Positions 1 to 64,000 of a DNA stretch of 64,000 bases are shown here, piece by piece. This DNA is from Rhodovastum atsumiense. Lineage in GTDB: Bacteria; Pseudomonadota; Alphaproteobacteria; Acetobacterales; Acetobacteraceae. Both the position numbers and the translations under genes were made by a program. Positions within the stretch are counted from its first letter, which is position 1. Every line of letters begins with the position of its first letter. The stretch spans positions 5,935,501 to 5,999,500 of the forward strand of contig NZ_OW485601.1 of NCBI RefSeq assembly GCF_937425535.1, read 5' to 3'. The notes under the pieces are model-generated. The model had not been told where the DNA came from. It did no database searches and saw only the letters and a program-made list of their open reading frames with translations.

Positions 1-1035
1 TCCGGTCCGTTTCGGTTCGTGACGGCCGAGTACAAGCCCGGCGTGCAGGCCAGCTTCGTGAAGAACACGGCCTATGTACCGCGACCCGAGCCGGCCGACG
101 GCCTCGCCGGCGGCAAGGTGGTCAAGATCGACAAGGTGGTCTGGACCACCATGCCCGACCCGATGACCGCCGTGAATGCGCTGCTCGGCGGCGAGATCGA
201 CATGATCGAGCAGGTGCCGCACGATCTGCTGCCTCTGGTCGAAGGCAATCCCGGCTTCACCACGGTGGTCTTCCGCAAGCAGGGCAGCCAGAATCTCGCC
301 CGCCTCAACTGGACCCAGCCGCCCTTCAACAACCCGAAGATCCGCGAGGCCGCCCTGCTCGCGCTCGGCCAGCAGCCGCTGCTCGATGCCCAGGTCGGCA
401 GTGGCTCCAAATACGCCGAGACCTGCCCGGCGGTGTTCGGCTGCGGCAGCCGCTATGCCAGCAGCTACGGCGCCGACCGGACCGTGAAGGCCCAGCCGGC
501 GAAGGCCAAGGCGCTGCTGAAGGAAGCCGGCTACGACGGCAAGCCGATCGTCCTGCTGCACGCCACCGACCTTGCCACGCTGGCGCCGATGGGACCGGTC
601 TTCGCCCAGCAACTGCGCAATGCCGGCTTCACCGTTCAGATGTTGTCGATGGACTGGGCGAGCGTGGTGGCGCGGCGTGCCTCCAAGGCGCCGGCGGCCG
701 AAGGCGGCTGGAACGTCTTCTCCACCACCAACGTGCTGCCTGATGTCGCCGATCCGCTGGGCTTCATCGGCGTGGCTGCCGGCGGCGACTCCGCCTGGTT
801 CGGCTGGCCGAACGTGCTGGAGATCGAGGCTGCCCGGGCGAAGCTCGCCCGCACCGCCGATGCCGCCGAAGCCACGAAGATCGGCCAGGAAATCCACAAG
901 CTGGTCATCGACAACGTGGTGATGATCCCGATGGGCGAGTTCTATTCGGTCACCGCCCTGAGCAAGAAAGTGGCCTATCAGGTCGATGCCGAGGCACCGG
1001 TGTTCTGGGCCATGTCCAAGTCCGCGGGCCGCTGA
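1..1035 (+). CDS. ABC transporter substrate-binding protein, family 5 (3' part)
   Basis: Periplasmic binding protein of a peptide/nickel-type (SBP_bac_5) importer; only the C-terminal ~344 residues are inside the window. The frame is open from base 1 and begins in the typical GPFRFV...PG block, so the true start lies upstream and the GTG at 19 is internal. Family hallmarks seen are the VNALLGGEIDMIEQ segment, NNPKIREAALLAL (the region where residues contact peptide) and the YDGKPIVLLHATD hinge. It is followed 3 bp later by the first permease gene, so it heads or continues one operon. The substrate cannot be read from sequence; the downstream hydrolases suggest a peptide or amide. Confidence 0.93.
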   Translation, partial: SGPFRFVTAEYKPGVQASFVKNTAYVPRPEPADGLAGGKVVKIDKVVWTTMPDPMTAVNALLGGEIDMIEQVPHDLLPLVEGNPGFTTVVFRKQGSQNLARLNWTQPPFNNPKIREAALLALGQQPLLDAQVGSGSKYAETCPAVFGCGSRYASSYGADRTVKAQPAKAKALLKEAGYDGKPIVLLHATDLATLAPMGPVFAQQLRNAGFTVQMLSMDWASVVARRASKAPAAEGGWNVFSTTNVLPDVADPLGFIGVAAGGDSAWFGWPNVLEIEAARAKLARTADAAEATKIGQEIHKLVIDNVVMIPMGEFYSVTALSKKVAYQVDAEAPVFWAMSKSAGR

Positions 1036-1038
1036 TCG

Positions 1039-1980
1039 ATGCTGCTCACCATCGCCAGGCGCCTGCTTGCGGCGATCCCGGTGCTGTTCATCGTCACGGT
1101 CATCGTCTTCCTGTTGTTGCGCCTTTCCCCCGGCGATCCTGCCGTCATGATCGCCGGGAGCAACGCCACGGAAGAACAGTTGCAGGCGCTGCGCGAGGCC
1201 ATGGGCCTCAACCAGCCCATGCTGCAGCAACTGGCCATCTGGCTGCACCAGGTGCTCACCGGCGATCTCGGGACATCGCTGATTTCCGGCATGCCGGTGG
1301 CCGATATGGTGCTGGACCGCTTCGGCCCGACCCTGGCGCTGAGTCTCTCGACGATCCTGTTTGCCGTCGTGGTGGCGATCCCGCTCGGGGTCGTCGCTGC
1401 GCGGCAGCAGGGCAAGCCGCTCGACCGGTTGATCATGGCTGGATCGGTGGTGGGGTTCTCGGTGCCGGTGTTCATCATCGGCTACGTGCTGATCCTGGTC
1501 TTCGCCCGGATGCTGAACCTGCTGCCGGTGCAGGGATACCAGCCACTCTCGGCGGGCTTCGTGGAGTTCGCACGGCGGCTGGTGCTGCCGACGGTGACGC
1601 TGAGCTTCCCCTATATCGCCCTGATCGCCCGCATCGTGCGGACCAACGTGATCGAGGTGATGAACGAGGACTTCATCCGCACCGCCCGGTCCAAGGGCAT
1701 GACGGAAGGCGCCGTGCTGGTCCACCATGCCCTTGGCAACGCCGCCGTGCCGATCATCACCATCATCGGTGTCAGCATCACCATGCTGATTGGCGGCGTG
1801 GTCGTCACCGAATCCGTCTTCAACATCCCCGGGCTCGGACGGCTGGTGCTGGAGGCGGTCCTGGCCCGCGACTACACGGTCATCCAGTCGCTGATCCTGC
1901 TGTTCTCGGTCCTCTACGTGCTCATCAACCTGGGTGTCGACCTGCTGTACGGCGTGTTCGACCCCCGCATCCGCCACTGA
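1039..1980 (+). CDS. ABC transporter permease (DppB/OppB type)
   Basis: Inner-membrane permease of 313 residues, the usual size for DppB-like subunits. The N-terminal membrane segment (about residues 9-30, ending in LRLSPGDPA) is the conserved start of this family, and the cytoplasmic EAA-type loop lies near residues 210-230 (RTARSKGMTEGAVL). It is read 3 bp after the binding protein gene and 22 bp before the second permease, so the subunits are co-transcribed. The C-terminus DLLYGVFDPRIR is family-typical. It should pair with the next gene as a heterodimer. Confidence 0.95.
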   Translation: MLLTIARRLLAAIPVLFIVTVIVFLLLRLSPGDPAVMIAGSNATEEQLQALREAMGLNQPMLQQLAIWLHQVLTGDLGTSLISGMPVADMVLDRFGPTLALSLSTILFAVVVAIPLGVVAARQQGKPLDRLIMAGSVVGFSVPVFIIGYVLILVFARMLNLLPVQGYQPLSAGFVEFARRLVLPTVTLSFPYIALIARIVRTNVIEVMNEDFIRTARSKGMTEGAVLVHHALGNAAVPIITIIGVSITMLIGGVVVTESVFNIPGLGRLVLEAVLARDYTVIQSLILLFSVLYVLINLGVDLLYGVFDPRIRH

Positions 1981-2002
1981 TCCGCAGAGGACCCGGGACG
2001 AG

Positions 2003-2922
2003 ATGACGAAACCAGCAGAAATCCCCTTCGCGCCGGCGGCCGTGGACGCATCGCTGCCGCCGATGGATGCACCGGCCGAACGACCGGGCCTTGTCGCTTC
2101 ACTCAGGCGCATCCTGTCCGCCTGGGCGGTCAGGCTGTCCCTCGCCGTTCTGGTGGCGATCGTGCTGATCGCCATCCTCGCCCCCTGGCTCGGCACCGTC
2201 GATCCGGTGCAACTGGCACCGGCGCAGCGGCTGAAGGGAATTTCACCGGAACACTGGCTCGGCACCGACAGCTTCGGCCGGGATGTCTATTCGCGCATCG
2301 CCTATGGCGCCCGCGTCTCACTGGTGGTGGGCGTCGGCACGGTGATCGTGAGCGTCCTCTTCGGCCTGCTGTTCGGCGTGCTGGCCGGCTATTTCCGCTG
2401 GCTCGACATGATCGTCATGCGCATCATGGACGGGTTGATGGCGATTCCGGGCATCCTGCTGGCGATCGCCCTGGTGGCGGTGTCCGGCGCGACCCTGACC
2501 ACGGTGCTCGTCGCCATCGCCATCCCCGAGATCCCGCGCGTCGTCCGCATGGTGCGCAGCGTCATCCTCGGCGTGCGCAACGAACCCTATGTAGAGGCGG
2601 CCATCTGTCTCGGCACGCCCTTGCCGGCCATGGTCTGGAACCACATGCTGCCGAGCACCCTGGCGCCGCTGCTGGTGCAGGGCACCTACATCTTCGCCTC
2701 GGCCATCCTGACCGAGGCGATCCTGAGCTTCCTCGGTGCCGGCATCCCGCCGGAAACGCCCTCCTGGGGCAACATGATGGCCGATGGCAGGGTCTATTTC
2801 CTGCTGAAGCCGGAGCTCATTCTTTATCCCGGCCTGATGGTGTCGCTGACCGTGCTCAGCGTGAACCTGCTCGGCGACGCGCTGCGCGACGGCCTCGATC
2901 CGCGCATGGCGAAGCGCCTGTG

Positions 2923-2923
<1 letters not shown>
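2003..2923 (+). CDS. ABC transporter permease (DppC/OppC type)
   Basis: Second inner-membrane permease, 306 residues from the ATG at 2003. An in-frame start at 1934 would overlap the preceding gene and add 23 non-conserved residues; the ATG at 2003 follows a purine-rich stretch and gives the usual DppC length. An N-terminal cytoplasmic extension of about 40 residues precedes the first membrane segment. The LGTDSFGRDVYSRIAYGARVS block after the first periplasmic loop and the EAA loop EAAICLGTP are both diagnostic. Its stop overlaps the next gene's ATG by one base (TGATG), which suggests translational coupling. Confidence 0.95.
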
Positions 2924-4614
<1,691 letters not shown>

Positions 4615-4655
4615 CCCGCTTCCTTCATCCGTGCCCATCCCAGAGGAGCGCAGCC

Positions 4656-6179
4656 ATGCGCATCGCCTTCGGCGGCTTTCAACACGAGACCAACACCTTC
4701 GCCCCGACCAAGGCCGATTTCGCGGCCTTCGAACATGGCGGCGGATGGCCGGGGCTGTGCCAGGGACCGGGGATCTTCGACGCGCTGGTTCCGACCGCCA
4801 ACATTCCCGGCGCCGGCTTCCTGGCGGCGGCGCGGCGTGCCGGGCATGAGATCGTCCCGACCTGCTGGGCCGCCGCGAGCCCTTCGGCGCACGTCACCCG
4901 TGATGCCTATGAGCGCATCGCCGGCGCCATCGTCGCCGGCATCCAGGCCGCCGGTGCGGTCGATGCGGTTTATCTTGACCTGCATGGCGCCATGGTGGCC
5001 GAGCATGCCGATGACGGCGAAGGCGAGATCCTCGCCCGCGTCCGCGCCGTGGTCGGCCCCGAGGTGCCGATCGTGGCGAGCCTCGACCTGCACGCCAACG
5101 TCACCGCGCGCATGCTGGAAGCGGCGGATGCGCTGACCGCCTTCCGCACCTACCCGCATGTCGACATGGCCGAGACCGGCGCGCGCGCGCTGCGCCTGAT
5201 CGAGGCACGCCACGCGCTCGGCCGGCGCTTCGCCGTTGCGGCGCGGCGCATCCCCTTCCTGATCCCGATCTGCTGGCAATGCACCGACGACGAACCGGCG
5301 CAGGGGCTGTACGCGAAGCTCGCCGCGATCGAGGCGGACACCGGCATCGCCGGGCTTTCCTTCACCATGGGCTTCCCGGCCGCCGATTTCCCCGAATGCA
5401 GCCCGGTGGTCTGGGCCTGCGGCGCGGATGCCGCCGCCGTCGAGGCCGCCGCCAGCGCGCTGGAAGCGGCCGTGCTTGCGGCCGAGTCCCGCTTCGCGGG
5501 CGATCTTCTCTCCGCCGAGGCCGCGGTGCGACAGGCGATGGCCGAGGCCGCGCAAGGACTCCGGCCGATCGTCATCGCCGATGCCCAGGACAATCCCGGC
5601 GCGGGCGGCAATTCCGACACCACCGGCCTGTTGCGCGCCCTGGTCGCGGCCAAGGTGCGCAACGCGGCACTCGGGCTGATGGTCGACCCGGCTGCTGCCG
5701 CCGCCGCCCATGCGGCCGGTGAAGGCGCCACCATCCGGCTCACGCTCGGCGGCTGTTCCGATGTGGAAGGCGATGCGCCCTTCGAACTCGACGTGGTGGT
5801 GGAAAAGCTTTCGGACGGCCGCTGCCAGACCACCGGTCCCTATTACGGCGCGCGCGAGATGGATCTCGGCCCGAGCGCCTGCCTGCGGCACGACGGAGTG
5901 CGCGTGGTGGTGGCCAGCCATAAGGCGCAGTTGGCCGATCAGGCGATGTTCCGCTTCGTCGGCATCGAGCCGACCACGGCGGATGTGCTGGTGGTCAAGA
6001 GCACGATCCATTTCCGCGCCGATTTCCGGCAGATCGCCGGCCGGATCATCACCGCCGTCGCCCCCGGACCGATGTTCATGCTGGCGACCGACCGCGTCTG
6101 GAAAAACCTTCCGGACGAATTGCGCATGCTGCCCGGCGGGCCGCGTTTCGCCGAGGTCGCCGCGACGACGCGGCGCTGA
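4656..6179 (+). CDS. M81 family metallopeptidase (MlrC-like)
   Basis: Putative zinc hydrolase of 507 residues in the family named after MlrC, which finishes linear microcystin degradation. The N-terminus MRIAFGGFQHETNTF is the family's opening block, with conserved histidine and glutamate. YLDLHGAM, LDLHANVT and TYPHVDMAETG carry further conserved Asp/His residues expected to bind metal, and the C-terminal half has the usual DNPGAGGNSDTT motif. The start at 4656 follows GAGGAG by 7 nt. It lies 41 bp after the ATPase gene, so it belongs to the transporter operon. MlrC relatives occur in many bacteria that never meet microcystin, so the real substrate is unknown; an imported peptide or amide is a reasonable inference. 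Confidence 0.9.
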   Translation: MRIAFGGFQHETNTFAPTKADFAAFEHGGGWPGLCQGPGIFDALVPTANIPGAGFLAAARRAGHEIVPTCWAAASPSAHVTRDAYERIAGAIVAGIQAAGAVDAVYLDLHGAMVAEHADDGEGEILARVRAVVGPEVPIVASLDLHANVTARMLEAADALTAFRTYPHVDMAETGARALRLIEARHALGRRFAVAARRIPFLIPICWQCTDDEPAQGLYAKLAAIEADTGIAGLSFTMGFPAADFPECSPVVWACGADAAAVEAAASALEAAVLAAESRFAGDLLSAEAAVRQAMAEAAQGLRPIVIADAQDNPGAGGNSDTTGLLRALVAAKVRNAALGLMVDPAAAAAAHAAGEGATIRLTLGGCSDVEGDAPFELDVVVEKLSDGRCQTTGPYYGAREMDLGPSACLRHDGVRVVVASHKAQLADQAMFRFVGIEPTTADVLVVKSTIHFRADFRQIAGRIITAVAPGPMFMLATDRVWKNLPDELRMLPGGPRFAEVAATTRR

Positions 6180-6207
6180 GCCCCCCATCCGGACGAGAAG
6201 GACATCC

Positions 6208-7608
6208 ATGTCGGAACTCTGGCGTCTCTCCGCTGCCCAGGTCGCCAATCTGGTGCGTCTCGGCAAGGTCTCCGCGACCGAGGTCGCCCGCGACGCGCTG
6301 GCACGGCTTGCCGCGGTCAATCCCGCGATCAACGCCGTCGTTGATCACAACCCGGAGGACACGCTGGCCCAGGCCGCGGCCATCGACGCGGCGGTCGCCG
6401 ACAAGCGCCCGCTCGGCCCGCTCGCCGGCGTGCCCATCACCATCAAGACCAATATCGACCAGGCGGGCTACGCCACCAGCAACGGCCTGCGCTCCAAGGC
6501 CCATCTCATTGCCACCGAAAACAATCCGGTGGTCGACAATTTCCGCAAATCCGGCGCGGTGATCCTGGGCCGCACCAACACCCCCGCCTTTTCCTCGCGC
6601 TGGTTCACCAACAACCAGCTTTACGGCCCGACCCGCAATCCGCGCGATCCGGCGCTGACGCCAGGGGGCTCCTCGGGTGGGGCCGCGGCGGCGGTGCTCG
6701 CCGGCATCGGCTGCATCGGCCACGGCAACGATATCGGTGGATCGGTGCGCTACCCGGCCTATGCCTGCGGCATCCATGGGCTGCGGCCCGGCCTCGGCCG
6801 GGTGCCAACCTACAATGCCAGCGGTCCGGCCCGCACCATCGGTTTCCAGCTCATGTCGGTGCAGGGACCGCTGGCGCGCACCGTGCACGATGTACGCCTC
6901 GGCTTCGAGGTGATGACCGGACGCGACATGCGCGATCCCTGGATGTTCGAAGCCCCGGTCTCCACCCACAACCCGAAGCTCGCCGCGCTGTGTCTGCACC
7001 CGGATGGCATCGACACCGTGCCCGAAGTGGAAGCGGCGCTGCTGGATGCCGCGCAACGCCTGCGCGATGCCGGCTGGACCGTGGTGGAACTGGATCACGT
7101 GCCGCCGATCAAGGAGGCGACCGACATCCAGTTGCTGCTCTGGGTCGCCGACTATCCGGCGCAGAAGATCGCCGATGCCGAGGCGGAAGGCGACCCCGGC
7201 GCCATCGAGGCGATGCGCGGCGCCGTCGAGATGGTCGGCGAGGTCGATGTCGCCCGTTTCTCCGCCGCCCTCACCCGGCGCGCCGACATCGTGCGCGAAT
7301 GGCTGCGGTTCCTCGAAACCTATCCGGTGCTGCTGATCCCAAATTCCTCCGAACTGCCGTTCGACGACGAGATCGACCTGCCGGAGCGCAAAGGCTTCCG
7401 CTGGGTGCTGGAGCGCCAGCATTTCATGGCCGGCCCGCCGGTCATCGGCATTCCGGCGCTGACGGTCTCAACCGGCATGGTCGGCACCCGGCCGGTGGGT
7501 GTACAGATTCTCGCCGGGCGCGGCCGCGAGGATCTGTGCCTGTCCGCCGGTGAGGCCATCGAGGCGCGCGGCGTCCCGCCCATGCCGATCGATCCGGTCG
7601 TCGCCTGA
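6208..7608 (+). CDS. Amidase, amidase-signature family (copy 1)
   Basis: Cytoplasmic C-N hydrolase of 466 residues. The Ser-cisSer-Lys triad is visible: Lys in GVPITIKTN, the cis-Ser in TPGGSSGGAAAAV and the nucleophile Ser in NDIGGSVRYPAYACGIHG. The GxDxGGS block differs slightly from the usual form (GNDIGGS). It starts 28 bp after the M81 gene with GAGAAGGA as ribosome site. A clear paralogue lies at 9238, with the gamma-glutamyltransferase between them. The family covers aryl, fatty and peptide amides, so the substrate is not predictable. It is not GatA: no gatB or gatC lies nearby and the gene sits in a transporter operon. Confidence 0.93.
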   Translation: MSELWRLSAAQVANLVRLGKVSATEVARDALARLAAVNPAINAVVDHNPEDTLAQAAAIDAAVADKRPLGPLAGVPITIKTNIDQAGYATSNGLRSKAHLIATENNPVVDNFRKSGAVILGRTNTPAFSSRWFTNNQLYGPTRNPRDPALTPGGSSGGAAAAVLAGIGCIGHGNDIGGSVRYPAYACGIHGLRPGLGRVPTYNASGPARTIGFQLMSVQGPLARTVHDVRLGFEVMTGRDMRDPWMFEAPVSTHNPKLAALCLHPDGIDTVPEVEAALLDAAQRLRDAGWTVVELDHVPPIKEATDIQLLLWVADYPAQKIADAEAEGDPGAIEAMRGAVEMVGEVDVARFSAALTRRADIVREWLRFLETYPVLLIPNSSELPFDDEIDLPERKGFRWVLERQHFMAGPPVIGIPALTVSTGMVGTRPVGVQILAGRGREDLCLSAGEAIEARGVPPMPIDPVVA

Positions 7609-7636
7609 CCCTGACCCGCAAGCCCGAGTGCCCGCC

Positions 7637-9238
7637 ATGCCCGTCGTCGATATCCGCTCACCCAACCTGTCGCGCTCGATCGAGTTCCGCCGAAAGCTCA
7701 CCCGCTCCGAGGGCGGGATCGTGGTGGCGCAGAACCGCCTCGCCGCGCATATCGGCACCGAGGTGCTGCGCGCCGGCGGCACGGCGGTCGATGCCGCGCT
7801 CGCCGCTTCCTTCGCCATCGGCGTGTTGGAACCCTGGATGAGCGGCATCGGCGGCGTCGGCGCGATGCTGGTGCGCAGCCCGGACGGTGCCGTCATCGCG
7901 ATCGATGCCGGGGCCCGTTCGCCGCGCGGCCTCGATCCGGCGGAATTCCCGCTGGTCGAGGGCCGCGACGGCGATCTCTTCGGCTGGCCGAACGTGCTGG
8001 AGGATCGCAACGTCACCGGCGCCCGCTCGGTCGGCGTGCCGGGCCTGGTCGCCGGGCTCGCCGCGGCGCATCGTCGCTTCGGGCGCATGCCCTGGCGCGA
8101 TCTCGTGTTGCCGGCGGCAACGATCGCTGCTGAAGGACCGATCGTCGATCACCACACCATGTTGTGGATCGCCCAGGAAATGAGCCGGATCCGGCGCGAT
8201 CCGGCCTGCCGGGACCGCTTCCTGCCGGGCGGGCTGCCGCCTTCCGCCCCGGCCGCCGTCTCCGGCAAGGTGGCGCGCCTGCCCACCCCGGCACTGGCGG
8301 AGACGCTGCGCCTGCTCGCCGAGGCCGGCCCTGATGCCTTCTATCGCGGCGATCTCGGCCGTGCCCTGGCCGAGGACGTGCGCACCGCCGGCGGCTGGCT
8401 TTCGATGGAGGATCTCGCCGCCTTCACCGCCGTGGTCGAACCCGCCGCGACCGAGCCCTATCGCGGCCACAGCCTGCATTTCGTGCCGGCGCTGAACGGC
8501 GGCGTGACCGTCGCCATGATGATGCGCGAGTACGCGCACGCCTTCACTCCCACGGCCTCGGCGCCCGACCGCGCCAGCTTCCTCGCCGCCGCCGAGGCCA
8601 TGGCGAAGGCGTGGACCTATCGCTTCGAGAAACTCGGCGATGGCGCCGAGCGAACCCTGCCGAGCTGCACCACCCATCTGAGCGTGGTCGACCGTGACGG
8701 CACCTGCGTCGCGCTGACGCAGACGCTGCTTTCGGCCTTCGGCTCCGCCATGGTGTCGCCGCGCACCGGCATCCTGCTCAACAACGGCATCAACTGGTTC
8801 GATCCCCGCCCCGGCCGGGTCAATTCCATCGCGCCGGACAAGAAGGCGCTGGCCAATTACAGCCCGATGGTGATGACCGGCCCTGGCGACGATGTCGTGG
8901 CGATCGGCGGCTCGGGCGGGCGCAAGATCCTGCCGGCGGTGTTCCAGGCGCTCAGCTTCATCGCCGATTCCGACTGGCCGCTCGACGCGGCGATCGCCGC
9001 CCCGCGCATCGACAGCTCGGCGCCGCCGACGATCGTCGCCGATGCGCGCCTGCCCGCCGATGTGGTCGCGGCGCTCGGCGAACGCTGGCCGACCGTGCTC
9101 GCCGAGCGGATCGGGCATCCCGCGCATTTCACCAATCTCGGCGCCGTGCGCCGGCGCGGCGGCGTCAACGAAGGCTTCGTCGAGCCCTACCACGCCTGGG
9201 CCGATGCCGTCGCCGAGGGCGACGCCCTCTTCGCCTGA
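7637..9238 (+). CDS. Gamma-glutamyltransferase family protein
   Basis: N-terminal nucleophile hydrolase that transfers or hydrolyses gamma-glutamyl groups (glutathione and related amides). It is 533 residues long. The self-cleavage site is TTHLSVVD; the first Thr (about residue 345) should become the nucleophile of a ~189-residue small subunit. The glycine-rich IGGSGGRKI stretch and the GILLNNGINWFDP segment are family features. No signal peptide is seen at the N-terminus, so it is probably cytoplasmic, unlike the periplasmic E. coli enzyme. The start was placed at ATG 7637 because upstream in-frame residues overlap the amidase and are not conserved. The stop overlaps the next ATG by one base. 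Confidence 0.92.
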   Translation: MPVVDIRSPNLSRSIEFRRKLTRSEGGIVVAQNRLAAHIGTEVLRAGGTAVDAALAASFAIGVLEPWMSGIGGVGAMLVRSPDGAVIAIDAGARSPRGLDPAEFPLVEGRDGDLFGWPNVLEDRNVTGARSVGVPGLVAGLAAAHRRFGRMPWRDLVLPAATIAAEGPIVDHHTMLWIAQEMSRIRRDPACRDRFLPGGLPPSAPAAVSGKVARLPTPALAETLRLLAEAGPDAFYRGDLGRALAEDVRTAGGWLSMEDLAAFTAVVEPAATEPYRGHSLHFVPALNGGVTVAMMMREYAHAFTPTASAPDRASFLAAAEAMAKAWTYRFEKLGDGAERTLPSCTTHLSVVDRDGTCVALTQTLLSAFGSAMVSPRTGILLNNGINWFDPRPGRVNSIAPDKKALANYSPMVMTGPGDDVVAIGGSGGRKILPAVFQALSFIADSDWPLDAAIAAPRIDSSAPPTIVADARLPADVVAALGERWPTVLAERIGHPAHFTNLGAVRRRGGVNEGFVEPYHAWADAVAEGDALFA

Positions 9239-10692
9239 TGCCGCCGATCGGAGATCGAAACGTGGTTGCTCTCCCTGCTTCGCCGAATGCCTCTGAACCG
9301 CTGTGGGGTCTTCCCGCCGCCCGCATCGCCGATCTCGTCACCCGGCGCGCGGTGTCCGCGGTCGAGGTCGCCGAAGCCACCCTCGCCCGGCTCGATGCGG
9401 TCAATCCGAAGCTCAACGCCGTGGTCGAGCATCGCCCCGAGGAGGTGCTGGCCCGCGCCCGCGCGATCGACGCGGCGATCGCCGCCGGGAATCCGGTCGG
9501 CCCGCTCGCCGGGGTGCCGGTGACGATCAAGGTCAATGTCGACCAGGTCGGCTTCGCCACCACCAACGGCCTGACCCTGCAGAAGGACCTGATCGCAGAG
9601 ACCAACAACCCGGTGGTCGATGCCTTCCTCGCCGCCGGAGCGGTGCCGGTGGGACGCACCAACACGCCCGCCTTCAGCTATCGCTGGTTCACCAGCAACC
9701 GCATCCACGGCGCCACCCGCAATCCCCGCAACCCGACCCTGACCCCTGGCGGCTCCTCGGGCGGCGCCGCCGCCGCGGTCGCCGCCGGCATCGGCACGAT
9801 CGCCCACGGCACCGACATCGCCGGATCGATCCGCTACCCCGCCTATGCCTGCGGCGTGCATGGCCTGCGCCCGAGCCTGGGCCGCGTCGCCGCTTACAAC
9901 GCCAGCGGGGCGAAGGACCGCACCATCGGCCCCCAGATCATGGCGGTGTCAGGGCCGATCGCGCGCAGCGTCGACGACCTGCGACTCGGGCTCGCGGCGC
10001 TGGCCCGGCCCGATTCGCGCGATCCCTGGTCGGTGCCGGTGCCGCTCGACGGGCCGGACCTGCCGCGCCGGGCCGTGGTCTGCCACCGCCCCGACGGCAT
10101 GGCGACGGCGCCCGAACTGGTGATGGCCCTGGAAACCGCCGCTGCCGCCTTGCGGGATGCAGGCTGGACCGTGGAAGAAGTCGAGTCGCTGCCGCCGCTC
10201 GCCCCGGCCGTTCCCATCCAGGTCACGCTGTGGATGGGCGATGACTGGGCCGGCCAGATGGCGACCGCGCGCCGGGAAGGCGATCCCGGCGCGATCGCCG
10301 CCCTGGAAGGCCAGCGCGACTTCGCCGAAACCATCGGCATCGCCGAGTATTCCGATGCCCTGGTCCGGCGCCTGGGCATCGCCCGCGCCTGGGCGCGGTT
10401 CATGGACGAGACCCCGGTGGTGCTGTTGCCGCCGAGTGCCGAACTGCCCTTCCCCGACGATCTCGACCTGCGCAGCGCCGAGGATTATCGCCGGGTCTGG
10501 ACGGCGCAGATGCCGATGATCGCGCTGCCGGTGACCGGCCTGCCCTCGCTGACCCTGTGCACCGGGCTGCTCGCCGGCGGCATGCCGGCCGGGGTGCAGA
10601 TCGTCGCGGGGCGCTTCCGGGAAGATGTCTGCCTTGCCGCCGCGGCGGCGATCGAGGCGCGATGCCCGAAGCTGGGGATCGCCGAACCCTGA
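9238..10692 (+). CDS. Amidase, amidase-signature family (copy 2)
   Basis: Second amidase of the operon (484 residues), clearly a paralogue of the gene at 6208: the two align without large gaps through the catalytic core. The triad is present as Lys in GVPVTIKVN, cis-Ser in TPGGSSGGAAAAV and Ser in GTDIAGSIRYPAYACGVHG. The third motif has Ala where Gly is usual (DIAGS). The ATG overlaps the upstream stop by one base; a GTG at 9262 preceded by GGAG is an alternative start. The last ~208 bp are also open on the other strand and would encode the tail of the response regulator annotated there. Confidence 0.93.
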   Translation: MPPIGDRNVVALPASPNASEPLWGLPAARIADLVTRRAVSAVEVAEATLARLDAVNPKLNAVVEHRPEEVLARARAIDAAIAAGNPVGPLAGVPVTIKVNVDQVGFATTNGLTLQKDLIAETNNPVVDAFLAAGAVPVGRTNTPAFSYRWFTSNRIHGATRNPRNPTLTPGGSSGGAAAAVAAGIGTIAHGTDIAGSIRYPAYACGVHGLRPSLGRVAAYNASGAKDRTIGPQIMAVSGPIARSVDDLRLGLAALARPDSRDPWSVPVPLDGPDLPRRAVVCHRPDGMATAPELVMALETAAAALRDAGWTVEEVESLPPLAPAVPIQVTLWMGDDWAGQMATARREGDPGAIAALEGQRDFAETIGIAEYSDALVRRLGIARAWARFMDETPVVLLPPSAELPFPDDLDLRSAEDYRRVWTAQMPMIALPVTGLPSLTLCTGLLAGGMPAGVQIVAGRFREDVCLAAAAAIEARCPKLGIAEP

Positions 10693-11270
10693 CGCGCGGC
10701 GGCCGTGGCGGCCGGAAATCGGCCAGCCACGGCCACGCTGCCATCCTGGGCGTCTCTGTTGGGAAGGGGGCAGGCCGGAATGACGGACATGGCGGGCAGC
10801 GCTCCGAGGCTTCCCCGCTCGGGCGGCGGTGGCGGTACAACCGCCTCCAGCCAGTAGGCGGCGAAGCGGCGTACCGTGGCGGCGAACGCGAGCGGATCCA
10901 GGGTTTTCTGCAGATACCCGGCGGCGCCCATGGCATAGCATGTGGACACCGTCGCCGGATGGCTCGAGGTGGACACGATCACCACCGGAACGGATCGCCA
11001 CCACGGGCTGTCACGCAGGGAGCGCAGCGTCTCCGGCCAGTCGGCTCCCGGGAAATTCAGGTCGAGCAGGACCACCAGCGGATAGGCGCCGCACAGCGCG
11101 TCCGGCCAGTTGGAACGGCCGGCCAGCAGCGTGGCGATGTCATCCGCCTCCTTGCAGCGATGCACCGGATTGGGCAGCCCGGCCTTGCGCAGCGCCCAGA
11201 CCAGGACCTCGAAGTCTTCGTCGCTGTCCTCGACGACGACAAGCGGGCGCTCGGGCAGGTGGGCCCTCAA
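10485..11270 (-). CDS. Response regulator, receiver domain, partner of the bacteriophytochrome
   Basis: CheY-like receiver that probably takes phosphate from the adjacent phytochrome kinase. The acidic pair (VVEDSDED), phospho-acceptor Asp (LLDLNFPGAD), switch Ser/Thr (VSTSSHP) and Lys (YLQKTLDP) are all present within the first ~145 residues. The start is a TTG at 11270 whose bases overlap the kinase stop (TTGA). Single-domain regulators of this type normally stop near residue 145-150. Here the frame stays open to 10485, adding ~110 low-complexity Pro/Ala/Arg-rich residues, partly antisense to the amidase. The tail may be non-functional read-through after loss of the stop codon, so the real 3' end is uncertain. 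Confidence 0.8.
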   Translation of the reverse strand: MRAHLPERPLVVVEDSDEDFEVLVWALRKAGLPNPVHRCKEADDIATLLAGRSNWPDALCGAYPLVVLLDLNFPGADWPETLRSLRDSPWWRSVPVVIVSTSSHPATVSTCYAMGAAGYLQKTLDPLAFAATVRRFAAYWLEAVVPPPPPERGSLGALPAMSVIPACPLPNRDAQDGSVAVAGRFPAATAAARQGSAIPSFGHRASIAAAAARQTSSRKRPATICTPAGMPPASSPVHRVSEGRPVTGSAIIGICAVQTRR

Positions 11271-13546
11271 GGCCGGTTCTCCCCTTCAGGCGTTCCTGCG
11301 AGGGTGAACAGGAAGCTCGTCCCCTGGCCGGGTCCGTCGCTTTCGGCCCACAGGCGTCCACCAAGCCGCTCCACCATCCGGCGCGCGATGGTCAGTCCGG
11401 CACCGGTGCCACCGCCGAATTTGTCGCGGCCGTGCAGCCTGCGGAAGATCTGGAACACCGTTTCCAGGTGCTGCGGGGCGATGCCGATGCCGTTGTCGCG
11501 GATGCAGAACAACCGTTGTCCGTTCTCCTCCCGCCAGCCAATCTCGATCCAGCGCTCGCCCGCGGGACGTTCAGTGAATTTGAGCGCGTTGACGATCAGG
11601 TTGGTGAGTACCTCGGTTAGCCGGACAGGGTCGCCCAGCGCCTTGGGCAAGGGGCGCGGCACCCGGATTTCGACGCCCCCCTCGGCGATCCGCGGCGCCA
11701 GTTGCTCAAGCACGGCGCGCAGGAGGGCGTCGAGGTCGACGGGCTGCAGCACGACCTCGGTCCGGCCGACGCGGGAGTACTGCAGCAGGGCATCGGTGAG
11801 GTCGTCCATCCGCCGCGTGAGGCGGAGGATCGTCTCGATGCGGCCGCGCTCCTCCTCGTTCAGCTTCTCGTGGGCGCTCTCGTCCAGGAAATGCGCGAAA
11901 TTGTGGATCCCGCGCAGGGGCTCCTTGAGGTCATGGGAGGCGACGTAGGCGAAGCTGTCCAGCTCGGTGTTGCTCTTCCGCAGTTCCTCGTTCAGCCGCA
12001 GCAGCACGACCTCGGCGATGGCCTGGCGCAAGCTGCCGGCGGCTTCCACCTCGCAGGCCAGCCATGGCCGGGACCGTCCCCTCACGTCCTCCTTCCAGAG
12101 ATCAAAGGAGGTTCGGGGCGTCAGGCGCGCCTCGCCGTCCACCACGTCGATCTGCACCGGCTTGCGCGGGTCGCCCGCCCAACTCACCGTCTGGACGAGT
12201 TCGGGGCGGAACCACATGACGAATTCCTGCCTGCTGCGCATCAACCGCGCCGCCAGCAGGCCGCTCGCGGCCTGCTGGAACGACCGGGCGGGCGGATAAG
12301 CCTCCGCAAGCCCGTCGGTCGCGAAGACCGGCCCCGTGTCGTCCTGTTCGTCCAGCCAGGCGGCGATCCCGCGCACCTCCGTCTCCGAGGGCGTGGTCCC
12401 GAGCAGCATGACGCCGCCTTCCGTGACCAGGGCCGCTCCCGTCGCGTCGAGCCATCCGAGCAAGGTCACGTCTCCCCGGCAGAGGCCGCGGCGGTGGTCC
12501 GACTCATCCTCCATCTGCCGATGGAGCACGATGATGGCGTCCCCCATGCGTCCCCGGTAGGCGGCGGTGTCGCGTTCCTCCTGCTCGGCCATCAGTGACG
12601 AGACCATGTGCGCCAGAAGTTCCACGGCGGTACGCGTCCGGCAGGGCACGTGCAGCGGCGCGGCGTGATGCATGCAGGAGATCAGGCCCCACAGCGCGCT
12701 GTCCTTCATCAGCGGCATTACCATGGTCGCGTGGGCGCGCATGTTCTTCAGGTAGCTGGAATACATCACGGAGACATGGCGCAGGATGGCCCGGCTCATG
12801 TCCACCGGCTGGTCGGAGGGCGGCAGCAGCGGCACGGGCGTGTAATCGACGTTCGGCAGGTGCCGCAGCCAGCTGAGCGCGAACAGGCGCCGGGCCGGCG
12901 CGGGGATGTCGCTGGCCGGGAAATGCTGGCCGAGATAGGGATTGAGGCCGTCCCGGATGGCTTCGGCGACCACCGCGCCGCTGCCGTCCGCAGTGAAGCT
13001 GTACGCCATCACCCGGTCAAATCCGGTGAAAGCCCGTACCTGCGTGACGGCTGCCTCCAGAAAGCCCTGCAGGCTGGCGGCGGACTGCAGTTGCCCCGTG
13101 CAGTCGGCCAGGTCGGCGTAGGGGTTCAGCATCGGCAGGTCCGCGGCGCCGCGGCGTTCCAGCTCCAGGATCAGCACGTCGCCGGCGCGGTGGGCCATGG
13201 CGTCGAAGGCGTCCCTGCCCGGCGCGGCCGGCACTTCCAGCAAGTGGGCCGGCCCACGGTCCAGCCTCTCGCCCGCCTGGCGGATGGCGGCGCCGAGGGC
13301 AGCCGCCAACTCGTCGCCCAGCAGGGCCGGCAGCCCGCGTGACAGCAGGTCGGGAACGGGGATCCCGAAGAGGTCGGCCATGTTCGCGCTTGCCTGCAGC
13401 AGGCCAAGATCCGATGGCCGCAGCACCAGCATGACCCCGTGCGGCTGGATCAGGCCGGGCATGTGGACGAGTTCCCTGTCGCAGTTGCTCAGGTCCACGT
13501 TCGCGGCCGTCACGACCGCGTCGGCTGCGCCCGCTTCATGTTGCAT
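11267..13546 (-). CDS. bphP: Bacteriophytochrome sensor histidine kinase
   Basis: Red/far-red photoreceptor kinase of 759 residues: PAS (about 20-130), GAF (145-310), PHY (320-500), HisKA (515-585) and HATPase_c (620-750). Cys22 in SNCDRELVHMPGLIQPHG is placed as the biliverdin-attaching Cys of bacterial phytochromes. PASDIP (GAF) and the WFRPE tongue motif (PHY) are present. The phospho-His is in YVASHDLKEPLR; N, G1 and G2 boxes are present (NLIVNALKF, DNGIGI, GTGAGL). Two pocket positions are odd: Tyr262 where SPxHxxYL normally has His, and CMHH where CHH is usual. The start at 13546 follows GAGGGG; a longer in-frame start adds 30 unlikely residues. It is read with the response regulator. 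Confidence 0.95.
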   Translation of the reverse strand: MQHEAGAADAVVTAANVDLSNCDRELVHMPGLIQPHGVMLVLRPSDLGLLQASANMADLFGIPVPDLLSRGLPALLGDELAAALGAAIRQAGERLDRGPAHLLEVPAAPGRDAFDAMAHRAGDVLILELERRGAADLPMLNPYADLADCTGQLQSAASLQGFLEAAVTQVRAFTGFDRVMAYSFTADGSGAVVAEAIRDGLNPYLGQHFPASDIPAPARRLFALSWLRHLPNVDYTPVPLLPPSDQPVDMSRAILRHVSVMYSSYLKNMRAHATMVMPLMKDSALWGLISCMHHAAPLHVPCRTRTAVELLAHMVSSLMAEQEERDTAAYRGRMGDAIIVLHRQMEDESDHRRGLCRGDVTLLGWLDATGAALVTEGGVMLLGTTPSETEVRGIAAWLDEQDDTGPVFATDGLAEAYPPARSFQQAASGLLAARLMRSRQEFVMWFRPELVQTVSWAGDPRKPVQIDVVDGEARLTPRTSFDLWKEDVRGRSRPWLACEVEAAGSLRQAIAEVVLLRLNEELRKSNTELDSFAYVASHDLKEPLRGIHNFAHFLDESAHEKLNEEERGRIETILRLTRRMDDLTDALLQYSRVGRTEVVLQPVDLDALLRAVLEQLAPRIAEGGVEIRVPRPLPKALGDPVRLTEVLTNLIVNALKFTERPAGERWIEIGWREENGQRLFCIRDNGIGIAPQHLETVFQIFRRLHGRDKFGGGTGAGLTIARRMVERLGGRLWAESDGPGQGTSFLFTLAGTPEGENRP

Positions 13547-13790
13547 TCCATCCCCTCGCCGCAACGCGATCAGCCCGCGCCGCCCACGCGCGGAACCACG
13601 GCGGATCGCAGGAGTTCGGCAGGCTACCGTCATCAAATCAAGGCAAATCTTGATGAAATGCCAGAGTGCATTTATTCATCATTGCCAGTGATCGCGTCAG
13701 TAGTTTTTTTGAGTCTGGTTCCATGACATTTGACTTCGTGTGTTTGTTATGGCCTATTTATGATCTACTTACATGTGAATTGGCGGAGCC
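13547..13790 (+). promoter_or_regulatory. Divergent intergenic region between bphP and the hybrid kinase
   Basis: This 244-bp gap separates two divergently read sensor genes and becomes clearly AT-rich from about 13630 to 13860, against ~70% GC around it. It must hold both promoters. GGCGGAGCC just before 13791 serves as the ribosome site of the plus-strand gene. No repeat or clear operator was recognised. Confidence 0.45.
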
Positions 13791-15434
13791 ATGGTGTCTA
13801 CGCCGGAAAATTCCAACATCCGGACAACAAAAATATCAGAATCATATAAACGCGCTACAATTCTTCTGGTGGATGACTGCCAGGAAGATTTGTACACAGC
13901 ACGCCAATTCCTTCTTCACGACGCCGCAAAAGAAGGGATCGACTTCCGGATCCGGGAGAGCGTCACGGGCGAAGACGGCCTGGCTGCCTGCCGTTCCGAG
14001 GCTCCGGATTGCGTCCTGCTCGACTACTACCTGCCGGACATGGACGGCCTGGAGTTTCTGGCGCGCCTGAAAAACGGCGCTGATGACCTGCCCGTCCCGG
14101 TCGTCGTGCTCACGGGCGCGCAGGACCGGTCGCTGGCTACCGCCGCCCTGCGCGCGGGGGCGCAGGAATATCTCCCCAAACGCTTCCTGGCGCCGGATAT
14201 GCTCCTGCGGGCGATCGACTCCGCCCGGGACCGCTTCACCCAGCAGGCGGAGCGGCGGCGCACGGAAGCCCTGGCCGCCAACGAACGGCTGCTGCGCCTG
14301 GCGCAGGAGGCGGGGCGGATCGCCAGTTACGAGCAGGACATCCCCGCCCGGATCATCCGCTGGTCATCGGGCGGCCAGTGCCTGCTCGGCTTCCGGCCGG
14401 ACCAGGCCGTCATGTCCTTCGATGAATGGCACGCCATCCGCCTTCCCGAGGACATGGCGCGGATCGACGCCGAACGGGAGGCCATCCTTGCGCGGCGCGC
14501 CCCGGGGGCTTCCGTCGAGTTCCGGATCCGCCGCCCCGACACGGGCGAAATCAGGCGCATCGAGATGCGCTACGCCATCGAGTACGACGCCGCCGACCGG
14601 CCCGGGCATTGCCACGCCGTGGTGCTGGACGTCACCGAGCAGCGCGCCGCGGAGGACGCGGTCCGGGCCAGCGAGGCGCGCCTGCGCGCCGTCTTCGACG
14701 GCACATTCACGTTCATCGCGCTGCTCGCGCCGGACGGCACGCTGCTCAAGGCGAACCGGACCTTCCTGGAGTTCATCGACTGCCCGGCCGAAGCCGTCGA
14801 AGGGCGGCCCTTCGGCAGCCCGCCCTGCTGGCCCGACTCGCCCGATGCGAGGCTGCACCTGCGCGAGGCCATCTCCCGGGCCACCTGCGGGGAGACGGTC
14901 CGCTTCGACATCGAGCTGAACGGCCCGCGGGAGAAGGTGGCCAGCGTCGACGTCTCGCTCTGCCCCGTGCGCGACGCGTCCGGCGCCCTGATGTTCCTGG
15001 TTGCCGAAGGCCGCGACGTGACCGAGCGCCACCGCGCGGAACGGGCGTTGGCCCGGAGCGAGGAGCGGCTGCGGCTGACCCAGGAGGCCGCGGAGGTCGG
15101 CACCTGGGAATGGGATGTCGGCGCCGACGCCGTCCGCTGGTCACCGGAGAACTTCCGCTTGCACGCCATGGCCGCGGCATCCCGGCCGATGCACTACATG
15201 GACTGGCTGCAGGCGGTGCATCCGGACGACCGCCAGCGGACCGACGCGGCGGTCTCGGAAGCGCTGATGTCCGGCAAGGCGTACGACACCGAATACCGCG
15301 TCATCCTGCCGGAGGGCGGCACCCGCTGGCTCGCCAATCGCGGCTCCCTGATGGCGGACGCCGAGGGGCGTCCGCAACGCATGCTGGGGGTGAACATCGA
15401 CATCACCACCCGCCGCAACCTGGCCGACGCGCTC

Positions 15435-15437
15435 TTA
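15435..15437. repeat. Target-site duplication TTA, left copy
   Basis: TTA directly before the IS, repeated at 16475-16477. A 3-bp TNA duplication is what many IS5-family elements make. Confidence 0.85.
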
Positions 15438-15455
15438 GAGGCTGACCCGGAATGG
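15438..15455 (+). repeat. IS left terminal inverted repeat
   Basis: Outer end GAGGCTGACC; pairs with 16457-16474 on the opposite strand, matching at 12 of 18 positions. Confidence 0.8.
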
Positions 15456-15578
15456 AATTGCAACAATAAAGCGAGTTATTCCAATCGCTTGTGGTGGAGG
15501 ATTGGTTGGTACACTGGGGTTGCGTGATGTCAGCAACCGCGATTCTCTCGAGTTTGCAAAGACACGAGGGACTTCGTC

Positions 15579-16403
15579 ATGGTCTGGACCGACATCACGC
15601 GACCGAAGTATCGGCGCGACGGGCTGCGCTATGCAAGCGACACCACCGATGCCGAATGGGCGGTGATCGCGCCGCTGCTGCCGCCGCCAGCGGGGTGCGG
15701 ACGGCCTCGCGAAACCAGCCTGCGAGGGGTGATCAACGCCCTCTTCTACATCGCCCAGTCCGGCTGCCAGTGGCGCCTGTTGCCCAAGGATTTCCCGCCG
15801 TTCACCACGGTGCAGCGCTACTTCTACGCTTGGCGTGACAGCGGGCTGTGGCAGGCGATCAACCACGTGCTGCTGATGCAGGTTCGCGAGGCGGCCGGCC
15901 GCGAAGCCAGCCCGACTGCGGGCGTGATCGACAGCCAGTCGGTCAAGACCACCGAGGCTGGCGGCCCCCGCGGCTATGCGGCGGAAAAGATGGTCAAAGG
16001 CCGCAAGCGGCATATCCTCACCGACACCATCGGCCTGCCGGTGGCAATGATTGTGCATTCGGCAAACATCCAGGACCGCGACGGCGCGCCACTGTTGCTG
16101 GAGAGCATCCGCAGTTCATTCCCCTGGCTGCGCCATGTGTTCGCCGATGCTGCCTACGCGGGTGAGAAGCTGCGCACGGCCCTGGACAGCATCGGCACAT
16201 GGACCCTCGAGATCATCAAGCGGTCCGACGCAGCCAAGGGCTTCGTCTTGTTGCCACGGCGGTGGGTTGTCGAGCGGACGATCGCGTGGCTGAACCGCAA
16301 CCGGCGCCTGGCCAAGGATTTCGAGGCCACCACGGAAAGCGCCGTGACCTGGCTCTACATCGCCAGCGTCAAGTTGATGTCCCGTCGCCTCGCCGCGACT
16401 TGA
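15579..16403 (+). CDS. IS5-family transposase
   Basis: DDE transposase of 274 residues that moves the surrounding IS. It has an N-terminal DUF4096-type domain (LTDAEWAVIAPLLPPP-like block near residue 25, followed by INALFYIAQSGCQWRLLP) and an RNase H-like catalytic core. The likely triad is Asp in GVIDSQSVKT, Asp in FADAAYAGEKL and Glu in RWVVERTIAWLNRNRR (the Y-(2)-R-(3)-E-(6)-K-like region). The frame is full length with no internal stop, so the element may still be active. GAGGGAC lies before the ATG. Confidence 0.93.
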   Translation: MVWTDITRPKYRRDGLRYASDTTDAEWAVIAPLLPPPAGCGRPRETSLRGVINALFYIAQSGCQWRLLPKDFPPFTTVQRYFYAWRDSGLWQAINHVLLMQVREAAGREASPTAGVIDSQSVKTTEAGGPRGYAAEKMVKGRKRHILTDTIGLPVAMIVHSANIQDRDGAPLLLESIRSSFPWLRHVFADAAYAGEKLRTALDSIGTWTLEIIKRSDAAKGFVLLPRRWVVERTIAWLNRNRRLAKDFEATTESAVTWLYIASVKLMSRRLAAT

Positions 16404-16456
16404 GCCGAGCACCTGATCCACTTCCCACATAGAATCAGGGAAATAGAGATACGAAG

Positions 16457-16474
16457 CCGATTCGAGTCAGACAC
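16457..16474 (-). repeat. IS right terminal inverted repeat
   Basis: Mate of the repeat at 15438-15455; read inward it begins GTGTCTGACT. Confidence 0.8.
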
Positions 16475-16477
16475 TTA
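16475..16477. repeat. Target-site duplication TTA, right copy
   Basis: Second copy of the TTA found at 15435-15437, directly after the IS right end. Confidence 0.85.
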
Positions 16478-17764
16478 GAGGCGAACGCGGAACTCGACCA
16501 CCGCGTGAACGAGCGCACCGTCGCCCTGATCGAGGAGACCCGCCGGCGCATCAAGGCAGAGACGCTGTTCCTGCAGGCGCAGAAGATGCAGGCGATCGGC
16601 CAGCTCACGGGCGGCATCGCGCACGATTTCAACAACCTGCTGCAGGTCATCCTCGGCAGCCTGGACATCGCCGGGAGGCGTCTGCACCGGGGGGAGGCGT
16701 TGGATTCTGCACCGGGTGGGGCGGACGGCGTTCTGCGGCCGATGGACAACGCCCGGCGGGCCGCGGGCAGTGCGGCGCAACTGACCCAGCGCCTGCTCGC
16801 CTTCGGGCGTCGCCAGGCGCTGGAGCCGACCGAACTCCGACCAAACGCGTTCGTCGAGGGTTTCCTAGACCTGATCCGGCACACGCTCGGCGGAGCCGTG
16901 GCGGTGGAGACGGCTCTGGCGGACGACCTGTGGCCGATCTTCGCCGACGCCAACCAACTGGAGGCGGTGCTCCTGAACCTCGTCGTCAATGCGCGCGACG
17001 CCATGCCGTCCGGCGGGCGGCTGACGATCGGGACGGCGAACGTCACCTTCGACGAGGCGAACGTCTTCCCCTTGGGCGACGTTCAACCGGGCGATTACGT
17101 CCTGCTCAGCATCACCGACACGGGGGCCGGCATTGCCGAGGACGTGCTGGAACATGTGTTCGAGCCGTTCTTCACAACCAAGCCTCCTGGCCGCGGGACG
17201 GGGCTTGGCCTGGCCATGGTCCACGGGTTCGTCAAGCAGTCCGGCGGCCACGCCCACATCTACAGCGAGGTCGCCAACGGGACGATCGTCAAGATCTACC
17301 TGCCCCGGTTCGTCCCCGGGGCCGGGAATGACGCGCTGCCCGCGTCGCCGGCCATCGACCGGGCTTCCCTGCCGAAATCCCGCGGCGGGGAGACGATCCT
17401 GCTCGTGGAGGACAGCGAGGACGTGCGCCACTATGTCGAAGAGGCGCTGGCGGAGCTGGGGTATGACGTGACGGCGGTGGCCGACGCGGACGAAGCACTC
17501 ATACAACTCGGGGCGGACCGGATCCCAGGCATTACCCTCCTGTTCACCGACATCGTCATGCCTGGAAGCATGGACGGGTTCGCTCTGGCGAAGCAGGCCG
17601 CGGAGCGCTGGCCGAAGCTGCCCGTCCTGTTCACGACGGGCTACAGCAACGCCGCCATGCACGGCCACGCGTCGGATGCGCAAGCCCGGACACTCACCAA
17701 GCCGTACTCCTTCGCGGCGTTGGCCCGGAAAGTCCGGGAGACGCTGGATGCCGTTCCGAGATAG
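16478..17764 (+). pseudogene. Hybrid sensor kinase, 3' fragment (HisKA-HATPase-receiver)
   Basis: C-terminal part of the IS-split kinase. After the junction it gives EANAELDHRVNERTVALIEE, a coiled-coil linker, then HisKA with the phospho-His in LTGGIAHDFNNLL, HATPase_c (NLVVNARDAMPSGG, DTGAGIAED, GTGLGLAMVHG) and a terminal receiver (VEDSED, Asp in LLFTDIVMPG, Lys in TLTKPYS). The first possible start is a GTG at 16505 with no ribosome site, so expression as a separate kinase is doubtful and would need read-through from the IS. The kinase core is closely related in style to the one at 43278. Confidence 0.9.
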
Positions 17765-18001
17765 AAACAAGCCGCCGCGGTACTCAGGCTTGGCCCGCAG
17801 GCGGTGTCGGGACGTTCCTCGTCCCGACATTTTCGACACGCGCCCGCCACCTGGCCCGGCCAGAAGGGCAAGTCCAGCGTGTTCGCCCCGATATGATCGG
17901 TAAACCGCTCGCCGCGTGAATGGCCGCCGAAATGGGCCCGTTCTTATGGCGAGCGGCACCCGGTTCCGGGGGACGTCCTTACATTACAGAATCACCGGAC
18001 C

Positions 18002-18511
18002 CTAGAACGGGATCTCGTCGTCCAGGTCGCCCCCCTTGGGCGCATCCCAGGACGGGCCACCGCTGCCGCCGCGGGGCGCCGCCGCCGCCGGCCGCGCCGC
18101 CGGCGCACTGCGCTGATAGCCGCCGCCCTCGCCCGGGCCGGCCCCGGCGCCCTCGCCGCCACGCCCGCCGAGGAGGGTCAGTTCGCCGCGGAATTTCCCG
18201 ATCACCACCTCGGTGGTGTATTTTTCCTGGCCGCTCTGGTCGGTCCATTTGCGCGTCTGCAGGCTGCCCTCGACATAGACCTGGCTGCCCTTGCGGACGT
18301 ATTTCTCCACCACGTCGCCGATGCGCTCGTTGAACACCACAACCCGGTGCCATTCGGTGCGCTCCTTGCGCTCGCCCGAGGCACGGTCGTTCCAGGTCTC
18401 GCTGGTGGCCAGGCTGAACTGGACGATTTTCGACCCGTCCTGGGTGTTCCGCACCTCGGGGTCACGCCCCACATTGCCCACCAGGATGACCTTGTTCACA
18501 CTGCCTGCCAT
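18002..18511 (-). CDS. ssb: Single-stranded DNA-binding protein
   Basis: Tetrameric SSB of 169 residues that coats single-stranded DNA in replication and repair. The OB fold covers about residues 1-110 ([19 protein letters not shown] opening; [21 protein letters not shown]). A glycine/proline-rich linker of about 50 residues follows, and the protein ends in the acidic partner-binding tip DLDDEIPF. Residue G is used at most linker positions, as usual in high-GC genomes. It is divergent from uvrA with a 191-bp gap; the SOS box there may influence both genes. Confidence 0.97.
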
Positions 18512-18642
18512 GATGTCTCGTCCCGATTCACTCGTTCCACACTAGCCGGGACCCGGTGGGCAGGCCAGCGCCGGCCCCCAGCATGGCAGCCTGTGCATGC
18601 TCTGCAGGCTTCCCAAGCCGGCCCGGAAGGTCCATATAGGGG

Positions 18643-18657
18643 GAACAGTTCAAGAAC
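18643..18657 (+). promoter_or_regulatory. Putative LexA (SOS) box of uvrA
   Basis: The sequence GAACAGTTCAAGAAC is an exact GAAC-N7-GAAC, the reverse complement of the alphaproteobacterial LexA site GTTC-N7-GTTC. It ends 45 bp before the uvrA ATG and 132 bp upstream of ssb. uvrA is a classic SOS gene, so placement supports function. Confidence 0.8.
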
Positions 18658-18702
18658 ACAATCCACCCCCTTCCCAAGACCCGACACAAGGACGACCCAC
18701 CG

Positions 18703-21561
18703 ATGGCCGGCTCCATCCGCGTGCGCGGTGCGCGCGAGCACAATCTCAAGAACGTGGATGTCGAGATCCCGCGCGACAGCCTGACCGTGATCACCGGCCT
18801 GTCGGGGTCGGGCAAGTCATCGCTTGCCTTCGATACGATCTATGCCGAGGGCCAGCGCCGCTACGTCGAATCGCTCTCGGCCTATGCACGGCAATTCCTG
18901 GAGCTGATGGGCAAGCCCGACGTCGATGCGATCGAGGGCCTCTCGCCCGCCATTTCCATCGAGCAGAAGACCACCAGCCGCAACCCGCGCTCCACCGTCG
19001 GCACCGTCACCGAGATCCACGACTACATGCGCCTGCTCTGGGCGCGGGTGGGCGTGCCCTATTCGCCCGCCACCGGCCTGCCGATCGAGGCGCAGACGGT
19101 CAGCCAGATGGTCGACCGGGTCATGGCGATGAAGGAAGGAACACGGTTGCTGCTGCTGGCGCCCGTGGTGCGCGACCGCAAGGGCGAGTACCGCAAGGAA
19201 CTGGCCGAGCTGCAGCGCCGCGGCTTCACCCGCGTCAAGGTTGACGGCAAGCTCTACGAAATCGGCGAGGTGCCGTCGCTGAACCGCAAGATCAAGCACG
19301 ACATCGAGGCGGTGGTGGACCGCATCGTGGTGCGCGACGGCGTGCAGCAGCGCCTCGCCGACAGTTTCGAGACGGCGCTCGGCCTTGCCGACGGCGTGGT
19401 CTATGCCGAGGGCGCCGACGACGGGGAGCGCACCGTGTTCTCCTCGCGCTTCGCCTGCCCGGTCAGCGGCTTCTCGATCGAGGAGATCGAGCCGCGGCTG
19501 TTCAGCTTCAACTCCCCGCACGGCGCCTGCCCGGCCTGCGACGGGCTGGGCGTGGAGACCTTCTTCGACCCGCATCTGGTGGTGCCGGATGAGCGCGTCG
19601 CCCTCGGTGCCGGCGCGGTGCTGCCCTGGGCCAATGCGCAGAGCCCGTATTACGACCAGACGCTGCAGAGCCTGGCCAAGCATTTCAAGGTGTCGCCCCG
19701 CACCCCCTGGAGTGAGCTGCCGAAGCGCGTCTGCGACGCCATCCTCAACGGCACCGGCGAGGAACCGGTGGCGATGACCTACAAGGACGGGGTCCGCCAG
19801 TACACGGTGACCAAGCCGTTCGAGGGCGTGCTGCGCAACCTGCAGCGCCGTTTCCAGGAAACCGACAGCGCCTGGGTACGCGAGGACCTCAGCCGTTACC
19901 AGGCGGAAAAGCCCTGCGCCACCTGCCACGGCGCCCGCCTCAAGCCGGAGGCGCTGGCGGTCAAGGTCGCCGGCAGCACCATCGCCGAAGCCTCCGAGCT
20001 GTCGATCCGCCGGGCGCTGGCCTGGTTCAACGAGGTGATGCCCACGCTGACGCCGCAACGCGCCGAGATCGCCCGCCGCATCCTGCGCGAGATCATCGAA
20101 CGCCTGACCTTCCTGGTGGATGTGGGGCTCGACTACCTCACGCTCGCGCGCGGCTCCACCACCCTTTCGGGCGGGGAGAGCCAGCGCATCCGCCTCGCGT
20201 CCCAGATCGGCTCGGGCCTGACCGGCGTGCTGTATGTGCTGGACGAGCCTTCGATCGGGCTGCACCAGCGCGACAACGAACGGCTGCTGGCAACGCTGCG
20301 GCGGCTGAAATCGCTCGGCAACACCGTGTTGGTGGTCGAGCATGATGAGGACGCGATCCGCGCCGCCGACCACCTGATCGACATGGGGCCGGCGGCCGGC
20401 ATCCATGGCGGCGAGGTGGTGGCCAAGGGCACGCCGGCGCAGGTCGCCGCGCATCCCACCTCCCTCACCGGCGCCTATCTCTCGGGGCGCAGGCGGATCG
20501 AGGTGCCGCCGATGCGCCGCCCGCTGCAGAAGGACCGCATCCTTCGCGTCGTCGGCGCCAAGGGCAACAACCTCAAGGACGTCACCGCGGCCTTCCCGCT
20601 CGGCACCTTCACCTGCGTCACCGGGGTCTCCGGCGGCGGCAAGTCCACGCTGGTGATCGACACGCTCTACAAGGCGGTCAGCCGCCGGCTGATGGGCAGC
20701 GGCGAGGTGCCGGCGCCGCATGGCCGCATCGAAGGGCTCGATCTGCTCGACAAGATCATCGACATCGACCAGTCGCCGATCGGCCGCACACCGCGATCGA
20801 ACCCGGCCACCTACACCGACCTGTTCGCGCCAATCCGCGACTGGTTCGCCGAATTGCCGGAATCCCGCGCGCGCGGCTACAAGCCCGGCCGCTTCTCCTT
20901 CAACGTCAAGGGCGGGCGCTGCGAGGCCTGCCAGGGCGACGGCGTGCTGAAGATCGAGATGCACTTCCTGCCCGACATCTTCGTCACCTGCGACACCTGC
21001 AAGGGCAAGCGCTACAATCGCGAGACGCTGGAAGTGAAGTTCCGCGACAAGTCGATCGCCGACGTGCTGGCGATGACGGTGGACGAGGCGGTGCCCTATT
21101 TCTCTGCCGTCAACCGCATCCATGACCGGCTGAAGATCCTGCAGCAGGTCGGGCTTGGCTATATCAGCCTGGGACAGCAGGCCACCACGCTCTCCGGCGG
21201 CGAGGCGCAGCGCATCAAGCTGTCCAAGGAACTGGCCCGCCGCGCCACCGGGCGCACGCTCTACATCCTCGACGAACCCACCACCGGCCTGCATTTCGAG
21301 GACGTACGCAAGCTGCTGGAGGTGCTGCACGCGCTGGTCGATGCCGGCAACACGGTGGTGGTGATCGAGCACAACCTGGAAGTCATCAAGACCGCGGACT
21401 GGATCATCGATCTTGGGCCGGAAGGCGGCGAAGGCGGCGGGCGCATCGTCGCCGAAGGCACGCCCGAGCAGGTCGCAGCCAACGCCGAGAGCCATACCGG
21501 CCGCTTCCTCGCCCCGCTGCTGGCGCCGCGCCGGCCGGAACGCTCGCGCAAGCGGGCCTGA
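18703..21561 (+). CDS. uvrA: UvrABC system protein A
   Basis: Damage-recognition ATPase of nucleotide excision repair (952 residues, full length). Walker A motifs: [14 protein letters not shown] (about residue 32) and [14 protein letters not shown] (about residue 640). Signatures: [15 protein letters not shown] and [15 protein letters not shown]. The second zinc module is intact (CEACQGDG...CDTCKGKR). The first has CPVS in place of the first CxxC while CPAC remains; I recall the same loss in other alphaproteobacterial UvrA proteins, so it is not a defect of this copy. A LexA box lies 46 bp upstream, and GACAAGGACGAC precedes the ATG. Confidence 0.98.
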
Positions 21562-21830
21562 AATCACGGAATTCGATCGTTTAACAGATTATCCACGTTC
21601 ATGATGTGCATTTCCATTGACTGCGGCAACGCGCCGTGGTTTAAAAGCGCATTCCTTCCGGCTTACGGAGTGAGAGAGAGCAACCATGTGGCGTTCGCCA
21701 GCCCTCGCCAGCAATTATATCCGAATGCGAGGCGTGGTTTGCTGTTGCCTTTCCGGCATTTGACCGCCCCTCACTCGTTCATTCCCTCCACGATAGAAGG
21801 CTCCGACCGGTTGATCCGGTCCGGTGATAT

Positions 21831-22037
21831 ATGATGCTGCAATCCCATGTCATTGAGATCGATGGCGTTTTCGTTGGCGCTGCGGTGCGCCTGCACGAAG
21901 GCTTCCGCTTCGTGGCCACTGATTTGCGGCTCGAGGAAATCGACGGCAGTTCCTGGCCCTCGCTGAACGATGTCCGCCGCGTCGCCCGTTCCCGGCTGCA
22001 GGCCAGCCGCTACCCGGTTCACAACACGCTTTATTGA
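21831..22037 (+). CDS. Small hypothetical protein, 68 aa
   Basis: Short frame with protein-like composition: acidic and hydrophobic residues alternate (VIEIDGVFVGAAVRLHEGF), followed by a Trp-Pro-Ser block and a basic helix (NDVRRVARSRLQ). I recall similar short proteins of unknown role in related genomes but cannot name a family. There are two consecutive ATG codons (21831, 21834) and no good ribosome site, so the start is unsure. It lies in a region otherwise free of genes, convergent with the lyase at 22222. Confidence 0.5.
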   Translation: MMLQSHVIEIDGVFVGAAVRLHEGFRFVATDLRLEEIDGSSWPSLNDVRRVARSRLQASRYPVHNTLY

Positions 22038-22093
22038 AAGGCAAGGGCTCCGCCCTGGACCTGCCGTCGTGCGCACGCACGCGGTCGCGTGAC

Positions 22094-22217
22094 GGCCACA
22101 AGGCCCTTGGATCCCATTCGCGCTGCGCGGCACAGAGTATCGGGTTCCAAGGGCGAAGCCCTTGGTGGAGGTCCAGGAGGCGAAGCCTCCTGGTCGGGTG
22201 CGGGGCAACGCCCCGCC
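22094..22217. repeat. Dispersed palindromic intergenic repeat, copy A
   Basis: 124-bp unit nearly identical to 50867-50991. It holds three hairpins: AAGGGC/GCCCTT and CCAGGAGGC/GCCTCCTGG, both closed by GAA-type loops, and GCGGGGC/GCCCCGC. It lies 4 bp beyond the stop of the minus-strand lyase gene, so it could act as its terminator. A shorter relative is at 31735. Confidence 0.8.
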
Positions 22218-22221
22218 TGGC

Positions 22222-23268
22222 TCAGCCAAACCCATACAGCGCCGCGAATTCCGGATCACGCCCCGCCACCAGCCGGGCCAGATCGACGATCACCTTGGCC
22301 TGTTTCCAGGTGGCGTCATCCTGCATCTTGCCATCCAGCATCGCCGCGCCGCTGCCGTCGGGCATCGCTTCCAGGATCCGCAGTGCCATGCGGACCTCGG
22401 CCGGCTCCGGGCTGAACACGCGCCGGGCGATGGCGATCTGGCTCGGATGCAACGTCCAGGCGCCGACGCAGCCAAGCAGGAAGGCGTTGCGGAACTGCGC
22501 CTCACACGCGGCCGGGTCCTCGAAATCCCCGAACGGGCCGTAGAACGGGCGGAGCTGGCTGGCCCGGCAGGCATCGACCATGCGCACCACGGTGGCGTGC
22601 CACAGGTCCTGCTGCACGAAGGCGCGGGGGGCGCCGTCCGCGGTCGCGTCCGCCAGCACGCCATAGGAAGGATGGCCGCCGCCGATCCGCGTGGTCTTCA
22701 TGCCCCGCGACGCGGCCAGGTCCGCCGGCCCGAGGCTCATGCCGTGCATGCGCGGGCTGGCGGCGGCGATCTCGTTGACGTTGCGCACGCCGAGCGCGGT
22801 TTCCAGCAGCGCGTGGATCAGGATGGGCCGGCCGATCCGGTGCCGTGCCTCGAGCTGAGCAAGCAACTGGTCGAGATAGTGGATGTCCCAGGGCCCCTCC
22901 ACTTTCGGCAGCATCACTACGTCGAGCTTGTGGCCCACCCGGCCGACGACCTGCAGCAGGTCATCCAGCACCCAGGGGCTGTTGAGCGCGTTGACGCGCG
23001 TCCACAGCCGCGTTTCCCGGAAGTCGACCGCCTCCGCCAGTTCGATGAACCCGGTCCGCGCCGCCTCCTTCGCATCGGCCGGGATGGCGTCCTCGAGATT
23101 GCCGACCAGCACGTCGACCTTGCCGACCAGCTCCGGCACCTTCGCGCGGACCTTGGCCAGATGCGGCGGGAAGAAATGGAGCATGCGCTCCGGCACGACG
23201 GGCAATTCGCGCAGCGGGGTCGGTGCCCCGATCGCGAGCGGGCGATAGAAGTCGCCGGGCAGCTTCAT
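22222..23268 (-). CDS. mcl: (S)-malyl-CoA / beta-methylmalyl-CoA / citramalyl-CoA lyase, Chloroflexus type
   Basis: HpcH/HpaI-fold CoA-ester lyase of 348 residues, the length of the trifunctional Mcl of the 3-hydroxypropionate bicycle as I recall it; the alphaproteobacterial Mcl1 of the ethylmalonyl-CoA pathway is shorter (~318) and differs in the N-terminus. Family blocks: [41 protein letters not shown] (metal-binding Glu-Asp), [15 protein letters not shown] and [19 protein letters not shown]. Expected reactions are condensation or cleavage between glyoxylate and acetyl- or propionyl-CoA, and citramalyl-CoA cleavage to pyruvate and acetyl-CoA. The ATG overlaps the preceding stop (ATGA), so it is coupled to the CoA-transferase. 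Substrate range is inference. Confidence 0.85.
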
Positions 23269-25238
23269 GGACGCGTCTCCTCATCCTGGTTGGTGGCCTG
23301 CGCCGTCTCGCCGAGCGTCGTCAGGAAGGCCTGCGCGTCCTCCCGGCGCTCGAACACGTGCGGGGCGATGTCGCGCCGCGAGAGCGCCTCGCCGAGCTTG
23401 GCGCGCAGGAAGGCCGAGGTGGCGTAGCGGGTGATTCGCGTGAAGTAATGGGCCAGGAAATGCCGGTCCATCTCCGCGTAGGCGTCGGTTGCCTCCTGGC
23501 TGATGCGGAACCGGTCGTAGTTGATGACCACGCCGACCCGCTTGCCGGCCGCGCGGCAGCGTTGTTCGCAGATATCCCAGATCGCCTGCACGTCCCCGGC
23601 GACGCGCACGTACAGGCCCTCGAAATTGAGGAACAGGATGTTGCGCCCGGCATCGTAGATGACGCGTTCCGGCAGCGACAGGTTGAGCAGTTCCGCTTCC
23701 AGGTTCATCGGTTCCGCCATGAAGATGCGCGGATCCATCGGGATCGGTTCATCGATGACCGGGGTGAAATCCATCTGCGCGAGGATGTCGCGGCCGATGT
23801 CGATGCCGGGGGCGACCTCGATCAGCGCGAGCCCCTCGGGCACCCGCCGGAACACGCAGCGCTCGGTGACGTAATAGACCGGCTTGCCGCGATCATGCGC
23901 GTACTGGCCGTTGAAGGTGATCTGCTCGACCTGCCGCACGAATTTCCGGCGCCGCCCTTCGGCAAGGATGCGGAGCCGGCCGTCCTCCACCGCGACCTGA
24001 AGCCCCGCGCCGGTAAAGGTGCCGACGAATACGACAAGCCGTGCATTCTGGCTGATGTTGATGAACCCGCCGGCGCCGGTCAGGCGGCTGCCGAAGCGGC
24101 TGACATTGACATTGCCCGCCGCGTCGCACTCGGCCATGCCAAGGCAGGCCATGTCGAGGCCGCCGCCGTCGTAGAAGTCGAATTGCTGGTTTTCCTCGAT
24201 CACCGCGTCCATGTTGACGCCAGTGCCGAAATCGCCGCCGGTCGAGGGAATGCCACCGATCAGACCGGATTCCACGGTCAGTGTCAGCAGATGGGAAATG
24301 CGTTCCTCGCCGGCGATCCCGGCCACGCCTTCGGGCATGCCGACGCCGAGATTGATGATGCCGTTGGGCGGCAGTTCGAAAGCGGCACGGCGAGCGATGA
24401 TCTTGCGCGCATCCAGCGCGGCTGCCACCGGGCCGATATGGGGCACCCGGAATTCACCGGCATAGGCCGGGTTGTACTGGGTGGACACCGTCTGCCGGTG
24501 CTGGTGTGGCTCGGCGACGACGACGCAATCGACCAGGATCCCCGGGATCTTGACCTGCCGCGCGGGCAGCGCGCCGCGTTCGGCGATGCGCTCGACCTGG
24601 GCGATGACGATGCCGTTGCTGTTCTTCGCCGCCATCGCCATGGCGAGGTTGTTGAGCAGCAGCGCCTCGCGCTCCATGGTGATGTTGCCGAAGGTGTCGG
24701 CGGTGCTGCCGCGGATGAAGGCGACGTTGACGCGACCGACCTTGTAGAACAGCCATTCCTCGCCATCGACCTCGACCAGCCTGACGATGTCGCGGGTGGT
24801 GGCGGCGTTGATCCGTCCGCCGCCGTGGCGCGGATCGACGAAGCTGTGCAGGCCAACTTTGGAAAACGTGCCGGGCTTGCCCGCGGCGAGGTCGCGGAAC
24901 AACTGGCAGATGATGCCCTGCGGCAGGTTGTAGGCCTGGATCCTGTCGGCGAGCGCGAGCTGCCCGACTTTCGGCATGCGCGCCCAGTGCCCGGCCACCA
25001 CCCGCCGCAGCAATCCTTCGTGGCCGAGATGGTTGAGGCCGAGTTCCTTGCCGTCCCCCTGCCCGGCGGCGGCGAACAAGGTCAGGTCGCGTGGCCGGCC
25101 GGTGGCAAGGAAGCGCCGTTCCAATGCCACCAGCAGGGCCTCGGCGAAACCGGTCTGCACGAATCCGGTGCTCGAGAGGGTATCGCCGTCACGGATCAGG
25201 GCGATCGCCTCGTCGGCTGTCACGATTTTGCTGCGCAC
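23265..25238 (-). CDS. Fused (alpha+beta) class I CoA-transferase, propionate CoA-transferase-like
   Basis: Moves CoA between carboxylic acids. One chain carries both halves: the N-terminal half has [15 protein letters not shown] and the C-terminal half [17 protein letters not shown]. The acyl-anhydride Glu is expected in [10 protein letters not shown], followed by [25 protein letters not shown]. About 110 residues after position 545 extend beyond the usual Pct/YdiF core ([21 protein letters not shown]...). The GTG at 25238 was chosen over an upstream ATG because GGGAGGA precedes it by 8 nt; length is 657 residues. It is coupled to mcl. Propionate or a C4-C5 dicarboxylate are plausible acceptors given the neighbours, but this is not visible in the sequence. 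Confidence 0.85.
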
Positions 25239-25540
25239 GGCGCGTCCTCCCTGCCCGCGGGGCGGCCATTGCGGCGGGGACAGGCGCGACAACACGCCCG
25301 GATCCCCGGCCCCGGCCAGCCTGTGGCGTCGTGACGGCGTTTCCTGTGGCGATGGTCAGCGTGTGGCCATCAGCGTACTGGCACCGGTTGCCGCATTTCA
25401 AGCGTGATTGATGGGCACCATCATTGATGATCCTCGCCCCGCCGTGATCGGCTGGGGCAGACTGTCGCACGCTCAGTTCTCACGACCATTCCAACGCGGC
25501 GCGGCCGCTTCCGGCCGGCGACAACACCCAGGGGGGCCTC
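25239..25540. promoter_or_regulatory. Divergent promoter region of the Mcl/Mct/Mch island
   Basis: 302 bp between the two divergent transcription units. A short inverted repeat ATCAT-TG-ATGAT lies at 25420-25431 inside a locally AT-richer stretch and could be a regulator site, though it is short. No regulator gene is adjacent. Nothing else was recognised. Confidence 0.4.
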
Positions 25541-26782
25541 ATGCCCGGCATTCTGGACGGCATCCGCGTGGTGGAAGCATCGGCCTTCGTCGCCGCCCCC
25601 CTGGCCGGCATGACGCTGGCGCAGATGGGCGCGGACGTGATCCGGTTCGATCCGGTGCAGGGCGGACCCGACGCCAGGCGCTGGCCCGTCACCGCTGACG
25701 GCCAAAGTCTGTATTGGGCCGGGCTCAACAAGGGCAAACGCTCGCTCGCGGTGGATACCACGAAACCCGAAGGCCAGGCGCTGGTCCGCGCCTTGCTGGC
25801 CGCTCCGGGGCCGGGCAACGGCCTGTTTCTTACCAACCTCCCAACCGGCAAGGGCTGGATGAGCTACGAGGCCCTGCGCGCCGAGCGGCCGGATCTCATC
25901 ATGCTGGAACTGGTCGGCAATCCCGATGGCAGCGCGGCGGTCGACTATACCGTGAACTGCGCCGTGGGCTTTCCCTTCGTCACCGGCCCGGATCGCGGCA
26001 GCGCGGCGGTGAACCCGGTCAACCATGTCATGCCGGTCTGGGACGCGCTGGCGGGGACGCATCTCGCGCTGGCGTTGCTCGCCGCGGAACGGCACCGGCG
26101 GCTGACGGGCGAAGGCCAGAAAGTCCGCATCGCCCTCTCCGACATTGCCTTTGCCATGACCGGCCATCTGGGCTGCATCGCCGAGGTGGAGGTCAACGAC
26201 ACCGACCGGCGTGCCTGCGGCAACGAACTGTACGGCGCCTATGGCGCGCCGTTCGAAACCCGGGATGGCCGCCTGATCTACATCGCCGTCGTCACCGATC
26301 GCATGTGGCGGGAACTCGGCAAGGCGACCGGCCTCGCCGCCCGGTTCGAGGCGCTGGAAGCACTGCTGGAATGCGATCTGCGCCACCGCGAGGGGGACCG
26401 CTTCCAGGCGCGCGAGGCGATCTCCGCGTTGCTGCGCCCCTGGTGCCTGGCGCGCAGCCTCGATGAGATCCGCACGGCCTTCGATGGCACCGGGGTGTGC
26501 TGGGGCCCCTATCAGACCTTCCGGCAAATGCTCGCGGAAGACCCGCGCTGCTCGCCCGCCAATGCGATGTTCGCGATGCTCGATCAACCCGGGATCGGTC
26601 GCTACCGGGTTCCTGGCTCGCCGATCGCCTTCGGCGCCCTGCCCCGCCAGCCGCCACGTCGCGCGCCGCTGCTGGGCGAACACACGGACGAGATTTTGCG
26701 CCAGGAGCTGGGCCTGAGCGACACCGAGATCGGACGCCTGCGCGCGGCCGGGGTGGTGGCGGGACCGCCGCAGGTCACCTGA
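25541..26782 (+). CDS. mct: Family III CoA-transferase, 2-methylfumaryl-CoA isomerase (mesaconyl-C1/C4-CoA transferase) type
   Basis: CaiB/BaiF-fold protein of 413 residues. In the 3-hydroxypropionate bicycle, Mct moves CoA within mesaconyl-CoA from C1 to C4. The N-terminus (GILDGIRVVEASAFVAAPLAGMTLAQMGADVIRFD) and the stretch DYTVNCAVGFPFVTGPDRG with VNHVMPVWDALAG match my memory of proteins annotated as 2-methylfumaryl-CoA isomerase rather than formyl-CoA or carnitine CoA-transferases. The strongest support is context: a mesaconyl-CoA hydratase gene follows after 42 bp and a Chloroflexus-type Mcl is divergent. The start at ATG 25541 is preceded by a weak GGGGGG site. Other family III activities cannot be excluded. 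Confidence 0.8.
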   Translation: MPGILDGIRVVEASAFVAAPLAGMTLAQMGADVIRFDPVQGGPDARRWPVTADGQSLYWAGLNKGKRSLAVDTTKPEGQALVRALLAAPGPGNGLFLTNLPTGKGWMSYEALRAERPDLIMLELVGNPDGSAAVDYTVNCAVGFPFVTGPDRGSAAVNPVNHVMPVWDALAGTHLALALLAAERHRRLTGEGQKVRIALSDIAFAMTGHLGCIAEVEVNDTDRRACGNELYGAYGAPFETRDGRLIYIAVVTDRMWRELGKATGLAARFEALEALLECDLRHREGDRFQAREAISALLRPWCLARSLDEIRTAFDGTGVCWGPYQTFRQMLAEDPRCSPANAMFAMLDQPGIGRYRVPGSPIAFGALPRQPPRRAPLLGEHTDEILRQELGLSDTEIGRLRAAGVVAGPPQVT

Positions 26783-26824
26783 GACGCTGGCGCACGTCAT
26801 CCGCACCGGGACAAGGGAAACCTC

Positions 26825-27886
26825 ATGTCGGGCAGCAAGACCACGGACGGCGCCTTCTTCGAGGATTTCCGGCTGGGCCAGACCATCGTGCACGCGACGC
26901 CGCGCACCGTCACCGAAGGCGACGTGGCGTTGCACACCGCGCTCTATGGCTCGCGCTTCGCCGTGCAGTCGAGCCGCACCCTGGCCGCGGCGATCGGGCT
27001 GCCGGGGGCGCCGCTGGATGACTGGCTGGTGTTCCACATCGTGTTCGGCAAGACCGTGCCGGACATCTCGCGCAATGCGGTGGCCAATCTCGGCTATGCC
27101 GATGGCCGGTTCGGCCGGCCGGTCTATCCGGGCGATACGCTCCGCGCCGTCTCGGAAGTGATCGGGCTGCGCGAGAGCGCCAAGGGCGATGCCGGCGTGG
27201 TCCATGTGCGCTCGGTCGGCATCAACCAATACGACGAAGAGGTTCTGTCCTATGTGCGCTGGGTGCTCGTGCGCAAGCGCGTCCTCGACGCGCCGCCGCC
27301 CGCGCCGGTGGCGCCGGAGCTTCCCGCCCACGTGCCCGTCGATGCGCTGGTCGTGCCGGACGGCGTGGATCTGCGTGGCTACGACACCACCCTCTCGGGC
27401 AGCACCGCGCTGTGGGACGACTATGACGTAGGCGAGCGGATCGACCACGTGGATGGCGTCACCATCGAGGAAGCCGATCATATGCTGGCCACCCGCCTGT
27501 GGCAGAACACCGCCCGCGTGCATTTCGACCTGCACGCCGCCCGTGGCGGGCGCTTCGGGCGCCGGCTGGTCTATGGCGGCCACGTCATCAGCCTGGCCCG
27601 CGCCCTGTCCTTCAATGGCCTCGCCAACGCCTTCAAGGTGGCGGCGCTCAATGCCGGCCGCCACGTCGCCCCGGTCTTCGCCGGCGACACGATCTACGCC
27701 TGGTCCGAGGTGGTCGCCCGCGATGCGCTGCCGGGGCGGGCCGATCTCGGGGCACTGCGCCTGCGCACGGTCGCGGCCAAGGACCATCCCTGCGGCGACT
27801 TCCCCGATCGCGACGCCAAGGGCGCGCCGCATCCCGCGGTCGTGCTCGACCTCGACACCACGGTGCTGATGCCACGCCGGATCTGA
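26825..27886 (+). CDS. mch: Mesaconyl-CoA (2-methylfumaryl-CoA) hydratase, MaoC fold
   Basis: Double hot-dog hydratase of 353 residues that interconverts beta-methylmalyl-CoA and mesaconyl-C1-CoA. The opening FFEDFRLGQTIVHATPRTVTEGD and the second-domain blocks WDDYDVGERIDHVDGVTIEEADHM and NTARVHFDLHAARGGRFGRRLVYGGHVISLARALSFNGLANAF are very typical of Mch from ethylmalonyl-CoA pathway organisms such as Rhodobacter; the ending DTTVLMPRR also fits. Catalytic Asp/His of the MaoC site are in the GGHVI region. Mch serves both the ethylmalonyl-CoA pathway and the 3-hydroxypropionate bicycle; the adjacent Mct points to the second use here. It is 42 bp after mct, in one operon. Confidence 0.9.
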   Translation: MSGSKTTDGAFFEDFRLGQTIVHATPRTVTEGDVALHTALYGSRFAVQSSRTLAAAIGLPGAPLDDWLVFHIVFGKTVPDISRNAVANLGYADGRFGRPVYPGDTLRAVSEVIGLRESAKGDAGVVHVRSVGINQYDEEVLSYVRWVLVRKRVLDAPPPAPVAPELPAHVPVDALVVPDGVDLRGYDTTLSGSTALWDDYDVGERIDHVDGVTIEEADHMLATRLWQNTARVHFDLHAARGGRFGRRLVYGGHVISLARALSFNGLANAFKVAALNAGRHVAPVFAGDTIYAWSEVVARDALPGRADLGALRLRTVAAKDHPCGDFPDRDAKGAPHPAVVLDLDTTVLMPRRI

Positions 27887-27954
27887 GCGGTCGCGCAACG
27901 GAACCGGCTATGCGACATAATCCTCCCTGTCGATCAGGGAGGAGAAACCCGGCC

Positions 27955-28785
27955 ATGGCCGATGTTGCGTCGATTTCCCGTCACTATGCGCGCGGTGACA
28001 TCGCCGCCGGCCTGCTCGCGGCCCTGCGCGAGGCCGAGGGAGCGGAGGTTCCGCTGACGCCCTGGACCCTGGCGCCGCTCGACCAGTTCCATGGGCGCGG
28101 CCTGGATGCCACGGCGGAACTGGCCGGGCTGCTGGCCCCGCGGGATGGCGACCACATCCTCGACATCGGGGCGGGGCTCGGCGGCCCGGCACGCTGGATC
28201 GCGGCGCAGCATGGCTGCGAGGTGACCGCCCTCGACCTGATCGCGGAGTACTGCGCCGCCGCCGACACCCTGACCGCTGCCTGCGGCCTCACGGGCCGGG
28301 TGCGCGCGGTGCCCGGCAGCGCCACCGACCTGCCCTTCGCCGATGCCAGCTTCGACCATGTCTTCTCGCAGAACGCGATCATGAACATCGCCGACAAGCC
28401 GCGCTTCTACGCCGAAGCCTTCCGGGTGCTGCGTCCGGGCGGCGCTTTCGCGCTGGCACAGATCACGCTGGGACCGGCCGGCCCGCCTGATTATCCCCAG
28501 CCCTGGGCAAGCGATTCCGCGACCAGCTTCCTCGATCCGCCGGAAGCGATCGCCCGGCACGCACGCGAGGCCGGCTTCACCCTGGTAGCGCTGCACGATA
28601 CCACCGCCGCCTGCATCGCCGCCCAGGAGGAAGCGCGGCGCCGCATCGCGGCCTCGGGCCCGCCCCGGCTTGGCATGCACGTGCTGATGGGGGCCTCGTT
28701 GATCCCGGCGATGCGCAACAACGCGCGGGCGATGGCCGAGGGGCGCCTCGGCGCCTTCGACTGCCTGTTGCGCAAGCCGCTCTGA
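27955..28785 (+). CDS. Class I SAM-dependent methyltransferase
   Basis: Methyltransferase of 276 residues. SAM motif I is ILDIGAGLGGPARWIA (about residues 65-80), the acidic end of strand 2 is ALDLIAEY, the motif near VPGSATDLPFADASFDHVF fits post-II, and RVLRPGGAFALAQITL follows. The overall pattern resembles glycine/sarcosine or tocopherol-type methyltransferases but the acceptor cannot be named. GGGAGGAG ends about 10 nt before the ATG at 27955; an upstream in-frame opening overlaps mch and is not coding. It begins 68 bp after mch, so it may be the last gene of that operon or separately expressed. Confidence 0.88.
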   Translation: MADVASISRHYARGDIAAGLLAALREAEGAEVPLTPWTLAPLDQFHGRGLDATAELAGLLAPRDGDHILDIGAGLGGPARWIAAQHGCEVTALDLIAEYCAAADTLTAACGLTGRVRAVPGSATDLPFADASFDHVFSQNAIMNIADKPRFYAEAFRVLRPGGAFALAQITLGPAGPPDYPQPWASDSATSFLDPPEAIARHAREAGFTLVALHDTTAACIAAQEEARRRIAASGPPRLGMHVLMGASLIPAMRNNARAMAEGRLGAFDCLLRKPL

Positions 28786-28809
28786 CCCACGGGCACACGC
28801 GACGGATTT

Positions 28810-29424
28810 TCAGGGGCCGGGCCGCGCGCGTTCCACCATGCCGAGGATGATGCGGCGTAGCTCCTGCACCGCCTCGTCCCTGGCGATCTCACCGCGTGCC
28901 GCGGCATCGGACAGGGCATCCGCCGCGCCCAGCATGGCCCAGAGGGCGGCCAGGGCAAGGCTGCCGCCCTCGGCGAAGGGGGCCAGGATGGCACGGCACT
29001 TGTCGATGAAGCCGGCCTGGTAGCTGCGTTTCAGTGCGTCCATCTCCGGGGCGCCGACGAGCGCGGCGGCGACGCCGGGGATCTCCTGGCCCTGCGTCAT
29101 GACGCATCTGACGTAAGCCGAGGCGATGACCTCCGCCCTGGCCGCCAGGGTGGGGGCGCAGGCTGCCAGCGCGGCATCCATGATCGCGGTCTGGCGCGCG
29201 TCGTAGTCGCGATAGAGCGCGACCAGCAGGCCATTGCGCGTCTCGAAATGGTCGTAGACCACGGGCTTGGTCACGCCGGCCTGCCCGGCGAGCCGCCCGA
29301 GGGTCAACGCGTCGGTCCCTTCTTCCCGCACCAGGCGCCGGGCGGTGTCGATCAACTGCGCATGCCGCTCTTCACGGGACAGGCGGCGGCGGGCCGGAGC
29401 AGGCATCGGCTTGGCGCTGGGCAT
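28810..29424 (-). CDS. TetR family transcriptional regulator
   Basis: Repressor of 204 residues. After a basic N-terminus (ARRRLSREERHAQLIDTARRLV) comes the helix-turn-helix TLGRLAGQAGVTKPVVYDHF, about residues 40-60; the C-terminal helical ligand domain is not informative. Start set at ATG 29424: the 23 residues upstream in frame would run through the operator. It is divergent from a quinone oxidoreductase gene, a common pairing, and a tandem repeat at 29437-29464 between them is the likely binding site, making it probably autoregulated. Confidence 0.92.
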   Translation of the reverse strand: MPSAKPMPAPARRRLSREERHAQLIDTARRLVREEGTDALTLGRLAGQAGVTKPVVYDHFETRNGLLVALYRDYDARQTAIMDAALAACAPTLAARAEVIASAYVRCVMTQGQEIPGVAAALVGAPEMDALKRSYQAGFIDKCRAILAPFAEGGSLALAALWAMLGAADALSDAAARGEIARDEAVQELRRIILGMVERARPGP

Positions 29425-29436
29425 GCTTGACAAACA

Positions 29437-29464
29437 ACCTACTAAAAGTAACTTACCAAAAGTA
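29437..29464 (+). promoter_or_regulatory. Probable TetR operator (tandem 14-bp repeat)
   Basis: Two adjacent 14-bp units, ACCTACTAAAAGTA and ACTTACCAAAAGTA, identical at 12 positions. They lie 12 bp from the regulator start and 43 bp from the oxidoreductase start, in an AT-rich gap within GC-rich DNA. Confidence 0.65.
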
Positions 29465-29507
29465 TATGACGCTCGCACCCGCGAGCCAACCAATCGGACG
29501 GTCCGCC

Positions 29508-30155
29508 ATGCATGCCCTCGTCGTTACGGCACATCCCGATGCCGCATCCTTCACCCATGCGGTTGCGCGGCAGGTGATCGCCGGCATCGAAGCCCATCCT
29601 GGCCACACGACCGAGATGGCCGATCTCGCCGCCGAAGGCTTCGACCCGCGCTTCACGGTCGCGGACATCGCGCTGTTCAACCGCCGCGGCGCGGCCGATG
29701 CCGGCGTTCTCGCCGAACAGCGGCGGATCGACCGGGCCGACCTGCTGGTGCTGGTCTACCCGATCTATTGGTGGTCGATGCCCGGATTGCTGAAGGGATG
29801 GATCGATCGCGTCTTCACCCAGGGCTGGGCTTATGACGACCAGCCGGAGGGCACCACGGTGAAGCGGCTCGGCCGTCTGGCGGTGCAACTCGTCGGCATC
29901 GGCGGCGCCGACCAGGGGACCTTCGCGCGGCATGGCTACGCCGATGCCATGCGGACGCAAATCGACCACGGGATCTTCGGCTACTGCGGCGCGCCGGTGG
30001 TGGGATCGGACGTGCTGCTGCATGCCGATGCGCCATCCCGGGAAAAGGTGCTGCACCAGGCTTTCAACATCGGCAGCAGACTGGCCGCCGCGGCACCGCA
30101 CGGGCGCACAGCCCCCACCGGTTATGGGCCGGAAGAGCGAAGGGCGCCCGTCTAA
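29508..30155 (+). CDS. NAD(P)H dehydrogenase (quinone)-like flavodoxin-fold oxidoreductase
   Basis: NQO1/KefF-like protein of 215 residues, expected to bind FMN or FAD and reduce quinones or electrophiles with two electrons. The N-terminus MHALVVTAHPDAASFTHAV is the phosphate-binding loop of this fold; LLVLVYPIYWWSMPGLLKGWIDRVF is the flavin-ring block; GGADQGTFARHGYADAMR follows. The start was set at ATG 29508 because the 27 residues upstream in frame are not conserved. Its likely regulator is the divergent TetR gene, suggesting induction by a toxic quinone or similar compound. The last 4 bp overlap the convergent gene at 30152. Confidence 0.9.
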   Translation: MHALVVTAHPDAASFTHAVARQVIAGIEAHPGHTTEMADLAAEGFDPRFTVADIALFNRRGAADAGVLAEQRRIDRADLLVLVYPIYWWSMPGLLKGWIDRVFTQGWAYDDQPEGTTVKRLGRLAVQLVGIGGADQGTFARHGYADAMRTQIDHGIFGYCGAPVVGSDVLLHADAPSREKVLHQAFNIGSRLAAAAPHGRTAPTGYGPEERRAPV

Positions 30156-30937
30156 ACCCGCCCGAGCACGGCGGCGCGGAGCACCGCCAGCCGGTCGCCC
30201 AGGCCGCGCGGGCCGGGGGCGGCCTCGGGATCGCGCAGGTCGCGCCGCGCCAGCACCGCCGGCAGCGCCGCCGCCAGCACCGGGCGGGGCAGCCCTCCGG
30301 CGCCCTGCGCGAGCAACTCCCGCCCGTACTGCGCCAGATGCGCGCGGATGGCCCGCACGCCCTCGGCGGCGGGCCGGGCGATCGCCTCGGCGACGCTCAG
30401 GCCCTGCCCGGCCAGCATGTCCTCCGGCAGCAGGCACCGCCCTTGTCGCGCCAGCAGCCGGAAACTGCGCAACTGGCCTGCCACCCCATAGGCCATGCCA
30501 AGGCCGCGCAGCCGCTCCAGCAGCGCCCCCTCGGCCCCGAGCGCATGCCCGGCCGCCGCCGCCAGCGCCCCCGCCGTGCCGCGCAGATAGGTTTCCCAGG
30601 CGTCGCGGTCGCGCAGGGCGGGCTCGGTCTCGGCTTCCCGTGCCTCGATCATCTCCAGCAACTCGGCCGGCCGCAGCCGGCCCTCGTCGAGCGCGGCCCC
30701 GAGCGGGCCTGCCACCTCGTGCTGGCGGCGCGCGCCCTCGATCACCTCGCGCCACCATTGCAGCCGGATCAGCGCCAGGGTCGGCTCGCTCGCCACTTCG
30801 CGGGCCCGCGCGATCTCGTGGTTGAAGGCGCAGAGCACGAGCAAGGTGCCGCGCCGCTCCGGCGGGGCGAACAGGCAGGCGAGGAACCGGTCGGGATCAT
30901 GCCGGCGCACCAGGGCCAGCAGGGGGTCTGGGCTCAT
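30152..30937 (-). CDS. Squalene/phytoene synthase family protein
   Basis: Isoprenoid-synthase-fold protein of 261 residues. RRGTLLVLCAFNHEIARARE and LALIRLQWWREVIEGARR correspond to the family's first Asp-rich and following helices, but the DxxxD metal motif is reduced (NHEIARARE), and AYGVAGQLRSFRLLARQGRCLLPEDML is the second region. This pattern resembles the NDUFAF6-like branch, involved in respiratory complex I assembly in mitochondria, more than true phytoene synthases. No carotenoid genes lie nearby. GGAAAGG precedes the ATG at 30937. A catalytic role should not be assumed. Confidence 0.8.
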   Translation of the reverse strand: MSPDPLLALVRRHDPDRFLACLFAPPERRGTLLVLCAFNHEIARAREVASEPTLALIRLQWWREVIEGARRQHEVAGPLGAALDEGRLRPAELLEMIEAREAETEPALRDRDAWETYLRGTAGALAAAAGHALGAEGALLERLRGLGMAYGVAGQLRSFRLLARQGRCLLPEDMLAGQGLSVAEAIARPAAEGVRAIRAHLAQYGRELLAQGAGGLPRPVLAAALPAVLARRDLRDPEAAPGPRGLGDRLAVLRAAVLGRV

Positions 30938-31087
30938 GCCCGCGCCTTTCCTCCGGATCGGAGAAACGCGCAAGCTTGAGCCGGGCGCGGGTTGACGATG
31001 CCCAGGAGCGTTCATAGCTAGCGTGGGCATTGTTGCGGCGGCGTCCCATCGCAACCGCAACGGTCTGAACAGATCGGAGAACGCTCC

Positions 31088-31690
31088 ATGGCCTTTGAAC
31101 TCCCCTCCCTGCCCTACTCGCACAATGCGCTCGCCGAGCGTGGCATGTGCCAGGAGACGCTGGAGCTACACCATGGCAAGCATCATCAAGCCTATGTGAC
31201 CGCGCTCAATGGCTTCGTCGAGAAGAACGATGCCCTGAAGGGCAAGTCGCTCGAGGACATCATCAAGCTGTCCCACGAGAAGCCCGATCTGGCGCCGGTG
31301 TTCAACAATGCCGGCCAGCACTGGAACCACATCCTGTTCTGGCAGAACCTCTCGCCCACGGGCGGCGGCATTCCGGGCAAGCTGGAGCAGAAGATCACCG
31401 CCGATTTCGGCTCGGTTTCCGCGTTCAAGGACGCCTTCAAGGCGGCGGCGATCAGCCAGTTCGGGTCAGGCTGGGCCTGGCTGGTGCTCGGCAGCGACGG
31501 CAAGCTCAAGGTCACCAAGACCCCGAACGGCTCCAACCCGCTCGCCTCCGGCGAAGGCAAGGTGCTGCTCGGCCTCGATGTGTGGGAGCACAGCTACTAC
31601 CTGGACTTCCGCAACCGCCGTCCGGACTATGCCCAGAACTACCTCGACAAGCTCGCCAATTACGAGTTCGCCGAAGCCCAGCTCGGCTGA
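31088..31690 (+). CDS. sodB: Superoxide dismutase, Fe type
   Basis: Cytoplasmic superoxide dismutase of 200 residues, full length for the Fe/Mn family. Metal ligands are His in LELHHGKHH, His in NNAGQHWNH, and Asp and His in LLGLDVWEHSYYLDF. The active-site Gln sits in the FeSOD position (AGQ), whereas MnSOD has Gly there, so iron is the likely metal, though AGQHWNH has mixed features and a cambialistic enzyme is possible. GATCGGAGAACGCTCC precedes the ATG. It is divergent from the squalene-synthase-like gene (150-bp gap). Confidence 0.97.
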   Translation: MAFELPSLPYSHNALAERGMCQETLELHHGKHHQAYVTALNGFVEKNDALKGKSLEDIIKLSHEKPDLAPVFNNAGQHWNHILFWQNLSPTGGGIPGKLEQKITADFGSVSAFKDAFKAAAISQFGSGWAWLVLGSDGKLKVTKTPNGSNPLASGEGKVLLGLDVWEHSYYLDFRNRRPDYAQNYLDKLANYEFAEAQLG

Positions 31691-31734
31691 GCCCAGGGCT
31701 TCCCTGCCCCATTCCCGACGGAAACGATCGGGAT

Positions 31735-31784
31735 CCAAGGGCCGTGTGGCCCTTGGTGGGGGTCCAGGGGGCGAAGCCCCCTGG
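31735..31784. repeat. Palindromic intergenic repeat, copy C (short)
   Basis: Two hairpins, CCAAGGGCC/GGCCCTTGG and CCAGGGGGC/GCCCCCTGG, of the same design as the repeats at 22094 and 50867. It lies between the convergent ends of sodB and yajC, so it probably serves as a two-way terminator. Confidence 0.7.
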
Positions 31785-31828
31785 CGAGCGGCCCGCGCAG
31801 CGGACCGATGGGTCGTGACCCGTCCGGA

Positions 31829-32278
31829 TCAGACCTTCTTCTTGTTGAACCAGCCCTTCTTATCGAGCCATTCCTTCACCGCCTTGATATCCGGCAGCGG
31901 CTTGGCGGCCTCGCCGGCAGCCCTGGCCGGCTTCGCGGCGGGCTTGGAGTCGTTGGCCGGCTGGGGCGTGATCACGGCGCTGATCGTCTCGCGCAGCACG
32001 GCGATGCGCACGTTGGGGGCGATCTCGAGTTCGATCTCGCGATCCTCGTTCTTCGGCGCCTTGCTGACGGTGCCGAGCACGCCGCCGCCGGTGATCACGC
32101 GGTCGCCCCGCTTCAGCGCCGCGAGTGCGAGTCGCATCTGCTTCTGCTTCTGCTGCTGCGGGCGGATCAGCAGGAAATAGAACACCGCGAAAATCAGGAT
32201 CAGCGGCAGGAATTGCATGAACGCGCCGGCGGCGCCGGCGCCGGCGGCATCCTGCGCGTAGGCGGGAGAAATCAGCAT
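31829..32278 (-). CDS. yajC: Preprotein translocase subunit YajC
   Basis: Small membrane protein (149 residues) that associates with SecDF at the Sec translocon. One membrane span, MQFLPLILIFAVFYFLLIRPQQQKQ, is followed by the hallmark basic stretch and the KRGDRVITGGGVLGTV domain. The C-terminal tail of ~50 Ala/Pro/Lys-rich residues is longer than in E. coli YajC. The start MLISPAYAQ at 32278 avoids 67 non-conserved upstream residues. secD and secF are not next to it, although they commonly are. Confidence 0.95.
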   Translation of the reverse strand: MLISPAYAQDAAGAGAAGAFMQFLPLILIFAVFYFLLIRPQQQKQKQMRLALAALKRGDRVITGGGVLGTVSKAPKNEDREIELEIAPNVRIAVLRETISAVITPQPANDSKPAAKPARAAGEAAKPLPDIKAVKEWLDKKGWFNKKKV

Positions 32279-32358
32279 GAGGTGGTCCCGGTTGCTATGG
32301 GTCGCGCGGGACCATAGTTTCCGCCCCCCGAACGTCAAGTTTCCCGGAAGCCCGCCCG

Positions 32359-33228
32359 ATGAAGAAACACCGCCTGATCGAAGCCGTGCTGCGGATCGCC
32401 GCGGCGGTGGAACGCATGGCCCCGCCATCGCCCCCGCCGGCCGATCTCGGGGCCGCCGATGGCTTCCTCTGGCAGCCATCGCTTCGTCCGGGCCTGCCCG
32501 GCACTCTGCTGCCGGTGCCCCGCATCGCGCGCGTGGACATCGTGCTGCTGCAGGGCATCGAGCGGCAGAAGCGCATCATCGTGGAGAACACGCTGCGCTT
32601 CGCCCGTGGCCTGCCCGCGAACAACGCCATGCTGTGGGGGGCGCGCGGCATGGGCAAGTCCTCCCTGGTCAAGGCCGCCCACGCCGCCGCCAATGCCGGG
32701 CGCCCGGGCAGCCTCGCCCTGATCGAGATCCACCGCGAGGACATCACCAGCCTGCCCGAATTGCTGCGCCTGCTGCGCGGCCAGCGGCGGCGCTGCCTGA
32801 TCCTTTGCGACGACCTCTCCTTCGAACGCGAGGACGCCGACTACAAGGCGCTGAAATCGGTGCTCGACGGCGGCATCGAAGGCCGGCCGGAGAACGTTCT
32901 GTTCTATGCCACCTCCAACCGTCGCCACCTGATGCCGCGCGACATGATGGAGAACGAGCGCTCGACCGCGATCAATCCCTCGGAGGCCACCGAGGAGAAG
33001 GTTTCGTTGTCGGATCGCTTCGGGCTGTGGATCGGCTTCCACAACTGCGACCAGGAGACGTATTTCGCCATGGTCGAGGGCTATGCCGCGGCCTTCGGCC
33101 TGGCCATCGAGCCCGAACAATTGCGGGCCGAGGCGGCGGAGTGGTCGGTGACGCGCGGCGCCCGCTCGGGCCGGGTGGCCTGGCAGTTCATCCAGGACCT
33201 CGCCGGGCGCCTGGATATGGCGGTCTAG
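32359..33228 (+). CDS. DUF815 family ATP-binding protein
   Basis: AAA-type P-loop protein of 289 residues. Walker A is WGARGMGKSSLVKA (about residue 95), Walker B RRCLILCDDLSFE (about residue 150), and sensor-like FYATSNRRHLMPRDMMEN follows; these are the family's defining blocks. Function is not established for the family. It is divergent from yajC with an 80-bp gap, a pairing I recall from other alphaproteobacteria. The 3' end overlaps the convergent VOC gene by 4 bp. Confidence 0.92.
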   Translation: MKKHRLIEAVLRIAAAVERMAPPSPPPADLGAADGFLWQPSLRPGLPGTLLPVPRIARVDIVLLQGIERQKRIIVENTLRFARGLPANNAMLWGARGMGKSSLVKAAHAAANAGRPGSLALIEIHREDITSLPELLRLLRGQRRRCLILCDDLSFEREDADYKALKSVLDGGIEGRPENVLFYATSNRRHLMPRDMMENERSTAINPSEATEEKVSLSDRFGLWIGFHNCDQETYFAMVEGYAAAFGLAIEPEQLRAEAAEWSVTRGARSGRVAWQFIQDLAGRLDMAV

Positions 33229-34205
33229 GCCGGGCCATCGTTACGCCGTCGTGTTGGATTGGCGAGGAAATCCGCCGGGGGTTCGGGTCCCCACAGGCAC
33301 AGCGCGTTTTCCACGCCGTGCGACTGCGGCTGCCAGTCCTGTCCAACCGGGATGTAGTCGATGTCGGTCGAATATTCGACCCAGCTTCCCCAGGGATCGC
33401 GGACGTAATGGAAGTAGTTGGATCCCGGCACATGGCGTCCGAGCCCCCAGCCGACGTGCCAGCCGCTTCCGGCCATGTGCATCGCCCCGAGGCCGATCGC
33501 GTTGACGCTGTCGACGTCCCAGGCCGAGTGATGATAGCCCGGCGCGTCCGCGGCGGCGAAAGCCAGCAGATGGTGGTCGCTGCCGTGCACGCCGTGCAGG
33601 AAGGCGGCAAGGCCCCCCACCTCGTCGGACAGCCGCAGCCCGAGCATCTCCTGATAGAAACCGATCGAGCGCCGGAGGTCGCGGGCGAAGACCAGCACAT
33701 GCGACATCCGCCGCGGCCGCACCCGCGGCGCCAGTTCGCGCGGAGTGGCTCCCCGCAGCCCGGCCGGGACCGATCCGGTCTCGGTGCCAGCCTTCTGGTT
33801 GGGGGAGGATTTGGGGGCGACCCGGATCTCGATCGCGGTGCCGTCGCAGTCGCGAAACCACAGCCCGTCGCCGCTGGTGCCCGCGGGGGGCGTGATCCGC
33901 TCCACCCCCAGCGCGTCGAGCCGCGCCGCGAATCGCCCGAGATCGTCGGCGAAGGCGCCGAAGGACAGGTATTGCAGCGCCCCTTCCCGCCCCGCCCCTT
34001 CGCGTAGCGTCGCCCAGCGATGCGGATGGCCCTCGGTATGCAGGTCGAGCGCATTGGCGCGGGCGCGCACGTCGAGGCCGAAGGCGGTGAAGAAGCGCCG
34101 TGCTTCTTCCAGATCCGGAACGCTCAGGCAGAAATGATCGAGCGAATGGACCCCCAATGCGTCGACCTGGCGGGTCGGCGGGACGAAGCCGCGAATCTGC
34201 GTCAT
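33225..34205 (-). CDS. VOC family (extradiol dioxygenase-like) protein, two domains
   Basis: 326-residue protein with two vicinal-oxygen-chelate modules. Module 1 starts at LDHFCLSVPDLEEARRFF; module 2 at SHVLVFARDLRRSIGFYQEMLGLRLSDE. Likely metal ligands in module 2 are the His of SHVLVF, the second His region GYHHSAWDV and Glu of WVEYSTDIDYI, as in catechol 2,3-dioxygenases. The ring-cleaving Tyr/His pair could be within HHSAWD and EYSTDIDY. The ATG at 34205 follows GGGAGGGAAC. It is divergent from a flavin hydroxylase, so an aromatic degradation pair is possible; the substrate is unknown. Confidence 0.88.
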   Translation of the reverse strand: MTQIRGFVPPTRQVDALGVHSLDHFCLSVPDLEEARRFFTAFGLDVRARANALDLHTEGHPHRWATLREGAGREGALQYLSFGAFADDLGRFAARLDALGVERITPPAGTSGDGLWFRDCDGTAIEIRVAPKSSPNQKAGTETGSVPAGLRGATPRELAPRVRPRRMSHVLVFARDLRRSIGFYQEMLGLRLSDEVGGLAAFLHGVHGSDHHLLAFAAADAPGYHHSAWDVDSVNAIGLGAMHMAGSGWHVGWGLGRHVPGSNYFHYVRDPWGSWVEYSTDIDYIPVGQDWQPQSHGVENALCLWGPEPPADFLANPTRRRNDGPA

Positions 34206-34341
34206 GTTCCCTCCCGTTGGTTTCTTGAGCATCGAATTATACGGCAGCTCCGGTCGCCACGGCAGGTTGTTTGCGGCGCGTCGCCGTCACACTTGCCGAA
34301 CCCGTTGTCGCGGGCGGCACCGGAAGGAAGGACGACGGCGC

Positions 34342-35577
34342 ATGACCGACCGGATCGAGACCACCTGCTGCATCGCCGGCGGCGGCCCGGCCGGGGTGAT
34401 GCTCGGCAACCTGCTTGCGCGCGCCGGCGTGGCCGTGCTGGTGCTGGAAAAGCATGCCGATTTCCTGCGCGACTTCCGCGGCGACACCATCCACCCCTCG
34501 ACGCTCGGGGTGATGGCGGAGCTCGGCCTGCTGGAGGAGCTGCTGCGCCTGCCGCACCAGCCTGCGCATGAACTCGCCGCGGTGATCGACGGCGCGCGAT
34601 TCGCCATCGCCGATTTCAGCGCCCTGCCGGTGCGATGCCCGTTCATTGCCTTCATGCCGCAATGGGATTTCCTGGATTTCCTCGCCCGCGACGCGGCGCG
34701 TCATCCCGGCTTTCACCTGCGCATGCAGGCGGAGGTCACCGGCCTGCTCACCGAGGCGGGCCGGGTTGTCGGGGTGCAGGCGCGCACGCCGGCAGGCCCG
34801 CTGGAAGTGCGGGCCGATCTGGTGGTGGGGGTCGACGGCCGCGGCTCCATCGTGCGGCAGGCGGCACGATTGCCGGTGCGCCGGCTCGGCGCACCGATGG
34901 ATGTGCTGTGGTTTCGTCTGCCGCGCGAGGCGTCCGACCCGCAGGAGAGCATGGGCGTGTTCGGGGCCGGCGAGATCCTGGTGCTGATCGACCGCGGCGG
35001 GCACTGGCAATGCGGCTACGTCATCCCCAAGGGCGGATTCGAGGCGTTGCGCGCCCGCGGGCTGCCCGATTTCCATGCCCGGCTGGCGCGGCTCGCCCCG
35101 TTCCTGGCGGCCCGCGCCGCCGCCGTCACCGCGTGGGAGGCGGTGAAGCTGCTGACGGTCGCGGTCGACCGGCTGCGAGCCTGGTCGCGGCCGGGGCTGC
35201 TGTGCATCGGCGATGCCGCGCATGCGATGTCGCCGATCGGCGGGGTCGGCATCAACCTCGCCATCCAGGACGCGGTCGCCGCCGCCAACCTCCTGGCCGC
35301 GCCGCTGCGCGAGCGCCGGCTGCGGGTGTCGGACCTGCGCCGCGTGCAGCGCCGGCGGGCCTGGCCGACCTGGGCGACGCAGCGCCTGCAGGTGCTGGCC
35401 CAGGGCCGCATCATCGCCCGCGTGCTGGGCGGCCGGCAGGCGCCGCGCCCGCCGCTGCCGGTGCGCCTGCTCGCCCGCTTGCCCTGGCTGCGACGCGTCC
35501 CCGCCCGGCTGATCGGACTCGGGCTGCGCCCCGAGCATGTCGATCCCGGCTTGCGCGGCACCACCCCGGTGGTGTAG
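34342..35577 (+). CDS. FAD-dependent oxidoreductase (p-hydroxybenzoate hydroxylase fold)
   Basis: Flavoprotein monooxygenase of 411 residues. ADP-binding motif GGGPAG at residues 13-18, followed by the ribose-binding acidic end VLVLEKHADF; DG-type motif in VVGVDGRGSIVR; FAD ribityl-binding GDAAHAMSPIGGVGINLAIQDA from about residue 290. These three together define the class A hydroxylase/UbiH fold. GGAAGGA precedes the ATG at 34342. It is divergent from the VOC protein gene. The C-terminus is shorter than in phenol hydroxylases and lacks the thioredoxin-like domain. Substrate unknown. Confidence 0.9.
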   Translation: MTDRIETTCCIAGGGPAGVMLGNLLARAGVAVLVLEKHADFLRDFRGDTIHPSTLGVMAELGLLEELLRLPHQPAHELAAVIDGARFAIADFSALPVRCPFIAFMPQWDFLDFLARDAARHPGFHLRMQAEVTGLLTEAGRVVGVQARTPAGPLEVRADLVVGVDGRGSIVRQAARLPVRRLGAPMDVLWFRLPREASDPQESMGVFGAGEILVLIDRGGHWQCGYVIPKGGFEALRARGLPDFHARLARLAPFLAARAAAVTAWEAVKLLTVAVDRLRAWSRPGLLCIGDAAHAMSPIGGVGINLAIQDAVAAANLLAAPLRERRLRVSDLRRVQRRRAWPTWATQRLQVLAQGRIIARVLGGRQAPRPPLPVRLLARLPWLRRVPARLIGLGLRPEHVDPGLRGTTPVV

Positions 35578-35676
35578 ATCGTTGCGCATGGTCAGGATCA
35601 ATCACCGACCTGAACGATTTTGGCGCCGCTGGTATTACATTCTGGCGGCCTAGGTTCTCTGTTTCCGATGACACCG

Positions 35677-35700
35677 AAGCCGCCCCATCGAGGCGGCTTT
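35677..35700 (+). terminator. Rho-independent terminator
   Basis: Stem AAGCCGCC/GGCGGCTT (8 bp) with a 7-nt loop, running into TTTCGTCTGT. It is 100 bp past the FAD oxidoreductase stop and before the small gene at 35769. Confidence 0.7.
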
Positions 35701-35768
35701 CGTCTGTCAGGACATTTGCTGACGATCGTTCGCCAACCATGGAGCGGCCCCATCACCAGGAGGCCCAC

Positions 35769-35921
35769 ATGACCCTGCTCAAGTTTCGCTTCACGCCCAG
35801 CGACGACACGGATTTCGACGTCTGTGCCGGTCCCGCCCGCGCCGAACCCCCGGCGCCGCAACCGGCCGAGGCCGAGCGTGACCAGCCGCGTCAGACCACC
35901 AGCCAGCCTGCCAAGGGGTGA
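35769..35921 (+). CDS. Small hypothetical protein, 50 aa
   Basis: Fifty codons starting MTLLKFRFTPSDDTDFDVC, with a perfect AGGAGG 5 nt upstream of the ATG, the best ribosome site in this part of the window. The first ~20 residues look folded; the rest is a Pro/Ala/Gln/Glu-rich tail. It stands between a terminator and nagZ (33-bp gap), so it may be its own unit or lead the nagZ operon. No family recognised. Confidence 0.6.
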   Translation: MTLLKFRFTPSDDTDFDVCAGPARAEPPAPQPAEAERDQPRQTTSQPAKG

Positions 35922-35954
35922 CGCGTCGCGCCGCGGGGTGCTATCCGCGACGGA

Positions 35955-36959
35955 ATGTCCCTGATCAAGGCTGCCATCGTCGGCATCTCGGGCCCTGAAC
36001 TGACCGCCCAGGAGGCGGCACTGTTCCGGGCCCACCCGCCCGCCGGCATCATCCTGTTCGCGCGCAACATCCGCGACCCCGCGCAGCTCGGCGCGCTGGT
36101 CGCGGCGCTGCGTGCGGTCCTGCCCGCGCACGCCGTGCTGATGGTCGACCAGGAAGGCGGCCGCGTCGCCCGCCTGCGCCCGCCGCACTGGCGCGACCAC
36201 CCCTCCGCCGCCGCGCATGGCGCGCTGTTCGCCACCGATCCCGCCGCCGGCCTGCGCGCCGCCTGGCTGACCGGCGCACTGATCGGCCTCGACTGCGCCG
36301 CCGCCGGCTTTGACGTGGCCTGCGCGCCGGTGCTCGACCTGGGCCTGCCCGGGGCGCACGCGGTGATCGGCGACCGCGCCTTCTCCGCCGATCCCGGGAC
36401 GGTGGCCCGACTCGGCCGCGCCCTCGCCGAGGGGCTGCTGGCCGCCGGGGTGCAGCCGGTCGGCAAGCACGCGCCCGGCCATGGCCGCGCCATGGTGGAC
36501 AGCCACCTGGCCCTGCCCGAGGTGGCGGAACCCGACCTCGCGGCGGACTGGCATCCCTTCGCCGCCAATGCCGACCTGCCCTGGCTGATGACGGCGCACA
36601 TCCTGTATCGCGGGCTCGATCCCGCGGCCCCGGCGACGCTGTCGCCCCGCATCCTGCAAGGGGTGGTGCGCGACCGATTCGGCTTCACCGGGGTGCTCGT
36701 CAGCGACGATCTCGCCATGCAGGCGCTGCGCGGCACGCCAGCGGACCGGGCGCTCGCCTGCCTCGCGGCGGGGTGCGATGTCGCGCTTTATTGCAGTGGC
36801 GAGATCGCGCCGACCACCGACCTGTTGATCCAGGCGCCGCCGCTCACGCCGCAGGCGCGGTGCCGGCTCGAAGCGGCGCGGACGCTGGCGGCCGGCCGTC
36901 GCGCCGCACTGGACGGGCCGGCCCTGGAAACCGAACGGAAGGCGCTGCTGTCGTGGTGA
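35955..36959 (+). CDS. nagZ: Beta-N-acetylhexosaminidase (GH3)
   Basis: Cytoplasmic enzyme of peptidoglycan recycling that removes N-acetylglucosamine from anhydro-muropeptides (334 residues, single-domain GH3 as in NagZ). PAGIILFARNIRD and LMVDQEGGRVARLR are opening blocks; the NagZ signature K-H-(F/A)-PGHG is KHAPGHG, with Lys at about residue 171; the nucleophile Asp is in VLVSDDLAM. It is the first gene of the block nagZ-M50-scpA-scpB, a conserved order in this class. Its stop overlaps the next ATG (TGATG). Confidence 0.96.
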   Translation: MSLIKAAIVGISGPELTAQEAALFRAHPPAGIILFARNIRDPAQLGALVAALRAVLPAHAVLMVDQEGGRVARLRPPHWRDHPSAAAHGALFATDPAAGLRAAWLTGALIGLDCAAAGFDVACAPVLDLGLPGAHAVIGDRAFSADPGTVARLGRALAEGLLAAGVQPVGKHAPGHGRAMVDSHLALPEVAEPDLAADWHPFAANADLPWLMTAHILYRGLDPAAPATLSPRILQGVVRDRFGFTGVLVSDDLAMQALRGTPADRALACLAAGCDVALYCSGEIAPTTDLLIQAPPLTPQARCRLEAARTLAAGRRAALDGPALETERKALLSW

Positions 36960-37690
36960 TGGAGTGGGTGCTGTCCTTCGTCGCGGTGGTCGTGGCGATC
37001 ATCCTGCACGAGATCGCGCACGGCTATGCGGCGCTCGCGCTCGGCGACGACACCGCGAAGCGCATGGGGCGGCTGTCGCTCAATCCGCTGGTGCACGTGG
37101 ACCGGGTCGGCACCATCATCGTGCCCGGCCTGTTCCTGATCGCCCAGGCGCTGGCGCGCACCGGCGGGGGCGTGTTCTTCGGCTGGGCCAAGCCGGTGCC
37201 GATCGACATCAGGCGCCTGCCCAATCCGCGTCGCAGCATGGCGCTGGTAGCCCTGGCCGGGCCTTTGATGAACTACGCGCTCGCCTTTCTCGCCCTGCTG
37301 CTGCTGCACGCGACCCCGCTGCTGCCCTGGGAGCCTCGGCTCTGGGCCATCGGCTTCCTGGCGTTCTTCCTGATGGCGAACCTGGCGCTGGGTACGTTCA
37401 ACCTGCTGCCGATCCCCCCGCTCGATGGTGGCCGCATCGCGGTCGGCGTGCTGCCGGAGCGGCTGGCCATCGCCTGGGCGGGAATGGAACGGGCCGGCAT
37501 CGCCGTCGTGCTGCTGGTGGTGTTCCTGCTGCCGGCGGCGCTGGCCGAGTTCGGCATCGGCTTCGACCCGCTGCGCTGGTGGCTGCACGGCATCGCCGAT
37601 CCGATCTTCCGCTTCCTTGCCGCCCTCGCCGGCCATCCCCGCGACCTGGTGATCGTGCTGCGCTTCCTCGACGGGGATGGCGGTGGCTGA
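36959..37690 (+). CDS. Site-2 protease family (M50) membrane protein
   Basis: Intramembrane metalloprotease of 243 residues with about five to six membrane spans. The zinc site HEIAH is in the first span (AIILHEIAHGYAALALGD) and the third ligand Asp is in NLLPIPPLDGGRI. It lacks PDZ domains, so it belongs to the small SpoIVFB/Rip-like or YwhC group, not RseP. The start ATG 36959 overlaps the nagZ stop; the last 14 bp overlap scpA. The substrate is unknown. Confidence 0.93.
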   Translation: MEWVLSFVAVVVAIILHEIAHGYAALALGDDTAKRMGRLSLNPLVHVDRVGTIIVPGLFLIAQALARTGGGVFFGWAKPVPIDIRRLPNPRRSMALVALAGPLMNYALAFLALLLLHATPLLPWEPRLWAIGFLAFFLMANLALGTFNLLPIPPLDGGRIAVGVLPERLAIAWAGMERAGIAVVLLVVFLLPAALAEFGIGFDPLRWWLHGIADPIFRFLAALAGHPRDLVIVLRFLDGDGGG

Positions 37691-38507
37691 GATCGCTGGT
37701 CCGGCCGCCCCGGAAGCGCCGCCCGCCGAGGCGCGCGCCGGCGAAGCCCTGGTGGTGCATCTCGAGGGTTTCGAAGGGCCGCTCGACCTGCTGCTGGAGC
37801 TTGCGCGCGGGCAGAAGGTGGATCTGGCGAAGATCTCGATCCTCTCCCTGGTCGACCAGTACCTGGGGGTGATCGAGGGCGCCCGCCGCGTGCGGCTGGA
37901 GCTGGCGGCGGACTGGCTGGTGATGGCGGCGTGGCTGACCTGGCTGAAGTCGCGCCTGCTGCTGCCCGCGGGCAGCGCCGCCGCCGAGGAAGGCGAGCTG
38001 GCGGCCGAGGTGCTGGCCGCAAGGCTGCGCGACCTGCAGGCGATCCGCCTTGCCGCCGCCTGGCTCGGCGCCCGGCCGCAACTCGGCCAGGACGTGTTCC
38101 CCCGCGGCGAGCCCGAGGATTTCACCCAGACCGACCACTCCCGGCTCGGGGTGGACCTGCCCGGGCTGATGCGCGGCTACCTGGTGGCGATGCGCCGCAG
38201 CGCCGGCAACCGCCGCTACCGGCCGCGCCCGGTCACGCTGTGGACCATCAAGGACGCCCTGACCCGGCTTGCCCACATGGTCGGCAGCCTGCCGGACTGG
38301 GCGAGCCTCGAGCAGTTCCTGCCGGAGGGGATCGGCACGCCGCTGCAACGCCGCGCGGCCCTGGCCAGCACCCTGGTGGCAGGACTGGAAATGGCCCGCG
38401 ACGGCGCGGTGCGGCTGCGCCAGGAATCGGCGTTCGGGCCGATCCTGCTGTGCCCGGCCGCGGTCGCCGCGGCCGACGAGGAAACCGATGAGCAATCCCT
38501 CCCCTGA
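37677..38507 (+). CDS. scpA: Segregation and condensation protein A
   Basis: Kleisin subunit (276 residues) that bridges the two SMC heads with ScpB. The N-terminal block HLEGFEGPLDLLLELARGQKVDLAKISI is diagnostic, followed by AADWLVMAAWLTWLKSRLLLP. The C-terminal winged-helix part carries TLWTIKDALTRLAHM and AFGPILL. Overlaps both neighbours (14 bp with M50, 20 bp with scpB). Confidence 0.95.
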   Translation: MAVAEIAGPAAPEAPPAEARAGEALVVHLEGFEGPLDLLLELARGQKVDLAKISILSLVDQYLGVIEGARRVRLELAADWLVMAAWLTWLKSRLLLPAGSAAAEEGELAAEVLAARLRDLQAIRLAAAWLGARPQLGQDVFPRGEPEDFTQTDHSRLGVDLPGLMRGYLVAMRRSAGNRRYRPRPVTLWTIKDALTRLAHMVGSLPDWASLEQFLPEGIGTPLQRRAALASTLVAGLEMARDGAVRLRQESAFGPILLCPAAVAAADEETDEQSLP

Positions 38508-39225
38508 TCCCGCGCTTCCGCCTGCGGAGCCCGCCACGCCCGAGATCCTGCCGCCGGAGCCTGCCCCCGCAGCCGAATCGGCCGCGCCCGAGGCCGCCGG
38601 GCCGACGCCGGAGGCGCTGGAGGACGCGCTGCGCCTGGTGGAGGCGATGGTATTCGCCTCCACCGCCCCGGTGCCGCTGCGCGCGCTCGGCAGCATGCTG
38701 CCGGTCGGGCTCGATCCCGAGACCGTCATCGCCGCGCTGCGCGCGCGCTATGCCGGACGCGGGGTGGAACTGGCCGAGGTCGCCGGCGGACTGCAGTTCC
38801 GCACCGCGGCGGATCTCGCCCCGCGGCTGCGCAAGGTGGTGCAGGTGCCGCGCCGGCTGCCGCGCGCGGCAATGGAGACGCTGGCCATCATCGCCTACCA
38901 CCAGCCGGTCACGCGCGCGGAAATCGAGGAAATCCGCGGCGCCTCGCTGGCCCAGACGACGCTCGACGCGCTGCTCGAGAACGGGCTGATCGCACCGAAG
39001 GGACGCAAGGAATCGCCGGGCCGGCCGACGCTGTGGGCGACCACGCCGGCCTTCCTCGCGCAGTTCGGGCTCAATGATCTGAGGCAATTGCCGCGGCGGG
39101 AGGACCTGATGGTCGAGCCTCCCTCTCCCGGTGGCGGGGAGGACGCCGCCGCCGCGACCCCGGAGGCCGGGATCGCGGCGGATGCGGTGGCCGGCCAGGG
39201 CGAGGCGGAATCGCCGTCCGCCTGA
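38488..39225 (+). CDS. scpB: Segregation and condensation protein B
   Basis: Partner of ScpA in the SMC condensin (245 residues). After a Pro/Ala/Glu-rich leader of ~45 residues the first winged helix begins (ALRLVEAMVFASTAPVPL), and the second contains METLAIIAYHQPVTRAEIEEIRGAS with the GRKESPGRPTLWATTPAFLAQFGL signature. The acidic, Gly/Ala-rich C-terminal tail is variable in the family. The ATG at 38488 with GAGGAAACC upstream sits inside the end of scpA. Confidence 0.95.
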   Translation: MSNPSPDPALPPAEPATPEILPPEPAPAAESAAPEAAGPTPEALEDALRLVEAMVFASTAPVPLRALGSMLPVGLDPETVIAALRARYAGRGVELAEVAGGLQFRTAADLAPRLRKVVQVPRRLPRAAMETLAIIAYHQPVTRAEIEEIRGASLAQTTLDALLENGLIAPKGRKESPGRPTLWATTPAFLAQFGLNDLRQLPRREDLMVEPPSPGGGEDAAAATPEAGIAADAVAGQGEAESPSA

Positions 39226-39255
39226 CCCCGATTCGGCCGGTGGGCGGATGCCCGC

Positions 39256-39867
39256 TCAGGCGAGCGGACGACCCACCGGCAGGATGTCGCGCCCGGTCAG
39301 ATCCTTCAGCAGGATGCTGGTGAGCATGTAGAAAACGACGGAAACCAGCACCAGCAGGGTCACGGTGCAGGCCAGGCCGAACGCCTCGCCGCCGCCGAAC
39401 TTCTCGATGTCGAGCAGCACGAAGGCGCCGAACAGCAGGGCGAACACGGTGAACATGGTCGCGTGGATGCGGGCCGAGGCGATCAGCATGATGCCGGTCC
39501 AGATCGTCCAGACCAGCATGAAGCTGCCGACGTCACGGTCGGTGACCGGGAAGACGCCGTATTTGTTGGCCACCAGCATGGCGGCGAGGCTGATCCAGAA
39601 GGCCCCGTACGAGGTGAAGGCGGCATAGCCGAAGTTGTTGCCCGCGCGCTGTTCCTGCAGCCCCGCGGAAAACTGGGCATAACCGCCATAGACGAAAGCG
39701 AGCCAGATGACCGGCCCCGTGCTGGCAAGGCCGAGATTGTGCAAGGCCAGCATCAGCGTCGTCACGCCGAAGCCGGAAAGGCCGACGACCGCGGGATTGC
39801 CTGCCTTGGCGGGAGAAAATACCAGTGGACCCTGGCTTCCGATCGTAATCGGCTTGACTTCAGTCAT
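39256..39867 (-). CDS. Acetate uptake transporter (GPR1/FUN34/YaaH, SatP family)
   Basis: Six-span inner-membrane protein of 203 residues that carries acetate or succinate with protons. The family motif NPA(P)xGL appears as NPAVVGLSGFG (residues 24-34), and FVYGGYAQFSAGLQE and AAFTSYGAFWISL are further hallmarks. It is on the opposite strand inside the otherwise plus-strand scpB-tatB block, where tatA is usually found. AAGGTGAACC precedes the ATG. It could feed acetate to the CoA-dependent pathway at 22-28 kb, but no direct link is visible. Confidence 0.93.
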   Translation of the reverse strand: MTEVKPITIGSQGPLVFSPAKAGNPAVVGLSGFGVTTLMLALHNLGLASTGPVIWLAFVYGGYAQFSAGLQEQRAGNNFGYAAFTSYGAFWISLAAMLVANKYGVFPVTDRDVGSFMLVWTIWTGIMLIASARIHATMFTVFALLFGAFVLLDIEKFGGGEAFGLACTVTLLVLVSVVFYMLTSILLKDLTGRDILPVGRPLA

Positions 39868-40128
39868 GAAGGTTCACCTTTCTTGGGACGTTCTCGGGTA
39901 TTTTTCGCTTTTGTTGCAGGCGACGTTTCAATTTCGACTTACTGATGATTGATATGTCGACTCTGCGACCAATCTAGCGCCAGGCTCATCTCGATACAAT
40001 TCAGCGCTTGTTTCCCACTTTGCGTCGCGGCGGCAGGCACATTACGGTGAGAGACGAATTGGTCCCCCGGTTTCCCATCTCCCGGGTTTCCTGCTAACCA
40101 CGCCGGCCCGGGAGTGTGGCGCGCGCAG

Positions 40129-40644
40129 ATGTTCGACTTTGCCTGGTCCGAGATTGTCCTGATCGGCGTGGTGGCCCTGATCGCCATCGGTCCGAAAGAC
40201 CTGCCCATCGCCATGAAGGCGGTGAGCAACGTCATCAAGAAGGCCCGCCGCATGGCGAGCGAGTTCCAGACCCACGTGGACGAGATGGTCCGCGAGGCGA
40301 ATCTCGAGGAAGTCCGCAGCCAGATCAACGAGATCCGCAATTTCGACATCAAGGGCACGGTCGAGCGGGCGATCGATCCGGATGGCGGGCTGCGCCAGAC
40401 CTTCAACACGAATCCACTTCAGCCGACACCGACCTGGGTGCCGCCCGCCACGCCCACCGCGATCGCGCCCCCGGCCCCCGAGGATGGCGCAGCCGCGGCC
40501 CCGCTGGCGGAAGCCGCCGCCACGCCGCCGCCCATGGGGGTGGAAGCACCGGCCTTCGTCCCGCCCGAATATGCGGTGCCGCCGCCGCCTCCCCCCGCCT
40601 TCATCCCGCCTTCGGCGGCCCGCCCGCCCCGCCTGCGTGCCTGA
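40129..40644 (+). CDS. tatB: Sec-independent translocase TatB
   Basis: Membrane-anchored TatB (171 residues) that with TatC recognises twin-arginine signals. The N-terminal span FAWSEIVLIGVVALIAIGPKDLP with the Glu near position 7 and the GP hinge is typical; an amphipathic helix and an acidic/basic coiled-coil follow, then a Pro/Ala-rich tail. Glu-Leu-type polar residue identity (FDF...SE) favours TatB over TatA. An alternative GTG start at 40114 adds five residues. tatC follows after 24 bp. Confidence 0.92.
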   Translation: MFDFAWSEIVLIGVVALIAIGPKDLPIAMKAVSNVIKKARRMASEFQTHVDEMVREANLEEVRSQINEIRNFDIKGTVERAIDPDGGLRQTFNTNPLQPTPTWVPPATPTAIAPPAPEDGAAAAPLAEAAATPPPMGVEAPAFVPPEYAVPPPPPPAFIPPSAARPPRLRA

Positions 40645-40668
40645 CCGCCGAACGTCCGCGAGAGTACC

Positions 40669-41493
40669 GTGCGCATCCCCTTCCTGAGCAAGAAGTCCTC
40701 GGCCCCCAAGCCCGCGCCCGAACCGGTAGAAGACATCATCGACGACAAGCCGATGCCGCTGCTCGATCACCTGATCGAGCTGCGCCGCCGGTTGCTCTGG
40801 GCGCTGGCCGCCTTCGTGGTGTGCTTCTTCATCACCTACCATTTCTCGGCCGACATCTACTCCTTCCTGGCAAAACCGCTGGCCGACCTGATGGAAGCGC
40901 GCGGCGAGAACCGCCGCATGATCTTCACCGCGCTGTACGAGGCGTTCTTCACCGACCTGAAGGTGGCCTTCTTCGCCGCGGCCTTCATTTCCTTCCCGGT
41001 GGTCGCCGGCCAGATCTGGCTGTTCGTCGCCCCGGGGCTCTATCGCAGCGAGAAACGGGCGCTGCTGCCCTTCCTGTGCGCCACCCCGCTGCTGTTCCTG
41101 CTCGGCGGCGCGCTCGCCTACTACGTCATCTTCCCCTTCGCCTGGGGCTTCTTCCTCAGCTTCGAAAACCCGCAGGGGGCGGGTGGCCTGCCGATCCAAC
41201 TGGAAGCGCGGGTTTCTGAATACCTGGACCTGGTGATGAAGCTGATCTTCGCCTTCGGCATCACCTTCCAGCTTCCGGTGGCCTTGTCGCTGCTGGCCAA
41301 GGTCGGCATCGTCACCTCGGCCGGGCTGAAGAAGTACCGCCGTTACGCGATCGTCGGGATGTTCATCGTCGCCGCCATCCTCGCCCCGCCCGACGTCATC
41401 ACCCAATGCGGGCTGGCGATTCCGCTGATCGGGCTCTACGAAATCTCGATCATCGCGGCCAAGCTGGTCGAGCCCAAGCCCGTCGAGGTCTGA
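40669..41493 (+). CDS. tatC: Sec-independent translocase TatC
   Basis: Core subunit of the Tat translocon, 274 residues with six membrane spans. The signature block PLLDHLIELRRRLLWALAAF follows a ~28-residue N-terminal leader; the conserved periplasmic/loop region FAPGLYRSEKR (here VAPGLYRSEKRALLPF), the FSFE-like FFLSFEN and FGITFQLPV complete the pattern. The start is a GTG at 40669. serS follows 3 bp after the stop. Confidence 0.96.
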   Translation: MRIPFLSKKSSAPKPAPEPVEDIIDDKPMPLLDHLIELRRRLLWALAAFVVCFFITYHFSADIYSFLAKPLADLMEARGENRRMIFTALYEAFFTDLKVAFFAAAFISFPVVAGQIWLFVAPGLYRSEKRALLPFLCATPLLFLLGGALAYYVIFPFAWGFFLSFENPQGAGGLPIQLEARVSEYLDLVMKLIFAFGITFQLPVALSLLAKVGIVTSAGLKKYRRYAIVGMFIVAAILAPPDVITQCGLAIPLIGLYEISIIAAKLVEPKPVEV

Positions 41494-41496
41494 GTC

Positions 41497-42771
41497 ATGC
41501 ACGATATCCGCACCATCCGCGCCGACGGCGCCGCCTTCGACGCTGCCCTCGCCCGCCGCGGCATGCCGCCCGCTTCCCCCGCGCTGCTGGAACGCGACGC
41601 CGCCCGCCGCGCCGCCCAGACCGCGCTGCAGGAGAAGCAGGCGCGGCGCAACGCGCTGTCGCGGCAGGTCGGCGAAGGCCGGCGCAAGGGCGAGGACACC
41701 ACGGCGCTGGAAGCCGAGGCGACGGCACTGCGCACCGAGATGGAAGGGCTGGAGGCCGATGTCGCGCGCCTCGATGCCGAAATTCGCGCCGTGCTGGAAA
41801 GCCTGCCCAACATCCTCGATCCCGACGTCCCGGACGGCCCGGACGAAACCGCCAACGTGGTGCTGAAGCAGTGGGGCGAGCCGAAGGACCTCGGCTTCGC
41901 CCCGAAGCAGCATTTCGAACTGGGCGAGGCGCTCGGGCTGATGGATTTCGCCACCGCGGCGAAGCTGGCCGGCGCGCGCTTCACCGTGCTGCGCGGCCCG
42001 CTCGCCCGGCTGGAACGCGCGCTCGGCCAGTTCATGCTCGACCTGCACACGCGCGAGCATGGCTACGAGGAAACCATCGTGCCGCTGCTGGTCAACGCCA
42101 CCTCGGCCTACGGCACCGGCCAGTTGCCGAAATTCGAGGAAGACCTGTTCAAGACCACCGACGGCCGCTACCTGATCCCGACCGCCGAACTGCCGCTGAC
42201 CAACATGGTCGCCGGCGAGATCGTGGCGGAGAAACGGCTGCCGATCCGCGTGACCGCGCTGACCGAGTGCTTCCGCTCGGAGGCGGGTGCGGCCGGGCGC
42301 GACACCCGCGGCTATCTGCGCCAGCACCAGTTCCGCAAGGTCGAGCTGGTGTCGATCACCCATCCCACGCAAAGCGACGCCGAGCACGAGCGCATGACCG
42401 CCTGTGCCGAACGTGTGCTGGAACTGCTCAACCTGCCGTACCGGCGGGTGGTGCTGTCCTCCGGCGACACCGGCTTCGGCGCGGCCAAAACCTTCGACCT
42501 GGAGGTGTGGCTGCCGGGCCAGCAGATGTGGCGGGAGATCTCCTCCTGCTCCAACACGCGGGATTTCCAGGCGCGCCGGATGAACGCCCGCTTCCGCGGC
42601 ACCGACGACAAGTCGGTCGCCCATGTGCACACGCTGAACGGGTCCGGCGTGGCGGTCGGGCGCGCGCTGATCGCGGTGATGGAAAACGGCCAGCAGGCCG
42701 ACGGCTCGATCCTGATCCCGCCGGTGCTGTGGCCCTACATGGGCGGCCAGGAGCGCATCGCGGCCGCCTGA
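41497..42771 (+). CDS. serS: Seryl-tRNA synthetase
   Basis: Class II synthetase of 424 residues charging tRNA-Ser. It has an N-terminal coiled-coil arm (about residues 30-105), [13 protein letters not shown], motif 2 [26 protein letters not shown] and motif 3 near [17 protein letters not shown]. Full length with no anomaly. The GC-rich hairpin at 42843 is its likely terminator. Confidence 0.98.
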
Positions 42772-43277
42772 CCGGGCCGGGCACGGCGCCCGGGCCGCCC
42801 AGGTCCGGCGGCGGAATTTTCTGCTACCACAAGGATCCGCGTGGCGTGCCGGCCATGCCAGGCCGGCACGCCCCCCTGTACGCCGCAGTCCGTGGCGTTA
42901 AATCCGATACGGCCCCGAACCTGGCCGCCTCTCATTCGTTCCGCCCCATGGCAAGGCCCACGCAGCCTGGCCACGGAGATGGCGTCACGGACAAGGAGGC
43001 GTCACGGTGACTGGCCGGAATCCGAAGTTGATCGTCACGGGTTTTACTTCGCGCTTCATCTGGATTGCTCGCGCGAACCAAGACATCTCCCAAACAGGTC
43101 AAGCAATGGCCGGTTGTAAGGGCCGCACAGGTCACTTGCATCCTTGCGCTTGCACCGACCCAATAGGTGCTGATAGTAACACGACAGTGCCCCACAAGAG
43201 TTTTCGCGTCGAATGATGCGGCAGCTACAGCATCATGAGTTGATTATCGGCGCCCGGGCCTGCCGGAAGCGGGTCTG
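42772..43277. other. 506-bp intergenic region between serS and a sensor kinase gene
   Basis: The first part is GC-rich and holds the hairpin listed at 42843. From about 43010 to 43330 the GC content falls clearly. A GTG at 43007 has a perfect AGGAGG 7 nt upstream and opens a 69-codon frame, but its residues and third-position bases do not look coding. No RNA gene or other repeat was recognised. Confidence 0.5.
42843..42872 (+). terminator. Perfect 12-bp hairpin after serS
   Basis: GGCGTGCCGGCC / GGCCGGCACGCC with loop ATGCCA, 71 bp beyond the serS stop. No T tract follows (CCCCCTGTA), so it is an intrinsic-like or processing structure and not a textbook terminator. Confidence 0.5.
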
Positions 43278-44816
43278 ATGCTTAGCAAAATGCCTGAAGA
43301 AACCAGCGAGTACCTTGCAGCCATATTTACATTTTATGGCGTATTTACGTTGCAGGGTCAGATCGTCGAGGCCAACGATGCACTTCTTGCCGCTGCCTGC
43401 CTCGCCGGCCCCGGAGCCTGGATTCGCGATGCCGGCTGGTGGAGGGACGAGGCCGCGCGCCGGCGTCTGCAACAGGGGCTCGACCAGGCGGCCCGGGGCA
43501 GCCGCCTGCAGTACCAGGAGGCGGTGCATCTCCCCGACCACGGCATGAGGCGCCTGCACATCGCCATCGGGCCGGTGCGAAGCCTGGACGGGCGCGTCAC
43601 CCGGCTTGCCTTCGGCGCCACTGAACTCGCCCCCCCCTCATCCGCCGGCCGCGGCGCCACGGAGGCAGAGCCGGTCGGATTCGCCGCCCGCCAGGCGGCG
43701 ATCCTCGATGCCCTGCCGGCGCATGTGGCGCTGCTGGACCAGTCCGGCACCATCATCGCGGTCAACGAGGCCTGGCGTCGCTTCGCCGCCGGGAACGGCG
43801 TGCGCGATCCCGCCGCCTTCCTGGGCTGCAACTATCTGGCGGCCTGCATGCCTTCCGACGGCTCGCCTCCGTCCCCCGGTGACGAGCAGGCGGTCGCCAT
43901 CGCCGCCGCGCTGCCGCGCATCCTCACCGGCGAGTTGCAGCACTTCACCTGCGATTATCCCTGCCCCACCGCACAGGGCGAACGCTGGTTCCGCTTGATG
44001 GCGACGCCGCTGCCGCTGGGCGCCGGCCATGGCGGCGCGGTGGTGCTGCACCTGGACGTGACCACCAACCGCCGCACTGAAGAAGCGCTGCGGCAGATGC
44101 AGAAGATGGAGGCGGTCGGGCGCCTGACCAGCGGCCTCGCCCATGACTTCAACAACATCCTGGTGCTGATCATCGGCGGGCTGGAGCTGCTGATGCCACG
44201 CCTGACCGATGGTCGATCGCGCGCCCTCGCCGGCAAGGTGCTGGCGGCGGCCGAACGCGGCTCGGCGCTGGCAGAACGGTTGCTGCGCCTCTCGCGCCGC
44301 GAGCCGACCCGGCTGCAACTGGTCGACGTGAACGAGGCGATCACGATCGAGCAGAAGCTGTTGCAGCAGGCCGTGGGCGGCACCGTCAGCATCGCCTGCG
44401 ACCTCTCCCCCGAGGCCGGCTCCGTACTGGTCGACCCGAACGAGCTTGCCACCGCCCTGCTCAACCTCGCGGTGAACGCGCGCGACGCCATGCCCGAAGG
44501 CGGGCAGTTGCGGCTCTGCACCTGCCGGGAACGCGCGACGGCACCGCAAGGGGCGGAGCAGGTCGTGATCACCGTGCAGGATACCGGCCAAGGCATGCCG
44601 CCGGAGGTGATGGCACGGGTCTTCGAGCCGTTCTTCACCACCAAGGGGCCCGGGCGCGGCACCGGGCTCGGGCTGGCCCAGGTACACGGCTTCGCCCGGC
44701 AATCCGGCGGCAGCGCGCACATCGCCAGCGCGCCCGGCCAGGGCACCACGGTCACCATTCGCCTGCCTCATCACGACGAGGAGCCGGCCGCCCCCGTCCG
44801 CCTGCAGGTTCTCTGA
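43278..44816 (+). CDS. PAS-domain sensor histidine kinase
   Basis: Sensor kinase of 512 residues without membrane spans. An N-terminal PAS-like segment (about 10-115) is followed by a second PAS (about 135-265: ILDALPAHVALLDQSGTIIAVNEAWRRF), then HisKA (phospho-His in LTSGLAHDFNNILVL, about residue 288) and HATPase_c (NLAVNARDAMPEGG, DTGQGM, GTGLGLAQVHG). There is no receiver at the C-terminus. The kinase core resembles the broken hybrid kinase at 13791-17764. No response regulator is adjacent, so the partner is unknown. Confidence 0.92.
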   Translation: MLSKMPEETSEYLAAIFTFYGVFTLQGQIVEANDALLAAACLAGPGAWIRDAGWWRDEAARRRLQQGLDQAARGSRLQYQEAVHLPDHGMRRLHIAIGPVRSLDGRVTRLAFGATELAPPSSAGRGATEAEPVGFAARQAAILDALPAHVALLDQSGTIIAVNEAWRRFAAGNGVRDPAAFLGCNYLAACMPSDGSPPSPGDEQAVAIAAALPRILTGELQHFTCDYPCPTAQGERWFRLMATPLPLGAGHGGAVVLHLDVTTNRRTEEALRQMQKMEAVGRLTSGLAHDFNNILVLIIGGLELLMPRLTDGRSRALAGKVLAAAERGSALAERLLRLSRREPTRLQLVDVNEAITIEQKLLQQAVGGTVSIACDLSPEAGSVLVDPNELATALLNLAVNARDAMPEGGQLRLCTCRERATAPQGAEQVVITVQDTGQGMPPEVMARVFEPFFTTKGPGRGTGLGLAQVHGFARQSGGSAHIASAPGQGTTVTIRLPHHDEEPAAPVRLQVL

Positions 44817-44839
44817 GCGCGCGCCCCGCCCCCCTGCCG

Positions 44840-45502
44840 TTACTCCGTGAGCGCGGCCAGCGTCTCCACCCCCGCCAGCACCTGCTCCGGCTCCATGCGG
44901 CGATGCGGGCGCGGATCGACATGGGCCTGCCGGATCCGTCCGTCGGTGCCGATCAGGAAGGTCGCCGGGATCGGCAGCTCCCACGCATCGACGCCATTGA
45001 TCGCGGGCAGGTCATGGCCGAAGCGGCGGTAGATGTCCTGTAGCTCCGGCGACAGGGTCACCGGCAGGCCGTAGCGCCGTGCCACCTGGTTGTCGTGGTC
45101 GCCCAGCACCCGGAACGGCAACTGATTGCACAGGACGGTATCGGCACAGTGCCGCGCCCCCTGCGGCGACACCGCCAGCACCTGCGCCTGGTGCCGGCAC
45201 AGCGCGGGGTGAATGCGGGCCAGGGCGCGCAAAGTGATGGTGCAGAACGGGCACCAGCCACCACGGAAAAAAGTCAGCACCACCGGCCCACGCCCGAGTT
45301 CGCGCGACAGCGACACCTCCCGGCCATCCTGGTCGGGCAGGATGAAATCCGGGGCCGGCGTGCCGGGTCCGGGCGCCCGCTGCGCCACTCCGTCGCGCAC
45401 CAGCCGTTCGATCCCGCCGCGCAGCGTCCTGGCTGTGGCGGGATCCGTGCGCTCCAGCAATCCCTGCATGAATGCCTCAAGCTGTCGGACCAACCCGCCC
45501 AT
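44840..45502 (-). CDS. Peroxiredoxin-like (AhpC/TSA) protein
   Basis: Thioredoxin-fold protein of 220 residues. An N-terminal helical region (MGGLVRQLEAFMQGLLER) precedes the AhpC/TSA domain, which begins GTPAPDFILPDQDGREV; the redox site is FRGGWCPFCTITLRAL, a CPFC pair in place of the peroxiredoxin PxxxTxxC, placing it in the peroxiredoxin-like group with thioredoxin-type cysteines. The start was set at 45502 (GGGGGAG upstream); ~100 upstream in-frame residues are shadow. It is divergent from a LysR gene, which may regulate it. Confidence 0.88.
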   Translation of the reverse strand: MGGLVRQLEAFMQGLLERTDPATARTLRGGIERLVRDGVAQRAPGPGTPAPDFILPDQDGREVSLSRELGRGPVVLTFFRGGWCPFCTITLRALARIHPALCRHQAQVLAVSPQGARHCADTVLCNQLPFRVLGDHDNQVARRYGLPVTLSPELQDIYRRFGHDLPAINGVDAWELPIPATFLIGTDGRIRQAHVDPRPHRRMEPEQVLAGVETLAALTE

Positions 45503-45642
45503 GACTCCCCCACTCTCCCCTTCCACCCGGTGCATCCCGTGCCGCCCGGCCCGGTCCTCTTGCCACACATATGATCCATGTTGCATCCGGGGCAAATCGC
45601 CTGGGATGTGATGATATTCATGCGCCGGACTTTGAGGTGCCA

Positions 45643-46557
45643 ATGGACCTGCTGATCGCCATGCGAACTTTCGTCCGGGTCGCCGAAACCGGCAGTTTTT
45701 CGGCGGTGGCGCGCGAGATCGGCGCGACCCAACCAGCGGTGTCCCGGCAGATTGCGGCCCTGGAGGAGCATCTCGCCGCCCGCCTGCTGCAGCGCAGCAC
45801 ACGCAGCCTGACCCTGACCGAGGACGGGCGCGACCTGCTGGCGCATGCCCGCTTCGTGCTGGAGGCGGTGGAACAGGCGGAAGCGGCGATCGGCCGACGG
45901 CGTGCCTCGCCGGCGGGGCTGGTGCGGCTGGGCTCTCCCACGGTGTTCGGCCGGATGTACGTGGCGCCGCGCATCGGCCTGTTGCTGGCGCGCTACCCGG
46001 AGCTGTCGGTCGAGCTGGTGATGGCCGACGACGTGGTGGACATGGTGCAGGAGGGACTCGACCTCACCCTCCGCGTCGGCAGCGTGGCCGACCCGACCCT
46101 GGTGGCCCGGCGGGTCGGCGTGACCACCTCGCAGGCAGTGGCCGCGCCCGCCTATCTCGACCGGCATGGCGAGCCGCGGCATCCCTCCGACCTCGCCGGC
46201 CACGACTGCATCATCTTCACCCGCGGTCCCACGCCGGAAACCTGGAACTTCACCGGGGCGGAGGAAACCGTTCCCGTCGCCGTGCACGGCAGGCTGCGCG
46301 TGAACAGCATCGAGGCGGCGCTGGAAGCGGCGCTGGCCGGGGTCGGGGTGGCGCTGGTGCCGACCTGGATGCTGCGCGAGGAACTGCGCGAAGGGCGGCT
46401 GCGTCCCCTGCTGCAGGCCTGGCGGCCGCCGCACCGGCCGATCTCGCTGGTTTATCCCTCCAGGCGGTTCCTCGCGCCACGAACCCGAACGGTGATCGAC
46501 TTCATCGTCGACGAGTTCCGGCTGGATCCGGTGATTTCCGCCTATGGCGTCGCCTGA
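45643..46557 (+). CDS. LysR family transcriptional regulator
   Basis: 304 residues. The winged helix-turn-helix is MRTFVRVAETGSFSAVAREIGATQPAVSRQIAALEEHLAARLLQR, followed by the linker helix and a periplasmic-binding-like effector domain (LGSPTVFGRMYVAPRIGLLL...). It belongs to the CrgA/AaeR-like group by style. The ATG at 45643 matches the family's usual MDLLIAMRTF start; an upstream in-frame opening adds 24 unlikely residues. The 140-bp gap to the divergent peroxiredoxin gene should hold its binding site. Confidence 0.93.
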   Translation: MDLLIAMRTFVRVAETGSFSAVAREIGATQPAVSRQIAALEEHLAARLLQRSTRSLTLTEDGRDLLAHARFVLEAVEQAEAAIGRRRASPAGLVRLGSPTVFGRMYVAPRIGLLLARYPELSVELVMADDVVDMVQEGLDLTLRVGSVADPTLVARRVGVTTSQAVAAPAYLDRHGEPRHPSDLAGHDCIIFTRGPTPETWNFTGAEETVPVAVHGRLRVNSIEAALEAALAGVGVALVPTWMLREELREGRLRPLLQAWRPPHRPISLVYPSRRFLAPRTRTVIDFIVDEFRLDPVISAYGVA

Positions 46558-46685
46558 CCGGACGGACGCGGACAAAGGCTTGAGATAAGGTCGACGTCCT
46601 GGCCACCACCGCTTGCACCGGCCGCATCCAGGCACGATATTTGCCTGATGCACGCTCTTTGCCAGATGAGTCGGCGGCTGGTTCC

Positions 46686-47357
46686 GTGAACATCCTCGCC
46701 CCCCCCCGCGTCCGCCTGACCATCGAGGTCGTGCACGATCTCGTCTGCCCGTGGTGCTACCTGGGCCTGCGTCGCCTGCTGCGCACGCTGCGCCGCCGCC
46801 CGGACCTGACCTCCGATCTCTCCTGGCGCCCGTTCCTGCTCAATCCCGACATGCCGCGCGCCGGGCTCTCGCGCGCCGACTACATCGTGCGCAAGTTCGG
46901 CGGCGAGGAACGCGCCCGCAGGCTGTATGGCTCCATCGCCGAGATCGGCCACGGCGAGGGCATGCAGTTCCGCTTCGACCGCATCCGCCGCACGCCCTCC
47001 TCGGTGGACGCCCATCGCCTGGTGCGCTGGGCCACCCGCCACGGCAGCGGGCTGGAACTGGTCGAGGCATTGTTCGCCGCGCATTTCACCGATGGCCGGG
47101 ACATCGGCGACATCGACACGCTGGCTACCATTGCGGCCGCCTGCGGCCTCGACGGCGGCGCCGTGCACGCCTTCCTGGCCAGCGATGCCGAGGCCGACAT
47201 CATCCACGCCGAGAACCTGCGGGCGCACCGCCTGGGCATCAACGGCGTGCCCTGCTTCGTCATCGGCGGCCGCCACGCCATCGCCGGCGCGCAGGAACCC
47301 GAGGTGATCGAGCGCCTGCTCGACGTCGCCCTGGTGGACGCCACCGAAGGCTTCTGA
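46686..47357 (+). CDS. DsbA family oxidoreductase (FrnE-like)
   Basis: Cytoplasmic thioredoxin-fold protein of 223 residues with an inserted helical domain. The redox motif is CPWC in VVHDLVCPWCYLGLRRL; the cis-Pro loop is GINGVPCFVIGG. This is the 2-hydroxychromene-2-carboxylate isomerase/FrnE branch, not periplasmic DsbA, and no signal peptide is present. The GTG at 46686 gives the family's usual N-terminus; a TTG at 46641 is possible. Confidence 0.88.
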   Translation: MNILAPPRVRLTIEVVHDLVCPWCYLGLRRLLRTLRRRPDLTSDLSWRPFLLNPDMPRAGLSRADYIVRKFGGEERARRLYGSIAEIGHGEGMQFRFDRIRRTPSSVDAHRLVRWATRHGSGLELVEALFAAHFTDGRDIGDIDTLATIAAACGLDGGAVHAFLASDAEADIIHAENLRAHRLGINGVPCFVIGGRHAIAGAQEPEVIERLLDVALVDATEGF

Positions 47358-47365
47358 CCCCGGCG

Positions 47366-50300
47366 CTACGCCGCCTTCGCCTGGGCGGCGATGCGGCTGA
47401 GATGCGCCACCGTGTCGCGCGCCATCCGCACCCGCTCGGCCACGCTCATTTCCCGCACGATCGCCAGCTTGTGATCGGGGCGCAGTTTCACCGCCCCGCC
47501 CTTGCTGGCCAGCCAGCTCACCAACCCGGCCGGATTGCGGAAGGCATTGCCACGGAAGCTGAGGACCATGCCCTTCGGCCCAGCCTCCAGCTTCTCCACC
47601 CCGGCCGCGCGGCAGGCGCGCTTGAGCGAAACCACCTGCAGCAGGTTCTCCACCTCCTCCGGCAGCTTGCCGAAGCGGTCGACCAGCTCGGCGGCCATCG
47701 CCTCGGTTTCCGCATCGGAGGCCAGCGCACCGATGCGGCGATACAGCCCCAGCCGCACCGGCAGGTCGCGCACATAGGCTTCCGGGATCAGCACCGGCAG
47801 GCCAAGGCTGATATTGGGCGTCCAGTCGCGGTCCTCGACCGCCCGCCGCCCCTTGCTCGCCCGCAAATCGGCGACGGCGTCCTCCAGCATCTGCTGGTAC
47901 AGCTCGATGCCGACCTCGCGGATATGGCCGCTCTGCTCGTCGCCGAGCAGGTTGCCGGCACCGCGGATGTCCAGGTCGTGGCTGGCCAGGGTGAAGCCCG
48001 CCCCCAGCGCATCCAGCGAATGCATCACGGTCAGCCGCTTCTCGGCCGCCGCACTCAGCCGGTGCGCCTGCGGCCAGGTCAGGTAGGCATAGCCGCGCTG
48101 CTTGCCCCGCCCGACCCGCCCGCGCAACTGGTACAATTGTCCCAGCCCGAACATGTCGGCCCGATGGATGACCAGCGTGTTCACCGCCGGCATGTCGAGC
48201 CCGCTCTCGACAATGTTGGTCGAGAGCAGGATGTCGTACCGCCCGTCGGAGAACTCGGTCATCACCCGTTCGAGCTCGGTCGGCGCCAGCCGGCCATGCG
48301 CCTGCACCGTCCGCGCCTCCGGCACGATCTCGGCGAGGCGCTCGGCCATCTTGCCCAGGTCCTCGATGCGCGGCACCACGCAGAACACCTGCCCGCCGCG
48401 GAAGCGCTCGCGCTGGATCGCCTCGCGGATCACCACCGCGTCGAACGGCATGATGAAGGTGCGCACCGCCAGCCGGTCCACCGGCGGGGTCGCGATCAGG
48501 CTCATCTCCCGCACCCCGGTCAGCGCCAGTTGCAGCGTGCGCGGGATCGGCGTCGCGGTCAGCGTCAGCACGTGCACGTCGGCCTTCAGCGCCTTCAGCT
48601 TCTCCTTGTGGGCGACGCCGAAATGCTGCTCCTCGTCCACGATCAGCAGGCCGAGGGTCGAGAAGCTGATCCCCTTGGCCAGCAGCGCATGCGTGCCGAC
48701 CACGATGTTGACGCTGCCATCGGCGAGGCCGCGCCGCACTTCCGCCGCCTCCTTGGCCGTCACCATGCGCGAAAGCTGCGCCACCTTCACCGGCAGCCCC
48801 TCGAAGCGGGCGGAGAAGGTACGGAAATGCTGCCGGCTCAGCAGCGTGGTCGGCACCACCACCGCCACCTGGCTGCCGGACATGGCGGCGACGAAGGCCG
48901 CCCGCAGCGCCACCTCGGTCTTGCCGAAGCCCACGTCGCCGCAGACCAGCCGGTCCATCGGCCGGCCCGAGGCCAGGTCTTCCAGCACGTCGGCGATGGC
49001 ACGCGCCTGATCTTCCGTCTCGGCATGCGGGAAGCGGGCGCAGAACTCGTCCCAGGCCCCTTCCGGCGGCGCCAGCGTCTCCGCCTCGCGCAGCCGGCGC
49101 TCGGCGGCGATCTGGATCAGCGCCCCGGCCATGTCCTGGATGCGCTGGCGCGCCTTGGCCTTGCGGTTCTGCCAGGAGGTGCCGCCCAGCTTGTCCAGCG
49201 CCACCCCGGCGGTCTCGCTGCCGAAGCGGCTGAGCACCTCGATGTTCTCGACCGGCAGGAACAGCTTGTCGTCGCCCTCGTACAGCAGGCGCAGGCAGTC
49301 ATGCGGCGCGCCGTTGACGGTCAGCGTCACCAGCCCGTCATAGCGGCCGATGCCGTGGTCCTGGTGCACCACAAGGTCGCCCTCGGCGATCTCGGTGGCC
49401 TCGGCGATGAACTGGTCGGCCCGCTTGCGCCGGCGCGGCGGGCGGGAGATGCGCTCGCCCAGCAGGTCCTGCTCGGAAACGAAGGCCAGCGTCTCGGCGA
49501 CGAAGCCGCGCTCCAGCCCCAGCGTCACCAGTCCGACCACGCCCACCGGCAACTTCTGCGCCGCCGCCCAGTCATCCGCCGCCTCGGCGCGGAAGCCGTG
49601 CTCGCGCAGCAGATTGGCGATGCGGTCACGCGAGCCGCGGGTCCAGGCCGCGACCACCGGCCGCCGCCCCTCGCCAAGCCAGCGATCGGCCTGGGCACGC
49701 AGTTGCGCGAACACGTTGATGCCCGGCCCGCCGCCGGTCGCCGCCGAGCCCTGGGCGAAGATCGGCCCCGGCCGGCCGCCGCCATCCACCCCGGTCGCGC
49801 CCTCCGGCCGGGCGAAGGGGCTGAAGCTGAACAGCGGTCCCGCCCCCAGCATCGAGTCCCAGTCGGCCTGCGACAAATAAAGCCGGGCCGGCGGCAACGG
49901 CCGGTACGTCGCCTCGCCTTCGCGCGGCACCTGCCGGCGTGCCGCATAGTGGTCGGCGATCATCTCCAGCCGCGCCGCCAGCACCTCCTCGGCCTGGTGG
50001 TCGAGGCTGCAGGACGCCTTGGGCAGGTAGTCGAGCAGCGTCTCCATGCCCTCGTGGAACAGCGGCACCCAATGTTCCATGCCGGGATGCCGCCGGCCCT
50101 CGGACACCGACAGGTACAGCGGGTCCTGCGCCGCCGCCTGCCCGAACAGGTCACGCCAGGCGGTGCGGAACCGGGCAACCGACGCCTTGTCGAGCGACAC
50201 CTCGGACACCGGCCGCAGCACCACCTGCTTCAGCACGATGCCGCTGCGCTGGCTGGCCGGGTCGAAGGCCCGGATGCTCTCGATGGTGTCGCCGAACAGA

Positions 50301-50812
50301 TCAAGCCGTACCGGCTCCGGCCTTCCCGCCGGGAAGATGTCGATGATCCCCCCGCGCACCGCATACTCGCCCGGCTCCATCACCGTGCCGGCCCGGCCAT
50401 AGCCGTTCGCTTCCAGGAAGCGCACCAGCTGGTCGGGATCGAGCGTGCCGCCCTGCGCCAGCGCCAGGCTCGCGCCATGGAACACGTGCCGCGGCGGCAC
50501 CCGTTGCACCAGCGCATTCACCGTGGTCAGCACGATCCGCACCCGGCGCGCCGGCTCCAGCAGCCGCGCCAGCGTGGCGATGCGCTCGCTTACCAGTTCG
50601 GGATTCGGGGAGACCCGGTCGTAAGGCAGGCAGTCCCAGGCCGGGAAGCGCAGCACCTCGGCGTCGGGGGCGAAGAAGGCCAGCGCCTCGGCCAGACGCG
50701 ACATGCGCGCGTCGTCGCGACAGGCATGCAGCAACGGGCCGGCATGCTCCGCCGCCCGCCGGGCCAGGAGCATGGCATCCCAGCCTTCCGGGACACCGAA
50801 AACCGCGGTCAT
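47366..50812 (-). CDS. mfd: Transcription-repair coupling factor
   Basis: Strand-specific repair translocase of 1,148 residues that removes stalled RNA polymerase and recruits UvrA. UvrB-homology region at the N-terminus (PAWDCLPYDRVSPNPELVSERI), RNA polymerase-interacting domain (LVVHQDHGIGRYDGLV, about residue 480), helicase motifs DVGFGKTEVALRAA (Walker A), DEEQHFGVAHKEKL (DEEQ box), TATPIPRTLQLAL, and a C-terminal TRCF domain. The start at 50812 avoids 26 residues encoded by repeat DNA. sdhE lies upstream on the same strand with repeat copy B between. Confidence 0.97.
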   Translation of the reverse strand: MTAVFGVPEGWDAMLLARRAAEHAGPLLHACRDDARMSRLAEALAFFAPDAEVLRFPAWDCLPYDRVSPNPELVSERIATLARLLEPARRVRIVLTTVNALVQRVPPRHVFHGASLALAQGGTLDPDQLVRFLEANGYGRAGTVMEPGEYAVRGGIIDIFPAGRPEPVRLDLFGDTIESIRAFDPASQRSGIVLKQVVLRPVSEVSLDKASVARFRTAWRDLFGQAAAQDPLYLSVSEGRRHPGMEHWVPLFHEGMETLLDYLPKASCSLDHQAEEVLAARLEMIADHYAARRQVPREGEATYRPLPPARLYLSQADWDSMLGAGPLFSFSPFARPEGATGVDGGGRPGPIFAQGSAATGGGPGINVFAQLRAQADRWLGEGRRPVVAAWTRGSRDRIANLLREHGFRAEAADDWAAAQKLPVGVVGLVTLGLERGFVAETLAFVSEQDLLGERISRPPRRRKRADQFIAEATEIAEGDLVVHQDHGIGRYDGLVTLTVNGAPHDCLRLLYEGDDKLFLPVENIEVLSRFGSETAGVALDKLGGTSWQNRKAKARQRIQDMAGALIQIAAERRLREAETLAPPEGAWDEFCARFPHAETEDQARAIADVLEDLASGRPMDRLVCGDVGFGKTEVALRAAFVAAMSGSQVAVVVPTTLLSRQHFRTFSARFEGLPVKVAQLSRMVTAKEAAEVRRGLADGSVNIVVGTHALLAKGISFSTLGLLIVDEEQHFGVAHKEKLKALKADVHVLTLTATPIPRTLQLALTGVREMSLIATPPVDRLAVRTFIMPFDAVVIREAIQRERFRGGQVFCVVPRIEDLGKMAERLAEIVPEARTVQAHGRLAPTELERVMTEFSDGRYDILLSTNIVESGLDMPAVNTLVIHRADMFGLGQLYQLRGRVGRGKQRGYAYLTWPQAHRLSAAAEKRLTVMHSLDALGAGFTLASHDLDIRGAGNLLGDEQSGHIREVGIELYQQMLEDAVADLRASKGRRAVEDRDWTPNISLGLPVLIPEAYVRDLPVRLGLYRRIGALASDAETEAMAAELVDRFGKLPEEVENLLQVVSLKRACRAAGVEKLEAGPKGMVLSFRGNAFRNPAGLVSWLASKGGAVKLRPDHKLAIVREMSVAERVRMARDTVAHLSRIAAQAKAA

Positions 50813-50866
50813 GCCGGCAGCCTCCCACAGGAAGGAAGGCAAGGGCTTCGCCCTTGACCCACCAAG

Positions 50867-50991
50867 GGCCACAAGGCCCTTGGATCCCATTCGCGCTGCG
50901 CGGCACAGAAATCAGGGGTTCCAAGGGCGAAGCCCTTGGTGGAGGTCCAGGAGGCGAAGCCTCCTGGTCGGGTGCGGGGCAACGCCCCGCC
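50867..50991. repeat. Dispersed palindromic intergenic repeat, copy B
   Basis: 125-bp near-identical copy of 22094-22217; differences are confined to a few bases in the middle (after GGCACAGA). It sits in the mfd leader, between sdhE and mfd, so its hairpins may lower read-through into mfd or form its 5' untranslated region. Confidence 0.8.
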
Positions 50992-51002
50992 AAGGTCCGG
51001 CA

Positions 51003-51296
51003 TCATCGCGGCCTCTGCAATGCGAAGGCGCGGAGGGCGCGAAGCATGGGCGAATCGACCTCGGCCGGCACGGGGCGCCGGCCGGTGAGCCAATCGGCGA
51101 GGTCGGCGTCGGGAAGTTCCATGACTTCCTCGAGCGCGTCCATTTCCGCGTCGGTCAGCGCATCGATGTGGCGGCGCACGTAGCCGCCGATCAGGAGGTC
51201 GTTCTCGTGGGTGCCGCGGTGGGTGGCGCGGAACAGCAGACGGCGCCGCCGTGGGTCCTGCGGCTGCGGGGCTGGTTCGGTCATCGTTGGGGTCAT
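51003..51296 (-). CDS. sdhE: FAD assembly factor SdhE
   Basis: Small protein of 97 residues (or 93 from the ATG at 51284) that helps attach FAD covalently to succinate dehydrogenase. The RGxxE motif is present as RGTHEND, preceded by RRRRLLFRATH and followed by LIGGYVRRHIDALTDAEMDALEEVMELPDADLADWLTG, a clear family match. It is divergent from recG with a gap of under 45 bp, so promoters overlap; a recG-sdhE-mfd neighbourhood is common in alphaproteobacteria. Confidence 0.93.
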   Translation of the reverse strand: MTPTMTEPAPQPQDPRRRRLLFRATHRGTHENDLLIGGYVRRHIDALTDAEMDALEEVMELPDADLADWLTGRRPVPAEVDSPMLRALRAFALQRPR

Positions 51297-51324
51297 ATAG
51301 ACCCGGGATTGGACAGAGTCAGCC

Positions 51325-53388
51325 GTGCAACCGCCCTCCCCCATCCCTTCCAGCCTGTGTGCCCCCCTTTTCGAGCCTTTGACCGCCCTGCGCGGCGTCG
51401 GCGAGCAGGTCGCGAGCCTGATCGGCCGTGCCGCCGGGGGAGCGCGGGTGATCGACCTGCTGTTTCACCTGCCCGAGAGCTGGATCGACCGGCGGGCGCG
51501 AATCGCGATTCGCGACGCCGTGCCGGGGGCGCTGGTGACGATCGAGGCCGAGGTGGTGCGCATCGACAAGCCGGCGAGCCCCCGCCAGCCCACCCGCGTG
51601 GTGGTGCGCGACGGCAGCGGGGCGGCGGATCTGGTGTTCTTCCGCCGCTTCCCGGAAGCGAAGCTGGCAAGGGGGGCACGGGTGCTGGTCTCGGGCAAGT
51701 TCGACGACCGCGGCCAGATGGTGCACCCCGACCACGTGGTGCCGGCGGGCCAGGAAGCGGCGCTGCCCTGGATCGAGCCGGTCTGGCCGCTGACGGCGGG
51801 GCTGTTCGCCTGGAACCTGCGCAAGCCGGTGGCCGATGCGCTGACCCGTATCCCGGCCTTGCCGGAATGGCATGACCCGGCGCTGCTGCGGCGCGAGGGC
51901 TGGCCGGACTTCGCCGCGGCGCTGCGCATGCTGCATGCGCCGGAGGTGCCGCCGCCCCCGGCGGCGCGGCGCCGGCTGGCCTATGACGAGTTGCTGGCCG
52001 GGCAACTGGCGCTGGCCTTCGTCCGCCGCCGCGCCCGCGAGCGGCCGGGTCGTGGCCTGTCCGGCGACGGGGCGCTGCGCGCCGAGGCGCTGGCCCGATT
52101 CGGCCACGTGCCGACGGCCGAACAGCAGGCGGTGCTGGCGGAGATCGATGCGGACCTCGCGGCCCCCCGGCGGATGCTGCGGCTGCTGCAGGGCGATGTC
52201 GGGTCCGGCAAGACGCTGGTGGCGGTCCTGGCGATGCTGCGTGCGGTCGAGGCCGGCGCCCAGGCGGCGATGATGGCGCCCACCGAGATCCTGGCGCGCC
52301 AGCATTTCCGCACGCTGGAGCGGATCTGCCCGGTGCCCTGCGCGCTGCTGACCGGCTCGGTGACCGGCAAGGCGCGGACGCGCCTGCTGGAAGGGCTGGC
52401 CGATGGGTCCGTGCCGGTGGTGGTCGGCACCCATGCCCTGGTGCAGGACAGCGTGACCTTCCGCGACCTGGGGCTGGCGGTGATCGACGAGCAGCACCGC
52501 TTCGGGGTGGAGCAGCGCCTGCGCATGGGCGCCAAGGGCGAGGCCGCGGACGTGCTGGTGATGACCGCGACGCCGATCCCGCGCACGCTGCTGCTGACCC
52601 AGTGGGGGGAGATGCAGGTCAGCCGCCTGACCGGCAAGCCGGCCGGGCGCCAGCCGGTGCGCACGACGCTGCATTCATTGGCCACCCTGCCCGATCTGGT
52701 CGATGCGATCGGCCGGGCGCTGGCCGGCGGGGCGCGGGTCTACTGGGTTTGCCCGATGGTGGCCGAGAGCGAGGTGCTGGACCTTGCCGCCGCCGAGGAA
52801 CGCTTCGCCGGGCTGCGCGGCCGCTTCGGGGATATGGTCGGGCTGGCGCATGGCCGGCAGGACGCGGCGGTGCGGGAAGCGGCGCTGGCCGATTTCGCCG
52901 CCGGGCGCACCCGGCTGCTGGTCGCCACCACCGTCATCGAGGTCGGCGTCGACGTGCCCGAGGCCAGCGTGATGGTGATCGAGCACGCCGAGCGCTTCGG
53001 CCTCGCCCCGTTGCACCAGTTGCGCGGGCGGGTCGGCCGCGGGCGGGAGGCCAGCTTCTGCCTGCTGCTGCACGCCGACGGGCTGGCCGAACCGGCGCGG
53101 CGGCGGCTGACCCTGCTGCGCGACACCGGTGACGGGTTCCGCATCGCCGACGAGGATTTCCGCATCCGCGGCGGCGGCGACCTGCTGGGGACGAAGCAGG
53201 CCGGCCTGCCCGGCTGGCGGCTGGCCGATGCCGAGGCGCACGAGGACCTGCTGCACATGGCCGCGCGGGACGCGGAAGTGCTGGCCCAGCGCGACCCGGA
53301 GCTGCGCAGCGAGCGCGGCGAGGCGGCACGGGTGCTGCTGCACCTGTTCGAGAAGCGGGCGGCGTTCCGGACGCTGCGGGCAGGGTGA
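51325..53388 (+). CDS. recG: ATP-dependent DNA helicase RecG
   Basis: Branch-migration helicase of 687 residues that remodels stalled forks. An N-terminal wedge/OB domain (about 60-150; VIDLLFHLPESWIDRR) precedes helicase domain 1 with Walker A GDVGSGKTLVAVLAM and the DEQH box (IDEQHRFGVEQR), motif III TATPIPRTLLL, then domain 2 with VIEVGVDVPEASVMVIEHAERFGL and QLRGRVGRG. The start is a GTG at 51325. Complete. Confidence 0.97.
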   Translation: MQPPSPIPSSLCAPLFEPLTALRGVGEQVASLIGRAAGGARVIDLLFHLPESWIDRRARIAIRDAVPGALVTIEAEVVRIDKPASPRQPTRVVVRDGSGAADLVFFRRFPEAKLARGARVLVSGKFDDRGQMVHPDHVVPAGQEAALPWIEPVWPLTAGLFAWNLRKPVADALTRIPALPEWHDPALLRREGWPDFAAALRMLHAPEVPPPPAARRRLAYDELLAGQLALAFVRRRARERPGRGLSGDGALRAEALARFGHVPTAEQQAVLAEIDADLAAPRRMLRLLQGDVGSGKTLVAVLAMLRAVEAGAQAAMMAPTEILARQHFRTLERICPVPCALLTGSVTGKARTRLLEGLADGSVPVVVGTHALVQDSVTFRDLGLAVIDEQHRFGVEQRLRMGAKGEAADVLVMTATPIPRTLLLTQWGEMQVSRLTGKPAGRQPVRTTLHSLATLPDLVDAIGRALAGGARVYWVCPMVAESEVLDLAAAEERFAGLRGRFGDMVGLAHGRQDAAVREAALADFAAGRTRLLVATTVIEVGVDVPEASVMVIEHAERFGLAPLHQLRGRVGRGREASFCLLLHADGLAEPARRRLTLLRDTGDGFRIADEDFRIRGGGDLLGTKQAGLPGWRLADAEAHEDLLHMAARDAEVLAQRDPELRSERGEAARVLLHLFEKRAAFRTLRAG

Positions 53389-53501
53389 CGTTGTGATTGA
53401 ATGAATATTTCCCCATCCCCCGCCGCGCCCGGGCTTCCCCGGGTTGCAAAGCGGCGGGTTTCCGCTATTCCGGCCGGCCACGATTGCGGAGGGAAGAGAC
53501 C

Positions 53502-54263
53502 TTGACCGGTACCACCGAGCCCGCCCTGATCGACATCCAGGGGCTCACCAAGCGCTTCGGCCTGTTCACCGCCGTGGATGATGTCTCGTTCCAGGTCGCC
53601 CGGGGCGAGGTCCTTGGCTTCCTTGGCCCGAACGGCGCGGGCAAGTCCACCACCATGCGCATGCTGGCCGGGTTCATGACGCCGACCGCCGGCACCGCGC
53701 GCATCTGCGGCCACGACGTGCAGACCGATTCGGTCGCCGCGCGCCGCTGCCTCGGCTTCCTGCCGGAAGGCGCGCCGAACTATCCGGAAATGACGGTGGA
53801 AGCATTCCTGCGCTTCGTCGCCCGGGTGCGCGGCTATCGCGGCGGCGAGCTGGGCGACCGGGTGGCGCGGGCGCTGCACCTGACCACGCTGGAAGGGGTG
53901 CGCCAGCAGCCGATCGAGACGCTGTCGAAGGGCTTCAAGCGCCGGGTCGGGCTGGCGCAGTCACTGCTGCACGATCCGCCGGTGCTGATCCTCGACGAGC
54001 CCACCGACGGGCTCGATCCCAACCAGAAGCACGAGGTGCGCGCGCTGATCCACCGGATGGCGCCGACCAAGGCGATCGTGATTTCCACCCATATCCTCGA
54101 GGAAGTGGACGCGGTGTGCACGCGCGCCATCATCATCGCCGGCGGCCGCGTCGTCGCCGACGACAAGCCCGGGGCCCTGGAGAAGCTGCATCCCTCCGGC
54201 CGCCTCGAGGACGTGTTCCGCCAGATCACCCAGACCCCGCCTTCATCCCGCATCGCCGCCTGA
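53502..54263 (+). CDS. ABC transporter ATPase (GldA-like)
   Basis: 253-residue ATPase of an ABC-2-type system. Walker A GPNGAGKSTTMRML, signature LSKGFKRRVGLAQ, Walker B LILDEPTDGLD, and the H-loop STHILEEVDAV. The start is a TTG at 53502 preceded by GGAGGGAAGAG; upstream in-frame codons are unlikely. Together with the next three genes it forms a set like GldA-GldF-GldG. In Bacteroidetes this set supports gliding; in proteobacteria its cargo is unknown. Confidence 0.92.
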   Translation: MTGTTEPALIDIQGLTKRFGLFTAVDDVSFQVARGEVLGFLGPNGAGKSTTMRMLAGFMTPTAGTARICGHDVQTDSVAARRCLGFLPEGAPNYPEMTVEAFLRFVARVRGYRGGELGDRVARALHLTTLEGVRQQPIETLSKGFKRRVGLAQSLLHDPPVLILDEPTDGLDPNQKHEVRALIHRMAPTKAIVISTHILEEVDAVCTRAIIIAGGRVVADDKPGALEKLHPSGRLEDVFRQITQTPPSSRIAA

Positions 54264-54266
54264 TCC

Positions 54267-54998
54267 ATGCGCAACATCCTCGCCGTCGCCGGCCGCGAGT
54301 TCAGCGGCTACTTCGCCACCCCCGTCGCCGTGGTCTTCATCGTCATCTTCCTCGTGCTGCAGGGCGTGCTGACCTTCAACCTCGGCAATTTCTTCGATCG
54401 CAACCAGGCCGACCTCGCCCCCTTCTTCAATTTCCTGCCCTGGGTGTTCCTGCTGCTGGTGCCCGCCATCACCATGCGGCTCTGGGCGGAGGAGCGGCGG
54501 CTCGGCACCATCGAGATGCTGCTGACCCTGCCGATCACGCAGGCACAGGCGGTGATCGGCAAGTTCCTGGCCGCCTGGGCGTTCTGCGCGATCGCGCTGG
54601 CCCTGACCTTCCCCTTCGTGCTCACGGTCAACTATCTCGGCCGGCCCGACAACGGCGTGATCGCCGCGGGCTATGTCGGCGCGCTGCTGGTCGCCGGCTC
54701 CTTCCTCGCGATCGGGGCGGCGCTGTCGGCGCTGACCAGGAACCAGGTGATCGCCTTCGTCATCGCGGTCGCCGTCTGCTTCCTGTTCGCGGTCGCCTCC
54801 TATCCGCTGGTGACCGATTTCCTCGCCCAGCATCTGCCGGTCTTCGCCGACATCGCCCGTGCGCTCTCGGTCACCGAGCGCTACCAGGGCTTCACCCACG
54901 GCGTGGTCGGGCTGCGCGACCTGATCTTCTTCGCTTCCTTCATCGGGTTCTGGCTGTTCGTGAACACCGTCATCGTCGAGCACAGGAAGGCTGACTGA
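54267..54998 (+). CDS. ABC-2 type permease (GldF-like)
   Basis: Membrane protein of 243 residues with six predicted spans (for example PVAVVFIVIFLVLQGVLTF and VIAFVIAVAVCFLFAVA). The MRLWAEERRLGTIEMLLTLPIT block after the second span is typical of ABC-2 permeases. It follows the ATPase by 3 bp and its stop overlaps the next ATG by one base. Confidence 0.93.
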   Translation: MRNILAVAGREFSGYFATPVAVVFIVIFLVLQGVLTFNLGNFFDRNQADLAPFFNFLPWVFLLLVPAITMRLWAEERRLGTIEMLLTLPITQAQAVIGKFLAAWAFCAIALALTFPFVLTVNYLGRPDNGVIAAGYVGALLVAGSFLAIGAALSALTRNQVIAFVIAVAVCFLFAVASYPLVTDFLAQHLPVFADIARALSVTERYQGFTHGVVGLRDLIFFASFIGFWLFVNTVIVEHRKAD

Positions 54999-56905
54999 TG
55001 CGCCGCACCTGGACCTCCGTCGCCGGCGTCGTCGCGGTCGCCGCGATCCTGATCGGCCTCAACATGTTTGCCGGCCGCTTCCTGGCCAATGCGCAGCTCG
55101 ACCTGACGCAGCAGGGGCTCTACACGCTCTCGCCCGGCACCCGCACGGTCGTCGCCGGGCTGAAGGAACCGGTGACGCTGCGATTCTACTTCTCCCGCAG
55201 CCTCGGCGCCCGCATTCCCTCCTATGGCGCCTATGCCGACCGCGTGCGCGACATGCTGCGCGAATACGCGCGCATCGGCCACGGCAACATCAGGCTCGAA
55301 TTCTACGATCCCGAGCCGTTCAGCGACACCGAGGACCGCGCCGTGGCCTACGGGCTGCAGGGCGTGCCGCTCGACCAGGGGGGGGAGCAGGTCTATTTTG
55401 GCCTGGTCGGCACCAACCTGCTCGACGACGAGCGGATCATCGCCTTCCTGCAGCCCGACCGCGAGCGCTTCCTGGAATACGACCTGACGCGCCTCGTCTA
55501 CGAGCTGTCCAATCCGAAGCGCCCGGTGGTGGGGGTGATGTCCTCGCTGCCGCTCGACGGCGATCCGCGCATGATGATGATGATGCGCAACAGCGGCGGC
55601 GTGGGCGGCCCCGGCGCACCGTATGTCTCGATGCTGCAACTGCGCCAGTTGGATACGGTGAAGACCGTGCCGACCGATGCGCAGGTGATCGATCCGGACG
55701 TGCAGGTGCTGCTGGTGGCGCAGGCGCAGAACCTGTCCGACGCGACGCTTTATGCCATCGACCAGTTCGTCATGCGTGGCGGGCGGCTGATGGTGATGGT
55801 CGATCCGCACAGCGAGGCACAGGCGGCGCAGCCGGGCCCGACCGGCATGCCGAGCGAGAACACCGCGAGCAATCTGGCGAAGCTGTTCGATGTCTGGGGC
55901 ATCACCTTCGATCCGAAGACCGTGGTCGGCGACCTCAAGGGTGCCTGGCGGGTGCGCGCCGCCCCCGGCGACCGGGTGCAGGCAGTCGATTACGTCGCCT
56001 GGTTCAACATCCGCGACGGCCTCAACCATGATGACCCGGCGACCGCGGACCTGGAACAGGTCACCGTCGCCGCCGCCGGTGCCATCGGCAAGAAGGATGG
56101 TGCCGCCATCACCTTCACGCCGCTGCTGTCTTCCTCCGACCAGTCGGGCACGATCCCGGTGGAAAGCGTGCGGGCCATGCCCGATCCGGGCAAGATCCTG
56201 GGCAGCTTCAAGCCGGAGGGCGGCCCCCGCGTGATCGCGGCCCGCGTGCGCGGGGAACTCGCCAGTGCCTTCTCCGCCCCGCCGCCGCTCGCCGAGGGCC
56301 AGCAGCGTCCGGCCGGCTTCCCCGAGCACAAGGCCCATACCGACGGCCCGGCCAATCTGGTCGTGGTCGGCGATTCGGACATCCTCGCTGACCGCTTCTG
56401 GGTGCGGGTGCAGAATTTCTTCGGCCAGCAGGACGCGACGCCCTTCTCCGACAACGGCCCGTTCGTCGCCAACCTGATCGGCACACTCGCCGGCGGCGAC
56501 GCGCTGATCGGGCTGCGCGGCCGTGGCACCTCGCAACGCCCCTTCGACGTGGTCGAGGACATGCAGAAGGCGGCCGAGGCCCGCTTCCGCCGCACCGAGC
56601 AGGCGCTGCAGACGCATCTGGACGAGACGCAGAAGAAGCTCGCCGAGCTGCGCACCGGGCGCGGCGGCCAGGCCACCGCCGCCGTCATCACCCCCGAGCA
56701 GCGCCAGGCGATCGACGACCTGCGGCGCGAGATCGCCGACACCCGCAACAAGCTGCGGGCCGTGCAGTTCGACCTGCGGCGCGACATCGCCGGGCTGGAG
56801 ACGCGGCTGCGGCTGATCGACATCCTGCTGGTGCCGGCGATCCTGACCGGGCTGGCGGTGGCGCGCGGCATCGCCCGCCGGCGCCGCCGCCCGGCGCGCG
56901 CGTGA
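54998..56905 (+). CDS. GldG-like ABC-associated membrane protein
   Basis: 635 residues with one span at each end (WTSVAGVVAVAAILIGLNMFAG near residue 5-26 and LLVPAILTGLAVARGIARR near the C-terminus) and a large extracytoplasmic part. The middle holds the DUF7088/GldG domain (LTQQGLYTLSPGTRTVVAGLKEPVTLRFYFS) and a coiled coil before the last span (about 525-610). It is expected to act with the ATPase and permease before it. Cargo unknown. Confidence 0.9.
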   Translation: MRRTWTSVAGVVAVAAILIGLNMFAGRFLANAQLDLTQQGLYTLSPGTRTVVAGLKEPVTLRFYFSRSLGARIPSYGAYADRVRDMLREYARIGHGNIRLEFYDPEPFSDTEDRAVAYGLQGVPLDQGGEQVYFGLVGTNLLDDERIIAFLQPDRERFLEYDLTRLVYELSNPKRPVVGVMSSLPLDGDPRMMMMMRNSGGVGGPGAPYVSMLQLRQLDTVKTVPTDAQVIDPDVQVLLVAQAQNLSDATLYAIDQFVMRGGRLMVMVDPHSEAQAAQPGPTGMPSENTASNLAKLFDVWGITFDPKTVVGDLKGAWRVRAAPGDRVQAVDYVAWFNIRDGLNHDDPATADLEQVTVAAAGAIGKKDGAAITFTPLLSSSDQSGTIPVESVRAMPDPGKILGSFKPEGGPRVIAARVRGELASAFSAPPPLAEGQQRPAGFPEHKAHTDGPANLVVVGDSDILADRFWVRVQNFFGQQDATPFSDNGPFVANLIGTLAGGDALIGLRGRGTSQRPFDVVEDMQKAAEARFRRTEQALQTHLDETQKKLAELRTGRGGQATAAVITPEQRQAIDDLRREIADTRNKLRAVQFDLRRDIAGLETRLRLIDILLVPAILTGLAVARGIARRRRRPARA

Positions 56906-56943
56906 TCGGGACGTGAGGAGAATCGTGGCGTGAGGAAACTGGC

Positions 56944-58098
56944 ATGAACCCTCGCATCGTTGCCATCCTCGGGGGCGTCGCGGTCGTCGTGCTCGGCGCC
57001 GCCCTGATCTGGGGCCGCGGGCCGATTGCGGTCACGCAGACCGCGCCGACGCAGGCGGGCACCCTGGTGTTCCCGGGGCTCGCCGGCCGCCTGCAGCAGG
57101 CCGCCCGGGTCGAGCTGACCACCAAGGGCCAGCCCCTGGTCATCACCAAGCAGGGCGATGTCTGGGGCCTCGCCGATCGCGGCAACTACCCGGTGCAGGC
57201 CGGGAAGCTGCGCGAGCTGCTCACCGGCCTGACCGAACTGCACCTGACCGAGCCGCGCACCGCCGATCCGGCGATGTACGAGCGGCTTGGCGTGGGCGAC
57301 CCCGCCTCCCCGACCGCGACCGCCACGGGGCTGCGCGTGCTGGACGGATCGGGGCAGGTGCTGGCCGAGCTGATCCTCGGCCATCGCCGCGTCCGCGCCC
57401 AGGCCAACCTGCCCGAATCGATTTATGTGCGCCGGCCCAACGAGGCGCGGTCGTGGCTGGCCGAGGGGCGGCTGCCGGTCGATGCCGATCCGCAGCTCTG
57501 GTTGCTGCGCGACATCGCCAATATCGACGCCAAGCAGGTCGCCTCGGTGGTGGTGCATCGCGACGACGCGGTGCTGCGCTTCGGCCGCGACGGCGACAAG
57601 CCGGTGCTGGCCGAGCCCGCCGACCATCCGAAGCTGGATGACTACCGCGTCGAGGACGTCTTCCGCGGGCTGGAGCAGCTCACCCTGACCGACGTGAAGC
57701 CGGCGGCGCAGCAACCCGGCGAGAAGCTCGGCACGGCGACGATCACCCTGACCGATGGCACCGTGGTGGACGCGACGGTGTTCCGCGCCGACAAGGACAT
57801 CTGGGTGCAGTTCGCCGCGCGGGGCGACAGCGCGCAGGCGAAGGAACTGGCCGCCCGCGTCACCGGCTGGACCTACCAGATCGGATCGTGGAAGGAACGG
57901 TCGCTGGTGCCGACGCTGACCGAACTGAAGGCGGAGGAACCACAGAAGCCGGCCGCCCCGGAAGCGGCTGCCCCGACCGAAACGCCAGTGCCGCAGGCCG
58001 CGCCGGCCTCGCCCGCCGGGACAGCGGCTCCGGATGCGGCCGCCCCGGCCGGCGACACGCCGGCACCGGAAGCCGAGCCAGAGCAGAAAGCCGAATAG
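56944..58098 (+). CDS. DUF4340 domain-containing protein
   Basis: 384 residues: an N-terminal membrane anchor (IVAILGGVAVVVLGAALIWG), then a DUF4340 extracytoplasmic region (VELTTKGQPLVITKQGDVWGL repeats) and a Pro/Ala/Glu-rich tail of ~60 residues. DUF4340 genes regularly follow GldG-like genes, as here (38-bp gap), so the protein is probably part of the same exporter. It may bind the exported molecule, but this is inference. Confidence 0.88.
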   Translation: MNPRIVAILGGVAVVVLGAALIWGRGPIAVTQTAPTQAGTLVFPGLAGRLQQAARVELTTKGQPLVITKQGDVWGLADRGNYPVQAGKLRELLTGLTELHLTEPRTADPAMYERLGVGDPASPTATATGLRVLDGSGQVLAELILGHRRVRAQANLPESIYVRRPNEARSWLAEGRLPVDADPQLWLLRDIANIDAKQVASVVVHRDDAVLRFGRDGDKPVLAEPADHPKLDDYRVEDVFRGLEQLTLTDVKPAAQQPGEKLGTATITLTDGTVVDATVFRADKDIWVQFAARGDSAQAKELAARVTGWTYQIGSWKERSLVPTLTELKAEEPQKPAAPEAAAPTETPVPQAAPASPAGTAAPDAAAPAGDTPAPEAEPEQKAE

Positions 58099-58101
58099 CC
58101 G

Positions 58102-58542
58102 GTGAGCCGCGAGTACCCCACCCGGCCCATCGTCGGCATCGGCATCTGCCTGTTGCGTCCGCATGCCGGCGGCGAGGTGCTGCTCGCCCGGCGCGGCCAG
58201 GCCCCGGCGCTCGGGGCCTGGACCCTGCCCGGCGGCGCGCAGGAACTCGGCGAGACGGCGGAACAGGCCGCCCGCCGGGAATTGCTGGAAGAGACCGGGC
58301 TCACCGCTGGCCCGCTGCAGCTTGCCGCCAACGTCGATTCCATCCACCGCGACGCGGCCGGCCGGGTGCGGTACCACTACACCATCCTCGATTTCTACGG
58401 CCTGCCGGCGGGGGGCGTGCTCGCGCCCGGCGACGACGTGGCCGAGGTCGTCTGGGCCCGACTCGATGCCCTGGACGCCTACGCGCTGTGGGACGAAGTG
58501 CATCGGGTGATCGGCATCGCCCGCCAGCAGCTTGGTGTGTGA
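58102..58542 (+). CDS. NUDIX hydrolase
   Basis: 146-residue hydrolase of nucleoside diphosphate-linked compounds. The Nudix box is GGAQELGETAEQAARRELLEETGL (G-x5-E-x7-REUxEExGU satisfied; residues about 38-61). The family opening PIVGIGICLLR and the ADP-ribose-pyrophosphatase-like fold around it are present. GTG start at 58102, 3 bp after the DUF4340 gene. The substrate is not specified by sequence. Confidence 0.93.
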   Translation: MSREYPTRPIVGIGICLLRPHAGGEVLLARRGQAPALGAWTLPGGAQELGETAEQAARRELLEETGLTAGPLQLAANVDSIHRDAAGRVRYHYTILDFYGLPAGGVLAPGDDVAEVVWARLDALDAYALWDEVHRVIGIARQQLGV

Positions 58543-58621
58543 CATCCCCGATCGAACCGTGAACTTCCCCCTGACCGTCCCGTTGGTCCTGCACACAAAC
58601 CCAAGGGGGGAGAGTCACGCG

Positions 58622-58864
58622 ATGGCAGGTTTCTTCGGGCTCACGTCGATTATTGATCGCATCAGCATCCTGGCGATGGTGGTCAACCCGGCGATCGGTG
58701 TGGTCAGGGCCGATGCGCGCAAGTTAAATGGGGAAGCGGGAAAACTGCCCGCCGACACGCCGCCCGGTCATGGCGACCGCCATGCACCGCCGCCGACCAG
58801 CGCCCGGGATGACCGCCCCGGCGCATTCGGGCGCACCGGGGAGCACCCTGGCCAAAACGGCTGA
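58622..58864 (+). CDS. Small hypothetical protein, 80 aa
   Basis: ATG at 58622 follows AAGGGGGGAGAG, a strong ribosome site. The first ~40 residues are hydrophobic (GFFGLTSIIDRISILAMVVNPAIGVV, a possible membrane segment) and the rest is Pro/Asp/Gly-rich and disordered. No family recognised. Two perfect hairpins follow the stop, which supports it as a transcribed unit. Confidence 0.5.
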   Translation: MAGFFGLTSIIDRISILAMVVNPAIGVVRADARKLNGEAGKLPADTPPGHGDRHAPPPTSARDDRPGAFGRTGEHPGQNG

Positions 58865-58874
58865 GCCTGGCGTG

Positions 58875-58950
58875 GGCCGAGTCGCCAGCGACTCGGCCTG
58901 CCCTGGCCCGCAGCGACAGCATTGCTGCCGTGTGACCCGACACGGCAGCA
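58875..58950 (+). terminator. Two consecutive perfect hairpins
   Basis: Stem GGCCGAGTCG/CGACTCGGCC with loop CCAG (58875-58898), then TGCTGCCGTGT/ACACGGCAGCA with loop GACCCG (58923-58950). Neither is followed by a T tract. They separate the small gene from metY. Confidence 0.55.
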
Positions 58951-59005
58951 TGGCCTGCGTCCAGGGGCGCAACCCGCGCGGGGACGGATCAGGGCGGGAG
59001 CAAAT

Positions 59006-59028
59006 TACTTTTTGAAAAAGTATATAAT
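59006..59028 (+). promoter_or_regulatory. AT-rich palindrome and -10 box upstream of metY
   Basis: TACTTTTT-G-AAAAAGTA is a perfect 8-bp inverted repeat (59006-59022), immediately followed by TATAAT (59023-59028). It lies 64 bp before the metY start in otherwise GC-rich DNA, so a repressor could cover this promoter. No good -35 box was found at 16-18 bp. I found no convincing SAM riboswitch. Confidence 0.5.
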
Positions 59029-59091
59029 CTGATTACTTGCCCGGAATTGTAAAAGGCGCTTCAACTGCACGCTGAGCCAGAGGAGGCCGCC

Positions 59092-60384
59092 ATGACCAGC
59101 ATCCATCCCGAGACCCTTGCCCTGCACGCCGGCTGGCGCGCCGACCCCGCCACCACCGCCGTTGCCGTGCCGATCTACCAGACCACCTCGTACCAGTTCG
59201 AATCGGCCGACAACGCCGCGGCGCTGTTCGGGCTGCAGGCGCTCGGCAACATCTACACCCGCATCATGAACCCCACGAACGACGTGCTGGAAAAGCGCGT
59301 CGCGGCGCTGGAAGGCGGCGTGGCGGCGCTGGCGCTGGCCTCGGGCCAGGCGGCGAGCGCGTTCTCGGTGCAGAACCTGGCGCGCGCCGGCGACAACATC
59401 GTCTCCTCGACCGACCTCTATGGCGGCACCTGGAACCTGTTCGCCAACACGCTCAAGGACCAGGGAATCGAGGTGCGATTCGTCGATCCCTCCGATCCGG
59501 AAGCCTTCGCCCGCGCCACCGACGACCGCACCCGCGCCTACTACGCCGAGACCCTGCCCAACCCGAAGCTGCGCGTCTTCCCGATCGCCGAGGTCGCGGC
59601 CATCGGCCGGCGCTTCGGCATCCCGCTGATCGTCGACAACACCGCCGCCCCGGTGCTGGTGAAGCCCCTGGAGCACGGCGCCGCCGTGGTGGTGTACTCG
59701 CTGACCAAATACCTGGGCGGCCACGGCACCTCGATCGGCGGCCTGATCGTCGATGGCGGCAATTTCGACTGGGAAGCCCATGCCGCCCGCCAGCCGGCGC
59801 TGAACACGCCTGATCCGAGCTACCACGGCGCGGTCTGGTCGCAGGCGGCCAAGCCGCTCGGGCCGATCGCCTATATCCTGAAGGCGCGGGTGACGCTGCT
59901 GCGCGACCTCGGCGCCGCGCTCAGCCCGTTCAATGCCTTCCTGATCCTGCAGGGCATCGAGACCGTGGCCCTGCGCGTCAAGGCGCACAGCGAGAACGCG
60001 CTGGCGGTGGCGAACTTCCTGCGGGAACGCCGGGAAGTGACCCGGGTGATCCACCCCTCCACCACCACCGGCCAGGATGCCGAATGGACGCGGAAATACC
60101 TGACCCGCGGCCAGGGCGGGCTGCTCGGCTTCGAACTCGCCGGTGGGGCCGAGGCCGGGCGGCGCTTCATCGACCAGCTGAAGCTGTTCTACCACGTCGC
60201 CAATATCGGTGATGCGCGCAGCCTCGCGATCCACCCGGCGAGCACCACCCATTCCCAGCTCAGCGTCGAGGAGCAGGCGGCGACCGGCGTGTCGCCGGGC
60301 TATGTCCGGCTTTCGATCGGCATCGAGCATATCGACGACATCATCGCCGATCTGGCCCAGGCGCTCGACGCCGTGGGCGCCTGA
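59092..60384 (+). CDS. metY: O-acetylhomoserine sulfhydrylase (aminocarboxypropyltransferase)
   Basis: PLP enzyme of 430 residues making homocysteine (or methionine) from O-acetylhomoserine and sulfide. The PLP-lysine motif is YSLTKYLGGHG; RIMNPTNDVLEKRVAALEGG and VDNTAAPVLVKPLEHGA are family blocks; the C-terminal SVEEQAATGVSPGYVRLSIGIEHIDDI is diagnostic for the Met/Cys PLP family. At ~430 residues it fits MetY and exceeds MetB/MetC/MetZ (~390). GAGGAGG precedes the ATG. A GC hairpin follows the stop. Confidence 0.94.
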   Translation: MTSIHPETLALHAGWRADPATTAVAVPIYQTTSYQFESADNAAALFGLQALGNIYTRIMNPTNDVLEKRVAALEGGVAALALASGQAASAFSVQNLARAGDNIVSSTDLYGGTWNLFANTLKDQGIEVRFVDPSDPEAFARATDDRTRAYYAETLPNPKLRVFPIAEVAAIGRRFGIPLIVDNTAAPVLVKPLEHGAAVVVYSLTKYLGGHGTSIGGLIVDGGNFDWEAHAARQPALNTPDPSYHGAVWSQAAKPLGPIAYILKARVTLLRDLGAALSPFNAFLILQGIETVALRVKAHSENALAVANFLRERREVTRVIHPSTTTGQDAEWTRKYLTRGQGGLLGFELAGGAEAGRRFIDQLKLFYHVANIGDARSLAIHPASTTHSQLSVEEQAATGVSPGYVRLSIGIEHIDDIIADLAQALDAVGA

Positions 60385-60390
60385 CCGGAG

Positions 60391-60412
60391 GCGGGGGCCG
60401 CAAGGCCCCCGC
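60391..60412 (+). terminator. GNRA-looped hairpin after metY
   Basis: GCGGGGGCC/GGCCCCCGC with loop GCAA, 6 bp past the metY stop and before tRNA-Leu. No T tract. Similar in design to the dispersed palindromic repeats. Confidence 0.55.
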
Positions 60413-60463
60413 ACCCCGGAGGGGGTTGGTTGCCTGCACAACCCGTGCTAGGAAGCGCCTCAT

Positions 60464-60550
60464 GGCCCTCTGTCGGAACTGGTAGACGAACGCGACTCAA
60501 AATCGCGCGCCTTTGCGGGCGTCCCGGTTCGAATCCGGGGAGGGCCACCA
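60464..60550 (+). tRNA. tRNA-Leu (anticodon CAA)
   Basis: Class II tRNA of 87 nt. Acceptor GGCCCTC pairs with GAGGGCC, followed by A and an encoded CCA. Anticodon stem CGCGA/TCGCG with loop CTCAAAA, anticodon CAA at 60498-60500. A long variable arm (GCCTTTGCGGGC) and T arm CCCGG-TTCGAAT-CCGGG are present. Confidence 0.96.
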
Positions 60551-60564
60551 CATCACCCCCATCA

Positions 60565-61806
60565 TCAGTGCAGCAGCCGGGCGCGGATCGTCCCCTCGAT
60601 CGCCTGCAGGTCGGCCAGCACCTCGGCCGCGGCGGCCTGGCCCTCGGCCTCGATGACGACGTAACCCAGATCGCCTTCGGTCTGCAGGTACTGCGCGGCG
60701 ATGTTCAGGCCGCGCCGGCTGAACACCAGGTTCACCTGCCCGAGCATGCCCGGCACGTTGCGATGCACATGGATGTAGCGCGCGTTCTGGGCCCGGTCCG
60801 GCAGTTGCACCTGCGGGAAATTCACCGCGCCGAGCGTGGTGCCGGCATCGGCGTAGTCGATCAGCTTGCGCGCCACTTCCTCGCCGATGTTCCACTGCGC
60901 CTCGATGGTCGAGCCGCCGATATGCGGCGTCAGGATGACGTTCGGCAGGCCCTGCAGCGGCGTCACCAGCTTCTCCCCGTCCCCGGTGGGTTCCACCGGG
61001 AAGACGTCCACCGCGGCGCCGAGCAGGTGTCCCGACCGCAGCGCCGTCGCCAGCGCGTCGAGATCGACCACGGTGCCGCGGCTGTTGTTGATGAGGAAGC
61101 TGCCCGGCTTCATCGCCGCGATTTCATCGCGCCCGATCAGCCCCACCGTATCGGGGGTTTCCGGCACGTGCAGGCTGACCACGTCGCATTCGGCCAGCAG
61201 CGCCGCCAGCCCCGCCGAGATCTGCACGTTGCCGCGCGGCAGCTTGATGGCGATGTCGTGGTACAGCACGCGCATGCCGAAGGCCTCGGCCAGGGCGGCG
61301 AGCTGGCTGCCGATATTGCCGTAGCCGACGATGCCCAGCGTCTTGCCGCGCACCTCCCAGGAATTGGCGGCGCTCTTGTCCCAGCCACCCTGGTGGGCGG
61401 CGCGGCTGCGGTCGGGGATGCGGCGCAGCAGCATGACGATTTCCCCCATCACCAGCTCGGCGACGCTGCGCGTGTTGCTGAACGGGGCATTGAAGACCGG
61501 AATGGCCTGCTCGCGGGCGGTGCGCAGGTCCACCTGGTTGGTGCCGATGCAGAAGCATCCCACCGCCAGCAGGGAGTCCGCGGCGGCGAGAGCCGCTTCG
61601 TCGAGCCGGGTGCGGCTGCGGATGCCCAGCAAATGCACGCCCCGCAACGCCTCGGCCAGCGCCGCGCCCTGCAGCGCCCCGGCGCGGCGTTCCACATGGG
61701 CGAAGCCGGCGCGGGCGAACAGCGCGGTCGCGCTGTCGGCGATGCCTTCGAGCAGCAGGACGCGGAGTTGCCCGGACGAGGCAATGGAGGGAACGCTCTG
61801 GGACAT
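60565..61806 (-). CDS. serA: D-3-phosphoglycerate dehydrogenase
   Basis: First enzyme of serine synthesis, 413 residues, close to the E. coli-type SerA (~410) with a C-terminal ACT domain (NVPGMLGQVNLVFSRRGLNIAAQYLQTEGDLGYVVIE) that allows serine feedback. NAD-binding motif GIVGYGNIGSQ; catalytic Arg in NNSRGTVVD, Glu near PVEPTG, and His in TPHIGGST. The start at 61806 excludes 66 upstream non-conserved residues. It converges with tRNA-Leu (14-bp gap). Confidence 0.97.
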   Translation of the reverse strand: MSQSVPSIASSGQLRVLLLEGIADSATALFARAGFAHVERRAGALQGAALAEALRGVHLLGIRSRTRLDEAALAAADSLLAVGCFCIGTNQVDLRTAREQAIPVFNAPFSNTRSVAELVMGEIVMLLRRIPDRSRAAHQGGWDKSAANSWEVRGKTLGIVGYGNIGSQLAALAEAFGMRVLYHDIAIKLPRGNVQISAGLAALLAECDVVSLHVPETPDTVGLIGRDEIAAMKPGSFLINNSRGTVVDLDALATALRSGHLLGAAVDVFPVEPTGDGEKLVTPLQGLPNVILTPHIGGSTIEAQWNIGEEVARKLIDYADAGTTLGAVNFPQVQLPDRAQNARYIHVHRNVPGMLGQVNLVFSRRGLNIAAQYLQTEGDLGYVVIEAEGQAAAAEVLADLQAIEGTIRARLLH

Positions 61807-62014
61807 GCGGCAGGTCCTGGACGGAGGTGGCCTCCCCCGATAGCGGGACCGTCCTAACCAGGCAAGACGAGGCCCAGCCTGCCTGCCATGGCAGGCGGTG
61901 CAGAGTCGCGAACAGCCCGGTTGATCGGCTCGGTGCGCCGGTCTGCCCCGCGCCGTCCGGCTGAAATCTCCCTGTTGACCGCGTCCGCCGGGCCAACTAA
62001 ACACCCGCCCATGG

Positions 62015-62336
62015 TCGGGCGTAGCTCAGCGGTAGAGCAATCGGCTGTTAAATTTTTGACACTTCAGAGGGAGACCTCAGTCGAAAATCGGGTGAATTCG
62101 GTGGAACCCCACCGTCGCGAGACGAGGGCAACGCCGAGCCAAGCCAGACGAAGGGCATAAAGGTCGTCTGGAAGGTGTAGAGACTAGGCGGTGAGGAGCC
62201 CATCCAATAACCCGCCCACGAGCGCCCGACACCCTAACGGTCACGCCGAGGGTGAAGACATAGTCCGGCACCGCGAGGAATCGCGGCAACAGACCGAACC
62301 GATTGGTCGTAGGTTCGAATCCTACCGCCCGAGCCA
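62015..62336 (+). tRNA. tRNA-Asn (anticodon GTT), interrupted by a group I intron
   Basis: Exon 1 is 62015-62049 and exon 2 is 62297-62336; joined they give a 75-nt tRNA. Acceptor TCGGGCG/CGCCCGA, discriminator G, encoded CCA; D arm GCTC/GAGC; anticodon stem ATCGG/CCGAT with loop CTGTTAA; T arm GTAGG-TTCGAAT-CCTAC. The anticodon GTT is 62047-62049, so the split is directly after it (between positions 36 and 37). Unspliced, the anticodon stem is separated by 247 nt and the tRNA cannot be charged. A perfect terminator follows. Confidence 0.95.
62050..62296 (+). ncRNA. Group I self-splicing intron (IC3-like, 247 nt)
   Basis: Conserved core strings match those I know from bacterial tRNA introns such as Azoarcus tRNA-Ile: GGCAACGCCGAGCCAAG (62127-62143, P4-Q region), GTGTAGAGACTA (R, 62175-62186) and AAGACATAGTCC (S, 62255-62266). 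P7 pairs GACTA with TAGTC. P1 pairs exon TGTT with GACA at 62058-62061, giving the required U-G wobble at the splice site; AAA/TTT extends it. Other helices: P2 GAGG/CCTC with a GAGA loop, P4 CGGTG/CGCCG, P8 CACCCT/AGGGTG, P9 CCGCGA/TCGCGG with a GGAA loop. The last intron base is G (62296). There is no homing endonuclease frame. Confidence 0.93.
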
Positions 62337-62342
62337 TTATGA

Positions 62343-62387
62343 TGCGGCGCCGCTCCAGACTGACGGAGCGGCGCCGCAATCGTTTTT
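62343..62387 (+). terminator. Rho-independent terminator of tRNA-Asn
   Basis: Perfect 14-bp stem TGCGGCGCCGCTCC/GGAGCGGCGCCGCA with an 8-nt loop, then ATCGTTTTT. It starts 7 bp after the tRNA 3' end and may also stop the convergent gene at 62391. Confidence 0.92.
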
Positions 62388-62390
62388 GGG

Positions 62391-63065
62391 TTATGCCAGC
62401 GAGACCGGACGATCCGGGAAGCAAAGCTGGTCGCGGTCGCGCCAGCTCGGCCGGACGTAATTGACTTCCATCAGCCGCCGCACGCCGATGATCTGCCGGC
62501 GCTCGAAGCCATGCCAGGTATCCGGCCCGGCGATGAAGATCACGCCGGAATTGAACTCCCCGGAAGAGCGGGCAACCCAGCGCCGGTCGGCATCGTAGAT
62601 GTCGGTGCCCCATTCCGCCGCATCCGGCCCGGTGAACAGGTACACCACCATCGAGAAAAGCTTTTCCGGAATGTCGCGGTGCGGTTCCAGCCAGGCGCCA
62701 TCGGTGTCCTGGATGTATTCGATGCGCAGGTAGCCGCCGGCGAGGTCCGCATGCAGGGTCTCGGCCAGCAGCCGCGCCACCTCGGGCTGTTGCAGCGCCT
62801 CGGCCAGCACGGCGCAGCTGGGGAATTTTTCCAGCAACCGCGGCGTGAAGAAGGTGCGGCGGTCATTGTAGCTGCCGCGCGTGCCGTCGGTGACGCCCAG
62901 CGCCGGAGGGGCGATCGGCAGCGTCAGGATGCCGGTGCAGAGATCGACCGGGAACACGTTCGACAGCCGCCAGTGCCGGTACGGCCATTCCGCCTGGTGG
63001 GATTTGTGCAGCGCCGCGACGAAATGGTGCACGACCGTGTCGAGCCTGGGAACGGGGGGATACAT
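62391..63065 (-). CDS. 2OG-Fe(II) oxygenase-like protein (second of pair)
   Basis: 224 residues, double-stranded beta-helix signature. HxD is LEPHRDIPEKLFSMVVYL (about residues 125-145), the distal His is in GPDTWHGFERR and the 2-oxoglutarate-binding Arg is in GVRRLMEVNYV. It starts 7 bp after the preceding gene on the same strand, so the two are co-transcribed. The substrate is unknown; related proteins hydroxylate small molecules or sugar-linked groups. Confidence 0.75.
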   Translation of the reverse strand: MYPPVPRLDTVVHHFVAALHKSHQAEWPYRHWRLSNVFPVDLCTGILTLPIAPPALGVTDGTRGSYNDRRTFFTPRLLEKFPSCAVLAEALQQPEVARLLAETLHADLAGGYLRIEYIQDTDGAWLEPHRDIPEKLFSMVVYLFTGPDAAEWGTDIYDADRRWVARSSGEFNSGVIFIAGPDTWHGFERRQIIGVRRLMEVNYVRPSWRDRDQLCFPDRPVSLA

Positions 63066-63072
63066 GGTCACC

Positions 63073-63762
63073 TCACGAGGCCCAGGGCAGGCGCCGCGGC
63101 GCCCATTGCAGCACCTGCCGCAGCGGCCCCACCGACTTGGCAAAGGCGCTGACGCTGTGCCGCCAGTATTCCTTGCGCACGTACCACTCGGAATCGACGT
63201 AGCAGAGCTGCAGGCTCATGCGCTCGCCCTTCTGCGGCAGGAAGCCGTGCCAGGACTTGTCGGAGACGCGGAACATCAGGATGCGGCCGAACTCGGGCGG
63301 GAACTCGAAGGCGTAGTCCTCGCGGTCGTTGCTGCGCAGCACGCGCAGGCGGCCATGCTCATAGGGCCATTCCCGGCTGAAGCCGACGATCACGGTGATG
63401 ATCTTGTGCTTCGAATCCGGATGGGCGTAGCCCTCGTTGTAGGCGCCGGTGGTGTTGCCCATCATGACGATGCAGGGCGGGCGCTGGCTGAGGTCGATGT
63501 CGAATTTCCGCTCCACCAGCCTGCGGAAACGCGGGCTCAGCAGGTCCTGGATAACCGCGCCGAAAGCCGGCCCGTATTTCAGGTCGGGCAGACCGTAGCT
63601 GCCGCGCCAGGGAATCTGCGGGGCGTCGGCAAGCACCGCGTCCTTGTGGGTCAGCGGGATCGCCTGGTCCACATAGCTGTAGTCATACGGCTCGCGGTGC
63701 AGCTCCGCCGCCGCGATGGCGGCCTCGTCGAGCATGGTGAAGGGGGCGTCGTCCTTCTGCAT
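63073..63762 (-). CDS. 2OG-Fe(II) oxygenase-like protein (first of pair)
   Basis: 229 residues. The iron site fits HPD in EGYAHPDSKHKIITVIVGFSREW, the distal His in SDKSWHGFLPQKGERMSLQLCYV with Arg following; AHxDSKxKxITVxxY-like text is frequent in 2OG dioxygenases of unknown role. The ATG at 63762 has GGGAG upstream; 70 upstream in-frame residues overlap the RidA gene region and are not coding. It is followed by a second oxygenase-like gene only 7 bp away. Confidence 0.78.
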   Translation of the reverse strand: MQKDDAPFTMLDEAAIAAAELHREPYDYSYVDQAIPLTHKDAVLADAPQIPWRGSYGLPDLKYGPAFGAVIQDLLSPRFRRLVERKFDIDLSQRPPCIVMMGNTTGAYNEGYAHPDSKHKIITVIVGFSREWPYEHGRLRVLRSNDREDYAFEFPPEFGRILMFRVSDKSWHGFLPQKGERMSLQLCYVDSEWYVRKEYWRHSVSAFAKSVGPLRQVLQWAPRRLPWAS

Positions 63763-63836
63763 CGGGCATCTCCCTGCGAGTTCAGGCTGGGGACGGCACG
63801 AACGGGGGTCCGGTGGCATCCGACGTGACCGGGCCT

Positions 63837-64000
63837 CTAGAAATCCGGCAGGAACGGCTGGCTCTGGGCGGTGATGGCGATGCCCTCCACCTCCACCAGC
63901 CATTCCGGCCGGCAGACGGGCCCCTGCACCATCAGGATGGGCAGATGCGGAAGGCGCGCGCGCAGATGCCACTGCACACGGTCGGAATCGGTGGGATCGC
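63837..64000 (-). CDS. RidA family protein (3' part, cut by window end)
   Basis: The last ~54 codons of a gene entering from beyond the right edge. The translation ends in LPHLPILMVQGPVCRPEWLV followed by EVEGIAITAQSQPFLPDF and TAG at 63837-63839. The QGPVCRPEWLVEVEGIA block is the conserved Arg-containing end of YjgF/YER057c/UK114 proteins, which hydrolyse reactive enamines/imines. It lies 74 bp upstream of the oxygenase pair on the same strand and may share their operon. Confidence 0.8.
   Translation of the reverse strand, partial: DPTDSDRVQWHLRARLPHLPILMVQGPVCRPEWLVEVEGIAITAQSQPFLPDF

Follow-up and report, generated by a model that had tools for sequence, protein, structure and literature searches.

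How does a bacterium read its asparagine codons when the only gene that can be detected for the corresponding tRNA is interrupted in its anticodon loop? This question is raised by a locus of Rhodovastum atsumiense, at 62015-62336 of the window, by which we mean the whole stretch of 64,000 nucleotides that was analysed. An earlier note, made from the letters alone, had claimed that a complete tRNA-Asn appears there only upon removal of 247 nt, and this holds: the features lie where they had been placed, and ARAGORN in intron mode calls a tRNA-Asn(gtt) of 322 nt with an insert i(36,247). When the two exons are joined and run by themselves, ARAGORN again calls a tRNA-Asn; they make a gene of 75 nt including CCA, which, once the insert is removed, has the cloverleaf and the GUU of a bacterial tRNA-Asn(GUU). 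The borders agree as well: the break follows the anticodon, the final U of exon 1 is paired with the G of GACA, and the intron ends in G. It had also been foreseen that an intron-unaware finder would overlook the gene; default ARAGORN, which allows no introns, indeed returns no tRNA at these positions, whereas its intron mode does. Intron-unaware tRNA finders can, in other words, make genomes look devoid of tRNA-Asn.

The features of the locus and of its relatives are collected in Table 1. A consensus scan for a sigma-70 site upstream of tRNA-Asn found none. The core of the promoter-like element, TTGACC-N17-TA, is recognized by eye in eight of nine Rhodopila-type upstream regions (G406 is the exception) and in none of five same-genus ones.

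Table 1. Positions of the tRNA-Asn gene, its intron and flanking elements in the window, and of related loci elsewhere
Feature	Position	Strand	Basis or remark
Promoter-like element TTGACC-17 nt-TAAACA preceding tRNA-Asn	61975-62003	+	by eye
tRNA-Asn(GUU) exon 1, last base anticodon U36	62015-62049	+	ARAGORN, intron mode
P1: exon UGUU (62046-62049) with internal guide GACA (62058-62061), U.G at splice site	62046-62061	+	four pairs kept in 8/8
Group I intron, 247 nt, IA-type (P7.1/P7.2)	62050-62296	+	RF00028, ARAGORN borders, structure, covariation, tree
P7 (62182-62186/62261-62265); P7.1 (62187-62191/62212-62216) and P7.2 (62195-62197/62203-62205), between P7 and P3	62182-62265	+	
tRNA-Asn exon 2, encoded CCA	62297-62336	+	ARAGORN
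Intrinsic terminator-like hairpin, 14 pairs, then T run	62343-62378	+	computed on sequence
Island bounded by tRNA-Asn 3'-part repeat, beside tyrosine integrase gene	L126 5941-7395		
Island bounded by tRNA-Asn 3'-part repeat, beside tyrosine integrase gene	L128 4773-6195		
Klebsiella jumbo phage, intron-bearing CAU tRNA (L134)	OU509535.1 334381-336541		record without any annotation
Klebsiella jumbo phage Muenster, intron-bearing CAU tRNA (L135)	MT708547.1 301871-303997		unannotated

Nature of the insert: a group I intron

What, then, is the insert? The covariance model RF00028, with which the earlier note had proposed to check it, matches 62040-62287 over its full length (model positions 1-253) with 78.5 bits, above the gathering score of 50, and an E-value of 1.8e-19; elsewhere in the genome of 7,423,543 bases no further match is reported. 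This confirms that the anticodon loop of tRNA-Asn(GUU) houses a group I intron. The P/Q/R/S core, P7 and GNRA-capped helices that had been described can be retraced as a P3-P8 core, P7 and GNRA-type loops, the last read by eye as GAGA in P2, GCGA in P5 and GGAA in P9. P7 and the U.G at the 5' splice site are invariant in all eight sequences compared and the terminal G is present, as is proper to a group I intron. The minimum-energy fold of the pre-tRNA beats all 100 shuffles (z -3.58).

The covariation points the same way. Helices P1-P9 were placed on the window and counted over it and seven relatives, eight sequences in all; this alignment (A1) omits L050, the exon 1 of which is cut by a contig end, and L074, the tRNA region of which looks identical to that of L072. 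Standard pairs fill 91.8% of 538 cells, against 81.9% after shuffling; two-sided changes are found at 28 of the 69 pairs (13.8 in shuffles) and, counted by cell, 58 times (17.3), and the covariation score is 0.361 (0.177). None of the 500 shuffles reaches any of these four values. The fifth measure, further pair types, is unexceptional (51 versus 47.7, reached by 75 of the 500), and slid-partner controls give 3-9 pairs with two-sided change. Two of the four P1 pairs are kept via two-sided changes in two CAU tRNAs of phages. P7.1 and P7.2 are paired in 82.5% and 79.2% of cells, with two-sided changes at 2/5 and 1/3 of their pairs. A second alignment of nine sequences, with L050 added, has weak spots: P9 forms 3/6 pairs in L072 and 4/6 in L134; P7.1 and P7.2 form 2/5 and 2/3 in the Klebsiella phages, and 2/5 and 0/3 in L050, which is also poor for P1 and P2; and in L072 and L134 the columns of the anticodon stem are out of register. 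Since P7.1 of the Klebsiella phages counts 2/5 in one alignment and 4/5 in another, its pairing depends on the alignment.

The only detectable tRNA-Asn gene

Does the cell possess another gene for this tRNA? The assembly (7.42 Mb) consists of nine contigs and is rated 100% complete. RF00005 finds 48 tRNAs in it, and the anticodons of all 48 were read: the other 19 amino acids are represented, and GUU/Asn is not among them. A pattern for intact tRNA-Asn has 0 matches in this genome, and blastn of the gene against it returns the gene itself only. The impression of a genome without tRNA-Asn, which the earlier note had anticipated, is borne out, and the search for another tRNA-Asn(GTT) that it advised, made in these three ways, found none. 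The locus is the only detectable tRNA-Asn gene of this bacterium, where "sole" rests on three partial searches of a nine-contig assembly, because the RF00005 scan is not exhaustive: the tRNA-Leu(CAA) of the window, at 60464-60550, is missing from its table. By eye, this tRNA-Leu is nearer to copies of the Rhodopila group (L131, L133) than to those of its genus. In genomes G006 and G394, no tRNA-Asn was found by pattern or blastn.

How would the transcript of this gene be matured? Its anatomy suggests the following course: U33 and the anticodon (UGUU) would pair with the guide GACA, and a guanosine bound in P7 would attack after U36; the freed U36 would then attack after the terminal G62296, aided by a P10 of exon AA with intron UU, and the joining of the exons would restore the anticodon loop CUGUUAA. 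Decoding of every Asn codon in the cell would hinge on this reaction. It can be held with high confidence that the sole detectable gene of tRNA-Asn(GUU) would be matured by group I self-splicing along these lines, and the intron is very probably functional. If so, the sole detectable asparagine tRNA of a cell depends on a ribozyme of a phage-like type.

Could a protein, the splicing endonuclease that acts on tRNA introns of archaea and eukaryotes, cut out the insert instead? Its position in the host is close to the canonical archaeal tRNA intron site. Nevertheless, the full group I core with its covariation, the U.G, the terminal G and the RF00028 score all speak for a ribozyme, and a splicing endonuclease of the archaeal or eukaryal type is not known from bacteria; this explanation has virtually no chance of being right. 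Slightly less remote, and still very improbable, is that the interrupted gene has decayed or fallen silent and that an intact tRNA-Asn escaped the searches or lies in a gap of the assembly. The number of contigs and the incomplete tRNA scan would leave room for such a gene, and one of the two copies in an uncultured Rhodopila (G423, locus L070) breaks off in the T loop, which tells that such copies can decay. However, the exons of the window are identical to the intact genes of G334, G352, G184, G406 and G010 (75/75), all core pairs are formed in its intron, a terminator-like hairpin follows the gene, the assembly is rated as 100% complete, and three other intron-bearing genomes are also without a detected intact copy. 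The reading retained here is that of a working gene that would splice itself.

Relatives and history

Where else does the intron occur? A pattern made of tRNA-Asn exon 1 and the intron P element finds three contigs in a collection of 84,980 species (to which the R. atsumiense genome possibly does not belong), all from "uncultured Rhodopila sp."; in 397 genomes of the family it has two matches, R. atsumiense itself and G418. With three contigs in such a collection, the suggestion that tRNA-Asn is an under-described insertion site was a fair one. In the portions of the literature available, tRNA-Asn is not named as a bacterial host of group I introns, and a literature search combining Alphaproteobacteria with the anticodon loop found no paper. 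The three uncultured Rhodopila genomes (G418/G422, G421, G423) carry the same intron at the same site, identical to that of the window in 214-217 of 249 columns; the intact tRNA-Asn pattern has 0 matches in them, and blastn finds no intact gene in G418, G421 and G423. The two copies of G423, one complete and one broken off, share a contig of 5.9 kb, on which they stand in opposite orientation (4612-4915 and 5396-5714); one of them ends after the TTCG of the T loop, and the exon of L050 ends likewise. Intact tRNA-Asn is found by pattern in five of six other same-genus genomes, and contiguous exons by blastn in 10 of 12 sampled genomes of g123, taken here as the Rhodopila group.

The exons bear on the history of the gene. 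Those of the window are identical (75/75) to the exons of six Rhodopila-group genomes, namely G334, G352, G184, G406, G418 and G421, and match G290 at 73/75 and the complete copy of G423 at 71/75; the tRNA-Asn genes of five same-genus genomes agree at only 62-63 of 76 positions. Because the exons equal those of Rhodopila and not those of its own genus, a transfer of the whole gene is likely, if not proven: a Rhodopila-type tRNA-Asn gene would have moved, with its intron, into the lineage of the window. Seventy-five nucleotides are a weak clock for such an event.

Alternatively, only the intron may have arrived, or arisen, in place, in exons of the TCGGGCG type that were already present by descent; a group I intron can move by homing and leave its flanks behind. 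Of 29 family genomes with a match, one, G010 of another genus, shows the tRNA body of the window, and its gene is intronless and identical (75/75). Furthermore, metZ, which lies 1.6 kb from tRNA-Asn in the window, is found within about 2 kb of it in the same-genus G003, G004 and G005 as well, so that its surroundings are those also met in the genus. The identity of metZ to that of the window is 77-89% in the genus, 80-84% in the Rhodopila group and 89% in the fragment of G010 (189 aa); metZ thus fails to part the groups cleanly and is no clear support for the transfer, and the second marker, serA, has a relative in one of 14 genomes only, G004 (78%). Against an arrival in place stand the 13-14 differences from five same-genus genes, with none from the six Rhodopila-group ones, and the 60 bases upstream, which are like those of the intron-bearing G418 and G421 (z 4.7 and 5.2) and unlike those of G010 (z 0.5); this likeness is uneven, and the other values are 3.8 for the broken and 1.0 for the complete copy of G423, -0.8 to 2.9 for the genus, and 5.1 and 0.8 for the intronless G352 and G406. 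All considered, an arrival in place is unlikely, albeit a serious competitor, and decidedly more plausible than the inheritance of the intron from an ancestor of the family with loss in most lineages. The latter would suit an intron that two genera of the family share in site and type, but only 2 of the 397 family genomes have the pattern, R. atsumiense included, 10 of the 12 sampled g123 genomes are intronless by blastn, and many losses would be required, which makes it improbable. Transfer of the whole gene remains the preferred reading.

Outside the family, the closest relatives found are introns of viral tRNA-Asn genes and of CAU tRNAs of Klebsiella jumbo phages. Four IMG/VR contigs (L071-L074) have an intron after the anticodon of a presumed tRNA-Asn, and a second pattern finds the same four. 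Of these, ARAGORN names only L073 tRNA-Asn; the hosts that it gives for L071, L072 and L074 are unfit for the exons and were reread as Asn, just as those of L060, L063, L064 and L067 were reread as Arg(UCU). A further tRNA-Asn is called in each of L072 and L074. In the tree, the intron of L072 is of the window's type, and those of L071 and L073 group with the IC3-like ones: the viral presumed tRNA-Asn genes hold two intron types at one site.

In the two Klebsiella jumbo phages, a CAU tRNA carries an intron of the window's type, with RF00028 scores of 89.9 and 104.1 bits. These introns are homologous to that of the window and, by alignment, sit at the same position after U36; ARAGORN puts the intron of L134 one base later, i(37,228), and leaves the tRNA of L135 uncalled, its host being read by eye. 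P1 joins UCAU with GUGA in the phage CAU tRNAs and UGUU with GACA in the window. With GACA for GUU, GUGA for CAU and the U.G kept in 8/8, the guide follows the anticodon, a concrete case of how an intron can change hosts. A phage record of 735 kb (L136, LR756501.1 189334-191452) has a group I intron in tRNA-Leu(UAA).

An endonuclease-like gene lies within about 0.3 kb of all five viral introns examined (L071, L072, L073, L134, L135). The neighbour of L134 matches HNH_3 (5.5e-19); those of L072 and L071 match PHROGs HNH (3.1e-38 and 5.4e-26), with nothing over the cut-off against Pfam HNH; that of L135 is an endonuclease by annotation, with NUMOD3, and that of L073 has a weak match only (8.7e-5). 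These neighbours can be regarded as proven or probable endonuclease genes. The intron family also resides in tRNA genes of phages, and a free-standing endonuclease gene is often found alongside. The window is unlike the Klebsiella phages, where the HNH-type gene is close by: the endonuclease of a homing intron is seen neither among the five neighbours scanned with Pfam nor, by eye, among the ORFs at 56-64 kb, and the intron is too short to hold such a gene. In the Rhodopila flanks, the one ORF scanned is a resolvase, 0.75 kb from the gene of L130.

Searched alone against annotated phages, the intron has one partial match of 26%, which is flanked by fragments of a ribonucleoside reductase gene of a Rhizobium phage. 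Matches in Pelagibacter, Vibrio and marine phages were rejected, as the fragments on either side of them are annotated as capsid or terminase genes and they are not in tRNAs. Distant blastn against plasmids gave no match, and a spacer pattern has none within the window.

A 2014 review states, in the part available, that all phage introns observed to date are in protein-coding genes (PMC3984707). A search of the literature, accessible in part, turned up no report of a group I intron from a phage tRNA, which does not prove that none exists; one phage paper predicts, in its accessible portion, a tRNA-Ser intron of 58 bp, which is below the size of a group I intron. The window intron is related, by alignment and tree, to introns of phage tRNA genes, and a bacterial tRNA intron is thereby tied to genes where that review reported none. 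Did it pass from phage to bacterium? With a tree rooted at its midpoint only, the odds for this direction are about even.

Why would such an intron be kept? In the intronless G334 and G352, the 3' part of tRNA-Asn, with the 40 nt of exon 2, is repeated 17.8 and 9.1 kb away (53 and 55 bp, hand-counted) and adjoins a tyrosine integrase gene with an Arm-DNA-bind_3 domain. The repeat spans from near the anticodon stem to CCA, and the insertion point of the intron lies inside it. In these two genomes of the Rhodopila group, tRNA-Asn is an integrase attachment site, one that the intron interrupts, and this motivates the idea of a shield: a phage-borne family might switch between tRNAs by adapting its guide to each anticodon, and be kept in bacterial tRNA-Asn as a breaker of the site used by tyrosine integrases in intronless relatives, which would protect the sole gene from genomic islands. 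The idea is speculative, and we think it doubtful. A full second copy of exon 2 occurs in 2/10 intronless g123 genomes and 0/4 intron-bearing ones, a difference that is not significant, and missing islands were set aside as proof of protection. A literature search for group I introns together with integrase and attachment site found no paper. With this locus, a block of island integration by an intron within a tRNA gene becomes testable.

Intron type and known systems

Which kind of group I intron is it? The window has the P7.1/P7.2 extension between P7 and P3 that marks IA (IA2-like) introns; IC3 introns, the clade of the Leu/Arg tRNA introns, have no such extension. The spacing from P7 to P7' is 68-77 nt in eight related introns versus 41-54 in 15 IC3-like ones, by a script that misplaced the window's own motif match and gave no distance for four Arg(UCU) introns. 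A midpoint-rooted tree of 28 introns over 202 columns, with L053 and L074 left out, has two groups with support 99 each, and the window clusters with the Rhodopila copies (Asn clade, 93). The intron belongs to the phage-like, IA-type group; the assignment is structural, by P7.1/P7.2 together with the tree, which holds no reference IA2 or IC3 sequence. The IC3 subtype is ruled out by the extension and by the separate clade. What goes beyond the earlier note is the phage-like IA type, the existence of sister copies and of copies in viral tRNA-Asn, and the likely horizontal origin.

Among sampled relatives, 16 of 60 genomes (R. atsumiense included) have RF00028 matches, five over the cut-off, and the hosts that ARAGORN names for these introns include Arg(CCU), Leu(UAA), Thr(GGU) and Leu(UAG). 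Four same-genus genomes (L060, L063, L064, L067) have an IC3-like intron in a presumed tRNA-Arg(UCU), read by eye; the Arg(UCU) gene of R. atsumiense (L009) is intact. At the tRNA-Thr(GGU) locus L057, exon 1 is apparently duplicated upstream of the intron-bearing gene. In bacteria, IC3 introns have tRNA-Leu(UAA) and tRNA-Arg(CCU) as hosts.

How does the locus compare with known systems? With the IC3 pre-tRNA introns of Azoarcus (tRNA-Ile) and Synechococcus it shares a group I ribozyme in a tRNA anticodon loop; it differs in its host, tRNA-Asn, and in P7.1/P7.2, the two being set apart by their description and through IC3-like introns rather than by alignment. IC3-type tRNA introns likewise leave genomes seemingly without a tRNA, according to the available part of the tRNAscan-SE 2.0 paper. 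The cyanobacterial tRNA-fMet introns (Synechocystis), likened here by description and not by sequence, share the anticodon-loop host and, in the portions of text available, a link to mobility, the Synechocystis intron being accompanied by an anticodon-specific endonuclease; the host tRNA differs. The available part of a paper on cyanobacterial tRNAs adds Arg, Gly and Lys to the hosts.

The likeness to phage IA2 introns, T4 td and its kin, lies in P7.1/P7.2 between P7 and P3, in the phage relatives and in the endonuclease genes near viral copies of the family; the difference is that the window's family is inserted in tRNA genes, td being likened by description only. The td ribozyme resembles those of Azoarcus and Synechococcus save for P7.1/7.2 between P7 and P3 (PMC4498298, available part), and over half of the viral group I introns are IA2, as given in the accessible part of the group I intron database (2025). 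Taken together, the locus combines a known mechanism with an unusual host and type, and with a likely horizontal, phage-linked history.
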